Source: a virus
Length of the DNA: 24,912 nucleotides
Reading direction: 5' to 3' (one strand)
IMG/VR virus record: IMGVR_UViG_3300032134_000018
Coordinates: 1-24,912 of that record
The notes below the pieces were generated by a model. That model was given only the letters and a program-made list of their open reading frames with translations. It did not search any database and was not told the DNA's origin. This document shows positions 1 to 24,912 of this stretch, in pieces. The number at the start of each line of letters is the position of its first letter. Positions within the stretch are counted from its first letter, which is position 1. The translations under genes and the position numbers were made by a program.

Positions 1-116
1 ACCAGCCGGAACATGGTGGCCCGCAGGGTCACGCCCTCGGCCTTCCACGTCTTGAGGGCGATGGCCTTCCTGAGCGCGGCCCTCGCGACCTTGATGTGTG
101 GGGGGAGCTTAGCCAT
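1..116 (-). CDS. Partial small basic protein, unknown function (C-terminus outside window)
   Basis: I do not recognise this gene. Only the first 38 codons are present because it runs off the left edge. The ATG at 116-114 is preceded by a near-ideal GGAGGTGA ribosome site (127-120, minus strand), which decides the start. The visible part is basic and helical-looking, beginning MAKLPPHIKVARAALRKAIA. It overlaps the stop of the upstream gene by 8 bp, so the two are probably translationally coupled and share the leftward promoter near 413-440. The direction is opposite to the structural genes, which suggests an early or regulatory leftward operon (inference). Confidence 0.65.
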   Translation of the reverse strand, partial: MAKLPPHIKVARAALRKAIALKTWKAEGVTLRATMFRL

Positions 117-357
117 TGGTCACCTCCGGCTTCCGCAGGTAGACGACGGTGGCCTTGGCGAGGGTCGTGCGCTCCTTGGGGGTGAAGGCTCGGCCACCGA
201 CGACTCGTGGCTGGCCGGCTCGGGTGATGGTCACGGATCCAGTGCCCACCGAGCGCACCTTGATCTTCTTACCGTTGTGGTCGAAGGCCACTCGGTTCCT
301 CGTCAGCTCCCCCAGATAGACGGCATCCGGGCTCGCGTCGAATCGGACTTCTGTCAT
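109..357 (-). CDS. Small phage protein, unknown function
   Basis: This is an 82-residue protein of unknown function, starting MTEVRF. An upstream in-frame ATG at 399 exists, but the ATG at 357 has a GGAG ribosome site 9 bases before it, and the predicted transcript from the leftward promoter would begin near 406, leaving almost no leader for the 399 start. The protein has many Lys/Arg residues and alternating hydrophobic stretches (VRSVGTGSVTITRAG, ATVVYL) that suggest a small beta-rich fold. I see no catalytic motif. It is the first gene of a leftward operon and overlaps the next by 8 bp. Its position beside the replication genes would suit an early function, but this is inference. Confidence 0.6.
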   Translation of the reverse strand: MTEVRFDASPDAVYLGELTRNRVAFDHNGKKIKVRSVGTGSVTITRAGQPRVVGGRAFTPKERTTLAKATVVYLRKPEVTNG

Positions 358-412
358 GTTGCACATCTCCATTGAAGGTATTGCTACTCGATACGTCATA
401 CACCACTAGGGA

Positions 413-440
413 ATTAAAGTTCCATCGCCCTCAATGTCAA
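413..440 (-). promoter_or_regulatory. Sigma70-like leftward promoter
   Basis: On the minus strand TTGACA (440-435, perfect -35) is followed after 16 bases by TTTAAT (418-413, 5 of 6 matches to TATAAT). Transcription would start near 406, about 50 bases before the ATG at 357. It lies in the gap between divergent genes, where a promoter is expected. It is the best consensus promoter I noticed in the window, implying recognition by the host housekeeping RNA polymerase. Confidence 0.55.
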
Positions 441-514
441 GTGTCACGATGTCGCGAGGTTCTCTCTACATATACATTGATGAGGCAGCTCGGGCCGCTC
501 CGGGGGGGCGGTGG

Positions 515-530
515 CCTTCGGGCCCGAAGG
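515..530. repeat. 16-bp perfect palindrome in divergent intergenic region
   Basis: CCTTCGGGCCCGAAGG is its own reverse complement over all 16 bases. It lies between the leftward promoter and the ribosome site of the rightward replication gene. As DNA it could be the operator of a dimeric regulator; as RNA it could form a short hairpin in the leader. GGGCC words also flank it at 492-496 and 532-536. No T-run follows, so it is not a standard terminator. Confidence 0.5.
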
Positions 531-573
531 TGGGCCCTGAATCCACTGAAGCCGGGTGAGCCATCCACCGTTC

Positions 574-584
574 AGGGAGGTGAT
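574..584 (+). promoter_or_regulatory. Very strong ribosome binding site for the replication gene
   Basis: AGGGAGGTGAT lies just before the ATG at 587 and matches the 16S anti-Shine-Dalgarno partner over GGAGGTGAT. It fixes the start of the helicase-loader-like gene and suggests high expression of the replication module. Confidence 0.7.
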
Positions 585-586
585 AC

Positions 587-1276
587 ATGAGGTTGAAAAT
601 TAGGAAGTGGGACCAGTTCCAGCACTACTCGAAGCGGCGGCCGCCGTGGATCAAGCTCCACAGGCAGCTACTCGAAAACCGCCACTGGGCAGAGCTCTCG
701 GCGAACTCAGCTAAGCTCCTCGTAGAGTGCTGGCTTCTTGCTAGCGAAGAGTCGGGAGGCGTCCTTTCCGGCGATGTGGTCACCGATTTAGCGTGGCGGC
801 TTCACCGCACGGCGAACGATTTGGTGCCGGCGCTGCAAGAGCTTGCAGACGCTGGGTTTATCGACGTTGATTACAGCGACAAAGAGGGCGACGCGGGCGA
901 AGCGCTAGCAGAGCGCTACTCTAGAGTAGAGAAGAGAAAAGGAAAAAAGAGCAAACGTGCGGTGCGAAAATACTCGGAGGCATTCGAGGAAGTGTGGAAG
1001 ATCCACGCGAGAGGTCCGAAGACCAAAGCCGGCGATGCATACAAGAAGGCGGTGAGCAACGGCGTCACCCACGACGTGATCGTGGAGAAGCTGACCGGGT
1101 ACGTGGCAGCAGAGCTCCGGCCAGACGACAACCCGCCGTTCAAGGGGCAACATCTTTTCCGCTGGCTGAACGACGGCCGGTGGGAGGAGGAGTTCGAGAC
1201 CAAGAGAGATGGCAGCTACCAGCCGTCGTCAGTCTTCGACTGGTTCCCGCCGAGTTTTGAGGAGGTGGTCAAGTGA
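587..1276 (+). CDS. Phage replisome organiser / helicase-loader-like protein
   Basis: This 229-residue protein probably opens the phage origin or delivers the adjacent helicase to DNA. Residues ~8-95 (PPWIKLHRQLL, then W..L, LLVECWLLAS, ALQELADAGFI) look like the N-terminal winged-helix domain of phage replication initiators of the DnaD/replisome-organiser type. A basic linker (RVEKRKGKKSKRAVRKYSE, ~112-131) follows. The C-terminal part (EEVWKIHARGPKTKAGDAYKK ... HLFRWLNDGRWEEEF) resembles the C-terminal segment often seen in these proteins, ending in a Leu/Asn/Trp-rich motif. The start is set by the excellent ribosome site at 574-584. Its stop overlaps the helicase start (GTGA), a pairing typical of loader plus helicase. 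I assign the family from motif shape only, so the exact biochemical role is inference. Confidence 0.75.
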   Translation: MRLKIRKWDQFQHYSKRRPPWIKLHRQLLENRHWAELSANSAKLLVECWLLASEESGGVLSGDVVTDLAWRLHRTANDLVPALQELADAGFIDVDYSDKEGDAGEALAERYSRVEKRKGKKSKRAVRKYSEAFEEVWKIHARGPKTKAGDAYKKAVSNGVTHDVIVEKLTGYVAAELRPDDNPPFKGQHLFRWLNDGRWEEEFETKRDGSYQPSSVFDWFPPSFEEVVK

Positions 1277-2181
1277 TCGGCGCGGGTGAGCTAACCGACC
1301 TCAACTCGCCGGAGTTTATGAAGGCGTTCGCCGAGGAGCAGCAGCAGGAGACGGTTGCGGTTCCAACGCCATTCGAGGCGCTGAATCGAGCTCTCCGCGA
1401 TGCTGGTGGAGGCGTCGGGTTAGCCCCGTCGTGGATGTGCATCATCGGGGCGAACCCCGGCCATACGAAATCAGTGCTTGCCCTCAACTTCGCGGCGAAA
1501 GCTATCGAGCACGGACAGGCGGTGGGCTTCGCGAACTTGGAGATGTCTAAGACTCAGGTCGCCTCGCGGTTCTACGCTATTCAGTCCGGGTTGCCGGTGG
1601 CGGCTATGGAGCGGGGCACGTTCTCGCCTCGCATCTTCGAGACGGTAGAGGCGTCGAGGGAGCTCCCGGCGATATACACGCCGAGGACGGTCAGCACCAA
1701 CTACACGGACGTTGTGGATTTTGTCGCTGAGTGCCACGGGGAGAGAGGCGTGTCGTTCTTCGTGGTGGATTACGTTCAGCTCTGCGCGATAGCAGGCGCC
1801 AGCGGCAGCGACAGCGTCGTCGAGGCGGTGAGCAACGTGACGCTCGATCTCCGTGAGTGGGCGGTGAACAACAACGCGATCATTCTGCTGCTCAGCCAGT
1901 TCAACCGGACGACCTCGGCTAATTACAAAGACACGCCCCGAAGCCAGGGCCTCTACGGGTCGATGGTGCTGGAATCGAGCGCAGACGTTTGCCTGTTGGT
2001 CGATCACTCGAAGGTGATCCGTTCGCCAGAGGGATCCGGCAGCTTTCGGTCGTATTTGGTCTTGGACAAGAACCGGCATGGACCCTCCCAATTTGCCATA
2101 CCATTCGAGGTTTCGATGGGCACCTTACGAGCCCGCCAGGGTATGCCAGATGAGATAGATCAATACTGGCCGAAGCCGTGA
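1273..2181 (+). CDS. DnaB-like replicative helicase (SF4, RecA-fold domain only)
   Basis: This 302-residue protein has the core of a DnaB-family ring helicase that unwinds DNA at the fork using ATP. Motifs in order: Walker A GANPGHTKS (59-67), the conserved glutamate region NLEMS (E90), Walker B VVDYVQL (D166), the LLSQFNR motif (Q209), YGSMVLESSAD matching the DnaB S-G-x-x-x-E-x-x-AD region, and DKNRHGP near the C-terminus, matching the DnaB K-N-R-x-G-P arginine-finger region. The DnaB N-terminal primase-interaction domain is missing, as in many phage homologues. The Walker A has threonine where glycine normally precedes the lysine. The GTG start overlaps the upstream stop as GTGA, with GGAGGTGG just upstream. 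RecA-like ATPases are the alternative, but DYVQL, SQFNR and KNRHGP together favour DnaB. Confidence 0.88.
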   Translation: MIGAGELTDLNSPEFMKAFAEEQQQETVAVPTPFEALNRALRDAGGGVGLAPSWMCIIGANPGHTKSVLALNFAAKAIEHGQAVGFANLEMSKTQVASRFYAIQSGLPVAAMERGTFSPRIFETVEASRELPAIYTPRTVSTNYTDVVDFVAECHGERGVSFFVVDYVQLCAIAGASGSDSVVEAVSNVTLDLREWAVNNNAIILLLSQFNRTTSANYKDTPRSQGLYGSMVLESSADVCLLVDHSKVIRSPEGSGSFRSYLVLDKNRHGPSQFAIPFEVSMGTLRARQGMPDEIDQYWPKP

Positions 2182-2447
2182 GGAGGCTAGGAGGAGACCC
2201 GGTCCTTCGAGACATCAAGCGGGCGGTCAAGGCCGGCTACTTCGATGACTATGAGCCAAGTGAGCTGATGAGGACTTCAGTCGAGGAGCTGCTAGAGCGT
2301 GTCGATTTGATGAGCGACGCACGCCGCCGCAGCTACCTGGCATCGATCAGCGCCATGCCGGAGACTGGGGGTGGCAGGCTGTCGCCCAGAAGAGATGCCG
2401 GCAGCCAGAAGAGGGGGTGGCTGTCAAGACATGGAAATCAGAGGTGA
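2178..2447 (+). CDS. Small hypothetical phage protein
   Basis: Unrecognised 89-residue protein. The GTG start overlaps the helicase stop (GTGA), and no separate good ribosome site precedes it, so translation probably depends on the helicase gene. An AGGAGG..AGGAGG stretch follows the start but no in-frame start codon uses it. The first 60 residues look helical and charged (RDIKRAVKAG, ELMRTSVEELLERVDLMSD), and the last 30 are basic and glycine-rich. Its end overlaps the next gene by 17 bp. It may be a replication accessory factor by position; there is no motif to prove it. Confidence 0.5.
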   Translation: MRRLGGDPVLRDIKRAVKAGYFDDYEPSELMRTSVEELLERVDLMSDARRRSYLASISAMPETGGGRLSPRRDAGSQKRGWLSRHGNQR

Positions 2448-2751
2448 GCGTGCCCTGGGCCTCGCGGTGATCAACCAGGCCACCAAGGAGATGAGGGACA
2501 TCAGTCCGTCATTCACGCAGCAGTTGAGTAGGGCCAAGCTGAAGCTACGGATTGAGGCGACCGCGTGGCTGTCGAGCACACAGGCCACCATATGGTTCGA
2601 GGGATGCGACCTCGACCAAGGCTACGCTCTAGGCAGGATGGACTGGGCAACGCACGCACGTGAGCTACTGGAGGACGAGAGCATCTCCCTCGACCCCCAG
2701 ACGACTAGGGTGCTGGAGCTCGGACTCGACGCGGCCGAGCCCACGGGGTAG
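2431..2751 (+). CDS. Small hypothetical phage protein
   Basis: Unrecognised 106-residue protein starting MEIRGERALG. The ATG at 2431 is chosen because a G-rich ribosome-like stretch (GAGGGGGTGG, from 2411) lies upstream and the overlap with the previous gene is then only 17 bp; a GTG at 2371 is also possible but would sit deep inside that gene. The protein is mixed charge, with helical segments (FTQQLSRAKLKLRIEATAWL, THARELLEDE) and an aromatic central part (TIWFEGCDLDQGYALGRMDW). It follows the replication module in the same direction. No catalytic motif is visible. Confidence 0.5.
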   Translation: MEIRGERALGLAVINQATKEMRDISPSFTQQLSRAKLKLRIEATAWLSSTQATIWFEGCDLDQGYALGRMDWATHARELLEDESISLDPQTTRVLELGLDAAEPTG

Positions 2752-2783
2752 GTTAGAATTTGACCTACACAAGGAGACACAGC

Positions 2784-3137
2784 ATGAAGCTGGAGATCAA
2801 GATCACGGGCCAGGCAGACGACCCAAGGGCCATCGCTCAGGTAGCAATCAATGCGGTGGCAGGTGCAGGCATGGAAGGCGGCAGAGCCAACGTCAGCTAC
2901 GGCAACGTCCAGAGCTCAGACCCCATCTTCCCCGAAGAGGTGCAGGTAGCGGAGGAAGAGGTGGAGGTAGCCGTAGAGGAGGAGCAGGCGTCGGTCATGG
3001 CGGTAAGCTTCGCGAGCTCCAAGGCTGCACTGCTTGCGGATCAGCTCAACGTCCCAGCGTCGGCTTTCGTTGGCGTCGTACCCAGTGGCGTGAGGGGCTA
3101 CACCATCGGCGACGTGAAGGCGCTTGCGCGTGGCTAG
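2784..3137 (+). CDS. Small protein with acidic linker and PSBD/E3-binding-like C-terminal domain
   Basis: This 117-residue protein starts at ATG 2784, set by AAGGAGAC 5 bases upstream. It has three parts: an N-terminal region (1-47, MKLEIKITGQ...), a very acidic Glu/Val linker (50-68, VQVAEEEVEVAVEEE), and a C-terminal segment (~75-115) with the pattern FASSKAALLADQLNV ... VPSGVRGYTIGDVKALA. That pattern matches the peripheral subunit-binding (E3-binding) fold of 2-oxoacid dehydrogenase E2 enzymes, whose usual form is S-P-x-x-R-x-x-A-x-x-L-G-V ... V-x-G-T-G-x-x-G-R-I-x-x-x-D-V. Related small folds occur as DNA-binding or protein-docking modules in phages and in Lsr2. It sits just upstream of the small terminase, overlapping it. 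The domain match is by eye; its role is unknown. Confidence 0.6.
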   Translation: MKLEIKITGQADDPRAIAQVAINAVAGAGMEGGRANVSYGNVQSSDPIFPEEVQVAEEEVEVAVEEEQASVMAVSFASSKAALLADQLNVPASAFVGVVPSGVRGYTIGDVKALARG

Positions 3138-3627
3138 CGTGTCTTCTGCCGTCGTTGGGGCGAGTTCGGGTGCTTCGGGAGAGGCCTCGGGCGCCTCCGA
3201 GCCCGCCGAAACGACCACGCGGGGGGACGCAACCCCTTGCAGCGTAACGACTTACGTGACCGAGGACGGTATCGAGATGATACCACAGGCGCACGGCGGG
3301 GCGCTACAGCGCGGCAACCCCGGCAACAGCGGGGGCTCGGGCGTCACCAGGCAGCTCCGAGAGGCCTTCCGTGGCGACCTAGAGACAGCCAGGCTGCGCC
3401 TGGTGGAGATCCTCGCAGACGACGACGCAGACCCCAAGGACCTCATAGCCATATTCGACAAGCTGGCGAAGTACAGCGTAGGTGAGAAGCGTGAGGGGGT
3501 CACGGTAGACCACGAGCTGCTCAATGAGCTCTTCGAGCCCGTGCAGCGCTGTGTGCGCGACGCCGTCCAGCTCTCGGAGATACGGGAGCGGTGGCTCGAC
3601 GCGCTAGGCCAGCGGCTCAAGCTGTGA
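3130..3627 (+). CDS. terS: Probable small terminase subunit
   Basis: Probable DNA-recognition subunit of the packaging motor, placed directly before the large terminase, where this gene is normally found. Residues ~55-70 carry HGGALQRGNPGNSGGSG, a Gly/Asn-rich motif typical of a class of phage small-terminase-like proteins, followed by helices (TRQLREAFRGDLETARLRLV, DLIAIFDKLAKYSVGEKR) of the kind that form DNA-binding and oligomer parts. The first ~45 residues are low-complexity Ser/Ala/Gly. The start is uncertain: GTG 3130 overlaps the upstream stop by 8 bp and has AAGG upstream; GTG 3139 and ATG 3276 (just before the conserved motif) are alternatives. The length of 165 residues suits the family. 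The assignment rests on motif and position. Confidence 0.6.
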   Translation: MASVSSAVVGASSGASGEASGASEPAETTTRGDATPCSVTTYVTEDGIEMIPQAHGGALQRGNPGNSGGSGVTRQLREAFRGDLETARLRLVEILADDDADPKDLIAIFDKLAKYSVGEKREGVTVDHELLNELFEPVQRCVRDAVQLSEIRERWLDALGQRLKL

Positions 3628-3654
3628 GTGGCGACCGCACGCACGATGCAAGAG

Positions 3655-3807
3655 TATGCAGTATCGGGGGCCGAGAGGGCATCCTAGTTAACGTAATATA
3701 CCTTATACGAAGTGCTTTTTGGCTTAGGTACGCCACTTCGTTGATTATGCACCCGCGTCCTGGGCGAAGGTCGCCATATGCACCATCGGGCGCTCTATGA
3801 TTATGCA
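3655..3807 (+). repeat. Cluster of four TATGCA words
   Basis: TATGCA occurs at 3655-3660, 3746-3751, 3777-3782 and 3802-3807. Two copies are extended to TGATTATGCA (3742-3751 and 3798-3807) and two to TATGCACC (3746-3753 and 3777-3784). At this base composition about 0.02 copies are expected by chance in 150 bp. All four are in the same direction. They may be binding sites for the small terminase or a regulator (inference). Confidence 0.55.
3707..3741. repeat. 8-bp inverted repeat with 19-base spacer
   Basis: ACGAAGTG (3707-3714) and CACTTCGT (3734-3741) are exact reverse complements. The spacer begins with CTTTTT and contains GGC/GCC, so an RNA stem-loop is possible, but the T-run is in the loop rather than after the stem, which does not fit a terminator. 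An operator is the other reading. Confidence 0.4.
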
Positions 3808-3926
3808 GAAAGCCGAGGAGCGAAAGTCGGAATCGGACAACCAAAAAAACGAGTTTTGTGATGCGTAAAATCATGGACCAACAGAAATCCTAAAATTTTT
3901 CGGTATCAAAAAAAGGAGACAGTTTT

Positions 3927-5615
3927 TTGCAGGCGTTCTCAGCCACGTCATTAGCCCCTGACACGTTACGCGACCGTGCCGCCCTTCAGGAGTACGAGGG
4001 GTTCGGCAGGCGCTCGGGTGCTCGGGCTCACACGGAGTACCAGAAGGATCCTATGGGGTGGATCCGCGACAAGCTCGGGGTGCCGGAGCACACGCTACGC
4101 TGGAGCCTAAACGACGGCTACGGAGCTCACGAGTGGGACGGCACCGTGGACCCTCTCGCCGAGGTGCTTGAGGCGCTTGCCAGGTGGGAGGACGTGGGGG
4201 TTGAGAGCGGCACGGGCACAGGCAAGACGTTCCTCGGGGCAGCGGTTGTGCTGTGGTTTCTGGCGTGTTGGGAGGACTCGATCGTCGTCACGGCGGCGCC
4301 GAAGCTCGCGCAGCTCACGAAGCACATCTGGAAGGAGATAGGTGTGTTGTGGCCGCGTTTCCTGGAGCACTTCCCTGAAGCTGAGCTGTTGGCATCTGGC
4401 GCTATCCATATGAGGCCGGGCATCGAGGAACGGGAGTCGTGGGCGGCTACGGCGTTCGGTTGCGGGGTGGGCGCAGCCGAGGCGTCAGCTACGAAGGCAC
4501 AGGGCTGGCACGCGGAGCATATGCTGATTTTGACGGAGGAGACGCCAGGCGTTCACCCGGCGATCATGGTGGCCTTCGAGAACACGTGTTCGGCGCCTCA
4601 CAACCTCCGGCTCGCGTTCGGCAACCCTGACTACGAGGAAGACGAGCTCCACCAGTTCTGCCTGCAACCTCATGTGGCCCACGTCCGTGTCAGCGCGTTG
4701 GACCATCCCAACGTCGTTGGCGACGAGTCAGGCGTCGTCCCTGGTGCTGTCAGTAGGGAGGCGATCGATCGCCGCAAGGGGCTCTACGCGCACATCCCGG
4801 CGATGTACCAGTCGAGGGTACGGGGTATCAGTCCCAAGCAGGCTACAGGCGTCGCTCTGGGCTTCGTGGAGGCCGACCACATGGAGCATACGTCGGTGGA
4901 GACGCTGATCGACCAGAAGTGGCCGATGTTCGCCGGCATTGATTTCGGCGCATGGCGTTTCAGCTTCGTGCTGGCAGCCAGTGACCGTGCGAAGCGGCTG
5001 CACATCTTGGACGAGCTCTTCAGCCAGCAGGAGACGCTGACTGCGCGTGCGGAGGCGATCCATTATCTCTTGGACAAGCACGACGCTCCGGCGAGGACCC
5101 CGATCTGGGGGGACAGCGCCAACCCACAGGACATCATGGAGATCAACGCGGCATTCAGGAAGCTGGGCAGTCCCTACGTGGTCCGGGCGGTAGCCAAGAC
5201 CTCTGCGGAGGGCAAGAGCTTCCGTGCTGCCTGCGTCGAGCGCCTGAACGACCTACTCGGCCGGCGAGCGCTGCTGTTCGACCGGGATCTCGGCAAGGGG
5301 CAGGAGTGGTACAAGGGCGCGTCTGTCGCGAGTCAGGGGCGCATGGTGAAGGGCTCACGGCTGCTGTGGGAGATCCGCAACTGGCGCTACCCTGACCGGC
5401 AGAGCGGGCGAGCCCAGCACCAGGACGCTGACGACGACACTGCGGATGGCGCTGACGCGATAGCGGCCTTACGCTATCTGGTGATGAGCTGGTGGCGTGC
5501 TGCGAGCTTCACTGCACCGCCTAAGCGTGCTGTACGCAACCGCGACACCGGGCTAGAAGATCGCCTAGAGCGTATCGCGAAGGAAAACCGTCAACTAACG
5601 AGGCATCCATTTTGA
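3927..5615 (+). CDS. terL: Large terminase subunit (packaging ATPase and nuclease)
   Basis: This 562-residue motor protein pumps DNA into the capsid through the portal and cuts the concatemer. The ATPase shows Walker A SGTGTGKT (94-101), a Walker-B-like strand LILTEE (200-205) with Thr where Asp is usual, and a coupling motif LAFGNP at about 230. The RNase-H-like nuclease shows its acidic residues in order: D339 in FAGIDFG, D396 in IWGDSAN and D510 in ADGADAIAALRYL. The start is a TTG at 3927, chosen because AAAGGAGAC lies 8 bases upstream and no better start fits; this rare start may limit expression. It is preceded by the A/T-rich gap and overlaps the next gene by 4 bp (TTGA). The full length and both domains are intact. 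Confidence 0.93.
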   Translation: MQAFSATSLAPDTLRDRAALQEYEGFGRRSGARAHTEYQKDPMGWIRDKLGVPEHTLRWSLNDGYGAHEWDGTVDPLAEVLEALARWEDVGVESGTGTGKTFLGAAVVLWFLACWEDSIVVTAAPKLAQLTKHIWKEIGVLWPRFLEHFPEAELLASGAIHMRPGIEERESWAATAFGCGVGAAEASATKAQGWHAEHMLILTEETPGVHPAIMVAFENTCSAPHNLRLAFGNPDYEEDELHQFCLQPHVAHVRVSALDHPNVVGDESGVVPGAVSREAIDRRKGLYAHIPAMYQSRVRGISPKQATGVALGFVEADHMEHTSVETLIDQKWPMFAGIDFGAWRFSFVLAASDRAKRLHILDELFSQQETLTARAEAIHYLLDKHDAPARTPIWGDSANPQDIMEINAAFRKLGSPYVVRAVAKTSAEGKSFRAACVERLNDLLGRRALLFDRDLGKGQEWYKGASVASQGRMVKGSRLLWEIRNWRYPDRQSGRAQHQDADDDTADGADAIAALRYLVMSWWRAASFTAPPKRAVRNRDTGLEDRLERIAKENRQLTRHPF

Positions 5616-5911
5616 GCAGCGAGTCCCGTGCGGAGAGGCGCCGCGAGAAACGCGGTGGCAACTACCTGAAGAAGACGACGACAGTCGAGGACCAGCAGAA
5701 GCTGATCACGATGTACCACGAGCGGCTGGTCTCTCCCAGGTTCCAGTACCTGGAGGAGTACGTGTTCTACCGGAAGATGTGGCCTCACCAGAAGGCCTAC
5801 TACCATTGGCTCAATCTCAAGAGCTGGAGCAAGGCTCGCTGGCGTGCGTTCGGGAAGTGGCGTTACGTTCAGCGCTGGCACAAGGGGAACGACAAGGAGA
5901 GAGGGTTGTGA
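5612..5911 (+). CDS. Small basic, aromatic-rich hypothetical protein
   Basis: Unrecognised 99-residue protein starting at TTG 5612, which overlaps the terminase stop (TTGA). A GAGG ribosome site lies 8 bases upstream. The N-terminus is strongly basic (SRAERRREKRGG) and the remainder is unusually rich in Trp, Tyr, Arg and Lys (FQYLEEYVFYRKMWPHQKAYYHWLN), suggesting nucleic-acid or capsid binding. It is coupled to terL on one side and to the next gene on the other (GTGA). No zinc or nuclease motif is visible. A packaging accessory role is possible from position only. Confidence 0.6.
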   Translation: MSSESRAERRREKRGGNYLKKTTTVEDQQKLITMYHERLVSPRFQYLEEYVFYRKMWPHQKAYYHWLNLKSWSKARWRAFGKWRYVQRWHKGNDKERGL

Positions 5912-6279
5912 AGGCTGACCTGAAGCTCATCGACGGTGGCCTGTCTACCGGCAATGCGGAGAAGTCGAGCATTGCGGGTGCCGCCATGTCCGACTCTACC
6001 GGGTCCGCCGAAACCACGCTAGCAGAGCGCTTGCTCGACCTCGGGTTGAGCGAAGACGCGCTGACGATGGACGGCTACGATGATTGCGCGATGGGGATCC
6101 TAGAGCGCTTCGGCATGACGCCGATTGTGATCTACGACAAGGAGGGGGTCCTCCAGAAGCTTATGGACAATGGCTGCGACACCTACGAGGAGGCGCTTGA
6201 GTTCTACTCGTACAATCAATTAGGTGGCTGGCACGGCGACGGCACGCCTGGCTTCCTTGAATGGCTGCCAGAGCTATGA
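5908..6279 (+). CDS. Conserved phage protein of unknown function (DGYDD...EALEFYSYN type)
   Basis: This 123-residue protein starts at GTG 5908, with AAGGAGAG upstream and a 4-bp overlap with the previous gene; an ATG at 5779 would sit inside that gene. The C-terminal ~70 residues carry a pattern I recall from many phages: DGYDDCAMGILERFG, then VIYDKEGVLQKLMDNG, then YEEALEFYSYNQLGG and GDGTPGFLEW. The family is common beside packaging and structural genes but its function is not established to my knowledge. The first ~45 residues are low-complexity (Ser, Gly, Ala, Thr) and less likely to be conserved. Membership is judged from memory of the pattern, not a search. Confidence 0.7.
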   Translation: MKADLKLIDGGLSTGNAEKSSIAGAAMSDSTGSAETTLAERLLDLGLSEDALTMDGYDDCAMGILERFGMTPIVIYDKEGVLQKLMDNGCDTYEEALEFYSYNQLGGWHGDGTPGFLEWLPEL

Positions 6280-6587
6280 GGCTGCCCTGGGTGTCACGCA
6301 CCGCCTACGAGCTCCTGCTGGACGAGCGCGACCGTCTCAGGGCCAAGGCCGACGCATGGGAAGACCACTCGCGCCGCGTGACTCGCTCGCAGCAGGGCTT
6401 GACCGAGCTACCAGCGGGACGCAAGAAGGCGCACGAGCCCATACCCTCGTCCCTGAGCCGTATCATCAGTAAGTTCGACAGCGAGCATACCCGCCAGGGC
6501 CTTCGCAACAGCGCTAGGTTGGCGCACCACCGGGAGGGCAAGGCGTGGAGCGAGATCCAGGCAGAGCTAGAGCATAGTGTTGGCTGA
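6276..6587 (+). CDS. Small helical hypothetical protein
   Basis: Unrecognised 103-residue protein. ATG 6276 is chosen because it overlaps the upstream stop (ATGA); ATG 6261 in the same frame is possible, and neither has a clear ribosome site, so coupling is likely. The N-terminal third (RTAYELLLDERDRLRAKADAW) looks like a coiled coil. A Ser/Pro-containing middle and a basic C-terminal part (SARLAHHREGKAWSEIQAEL) follow. It lies just before the portal gene and may be a small head-assembly or packaging accessory protein, but nothing in the sequence proves that. Confidence 0.55.
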   Translation: MRLPWVSRTAYELLLDERDRLRAKADAWEDHSRRVTRSQQGLTELPAGRKKAHEPIPSSLSRIISKFDSEHTRQGLRNSARLAHHREGKAWSEIQAELEHSVG

Positions 6588-6608
6588 CTCATCCCCGATG
6601 TGTATATT
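6580..6608 (+). promoter_or_regulatory. Candidate promoter directly before the portal start
   Basis: TTGGCT (6580-6585, 4 of 6 matches to TTGACA) and TATATT (6603-6608, 5 of 6 matches to TATAAT) are separated by exactly 17 bases. The predicted transcription start falls at about 6614-6616, on the portal ATG itself, so any transcript would be leaderless. The match is fair and chance cannot be excluded. Confidence 0.4.
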
Positions 6609-6613
6609 GAATT

Positions 6614-8902
6614 ATGGCGTCTCCTCTTAATACGACAGTCACGTCTTCGGGCCACTACGGTGGCCCTGACGCGGTAGGGTCTCAGCCCAACAACGAGGCT
6701 GACTCGTTGTCTATCGACCCCAGGGAAGTTGCACGCGAGGTCGCCGAGTTCCACCGCAACGGGCTCAGCAGCCGGCGCTTCCACGACCTGACGGCCGAGA
6801 AGTACCTCATCCACATAGATGGGGAGGGAGACAATCAGTGGGCCGATCTGTATAACGGCGAGCGGATCCAGATCCCACACAACCTGAGCGGCGTGCCTAG
6901 GGCCCAGAACAACCTGCTGCGTCCGATGGTCGATAACATGGTCGCCTACCACACGACGATGCCGTTTCGGTACGTGGTGGATAGCAGGCCAGATCGCCAT
7001 TCTCGGGAGTCAGGCGCGATCGACCAGGCGTTCGCGAACTACATCACGAAGGAGCAGAACCTCAATAGTCTGTTCGCCGAGGCGATGTATATGGCAGCGG
7101 CCTACGGGCACTGCCCCGTCCACGCACACTGGCGTGACGACCCCCAATTCGACGCCTACCAGCCGGTACACGCGGAGGGTATGCAGGGGCCGATGCGTGG
7201 CACCATTGATTGCTGGGTAGGCGACCCGTTCGATACCGTCTACAGTACTGGCGCGACACGCGGCCGCATCGAGAAGATGACCTATGCTCGCATAGTCAGC
7301 GCGGAAGGCGTCAGGCAGGCGTTCCCCGAGGTGCCCGGCATCGAGGGCTCGACCAAGCTATCTTCATCCAGCCGATTCCAGCGCACCGTGCGTAAGTGGC
7401 TGATGGCAGGCAACAGCATCCACGGCACGGCCGCTCTGATGAGCGGGCAGGGCGGCGACGAGCTGATCGCGCTGATCTACCGCGAGATCCCGGCTGGTGT
7501 CGACACTAAGTATCCGGCGGGCCGACTCACGATCGTGGCGCTCAACGGCAGTGCATCAACCGACGCGGCAGACGCCTCGGGCGGTGGCGCGGCCGGCGGC
7601 TACGGCAACGCGCTGCTCCTACACGACGGCCCGCTGCCTGGCGGCGTGCTGAGCTCTGTGCAGGTCTATAGCGCGAATCGCTTCGATGACGTGCTGGGCA
7701 AGCCGTTCGTGGCCGACCTCGACGAGGACCAGGTCCAGCTCAACCAGCTCGAAACGCTGGTGAACGAGTTTGTAAGGCGCAGCGTCAGGGCCCCACTGGT
7801 CACGGCAGGGGTCATAGCCGACGACTCGGCAGCCTATATCGACGACGGCGAGATCGAGATCGACCCCGGTACGGGCTTCATCCCCCAGTACCTGGAGCTC
7901 CCGAGCAGGCACATCCCGCTCCTGGAGCACAAGATACAGCGCATCGAGGCCGGCCTCTTCCGCAAAGGTGGCTGGCAGGCTGCTAGCAGAGGTGAGAGCC
8001 AGCCATACGACGCGGCTGCTAAGGTTGTGGCGCTCGCTAGGGCCGACGACACGGTTCATGGCCCAACCAACCAACGCTTCCGCGAGAGCGCCGAAGGGTT
8101 CATGGGCATCTGCTGGCACCTGATGAAGCAGTACGGCGACGTGCCGTGGCTCGTGGATGTCGCTGGCGACGAGATCATGCACTTGATCAAGCCCTACATA
8201 GGCAGGAGCCAGCTCAGCGAGATGAAGCCGATGTACCGGCTCACGAGCGGGTTTGGCGCCACCACGGAAGCCAAGGCCCAGCAACTGATGAATCTCTGGC
8301 AGATGTTCGACCCAACGACAGGCGAACGAGCGATCTCGACCAGACAATTCAAGAAGCAGTATCCCGACAGGAGCCTATGGCCTGACGAGCACGACCCAGA
8401 GGAGATGCGCGAGCGCAGGGCGAAAGTCGTCAACCAAGGCATCCGCGAGGTGGTCAAAGAGTTCAGAGAGCAGTATGGTTTGCCGGAGGAGGAGGTCACC
8501 GGCCTGGGCGACCCAACGGTCGAACAGGCAGCTCAGTACCTCTGGCCCATGCTCGACAAGCAGTATCCGATAATGATGGACGACGACTCGACAGCACACC
8601 TCGAAGCGTTGTCTACGATGACACAGGACGAGAGCGAAGACTCGATCGTGAGGCGCATAGCGATGCTCCGACAAGACCAATTCTTCCAGTGGCTGAGCGG
8701 CCAGCAAGTGGCCCGTGCCGCTCAGGGCGCCGAGCCGCCAGCCCCAGCACCCGGATCGCCGGCTGCTGGACCGGCTGGACCCGCCGCTGGACCCGCACCG
8801 CCCGCTGCTGGCCTCGCCGCCACCCCAGGGGCAGGGGCAGCAGGAACGTCTAAGAACAAAGTGGCAAACCTAACGGCCGCAGCGCGTGAAGGCGCGGTCT
8901 AA
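6614..8902 (+). CDS. Portal protein (head-tail connector, DNA channel)
   Basis: This 762-residue protein forms the ring at one capsid vertex through which terminase pumps DNA. Its size is close to the large portals of P22-like short-tailed phages. Characteristic segments include LSGVPRAQNNLLRPMVDNMV (~94-113), the tail of a helical core with FANYITKEQNLNSLFAEAMY (~145-164), and a long acidic/helical C-terminal half. It follows terminase and precedes scaffold and coat protein, the classical order. Residues ~706-745 form a Pro/Ala/Gly-rich low-complexity tail, probably disordered. No ribosome site is visible before the ATG, and a candidate promoter places the transcript start at the ATG. I assign it by segments, size and order. 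Confidence 0.87.
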   Translation: MASPLNTTVTSSGHYGGPDAVGSQPNNEADSLSIDPREVAREVAEFHRNGLSSRRFHDLTAEKYLIHIDGEGDNQWADLYNGERIQIPHNLSGVPRAQNNLLRPMVDNMVAYHTTMPFRYVVDSRPDRHSRESGAIDQAFANYITKEQNLNSLFAEAMYMAAAYGHCPVHAHWRDDPQFDAYQPVHAEGMQGPMRGTIDCWVGDPFDTVYSTGATRGRIEKMTYARIVSAEGVRQAFPEVPGIEGSTKLSSSSRFQRTVRKWLMAGNSIHGTAALMSGQGGDELIALIYREIPAGVDTKYPAGRLTIVALNGSASTDAADASGGGAAGGYGNALLLHDGPLPGGVLSSVQVYSANRFDDVLGKPFVADLDEDQVQLNQLETLVNEFVRRSVRAPLVTAGVIADDSAAYIDDGEIEIDPGTGFIPQYLELPSRHIPLLEHKIQRIEAGLFRKGGWQAASRGESQPYDAAAKVVALARADDTVHGPTNQRFRESAEGFMGICWHLMKQYGDVPWLVDVAGDEIMHLIKPYIGRSQLSEMKPMYRLTSGFGATTEAKAQQLMNLWQMFDPTTGERAISTRQFKKQYPDRSLWPDEHDPEEMRERRAKVVNQGIREVVKEFREQYGLPEEEVTGLGDPTVEQAAQYLWPMLDKQYPIMMDDDSTAHLEALSTMTQDESEDSIVRRIAMLRQDQFFQWLSGQQVARAAQGAEPPAPAPGSPAAGPAGPAAGPAPPAAGLAATPGAGAAGTSKNKVANLTAAAREGAV

Positions 8903-8916
8903 CCAGATGAGAGACC

Positions 8917-10149
8917 ATGACTGAGATAGCCGCCGCCGCAGAGGCCCCGGAAGTCGTTGAAGCCCCGGTAGTCGTTGAAGCCCCGGTAGTCGTAGAGGCC
9001 CCAGCAGAGGGGGCCCGTACCGTATCGGACATCAAGAGATCCGCACGGGAACGTCTAACCGCGAAACTTGAGGCGGGCGAACGTGCCCGCACACCAGCAG
9101 GATCACCCGAGGGTGGTCAATTTACGAAGCGAGAAGCCGAGGAGTCGCCCGCAGAGGGCTCCTCCTCCGGCACCGAAGACCTCGACACCATAGCCGCCTC
9201 TTCACTTTCTGGGGAGGTTGTGGCCGAGGCCACGGAGACCGAACAGGCCATCACCCCTGTTTCTACATCCGTGACAGTCCCCGTCGCAGACGGTCATCCC
9301 CTGCGACAACGGGGGCGCGAGGCGTTCAAGGTAGCTCCTGAAGATGAACGCGATCTCAGGGCGCTCTTGAACAGCCACACCCGTAGGGCCGAGCTCGACC
9401 AAGTCTCACAGCAACTCGACGCTGTCGGAGCGCAACTCAGAGAGTCCCGCGCCGACGCTGACTACTGGAGGACCCAGGCGAGCTCTGGCGGTATCCTGAG
9501 CACGGAACAGGAGTCCACATACAAGGACATACTAAACACCTACGGGGAAGCCGACGCCAGCATCTACCGCAACGGCATACTCGCCACTGCCGGCAACGAA
9601 GGGCTCGAACAGGCGAAAGCGGAGGCGCGTCAAGCGCACGTGCAAGGAGCGGCGGCCGAAAAGGCCAACCAATTCGCACACGACGCGATCAACGACGCGA
9701 TGAGGGGTAATCCGAACACTAAGGTGCCCCCGCAGTATCCGCTCTGGAACGAGACCGAAGTGAGGCAGGTTCTATCGGGCTACGGCTCGATCTGTCAGGC
9801 CAGAGGTGAGACACCGACACCTAACGGGTGGTACACGTATGCGAACGCTGCATACGGGTCGAAGCCGGAGGTGGCTGCGAAACAGAATGCTCGGGCTGCC
9901 GAAGTCAGGGAGCAGGAGCTGATGGCAGCGAAGGCGAAGGTCACCAAAGAAGCGCGGCAGCGTGAGACGAAGAGTCTCGAAGACGCTGCCACTCGTCACG
10001 CGACAAGGCCGGGGGTAGTCCGAACTACAGCAGGGGTGCGCGACGCTGGCACGCCGGCCGAGAACAGGGAGATCAACAAGATGACTCCCAGTCAACAGAA
10101 ACGAGCACGCAGGACCCGCGTAAGGACGTGGGGCCAGCAGTCTCAATAG
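8917..10149 (+). CDS. Probable capsid scaffolding protein
   Basis: This 410-residue protein lies between portal and coat protein, the usual scaffold position; it would guide shell assembly inside the procapsid and then leave. The N-terminus is acidic and repetitive (three VVEAP-type hexapeptides), the middle is helical and charged (LDQVSQQLDAVGAQLRESRA at ~150; AKAEARQAHVQGAAAEKANQ at ~230), and the end is strongly basic (NKMTPSQQKRARRTRVRTWG), matching scaffolds that bind coat protein through a basic C-terminal helix. A short motif RTPAGSPEGGQF sits at 58-69. Only a weak GAGAG site precedes the ATG. A head-maturation protein is an alternative, but no protease motif is visible. Confidence 0.7.
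   Translation: MTEIAAAAEAPEVVEAPVVVEAPVVVEAPAEGARTVSDIKRSARERLTAKLEAGERARTPAGSPEGGQFTKREAEESPAEGSSSGTEDLDTIAASSLSGEVVAEATETEQAITPVSTSVTVPVADGHPLRQRGREAFKVAPEDERDLRALLNSHTRRAELDQVSQQLDAVGAQLRESRADADYWRTQASSGGILSTEQESTYKDILNTYGEADASIYRNGILATAGNEGLEQAKAEARQAHVQGAAAEKANQFAHDAINDAMRGNPNTKVPPQYPLWNETEVRQVLSGYGSICQARGETPTPNGWYTYANAAYGSKPEVAAKQNARAAEVREQELMAAKAKVTKEARQRETKSLEDAATRHATRPGVVRTTAGVRDAGTPAENREINKMTPSQQKRARRTRVRTWGQQSQ
8950..9003 (+). repeat. Three tandem 18-bp units in the scaffold gene
   Basis: Three units start at 8950, 8968 and 8986, each a version of GTAGTCGTTGAAGCCCCG. The first two differ at one base and the third has a few changes. They encode the hexapeptides EVVEAP, VVVEAP and VVVEAP. 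Copy number could vary between relatives without breaking the frame. Confidence 0.85.
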
Positions 10150-10165
10150 ATAGGGACAGAAGACA

Positions 10166-11488
10166 ATGGCATTAGGATCACAAGTCGGGAACCTTGAGGC
10201 GATTACCGACCTCACGGGACTCGTACATGAGATTTATGCCGGCGAAGTTAAGCCGAACGTCTCCAGTTGGTCACCGACCAGCCAGCTCTTCCAAGAGGCT
10301 GGTGCAGGTGACTACAGGATGGACGGTGAGAAGTTGGTATTCTCCGCAGACCTGACCTACGCAGGTGGGGCCCAGGGATCTGACGGGAACCTTCCAGACC
10401 ATCAGTACGTTGATGCGGTGGAAGGCGAAACCACGCCGGCACGACTCTACGTTCGTAGAGCGATCGACAACTTCATCGAGAAGCGGGCAGTGCGCGGACC
10501 AGGCGCGTTCGGGGACCTACTAGGTCGGATGTTCGACCAAATGTGGGACGCCTTCGGACGAGCTCAGATCCGTCATGCTGTCGGCACATCTAACGGTACG
10601 CTATGCAAGGTATCGTCCCGCACGTCTTCAACCGTGTTTGTGGTCAAAGATGGTTACGGCCACGCGGATACGCCGCCACTGCTCCACATCGAGCCCGGCA
10701 TGATCCTCAACTGGGTCGACGTGAACGACAGCAACGCGCTAGCAGGCGCGGGGACTGTATCGGCTGTTACCTACTCGACCAACACGGTCACGGTGACAAC
10801 GGCAGGTACGTGGGAGCCCGGCAACAACTTGGCGGCCAACGATCTGATCGTGAACGCCACCACACCTAACATCTCGACGGATTACTTTGCGTCGGAGTAC
10901 ACCAACGCTCCTAATGGCCTACTGAATATTGTAGACCCGGACGCGGATGCGACTACGGTGTTCAACATCAGCCAGTCCTCGTATCCGAGGTGGACGCCAT
11001 ACCGTAAGGCCTCGGCCACTTTTGATCACATCGAAGTGACAGAGCATTTCCGGCAGCTCAGAGCGAAGAGCACCTCACCTGTAGGACCAGCCACTCATGT
11101 GTGCTGCGCCCAGGGTGCCGTGATCGCAGAGCTCGCCAGGACCTTGGTCGGATTCCAGCAGCAGACCCAGCTCGGACGCACGTTCGAGGGCGGCTATGAG
11201 GCCGTTCGGATCGCCGGCATGGACTTCATCGAAGATGATTGGCAGATCCATGACGTGCTGTACACGTTGTCGGTGGAAGACCTGTTCAGGGTCGATCTCG
11301 ACGGCGAAGCCGACTACTTCGCTGAAGACGGAAGTCAGTTCTCAAGACTGGCCGACTTCGACGGCAAAGAGTGGTACGTGAAATCGTACCTCCAGAACTT
11401 CAGTGATCGCAGGAACAGACACGCCGCGTTGACGGGCATTACGCTTGCCAACGTAACGGCGTCTGACTTTAGCCCAGTGCCTAGCTGA
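10166..11488 (+). CDS. Major capsid (coat) protein
   Basis: This 440-residue protein is the likely shell subunit. It follows portal and scaffold, its length is close to the P22 coat protein, and it has the mixed pattern expected of the HK97 fold: an N-terminal arm (LGSQVGNLEAITDLTGLVHE), a helical spine region (IEKRAVRGPGAFGDLLGRMF at ~109-128, then WDAFGRAQIRHAVGT), a beta-rich insertion (~150-250, with Val/Thr alternation) and a C-terminal part with FEGGYEAVRIAGMDFIEDDW and DGKEWYVKSYLQNFSDRRNR. The insertion could be an I-domain-like surface domain (inference). A weak GAAG ribosome site precedes the ATG at 10166. A strong hairpin lies 28 bases after the stop. No protease-cleaved N-terminal domain is apparent. 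Confidence 0.82.
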   Translation: MALGSQVGNLEAITDLTGLVHEIYAGEVKPNVSSWSPTSQLFQEAGAGDYRMDGEKLVFSADLTYAGGAQGSDGNLPDHQYVDAVEGETTPARLYVRRAIDNFIEKRAVRGPGAFGDLLGRMFDQMWDAFGRAQIRHAVGTSNGTLCKVSSRTSSTVFVVKDGYGHADTPPLLHIEPGMILNWVDVNDSNALAGAGTVSAVTYSTNTVTVTTAGTWEPGNNLAANDLIVNATTPNISTDYFASEYTNAPNGLLNIVDPDADATTVFNISQSSYPRWTPYRKASATFDHIEVTEHFRQLRAKSTSPVGPATHVCCAQGAVIAELARTLVGFQQQTQLGRTFEGGYEAVRIAGMDFIEDDWQIHDVLYTLSVEDLFRVDLDGEADYFAEDGSQFSRLADFDGKEWYVKSYLQNFSDRRNRHAALTGITLANVTASDFSPVPS

Positions 11489-11516
11489 TAGGCTGCTGGG
11501 AAACGAAATGGGTTGT

Positions 11517-11545
11517 TGGGCGGGGGGCACTAGGTCCCCCGCCCA
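11517..11545 (+). terminator. Strong GC-rich hairpin after the coat gene (terminator-like, no T-run)
   Basis: TGGGCGGGGG (11517-11526) pairs perfectly with CCCCCGCCCA (11536-11545) around a 9-base loop. It lies between the coat protein stop (11488) and the next start (11580). No run of T follows, so it is not a standard rho-independent terminator. It may be a partial terminator, an RNA processing or stability element protecting the coat mRNA, or an attenuator separating strong coat expression from downstream genes. Confidence 0.6.
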
Positions 11546-11579
11546 GCCTCTAACGCCTTCAGGGCAAGGGACCTAGAAA

Positions 11580-12494
11580 ATGTCAAGTCAGGAATTGAAT
11601 AACCGACTTCGGAATGCTTTGCGCGAAGTGAAGTATTCTCAGGAGCTACGGGATCTCATTAACCACACGACCGGCTCTGTCTACTATGTGGATTCGGGTA
11701 GTGGCGCCGCAGCTAACACAGGGGATGCGTCGGATGAGGCGCTGATCACGATTGACGCCGCCATCAACAAATGCACGGCGAGCAAGGGCGACATCATCTA
11801 CGTGATGCCGGGCCACGCGGAGACGATCAGCGGCGCCGCAGGTATCGCCGCAGACGTGGCGGGCATCAGCATCATCGGCCTAGGTCGCGGCACCGACCGC
11901 CCACAGGTCACGCTCAGCGCCACGGACTCGACCGTCACGGTGACGGCGGCCAACGTGAGCATCCAGAACATCCACTTCATCAACGATATAGATGCGTTGG
12001 TTGTGGGCATTCCCGTCACAGCAGCTCACTGCCGGATCCAGGGCTGCCTGTTCGACGACGCTACGGCATCGAAGCAGACGACCCACTGGATCACGCTCAG
12101 TGCCGCTGCGGACTACTTCGAGTGCATTGGATGCGAGAACCACGGCAGCGACACCGCCGGGGCCACCGCGTTCATCACCGGAGCGGCGGCAGACCATGTC
12201 ACGATTCGTAGCTTGGTCAGCCACGGCGACTTCGCTGCGGCCAACATCGACATGAGCGCTGCGTGGACTGACTGCCTCATCGAGGACTGCGCGTTGGAGA
12301 ACGCCAACGCGGTTGACGTGAACATTGAGGGGTATGCCTCGGCCACGGGGCAAGTCAGGTACAACAGTTGCATGATTGCAACGAACGGTCAGGTCACTTG
12401 GATCAACACCCCCGGAACGCTATCCCTGTTTGAGAACTATGGGGTGAACCTAGGCGGCGAGACCGGAATGCTCATCGGAACAGTGAGTAGCTGA
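11580..12494 (+). CDS. Parallel beta-helix head-associated protein (decoration or head-fibre candidate)
   Basis: This 304-residue protein starts with a short helical region (NRLRNALREVKYSQELRDLI) and becomes a repetitive beta structure. The segment GDIIYVMPGHAET (~76-88) followed by IAADVAGISIIGLGRGTDRP (~94-113) is a pattern often seen at the entry of right-handed beta-helix (pectate-lyase-like) phage proteins. Later turns show regular NVSIQNIHFI, CRIQGCLFDD, TDCLIEDCALENAN patterns. No catalytic Asp/Glu cluster is clear, so a structural role is more likely than an enzyme. It lies immediately after the coat protein rather than among tail genes, which favours a capsid decoration or head-fibre role. 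It starts at ATG 11580, with AGGGA upstream. Confidence 0.65.
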   Translation: MSSQELNNRLRNALREVKYSQELRDLINHTTGSVYYVDSGSGAAANTGDASDEALITIDAAINKCTASKGDIIYVMPGHAETISGAAGIAADVAGISIIGLGRGTDRPQVTLSATDSTVTVTAANVSIQNIHFINDIDALVVGIPVTAAHCRIQGCLFDDATASKQTTHWITLSAAADYFECIGCENHGSDTAGATAFITGAAADHVTIRSLVSHGDFAAANIDMSAAWTDCLIEDCALENANAVDVNIEGYASATGQVRYNSCMIATNGQVTWINTPGTLSLFENYGVNLGGETGMLIGTVSS

Positions 12495-12496
12495 AG

Positions 12497-13051
12497 GTGA
12501 TAGCAACTGTGGGTGGGGCACGGCAGGAACGTCGTGCCCCACACGAGTTCTCGGATGCGGTTGAGCTGCACTTCAGGAAGAGCGGCCGGCACGCGAATAT
12601 CGTGTGGATCCCTGAGCCCGTGTGTCAGTGGCAGATACGGATCACGCTCAGACCGGACGACCCGGTCCTTGCGGCGTGGCGGGCCGGCGAGCTGGAAGAG
12701 GAGCCGGTCGAGACGGTCGAGATCACGTTCTACGACGAGGAGGCCGGGCTGTATGTCGGCCGAGAGCTGGACGAGCTCGGCGTGAGCGGCTTGACTGAGA
12801 TGCTGGAGAAGGGTGATATGTGGAGCGGGCAGGGCCGCTTCGGCTCGATCCAAGACGCGCTGACTTGGCAGGTGGAGAATCAGCGCAATACGCAGGAGCG
12901 TCTACGCAATGCGATGCGTGACGAGGCTATGGCGGTTGGCAGGGCTGTGCGTAAGCGCGTGACCGGAGAGCCGATACTGCCTGTAGGTATAGACCTATCA
13001 ACAACAACGTCCCCTCCCGACAAGCGGGGGCCGACACAGGAGCCATTATGA
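12497..13051 (+). CDS. Hypothetical phage protein of the head-neck region
   Basis: Unrecognised 184-residue protein. The GTG at 12497, close after the upstream stop, is taken as the start; GTG 12509 is an alternative. The protein is acidic in the middle (AGELEEEPVETVEITFYDEE) with a mixed beta/alpha look. The stretch LYVGRELDELGVSGLTEMLE followed by GDMWSGQGRFGS is distinctive and I recall similar pieces in phage proteins of unknown function next to coat genes. The C-terminal part is helical and charged, then Pro/Thr-rich. It overlaps the next gene by 4 bp (ATGA). Function cannot be named. Confidence 0.6.
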   Translation: MIATVGGARQERRAPHEFSDAVELHFRKSGRHANIVWIPEPVCQWQIRITLRPDDPVLAAWRAGELEEEPVETVEITFYDEEAGLYVGRELDELGVSGLTEMLEKGDMWSGQGRFGSIQDALTWQVENQRNTQERLRNAMRDEAMAVGRAVRKRVTGEPILPVGIDLSTTTSPPDKRGPTQEPL

Positions 13052-13542
13052 GACGGCAGAGACTCAACAGCATCAGCGGCCTACGTCCGCGCACGGTATA
13101 CGGCGCGGACGAGAAGATCATCGGCACCCACACGGACGGGCGCCCGATTGTCCGGCGTGTATTCGTGAAGGAAGAGAGGCACCCGGTCCTAGACGGAAGG
13201 GGCGAGCAGAGGTGGAAAATGAACCAGATGGGGATCCCCACGGTGCCCATCTTCGAGATGCGTCCCAGGGAAGTGACCGAGGAGTATGTCTACGATGAGC
13301 TCAAGACGGGCCACAACCACAGGAACCACCATTTCCGCACCGACCCCGCAGAGGTCGAGCGCAGCGCGAAACGCGAGCGTGTGAGCAACTTGCAGGAAGA
13401 GTTCTTCGAGGCCGCCGAGGCTCGTGGGCTGACGGCAGACCAAATCACGGACTTCGTTGCCGCCGGCCGCAAGGAGGTGGACGCCGTGGAGGACCGCGTC
13501 GCACCACGCAAGTCCAAACAGCGAAAGGCGGCGACCGGGTAG
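13048..13542 (+). CDS. Hypothetical phage protein of the head-neck region
   Basis: Unrecognised 164-residue protein coupled to the upstream gene by an ATGA overlap. It starts with a basic segment and a possible beta region (PIVRRVFVKEERHPVLDG), then has a histidine-rich turn (TGHNHRNHHFR, ~90-100) and a charged helical C-terminus (NLQEEFFEAAEARGLTADQI) ending in basic residues. The histidines might bind metal, but cysteine partners are missing. It lies between the beta-helix protein and a probable connector, so a neck or head-completion function is possible (inference). Confidence 0.6.
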   Translation: MRRQRLNSISGLRPRTVYGADEKIIGTHTDGRPIVRRVFVKEERHPVLDGRGEQRWKMNQMGIPTVPIFEMRPREVTEEYVYDELKTGHNHRNHHFRTDPAEVERSAKRERVSNLQEEFFEAAEARGLTADQITDFVAAGRKEVDAVEDRVAPRKSKQRKAATG

Positions 13543-14241
13543 ATGTCCGTACTCACCAACCTCGCGAGTATGCAGCGGGCCTTCTACAGGCTGACGGATA
13601 CCGCTGCCGACGACGATAGTCTAATCGAGCACGACGACTCGACGCTGGAGGGTGTGAACCAGTTTCTTCAGTACGGGGCGAACGACGCGCAGGACTATAT
13701 GATGGACTGCGGGCTCAGCGATCGGTGGGTATCACAAGCGACAGCGATCACCTCTTGGAGCGGTACGGAGTCAAACGACGGCGGCCGCTACAAGCCGCTC
13801 GAAAGCGACTTCTTCCGGCTTTCCGGTGACGACGCGACGAGTGCGCTCAGGAAGATCGACGGCACGCGCTGGGGACAACTGGTAGACTTTCGGGACAGGT
13901 TCAAGGTGAGGGGCAACCGCTATTGGTTGCAAGGCACGAACCTGTGGATTGCCCGAGGCGCCAACCCGCCGGCATCGCTCATCTACGACTACCATCACAG
14001 GATCGCCACCCTGTCGAGCGCTACGGTGGACTTCCCGTCCGAGGATCGCCCGCTCATTGTCGCCTACGCGGCCGAGCGTGCGATGCAGGACAGTTGGCTG
14101 CCTGGCGGCCAAGAGATGATGGTTAAGCTCTCGGCTAATCGCAGGGCGTGCGAGCAGCGTGCGTTCCGGCGTGCTCGCCGTAGCAGGACCATGCGGAAGC
14201 TTCGGCCGAAGCCAACGGTCGGCACACATTATTTCACATAG
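13543..14241 (+). CDS. Probable head-tail adaptor / connector protein
   Basis: This 232-residue protein begins with its ATG directly abutting the previous stop (TAGATG). The N-terminal part is helical (LASMQRAFYRLT, STLEGVNQFLQYGANDAQDYM), followed by a beta region (DRFKVRGNRYWLQGTNLWIA, then LIYDYHHRIATLSS) and the segment DFPSEDRPLIVAYAAERAMQ, which I associate with phage head-tail adaptor proteins that sit below the portal. The C-terminus is strongly basic (RRACEQRAFRRARRSRTMRK). The position between head and fibre genes supports an adaptor role. The family call is from pattern memory and position; a different neck protein remains possible. Confidence 0.5.
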   Translation: MSVLTNLASMQRAFYRLTDTAADDDSLIEHDDSTLEGVNQFLQYGANDAQDYMMDCGLSDRWVSQATAITSWSGTESNDGGRYKPLESDFFRLSGDDATSALRKIDGTRWGQLVDFRDRFKVRGNRYWLQGTNLWIARGANPPASLIYDYHHRIATLSSATVDFPSEDRPLIVAYAAERAMQDSWLPGGQEMMVKLSANRRACEQRAFRRARRSRTMRKLRPKPTVGTHYFT

Positions 14242-14250
14242 GGGATCATC

Positions 14251-14562
14251 ATGCTTGGCTTCAACGCAAGTCAGTATGTCAAAGTAGTCGCCACGGGCGA
14301 GCACGCTGGCAGCACTTCTGCCGACCAGCTCCCCGACATCACGGCGAAAGCCGTCAACATCAAGGCCGTGCTCGGCAACTCGGGCAACGTCTACGTGGGC
14401 TTCGCGGGCGTTACGGTGGTGGACGGTACGACGGATGTCACATCGGGCTGGGAGCTCAACGCTGAAGGCGAGACCGGCTGGATCCCGGTCGGGAACCTGA
14501 ACAATCTCTATATCATCTGCGACAACGCAGGTGACGATATCGTGTACATGATAGCGAGGTAG
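14251..14562 (+). CDS. Small beta-rich structural protein, unknown
   Basis: This 103-residue protein starts at ATG 14251 with AGGGGAT about 7 bases upstream. It is almost entirely beta-like with small residues: YVKVVATGEHAGSTSADQLP, NIKAVLGNSGNVYVGFAG, TSGWELNAEGETGWIPVGN, NLYIICDNAGDDIVYMIAR. Compact proteins of this kind occur beside neck and tail genes in phages and are usually annotated as structural or decoration-like. It lies 4 bases before the fibre gene, so it may be a fibre partner or a small virion decoration protein. No enzyme motif is seen. Confidence 0.6.
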   Translation: MLGFNASQYVKVVATGEHAGSTSADQLPDITAKAVNIKAVLGNSGNVYVGFAGVTVVDGTTDVTSGWELNAEGETGWIPVGNLNNLYIICDNAGDDIVYMIAR

Positions 14563-14566
14563 CCCA

Positions 14567-17500
14567 ATGGCCGCGTTCGGCATCAAGGCGATTCAGCCGC
14601 AAGACAACGAACATATCTTCGGGTTCGCGACGGCGCGTGGGACTGCCGACGACAGCCTCCTAGAGGTGTGGAACGGCCCAACGAACGCCGACCTCGTGTA
14701 CACTCTCGACAAGGAAGGCCAGCACCAGAGCGCGAGCGGCTCTGCTGCGCGGCCGACGTACAGCTTTGAGGCTGATAAGGATACCGGCAGGTATCTGTCA
14801 GGCGCGGCTTCGATGCTCGATGTGGTCTCTGGCACGGCTGTAGGCACATGGACGGCGGGCAAGCTCACGCTGGTTCAGCTTCAGGTGGACAACCTCAATC
14901 TGAACGGCAACACACTGAGCTCGACTGCCGGGACGGATCTGCTCATCACGCCACTGAGCGGCCAACAGATCGTGCTCGACGGCGCGATAGTGATCGACGC
15001 CGGGGTAGTGACCGGGGCGACCTCCATCACCTCGACCAACTTTGTAGGAACGCTCACGGGGGCCTCTACGGCCACCCTAGTGACCGTGGTGGACTCAACC
15101 GACACGACCTCCTCCATCGCGATGTTCGACTCGGCTACGGGAACCCTAGCAGCGAAGACCGACGCGGGCCTGACCTATAACGCCGGCACAGGAGTGCTCA
15201 CGGCTACGGGTTTCACTGGCCCGCTCACAGGGCTAGCGTCCACATCGACCCTAGCTAGTACGGTTGTCGTCGTAGACTCGACAGATACCAGTTCATTCAT
15301 CGCCATGTTCGACTCTGCTACCGGGTCGCTAGCCGCGAAGACCGATGCTGGCCTGACCTACAACGCCGGCACTGGGATGCTGACGGCCACGGGCCTGACC
15401 GGCCCGCTCACGGGCCTAGCCTCTACAGCTAGCGTTGCCACGCTAGCGAACACCGTCGTTGTGGTGGACTCGTCCGACACGACCTCCTTCCCCGCTTTCT
15501 TCGACTCGGCTACGGGCAGCCTCGCAATCAAGACCGACGCATCAAACCTCACCTACAACGCTGGCACCGGGATCCTGACGGCGGCTGGGTTCGCAGGGCC
15601 ACTTGTTGGAGACGTGACTGGTGATCTCGCAGGAGACGTGACTGGCAATTCGGACACTGCCACCCTCGCCTCCACGGTCACCGTGGCTGCCTCTGGTGGG
15701 GACACGACTTCGCATATCGCGATGTTCGACAGCGCTAGCGGCTCGCTTGCGGCAAAGACAGACCCCGGCATCACGTACAATGCGACCTCGAATGTACTGA
15801 CTGCTGCCGGGTTCGCAGGCCCGATCACGGGCGCGGTGACGGGCAACGCCGACACGGCGACTCTGGCGTCCACGGTTACGGTGGCGGCAAGCGGTGGCGA
15901 CACGAGCTCTCACATCGCGATGTTCAACAGCGCCACCGGCTCGCTAGCAGTATTGACTGATCCGGGCATCACCTACAACGCTGGTACGAACGTACTGACA
16001 TCGACGTTTGCCGGGAACATTACAGGCAACGTCACAGGGGACGTGACCGGGGACCTCCAAGGGGACGTGACCGGCAACTCGGACACGGCCACTGTCTCGT
16101 CCACGGTAGTAGTGGTGGACAGCACGGACGCCTCGTCCTTCATCGCCATGTTCGACTCAGCTACGGGAAGCCTAGCCGCGAAGACGGACGCGGGGCTCAC
16201 ATACAACGCTAGCACGGGAATGCTCACGGCCACGGGCTTTACCGGCTCCGTGGCGCTTGCTACTCTAGCGACTACAGTCACTATCACGGATAACGAAAGC
16301 ACCGACGAAGACAACGCAATTATCTTCACCGCTGGTGGGGACGTAGACGGTGGGAACCTCGGCCTGGAAAGCGATGGCACGCTGACGTACAACCCAAGCG
16401 ATGGGCTTGTAACCGCAACGGCATTTGCCGGGGCACTGACCGGCAACGTGACCGGCAACGTGACCGGGAACTGCTCTGGCAGCGCATTAACTGTAACCCA
16501 AGCCGCTCAGACGGCGATCACCAGTGTCGGAACGCTGACCTCGCTCGCCGTTGGTGACATCACCTCGACGGGCGATCTCGTCGTAAATGGCGTTGGCCCA
16601 CACACGATTGGTGGCGCTAATATTGGTTATGTCCAGATGCACTTCACTGGGGCGTTCACCAGTAGCGGTGCATCTACCACTGCAACGGGGATACTGGGCA
16701 ACCAAGTTATCACGGGTGCGAGTGGGGATACTGCGTCAATATGTGCGATGCGTTTGGCCTCATCTACGGTAACCCAGACTGCGACCGAATCCATTGGTTA
16801 CATCTCCCAGTTGTGCGTAGAAGAACCAGCCATCACAGATAACCTTACGGGCGATATCACGGTTGCTTCGACGGTCTACATCAAGAACGCCCCCACCGAA
16901 GGCGAGAGTAACTATGCCCTTTTGGTGGACGCTGGCGCGGTGCAGTTCGATGGCACTCTGGGCGTCACGGGCACGACCACGGTACAGCGAGAAAGCACGG
17001 GTGTGTCGGTTAACGCAAGCTCCGTCCTCAACCTAGAGGGCAACGCCGCTGTGTACGCGAGCTTCATCAGTAACGGCGCGTCCGAGCAGGGCATCCTCTG
17101 GTCTGATTCGGGATCGTCGGCGGCGGCGCAGCTAGTATATAACCACGGCAGCGGCACGATGGGCTTCACCGCAGAGACACTGTTCTCTTTTAATAAGTCT
17201 GTCTACATAAACGACAGCGCCAACGCCAAGTCTACGCTGGGCCTCACGATCAACCAAGGTGCGAATGACAACGAGATCCTCGCGCTGAAGTCGAGCGACG
17301 TAGCGCATCCGATGACGGGTGAGGCTGAAGCTGATACCTACGGTTTCATGCAGAAGCACAACGGCACCGCTGGTGGACTCCAGATCAGTGGGCTGAAGGA
17401 CGCTGACAGTTCAGCAGAGGGTGCGCTTGCCCTCACGGGGTTCTTGGGCGAGGCCGCAGACACCACCAAGTCCGCATCGGCTGGCGGCGTAATAAATATG

Positions 17501-17647
17501 ACTTCCGTGATAACCAATGGATCGACAGGTGCGACGGTGGTCGGAACGGACGGCAACCTCGTCGTAATACACAACGGAGGGAGCGCCCGCTTCATCTTCG
17601 ACGCCGAAGGCTCAGGCCACGCCGACGTTGAATGGACCACATTCTAG
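14567..17647 (+). CDS. Long repetitive tail fibre / structural protein
   Basis: This 1026-residue protein is the likely host-binding fibre. The N-terminal ~165 residues (attachment region) include LNLNGNTLSSTAGTDLLITP and IVLDGAIVIDAGVVTG. Then come seven degenerate repeats (~169-630) built on DSATGSLAAKTDAGLTYNAG and LTATGFTGPLTG, ending in TGNVTGN-type turns and QAAQTAITSVGTLTSLAVGD, wording common in marine and environmental phage fibres. The C-terminal ~380 residues are non-repetitive and beta-rich, ending in HADVEWTTF, and probably include the receptor-binding tip. No self-cleaving chaperone or hydrolase motif is obvious. It overlaps the following small gene by 16 bp. A long head fibre is an alternative, less likely from position. 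Confidence 0.75.
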   Translation: MAAFGIKAIQPQDNEHIFGFATARGTADDSLLEVWNGPTNADLVYTLDKEGQHQSASGSAARPTYSFEADKDTGRYLSGAASMLDVVSGTAVGTWTAGKLTLVQLQVDNLNLNGNTLSSTAGTDLLITPLSGQQIVLDGAIVIDAGVVTGATSITSTNFVGTLTGASTATLVTVVDSTDTTSSIAMFDSATGTLAAKTDAGLTYNAGTGVLTATGFTGPLTGLASTSTLASTVVVVDSTDTSSFIAMFDSATGSLAAKTDAGLTYNAGTGMLTATGLTGPLTGLASTASVATLANTVVVVDSSDTTSFPAFFDSATGSLAIKTDASNLTYNAGTGILTAAGFAGPLVGDVTGDLAGDVTGNSDTATLASTVTVAASGGDTTSHIAMFDSASGSLAAKTDPGITYNATSNVLTAAGFAGPITGAVTGNADTATLASTVTVAASGGDTSSHIAMFNSATGSLAVLTDPGITYNAGTNVLTSTFAGNITGNVTGDVTGDLQGDVTGNSDTATVSSTVVVVDSTDASSFIAMFDSATGSLAAKTDAGLTYNASTGMLTATGFTGSVALATLATTVTITDNESTDEDNAIIFTAGGDVDGGNLGLESDGTLTYNPSDGLVTATAFAGALTGNVTGNVTGNCSGSALTVTQAAQTAITSVGTLTSLAVGDITSTGDLVVNGVGPHTIGGANIGYVQMHFTGAFTSSGASTTATGILGNQVITGASGDTASICAMRLASSTVTQTATESIGYISQLCVEEPAITDNLTGDITVASTVYIKNAPTEGESNYALLVDAGAVQFDGTLGVTGTTTVQRESTGVSVNASSVLNLEGNAAVYASFISNGASEQGILWSDSGSSAAAQLVYNHGSGTMGFTAETLFSFNKSVYINDSANAKSTLGLTINQGANDNEILALKSSDVAHPMTGEAEADTYGFMQKHNGTAGGLQISGLKDADSSAEGALALTGFLGEAADTTKSASAGGVINMTSVITNGSTGATVVGTDGNLVVIHNGGSARFIFDAEGSGHADVEWTTF
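15074..16445 (+). repeat. Seven degenerate 57-77 residue repeats in the fibre
   Basis: Units begin near 15074, 15248, 15440, 15662, 15860, 16091 and 16262. Each starts with a TLAxTV-like strand, followed by a DS-T-D-T-S segment, IAMFDSATG, LAAKTD, LTYNAGTG and LTATGF-G. Units 3 and 5 carry extra VTGD/VTGN turns, which make them longer. Unit 7 is the most diverged. Protein identity between units is high, while codons differ widely. Confidence 0.85.
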
Positions 17648-17979
17648 TGAATAGCCTAGTCGCCACAACAGGCACCGACCTAACGGAGATGCACCTAGCG
17701 GACGCGCCCGACTACATGACGGCGATAGCCGCAGGTATCGCGCACGGGCTACCCGCTAAGAAGGCGCTACACAGCGCATACGGAAAGTTCCTGACAGACC
17801 ATAAGGAAGCGGTCGAGGGGCTAGGACTCGCCAACGTGTACTCGGACACTGGCGCTATGGTAGACCAGAGCCGCAGCATCCAGTTCCTGACGCTGCTGGT
17901 AGTGGAACAGGCCGCAACGATTGCAGCAATCACAGAGCGGCTTGAGTCCGCAGAACAGAAACTAGGAGACACGACATGA
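17632..17979 (+). CDS. Small helical protein following the fibre (possible fibre accessory)
   Basis: Unrecognised 115-residue protein. The start is ATG 17632 (16-bp overlap with the fibre) or GTG 17647 (1-bp overlap); neither has a clear ribosome site, so coupling to fibre translation is likely. The protein is mostly helical: DAPDYMTAIAAGIAHGLPAK, then ALHSAYGKFLTDHKEAVEG, and a C-terminal coiled-coil-like tail (LLVVEQAATIAAITERLESA). Small helical genes directly after fibres often encode fibre assembly or attachment helpers, but there is no diagnostic motif here. It overlaps the next gene by ATGA. Confidence 0.55.
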   Translation: MDHILVNSLVATTGTDLTEMHLADAPDYMTAIAAGIAHGLPAKKALHSAYGKFLTDHKEAVEGLGLANVYSDTGAMVDQSRSIQFLTLLVVEQAATIAAITERLESAEQKLGDTT

Positions 17980-18254
17980 GTCACACCGAAGGGCTTGCCA
18001 CGAAGGAACGCGAAGAGCCGCTGGTCATCAGCGAGACATACACGCACGACAATTTGATTCAGGTAATCATTCACAAGACTACCCCCACCGAAGATCAAGC
18101 GATTTTGATGTGGGATATCCCAGAAGCAGACGGCTCCATGCGAAAGTACACGGAGCGGATTATGATGAGCGACTTGCCTGCCGCAGAGAACGCTGCACTG
18201 ACCACACTGGTAGACGGGCTTGTTGCTGCATCGGTCGCAGCAGAAGAGGGGTAG
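17976..18254 (+). CDS. Small acidic hypothetical protein
   Basis: Unrecognised 92-residue protein. The ATG at 17976 overlaps the previous stop (ATGA) and has AGGAGAC 8 bases upstream, so the start is well supported. The content is a beta region (DNLIQVIIHKTTPTEDQAIL) followed by a charged segment (YTERIMMSDLPAAENAAL) and an Ala/Val-rich C-terminal helix. It looks soluble and is near-neutral to acidic. It lies between the fibre accessory gene and the membrane protein gene. No function is assignable. Confidence 0.6.
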   Translation: MSHTEGLATKEREEPLVISETYTHDNLIQVIIHKTTPTEDQAILMWDIPEADGSMRKYTERIMMSDLPAAENAALTTLVDGLVAASVAAEEG

Positions 18255-18275
18255 TGTGATTGAGATTCCGACCTG

Positions 18276-18581
18276 ATGGCACCTCGGATGAGCGAAAACA
18301 GCGAGGTGACGATTCCAGTGCGGAACCTGCTGGCGCTGATCGCTGCAACCGCTATTGCGGTCATGGGGTACTTCCGAGTCGGCGAGCGATTGAGTGTGCT
18401 CGAACGCAACAGCGAGTTGTCCGGTGTCCAGATTGAAGCGAACAGTGAGTTCAGGGTGCTATGGCCGCGTGGTGAGCTTGGTAGCTTGCCAGCCGACGCA
18501 GAGCAGTTCATGCGGCTAGATTTTATTACTGGTGAGATTGCAGAGATCCACATCGAATTGGACGCGCTCAAAAATCGATGA
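18276..18581 (+). CDS. Single-span membrane protein (holin-like candidate)
   Basis: This 101-residue protein has a short polar N-terminus, one hydrophobic span (VRNLLALIAATAIAVMGYF, ~16-34), a charged helix (GERLSVLERNSELSGVQIEA) and a conserved-looking C-terminal segment EFRVLWPRGELGSLPADAEQ. I recall this last pattern from small phage membrane proteins of unknown function. One span and a small size fit a holin or other lysis-membrane protein, but no endolysin or spanin is in the window, so the role is unproved. ATG 18276 has only a weak GAG site; ATG 18288 is an alternative. Its stop lies just before the start region of the next gene. Confidence 0.6.
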   Translation: MAPRMSENSEVTIPVRNLLALIAATAIAVMGYFRVGERLSVLERNSELSGVQIEANSEFRVLWPRGELGSLPADAEQFMRLDFITGEIAEIHIELDALKNR

Positions 18582-18619
18582 GTGTGGGAACTGACATGAC
18601 GAATACTCGGAGGATTGGA

Positions 18620-19060
18620 ATGAAAAACGGAGCAGTCAGGATTCGGAACAAGGATCTTTCAGGGGCGCAGGCCGCGCTACGGGAGTGCGGCAACACGCGG
18701 ATCCCGATGGCAGTGGCGTTGCGTATGGTCTCGGTTCAGCGGCTTATCAAAGACCGCATCGACGACGTGAACGAGATCAATAGCACCCTGGTCGAGCGCT
18801 ACGGTGAGCCGGGCGAGGGCGAAGAGAAGGCGACCCAAGTGAACTCCGAGATGCCCGGCTGGTTCGCGTATGTGGCCGCGTTCAACGATCTAATGAACGA
18901 GGAGCTGGAGGTCTCAGGGCAATTCGTTCTATACCAGGACGGCGACAAGGTCGGCTGGGGCAAGGACGAGATGAACGGCCTATCGCTAACGCCGAATGCG
19001 ATTATGGACATGGCAGCCCTTCTCCGCATCGAGGACCTCGCCGACGAGGCACCCGAGTAG
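18620..19060 (+). CDS. Small phage protein, DUF1617-like pattern
   Basis: This 146-residue protein starts at ATG 18620, where CGGAGGATT gives a strong ribosome site 6 bases upstream. An ATG at 18578 in the same frame overlaps the previous stop (ATGA) and would add 14 residues. The pattern VRIRNKDLSGAQAALRECGN, then IPMAVALRMVSVQRLIKDRI, then VNEINSTLVERYGE resembles small phage proteins of the DUF1617 kind, which have unknown function. The C-terminal half is acidic (NDLMNEELEVSGQFVLYQDG). The family suggestion comes from pattern memory and is tentative. Confidence 0.6.
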   Translation: MKNGAVRIRNKDLSGAQAALRECGNTRIPMAVALRMVSVQRLIKDRIDDVNEINSTLVERYGEPGEGEEKATQVNSEMPGWFAYVAAFNDLMNEELEVSGQFVLYQDGDKVGWGKDEMNGLSLTPNAIMDMAALLRIEDLADEAPE

Positions 19061-19064
19061 TCCA

Positions 19065-20729
19065 ATGGCGCAGATGATCAGGGAGCAGCAGCTCACGTTC
19101 GCAAGGGGGATGAACGATACCGCTGCGCCTATCGAGTATCAGGAGGACGAGTGCGAGCTCCTCCTGAACGGCCGGGTCTCATTCGACGGACAGACGGTCC
19201 AGAGGCGTGGCGGCAGCGAGAAGACGCACGCCAGCGCCCTCAACAGTGGAGGTGACGGCTACGGAGGCATCGAGTACTACACGGCCGCCGGCCAGCAGCA
19301 GCTCGTCGTGTTTATGGGCGACAAGATGTACTACTCGACCAACGAAGGCGCTACTTGGACAAACGCAACCGGCGCCACGGGCCTGACCGAGGCCGCCTGG
19401 GTTCTGGTCATCATGCGTGAGGGGGCGGCCAACGTGCTGTGCTGTGCGAACGGCGGCACGAATAGCTACCAGTGGAACGGCACAACATGGGCGGTGATCT
19501 CGAACATCCCGAACAACGTCAAGTATTTGGCGGTCCACGGTAACCGCCTCTGGGCGTCTGGTCACAGCGGCATCGACGTGGTGGCCTCCAAGGTCGGCGA
19601 CATCGACACATGGAGCACACCTGACGGGCTGACGGTCAAGGCGCAGACCCACGATGGCGACCCGAAGATCACGGGGCTCTTCCAACTCGGCAGCGTGCTG
19701 ATGGTCTTCAAGAGCGAGAGCACCGGCTACATCGAGGGCTACGGGTTCACCACGCTTGAGGTAGAGGCGGGCTCACGCGGCATCTCCCGGTCGGTCGGCT
19801 GCATGGCTCCGCGCTCGGTCCAGGCCGTAGGCAACCAGGGCGTGTGCTGGCTGTCCAAGCGAGGCCTGGAGCACTATCAGGTGGGTGGGGTGGTCACGCC
19901 CGTCTCCCGCTCGATCCAGAAGTTCATCGACGGGATCAACTGGTCTCAGATCAGAAGCACGCCGTCATCGGTTACTGCCCTCTGGTGGCCTCAGAAGCAC
20001 GAGTACTGGTGCAGCCTGCCAGTGGCTTCCAGCAACAACGACTACATGATAGGATACCGCCCTCCGACAGAGGAGCGCCCTCCGGCGCTCATGCTGCACA
20101 AGTACGCCGCGACCGAGGACGACACGCTATTCATAGGCGGCAGCGGCTATCTGGACTTTAGCACCACGTCCAACCGTGATCAGGGAGACACGCTGTTCGG
20201 CTACCTGACCACAGCGCTGACCGGCGGGCAGTACATGACGATCAACGCGGACGGCCATTTGGAGTTCGCCACTGCGCCACACGGTGACGCGACCCTGTTC
20301 ATTGCGGAGATATCTGGCGCAGAGCTGACCACAACCCCAATGAGCTGTGGCTACGATGGTTTCGTGCGGCAGCTTGAGAAGGGCGACGCGGACAACCAGG
20401 CTCCGGGCGGCGGTGGCGGTGAGAGCATCTCGTTCAAGCTCATCACGCGCCCGTTCTTCTTCGGCCAGCCTATGCGTGACAAGCGGGCTCGTGTGGTGCG
20501 CGTATCGTCCCAGCAACCGGACACCAGCACCGTGACCGTCAACGTCAAAGCAGACGGCGTGGACGGGGCGCGTCACTCGATCACCTACGGCATAGCACCC
20601 AAGCCAGTGGTCAAGAAGGTTCGCGTCGGCACCAAGGGCAACGCCCAATCCGTGGAGCTCACCTCGACAGACAACGTGAAGATCGGCTCGATCGAGCTCG
20701 CTGCCGGCGTGTTCGAGGAGGCTTGGTAG
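19065..20729 (+). CDS. Beta-propeller tail protein (P22 gp10-like packaged-DNA stabilisation / tail hub)
   Basis: This 554-residue protein is predicted to plug or extend the portal-adaptor channel after packaging. ATG 19065 is chosen: it lies just after the previous stop and gives MAQMIREQQLTFARGMND, a typical beginning; an upstream ATG at 18996 would lie inside the previous gene. The protein consists of repeating beta blades with Gly/Trp/Tyr patterns: QQQLVVFMGDKMYYSTNEGA, NSYQWNGTTWAVISNIPNNV, VKYLAVHGNRLWASGHSG, ITGLFQLGSVLMVFKSEST, GVCWLSKRGLEHYQVGG, RPPALMLHKY. These match the class of short-tail phage propeller proteins. The C-terminal ~110 residues form a separate beta domain. There is no strong ribosome site. 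Confidence 0.65.
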   Translation: MAQMIREQQLTFARGMNDTAAPIEYQEDECELLLNGRVSFDGQTVQRRGGSEKTHASALNSGGDGYGGIEYYTAAGQQQLVVFMGDKMYYSTNEGATWTNATGATGLTEAAWVLVIMREGAANVLCCANGGTNSYQWNGTTWAVISNIPNNVKYLAVHGNRLWASGHSGIDVVASKVGDIDTWSTPDGLTVKAQTHDGDPKITGLFQLGSVLMVFKSESTGYIEGYGFTTLEVEAGSRGISRSVGCMAPRSVQAVGNQGVCWLSKRGLEHYQVGGVVTPVSRSIQKFIDGINWSQIRSTPSSVTALWWPQKHEYWCSLPVASSNNDYMIGYRPPTEERPPALMLHKYAATEDDTLFIGGSGYLDFSTTSNRDQGDTLFGYLTTALTGGQYMTINADGHLEFATAPHGDATLFIAEISGAELTTTPMSCGYDGFVRQLEKGDADNQAPGGGGGESISFKLITRPFFFGQPMRDKRARVVRVSSQQPDTSTVTVNVKADGVDGARHSITYGIAPKPVVKKVRVGTKGNAQSVELTSTDNVKIGSIELAAGVFEEAW

Positions 20730-21155
20730 ATGGCCGGCCCGTTCGGGATCCCACTGGGGCTGCCTCCAGAGCTCGACCGCTTCCTGCGAGGGATGGCGTC
20801 GTCTTGGGACAACCAGCAGCGCGTGCAGGTCATGGGACAGAAGGATACGGGCGCCGGCACGGACGTGAACATCCGCTTCATGGCCTCACGGGCTACGCAG
20901 TGGGTGCAGGTCCACGTACAGAGCACCGCCAGCAGCAAGGGGGGCGCGACGTACAGTACCTCGAACTACGTGAGTTCGGCCCGAGTAGATTGCAGAAGCG
21001 ACAGACAGCAGGATCAGACGATCGCACGGAACGGCACGAATCGCTACTACCTATGGCTTATCCCCGTCTTCCTAGAAGGGGACGAGAGCACATACAGCAA
21101 ATTCGATGGCGCGACCACGACCGACCGCATGGCCTTCGTTGACCTAGGAACATAG
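20730..21155 (+). CDS. Small beta-rich virion-type protein
   Basis: Unrecognised 141-residue protein whose ATG directly follows the propeller gene stop (TAGATG). It begins MAGPFGIPLGLPPELDRFLR, a Pro/Gly-rich start leading to a short helix, then has beta-type segments: TDVNIRFMASRATQWVQVHV, ATYSTSNYVSSARVDCRSD, TNRYYLWLIPVFLEGDEST. The YYLWLIPVF pattern is typical of a compact beta-sandwich edge. The tight link to the propeller protein suggests they act together in the tail. Function unknown. Confidence 0.6.
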   Translation: MAGPFGIPLGLPPELDRFLRGMASSWDNQQRVQVMGQKDTGAGTDVNIRFMASRATQWVQVHVQSTASSKGGATYSTSNYVSSARVDCRSDRQQDQTIARNGTNRYYLWLIPVFLEGDESTYSKFDGATTTDRMAFVDLGT

Positions 21156-21167
21156 ACAGAGAACCTT

Positions 21168-24014
21168 ATGGCTATCAACACAGATACGCCGGATGTCCGT
21201 CCTCCGACCGCCGAGGATATGGCGAACAACGGGTTCGCGGCTCCCCCGTCCGAAGACTTTGCGGCCGGCTCAGCGCCCAGGCCGGAATACTCTCCTGCCG
21301 AGGATGCGTTCAAGGCCGAGGGTCCTGGCGACGAGATGGAAGACTTCGCTAGCAAGGCGAGAGAAACACCGGGCCGCTACGACAGCGACTACATCAAAGA
21401 CATCACGGGCCAAATCGACGCCGAGCTCGAACAGAAGAAGCTGTACGCGGGCACTGAGCTCGACGAATTCATGTCTCAACGCGGCATGGTAGGCAGCAGC
21501 GTCGAGGGCGAGCTCCGCAAGTCGATGCTTGGCGACATGGAGCGCCAACGCCAGGAACGTCTGAACGAGCTGAACACCCGTGCAGCGGACGCATGGGCAG
21601 AAGACAGGTCTGGCGCGGCCGACATCGGGTTCAAGTCAGCCGAGTTCCAGCGCTCGCTAGGCGGCGACAAAGAGAACGCCGCACGCTACGAAGCCGAGTT
21701 CGGACAGAGCCAGTACGAGTTCGACAAGACGTATGGTCAAGGCGCCTGGGGCAACCGCATCGAAGAGAAGCGGCTGGAGCTCATGGAGAAGGGCATGGAC
21801 CAAGACGATGCCTACCGCATGGCGATGGCCGATATTCAGGAAGCGCAGTTCGCCGAGACGATTGGCGAGGAACGTGCGGCTCGTGTACAGAGATACGGCC
21901 TCGACATGGGGGCGCTCGAAAACGAGACCAGAAGAATCGAGAACGAAGAGACGGGCTTGTCGATGCAGGAAGTGCGCGACCAAGCAGAGATCAACCTGCG
22001 CCTAGAGCAACTACAGGCCCAGAAAGAGGAGGCCGGCGAGGCGTTCGAGATCGACCGCGAGCGGATCCGCATCCAGAACGATCAGTTCAGGGATGGGCTG
22101 GGGCTGGAGCAGCTCAAGTATGAGGAGCAGCGTGCGGCCAGGATCGCGACGATCGGCATGGACTCTCGTGCGCTCGACCAGTCAGCCGAGCGGTTGCAGC
22201 TCGACGCGCTCGTGCAGGGCAGGGACATGGACCTACGGGAAGCTCGCAACCTCGCGGAGATGGAGTTCCGCACCCTGGAGCTCAGCAAGACGATGGGCCT
22301 AGAGCAGGCCCGCCTGCAAGCCGAGGACGATCAGTTCCAGGCGCTGCACAAGCAGAACGCCGCGCAATGGGCCGACAGCCTGGGCATGGACCAAGCCCAG
22401 TACGAAGAGGCGGTAGCTGCCAGGAAGGCCGAGTACGGGGATCGCAGCAACGCTCGCCTAGCCCAGATGAACCTCCAGGAGGGCTCGCTGGAACACGAGG
22501 CGATGCAGAACTCGCTGAACCGCACGCTCGAACGCGAAGCGGTAGCTCTCCAGGAGCGGGGCCTCGATGAGGAGACTGCCTGGCGTCTCGCCGACCGACT
22601 CCAGCAGGAAAGGCTGGAGGAGAAGGCCTTGGATATCCAAGAGAACGGCATCGGCGCAGATACTGCCTGGAGAGAGGCGCTGAACGAGTCGAACGAGCGG
22701 ATGCAAGAAGCTCAGATCGCGTCAGAGAAGGCATTGACGACCCTCGGGATAGGTGCCAACGCTGCCCGCGACTTGACGCGAGAAAGCCACGAGGCGGCGA
22801 TGAACGCCGCGAACATAGCCAGCACGGAGAATATCGAAGGTCTGGCCCGGCTGCTCCAGCAGTCGGGCATCGACGCCGAGACCGCGTGGCGAGCCGCATC
22901 GGACGCAGCGCAAGAGGCGATGACCAACGCCAACAACTCTGCCCGAGCGGATTTGCAGGCAGCTCTGCTAGAGTCGGACACGACGCTGCAAGCATCTCGA
23001 ATTAGCTCTGCCGAAAAGATGCAGGCACTCGGTGTGGGTGCCGACACTGCTCGCGACACTGCGCGGTCTATACACGAGACGGCGATCAACGCCGCGAGCC
23101 TGACCAACGCGGAGGATATCGCTGCCCTCAACAATGCGGCCCAGATCACCCTACAAACAGCCCTGCTAAACTCGAACGAGACGATAAGCGCGGCTCGGAA
23201 CACCTCTGCCGAAACATTGCAGACGCTCGGGCTAGGGTCTGCGGAGGCTATTGCCACCGCGCGGAACGTCAGCGACGCAGCGATCAACGCCGCGAGCCTG
23301 ACCAGCGCGGCAGAGATCGCCGACGCCAACAACGACGCTAGGGAAAGCCTACAGGCGTCGATGATGGAGTGGGAGACGGGAATAGATCCCGAGACAGGAG
23401 CGGCAATTGCGAAGTCTGTAGTTGACGAGTCGTTCGCTGCTGCCCGCGAGACCGCCGCCGCGACAGCGGCTAGCACGAAGGCGACTGTTGACGAGACGTT
23501 CGCTGACGCCCGCGCGAGTGACGCCACGGCAGCGGCTACCGCGAACGAGACGCATCAGAAGGCAATCGACGCGGCCAACAATACCTCCCGCGAGACGATC
23601 CAGACATCGGTCAGGAATACGGTCGGCGACCAGCTTACGGCCGAGGAGGGGTGGCGTACATCACAGCGCGACCATGAGAAAGCTATGCAGGCCTTAGACC
23701 GCGGACTGGTGACTAGCGAGCTGAGCGACAAGGCATGGGCTAGCGATGAAGACCGCCGTCAGCGGGAGTGGGAGTTCAGTAACGCGAACGACACCCAACG
23801 GATGAATACGATATTGGTTGCGATCGCGAGTGGCAAGATGGAGACCAGTGAAGCGGAGAGTTGGTTGCAGAAGTACCCAGTCACGCCCGCTTCGGCCGCA
23901 GGTAATGCTCAACTGGCAAGCCTGCGAGACCAGCTCACGGCGGCACGGGCCCGAGAAAAAGCGTTGCAAAAGGAAATAGACGCTCTGAGGAATACGACTA
24001 CACCGATTGTGTAA
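21168..24014 (+). CDS. Large helical repeat protein (candidate internal/ejection protein)
   Basis: This 948-residue protein is almost entirely helical and polar. The first ~70 residues are Pro/Glu-rich and disordered-looking. Residues ~80-500 are rich in Glu, Arg, Gln and Leu coiled-coil segments (LEQLQAQKEEAGEAFEIDRE) with recurrent G-x-D-xx-TAWR/AYR motifs (GMDQDDAYRM, GLDEETAWRL, GIGADTAWRE, GIDAETAWRA). Residues ~515-740 contain Ala/Asn/Ser-rich repeats of 66 residues. The C-terminus is a coiled coil (LRDQLTAARAREKALQKEID). No transmembrane segment or lysozyme motif is seen. In short-tailed phages, long helical proteins in this place are ejected with the DNA or line the core. A tape measure is the alternative, but no tail-tube genes accompany it. 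Confidence 0.6.
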   Translation: MAINTDTPDVRPPTAEDMANNGFAAPPSEDFAAGSAPRPEYSPAEDAFKAEGPGDEMEDFASKARETPGRYDSDYIKDITGQIDAELEQKKLYAGTELDEFMSQRGMVGSSVEGELRKSMLGDMERQRQERLNELNTRAADAWAEDRSGAADIGFKSAEFQRSLGGDKENAARYEAEFGQSQYEFDKTYGQGAWGNRIEEKRLELMEKGMDQDDAYRMAMADIQEAQFAETIGEERAARVQRYGLDMGALENETRRIENEETGLSMQEVRDQAEINLRLEQLQAQKEEAGEAFEIDRERIRIQNDQFRDGLGLEQLKYEEQRAARIATIGMDSRALDQSAERLQLDALVQGRDMDLREARNLAEMEFRTLELSKTMGLEQARLQAEDDQFQALHKQNAAQWADSLGMDQAQYEEAVAARKAEYGDRSNARLAQMNLQEGSLEHEAMQNSLNRTLEREAVALQERGLDEETAWRLADRLQQERLEEKALDIQENGIGADTAWREALNESNERMQEAQIASEKALTTLGIGANAARDLTRESHEAAMNAANIASTENIEGLARLLQQSGIDAETAWRAASDAAQEAMTNANNSARADLQAALLESDTTLQASRISSAEKMQALGVGADTARDTARSIHETAINAASLTNAEDIAALNNAAQITLQTALLNSNETISAARNTSAETLQTLGLGSAEAIATARNVSDAAINAASLTSAAEIADANNDARESLQASMMEWETGIDPETGAAIAKSVVDESFAAARETAAATAASTKATVDETFADARASDATAAATANETHQKAIDAANNTSRETIQTSVRNTVGDQLTAEEGWRTSQRDHEKAMQALDRGLVTSELSDKAWASDEDRRQREWEFSNANDTQRMNTILVAIASGKMETSEAESWLQKYPVTPASAAGNAQLASLRDQLTAARAREKALQKEIDALRNTTTPIV
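22710..23387 (+). repeat. 66-residue (198-bp) tandem repeats in the helical protein
   Basis: Units begin at 22710, 22992 and 23190. The second and third are exactly 198 bp apart; the first carries a 28-residue insertion holding another TAWR motif. Shared features are S-A-E-x-x-x-L-G-(V/L)-G near the start and AINAASLT or AMNAANIA in the middle. At DNA level GCGATCAACGCCGCGAGCCT recurs in units 2 and 3. Confidence 0.8.
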
Positions 24015-24052
24015 TAAAAGCACCGGCCGGCTAAAACGAGTGGAGAACACCA

Positions 24053-24912
24053 ATGGGTTTTTGGGATAAAGTAGGTGGGGCAGCGAAGTGGATAACAGAC
24101 CCTAAACAGCTACTAACGGCTGCCGGGTTTGCTCTCGGCGGTCCCATAGGTGCGGGCATAGGACGAGCGGTCGGCGGGGTTGTCCCCCAGTCTGCTGGCC
24201 CAGTACCGTGGGGTGCCCTTGGCGCTAACACTGACGAGTTCCGCAAGTCCACGCTATCGGACGGCTTGCAGTGGGAAGATGTCGGCCAGGCCGGCAGTGA
24301 CTTCCTCTCTGGTTACTCAGCCGGCAAGGTGGGCCAGCAGATCCCAGGCCTACGGAACCTGGAGGGTGCGTTCGGAGCGGGAGCGGGCGGTGCGGGAGCG
24401 GGCGGGATACAGAACTTGGACAAGCTGGCGCCCGGCCAGATCCCAGGACAGGGCGGGATACCGAACTTGGACAAGCTGGCGCCCGGCCAGATCCCAGGAC
24501 AGGCTACGTTGAGCGCAGGCATGACACCCGGCGTGCCAAAAGCGATGGAGATCGGAAAGTATTCCACTGATGCAATGGGCCACGGCGGCGGCATGACAGC
24601 TCCGCACAGTCCGTTTGAGATCGGCCAGTACGACAGTGCGCAGGCTCGCGCTCCTGGGGTGGTGCCCCATAACTGGCGCAATGTGTCACACGGCATGGAT
24701 GCGGATGTGAATCTAGGGTTCGAGTCTGCGGTGGAACACCTAAACGGCGGCACCGCGCCCAGTTTCCAGCCACCGGACCTCTACAGTGCTCTGCAAACAC
24801 CACCTCCACCCCTTAGCCCGGTGCAGCCTAACTACGGCGTCACGAATCTGAGAGCCCCCACACCACAATACGCATCTCCTCCAGCCCTTAACCAGTCGAC
24901 TCGGGCTGCCGA
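24053..24912 (+). CDS. Partial glycine-rich protein, candidate internal virion/ejection protein
   Basis: The reading frame is open from ATG 24053 to the window edge (286 codons and 2 bases), so the end is missing. GTGGAG lies 7 bases before the ATG. The N-terminus MGFWDKVGGAAKWITDPKQL leads into a weakly hydrophobic Gly/Ala segment (LLTAAGFALGGPIGAGIGRAVGG, about 20-42, shown in part) that may insert in membranes. This is followed by Gly/Ala/Pro-rich low-complexity sequence, a perfect-frame tandem repeat of 17 residues and a Pro-rich region near the edge (LQTPPPPLSPVQP). Such glycine-rich proteins next to a large helical protein suggest a second ejection protein (inference). No enzyme motif is visible in the part present. 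Confidence 0.6.
   Translation, partial: MGFWDKVGGAAKWITDPKQLLTAAGFALGGPIGAGIGRAVGGVVPQSAGPVPWGALGANTDEFRKSTLSDGLQWEDVGQAGSDFLSGYSAGKVGQQIPGLRNLEGAFGAGAGGAGAGGIQNLDKLAPGQIPGQGGIPNLDKLAPGQIPGQATLSAGMTPGVPKAMEIGKYSTDAMGHGGGMTAPHSPFEIGQYDSAQARAPGVVPHNWRNVSHGMDADVNLGFESAVEHLNGGTAPSFQPPDLYSALQTPPPPLSPVQPNYGVTNLRAPTPQYASPPALNQSTRAA
24401..24502 (+). repeat. Two 51-bp tandem repeats encoding GGI(Q/P)NLDKLAPGQIPGQ
   Basis: 24401-24451 and 24452-24502 differ at a single base (CAG versus CCG, giving Gln or Pro). Each encodes 17 residues. Near-identity shows a very recent in-frame duplication. An adjacent GGAGCGGGAGCGGGCGG-type stretch (24376-24400) is also repetitive. Confidence 0.92.

Follow-up and report, generated by a model that had tools for sequence, protein, structure and literature searches.

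A predicted PSBD-like domain on an acidic tether in a small phage protein encoded beside the terminase genes

We identified a gene for a 117-residue acidic protein in IMGVR_UViG_3300032134_000018, a 24.9-kb virus record whose 24,912 nucleotides constitute the window analyzed here. Its carriers form a rare group among environmental phages. The C-terminal residues of its product are predicted, by sequence profiles and structure modeling, to form a mini-domain with the fold of the peripheral subunit-binding domain (PSBD) of 2-oxoacid dehydrogenase E2 proteins, and not an Lsr2-like fold. Bacteria use the PSBD fold for docking enzymes onto the pyruvate dehydrogenase complex, and PSBDs are known chiefly as the E1/E3 docks of central-metabolism complexes. 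With about even confidence, we propose that the phage protein is a tethered protein-docking adaptor, accessory to the phage, that would bind a partner other than E3.

The PSBD-like gene and its neighborhood

The gene runs from an ATG at 2784 to a TAG stop at 3135-3137, in the order replication initiation protein, DnaB-like helicase, two small ORFs, PSBD-like gene, probable small terminase, and large terminase (Table 1); in the window, the latter is followed by a weak portal match and then by a major head protein. We consider the ORF a real gene because homologs were present in 10 further IMG/VR contigs, plus one that was near-identical, and because dS was well above dN. Specifically, the comparison of the window with the L005 relative gave an overall dS of 0.89 and dN of 0.17, and dS exceeded dN for both the N-terminal and the C-terminal halves across the six pairs compared, the sole exception among all regions being the 19-codon linker in the pair L009 and L011. 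These patterns point to conservation under purifying selection.

The downstream neighbor likely begins at GTG 3130, giving an 8-base overlap with the PSBD-like gene, or else at TTG 3124. It had one PHROG match with E < 0.1, to a family of unknown function (E 5.7e-4), and its version in L016 had no PHROG match at E <= 0.01. We nevertheless assign it as the likely small terminase subunit, because of its position before the terminase large subunit and its NPGNSGGG motif, a motif of terminase small subunits. The initial annotation, which had placed the gene beside the small terminase, is therefore likely to be right by position and motif.

Table 1. Positions of the features discussed, numbered along the window.
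Feature	Position	Strand	Basis
Replication initiation protein	587..1276	+	phrog_26426, E 5.4e-16
DnaB-like helicase	1273..2181	+	phrog_19, E 1.5e-33
Likely ribosome-binding site AAGGAG	2771..2776	+	7 bases before ATG 2784, read from sequence
CDS of the 117-residue PSBD-like protein	2784..3137	+	Translation; homologs in 10 further contigs; dS > dN
N-terminal domain, residues 1-46	2784..2921	+	AlphaFold2 strand-helix-strand, pLDDT about 50-64
Acidic, probably disordered tether, residues 47-71	2922..2996	+	pLDDT < 50 at residues 52-70; charge table
Predicted PSBD-like domain, residues 72-117	2997..3134	+	pLDDT 92; Foldseek match 1w4i; hhalign with shuffles
Probable small terminase subunit	3130..3627	+	ORF list, weak PHROG match of unknown function, position
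Terminase large subunit	3927..5615	+	phrog_2, E 2.5e-12

Two kinds of repeat were seen near the terminase genes. In the non-coding stretch that separates the large terminase gene from the probable small one, at 3707-3741, an 8-base inverted repeat (ACGAAGTG/CACTTCGT) surrounds GGCTTAGGTACGCC; the core was exact in L013 (at 1853) and L018 (at 1896), and had 2 mismatches in L016 (at 5593), where the PSBD-like gene lies on one side of it and the small terminase gene on the other. It is possibly a regulatory or packaging site. Additionally, TATGCA(G) repeats were located ahead of the large terminase gene at 3652-3808 of the window and at 2052-2230 of L005, with two copies of TGATTATGCA in the former and three of (T/A)TTATGCAG in the latter; these could be binding sites for the small terminase. 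Farther along the window, a 577-residue ORF at 18996-20729 resembled a PHROG annotated as an amidase involved in lysis (E 5.1e-6).

Presence and absence among relatives

Relatives were gathered via the large terminase, which yielded 19 contigs at at least 72% identity and three that were more distant. Six of the 19 began too near the terminase to be informative (L004, L008, L010, L012, L014, and L015), leaving 13 informative close relatives in which the contig extended at least 1 kb upstream of the terminase. The PSBD-like gene was present in 11 of these 13, on the same strand and in an unchanged neighborhood just upstream of the packaging genes (among the 11, the L007 copy is cut by the contig end and L003 is near-identical to the window). 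The remaining two, L058 and L059, carry the helicase, the pair of small ORFs, and the small and large terminase genes but lack the PSBD-like gene, which we consider accessory because of this absence despite the same gene order. The gene was not found in the distant relatives L020, L065, and L066.

Searches of viral contigs retrieved 11 loci with the whole family, 11 with its C-terminal half, and 8 with its N-terminal half, and every one of these loci came from one shared set of contigs. Six-frame profile searches of the window and of the retrieved loci showed no second copy, and the 14 whole relative records searched comprised three with the single known copy each and 11 without any. Scans of genome contigs for a host, using either the protein family or the large terminase as query, found no relative.

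Two variants of the locus were observed. A member in L013 (1593-1828) has no N-terminal domain, proceeding from its ATG through a short stretch directly to the PSBD-like domain in fewer than 80 residues; because the PSBD-like part alone is kept there, we regard the C-terminal domain as the core of the protein. In L009 and L011, and in these only, an extra ORF (1954-2373 and 3658-4077, respectively) separates the PSBD-like gene from that of the small terminase; it encodes about 140 residues and includes hydrophobic stretches.

The genomic position raises the alternative of a dedicated accessory terminase subunit, which would bind the small subunit and regulate packaging through its acidic tether. 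The gene adjoins and overlaps that of the probable small terminase in the window, and the neighborhood is kept in 11 of 13 informative relatives; in contrast, L058 and L059 possess small and large terminase genes without a PSBD-like gene, and the extra ORF separates the PSBD-like gene from the small terminase in L009 and L011. We consider such a dedicated role unlikely, and the absence from L058 and L059 argues against a required role in packaging.

Predicted fold of the C-terminal domain

Residues 72-117 are the best conserved part of the protein, with 14 of 47 columns invariant over the ten rows of the family alignment, few of which are independent (L005, L006, and L007 barely differ from one another, and L016 barely differs from L018). 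AlphaFold2 modeling of this domain alone, from ten relatives, gave a pLDDT of 92.2, with five agreeing models at 89-92. The predicted order over the last 46 residues is a helix, a short turn-helix, a loop, and a helix, the helices spanning about residues 79-87, 92-95, and 108-116 of the protein (8-16, 21-24, and 37-45 of the isolated domain).

A Foldseek search of 350,542 PDB chains, allowing E up to 10, returned a single match, 1w4i, which is a PSBD from an E2 protein (TM 0.67 by query, 2.3 A, 28% identity, and a weak E of 1.6). VIA-align to 1w4i gave 2.1 A over 42 residues at Z 3.5, a range in which small helical arrangements may coincide. With the full-length model, those listed matches that were confined to the C-terminal domain were PSBD entries (2coo, 1w4j, 2eq9, 9a5h, 1w4i, and 9h2i), at Z values of 2.9-3.6; such values are modest, in keeping with a length of 40 residues, and insufficient alone. 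A search of BFVD structures with the C-terminal model gave weak matches, the best being R4THZ4 (TM 0.60, E 2.0). The structure model thus predicts the two-helix PSBD-like fold, and the result that the initial annotation had named as contrary to its proposal, the lack of such a fold, was absent.

Sequence profiles led to the same family. PSBDs were in the top few matches of the PDB-chain profile searches (E 0.54 with the whole family and 0.14 with the C-terminal half), and Pfam E3_binding (PF02817) was matched at E 0.11-0.13 in two of nine members, with 13 bits in one against a gathering cut-off of 23.7 bits; no PF02817 match was found for the window record. When the phage family was aligned by hhalign to nine aligned PSBDs, the score was 26.0 with a probability of 81, and none of 300 column shuffles of the family reached it (maximum 14.3). 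We take these shuffles as the evidence because the E-values from pairwise hhalign lack a database calibration. As a control, PSBDs were compared with nine Lsr2 DNA-binding domains and gave a probability of 91, so the method does see the relatedness of those two. The phage family against Lsr2 scored 10.05, with a probability of 0.5, which is inside the shuffle range (maximum 16.5 in 200 shuffles), and there was no match to PF23359 (Lsr2) in nine members. The earlier suggestion that the last ~40 residues follow the PSBD pattern was borne out by the column-shuffle control, with which structure prediction agrees, and of the two folds proposed for comparison, PSBD and the Lsr2 C-terminal domain, sequence profiles favor the first and not the second.

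It might be argued that the two short helices look like a PSBD only by chance, given the weak E-values of the unguided searches (Foldseek 1.6, PDB profile 0.14 and 0.54, and Pfam 0.11, below the cut-off). Against this, independent sequence and structure searches converge on the PSBD, 0 of 300 column shuffles came near the real score, and a Gly and an Asp are conserved at PSBD positions, making mere coincidence very unlikely.

Other candidate matches for the protein were rejected. The Topoisomerase VI A / Spo11 Toprim family was the best Pfam match of the window protein (E 0.036) and reached E 0.005 in one of nine members; like BurrH repeats, it showed a short, one-sided likeness to 'LADxLxxPA' or 'GKRGF', and neither was recovered by the structure search.

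N-terminal domain and acidic tether

The initial annotation also described a small N-terminal domain ahead of an acidic Glu/Val linker. The AlphaFold2 model supports such a domain, with a strand at residues 2-8, a helix at 14-27, and a strand at 32-39, all at low confidence, and this part is conserved across the family (MKxEIKITG...YSYG). No convincing PDB or Pfam match was found for it. HMG-CoA reductase, cadherin, LeuA, and acetyltransferase were each proposed by one member, without agreement, and were rejected. The best VIA matches were Cas4-type ACE1 (Z 4.3) and 4-oxalocrotonate tautomerase (about 3.4), which we likewise set aside, the likeness being limited to the common strand-helix-strand arrangement. 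We gave the N-terminal domain no family because these matches share a common topology and the model is of low confidence.

The tether has a net charge of -9 in the window and of -3 to -7 in the relatives (ten rows in all), while its sequence and length vary and negative charge alone is kept. Hence the acidity of the linker is present in the window and maintained in relatives, unlike its Glu/Val sequence and length.

The putative docking face

Residues of the Bst E2 PSBD were paired with those of the phage family by profile alignment, the sequence having been checked against 1ebd_C. In this protein, R135, R139, and R156 are the basic E3/E1-contact residues. The Arg135 site is Ala82 and the Arg139 site Asp86 in all ten rows, and the Lys136 site corresponds to position 83, which is Arg in eight rows, Lys in one, and Leu in the window. 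Gly105 and Asp110 are invariant (10/10) at the sites of Bst Gly155, in the loop, and Asp161, in helix 2, both of which are also invariant in the nine PSBDs. Arg156, an Arg in 9/9 PSBDs, has no phage counterpart, Gly105 being followed by Phe or Tyr. Within the E2 PSBD set, R135 is missing in two of nine and R139 in five of nine, and in none is there an acid at R139. The net charge of helix 1 is -2 to +1 in the phage family versus 0 to +3 in the PSBD set.

These residues bear on whether the protein docks onto host E3 (dihydrolipoyl dehydrogenase) or E1, perturbing the pyruvate or 2-oxoglutarate dehydrogenase complex during infection. The fold itself speaks for this, since its known job is E1/E3 binding, which, according to PMC6270654, uses PSBD surfaces rich in basic residues. 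PMC9974300 describes charged side chains of helix 1 that recruit E3 as an electrostatic zipper. Set against that zipper and that basic surface are the phage helix 1, at -2 to +1, Ala in place of R135, Asp in place of R139, and the missing counterpart of R156. Judged by its sequence, the phage protein appears not to be an E3-binder, and E3 or E1 docking is highly improbable. That every row has Asp where an Arg would contact E3 suggests that the phage domain turns this face toward some other partner.

A further alternative is a DNA-binding nucleoid-type protein like Lsr2, in which a linker would join a small dimerization domain to a two-helix DNA-binding domain of the PSBD superfamily. Lsr2 proteins have about 110-120 residues, in which a linker connects the N-terminal domain to a two-helix C-terminal domain that shares this broad fold, and the size and domain order of the phage protein match this architecture. 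Moreover, PSBD and Lsr2 profiles match mutually, an SGKRG-type basic loop is present in most members, and the gene sits between replication and packaging genes. However, the family scores only 10 against the Lsr2 profile, within shuffles, and the second arginine of the RGR loop would fall on Phe or Tyr. The loop variants are SGKRGF, SGKKGF/Y, SGVRGY, and SGICGF, such that basic residues are not conserved across members, and the loop of L013 has none. The pI is 4.2-4.8 in all ten rows, and the linker is acidic, versus basic in Lsr2. We therefore regard an Lsr2-like protein as distinctly unlikely. Regarding the docking role initially proposed, onto a host protein or DNA, E3 docking and Lsr2-type DNA docking are both disfavored by the lost or charge-reversed residues, the unconserved RGR loop, and the acidity, while docking onto some other partner would be retained.

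As a separate observation, a weak match to the Lsr2 DNA-binding domain (E 0.044) was seen for the last residues of phrog_4873, a phage Ku-like family for DNA end binding.

A proposed tethered adaptor for a partner other than E3

In the proposed adaptor, the N-terminal module, perhaps an oligomerization unit, would carry the flexible acidic tether, and the tether would present the PSBD-fold mini-domain, which may then dock onto a protein partner. The L013 variant suggests that the N-terminal module is not essential. The E3-gripping face, formed in E2 enzymes by helix-1 arginines, would have been remade in the phage domain, and the Ala and Asp at the arginine sites in every relative point away from E3 and toward another protein, which may bear a basic patch. 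Given the location of the gene at the junction of replication and packaging genes and its overlap with the probable small terminase, a phage replication or packaging protein would be the likeliest partner, a tentative choice that we hold with less than even confidence.

A more specific scenario, which we view as rather doubtful, is that the phage took the PSBD fold from 2-oxoacid dehydrogenase complexes and gave its docking face the opposite charge, creating a tethered viral adaptor for a non-E3 partner that acts in the switch from replication to packaging. Under this scenario, the adaptor would capture either a host protein or one of the phage proteins for replication or packaging. If true, a free viral PSBD-like domain with replaced docking arginines would make the fold a reusable protein-docking unit, and the invariant Asp offers one residue at which the partner can be probed.

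Comparison with known systems

Neither the window protein nor the L016 C-terminal domain had a relative among 50,697 phage records. Two E2 PSBD queries matched 17 and 13 of these records, and the annotated matches were all in E2 genes. Four of the unannotated matches (L040, L044, L045, and L046) were translated; these four read as linkers and PSBDs of the E2 type, and one lies next to an E3 gene. No match to either E2 PSBD query was found in PHROGs, and no free-standing phage PSBD-like protein was found in the open-licence papers searched with a few phrases. While the fold is known, a free-standing phage protein with a PSBD-like domain looks undescribed in the collections searched. Separately, the phage-labelled records OR850096, CAKLQF020000016, MT835496, OR846616, and OR847274 (L040, L041, L044, L045, and L046, respectively) carry host-type E2 genes, adjoined in MT835496 by an E3 gene, and on this account look like bacterial DNA.

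Relative to Lsr2 proteins, including the phage Lsr2-like DNA-bridging proteins (PF23359, phrog_1223), the phage protein has no profile similarity above shuffles, lacks the conserved RGR loop, and is strongly acidic. With the PSBD of 2-oxoacid dehydrogenase E2 (PF02817), the phage domain shares the predicted two-helix mini-fold with a turn-helix between, the invariant loop Gly and second-helix Asp, and a length of ~40 residues on a flexible linker. It differs in a loop of altered length, an extra conserved MxVxF strand before helix 1, the replacement by Ala or Asp, or loss, of the E3-contact arginines, and a score below the Pfam cut-off. Finally, unlike E2 and E3BP proteins, the 117-residue phage protein has no lipoyl or acyltransferase domain by Pfam, and its linker is acidic, whereas the three inter-domain linkers of E. 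coli E2p described in PMC6270654 are Ala-Pro rich.
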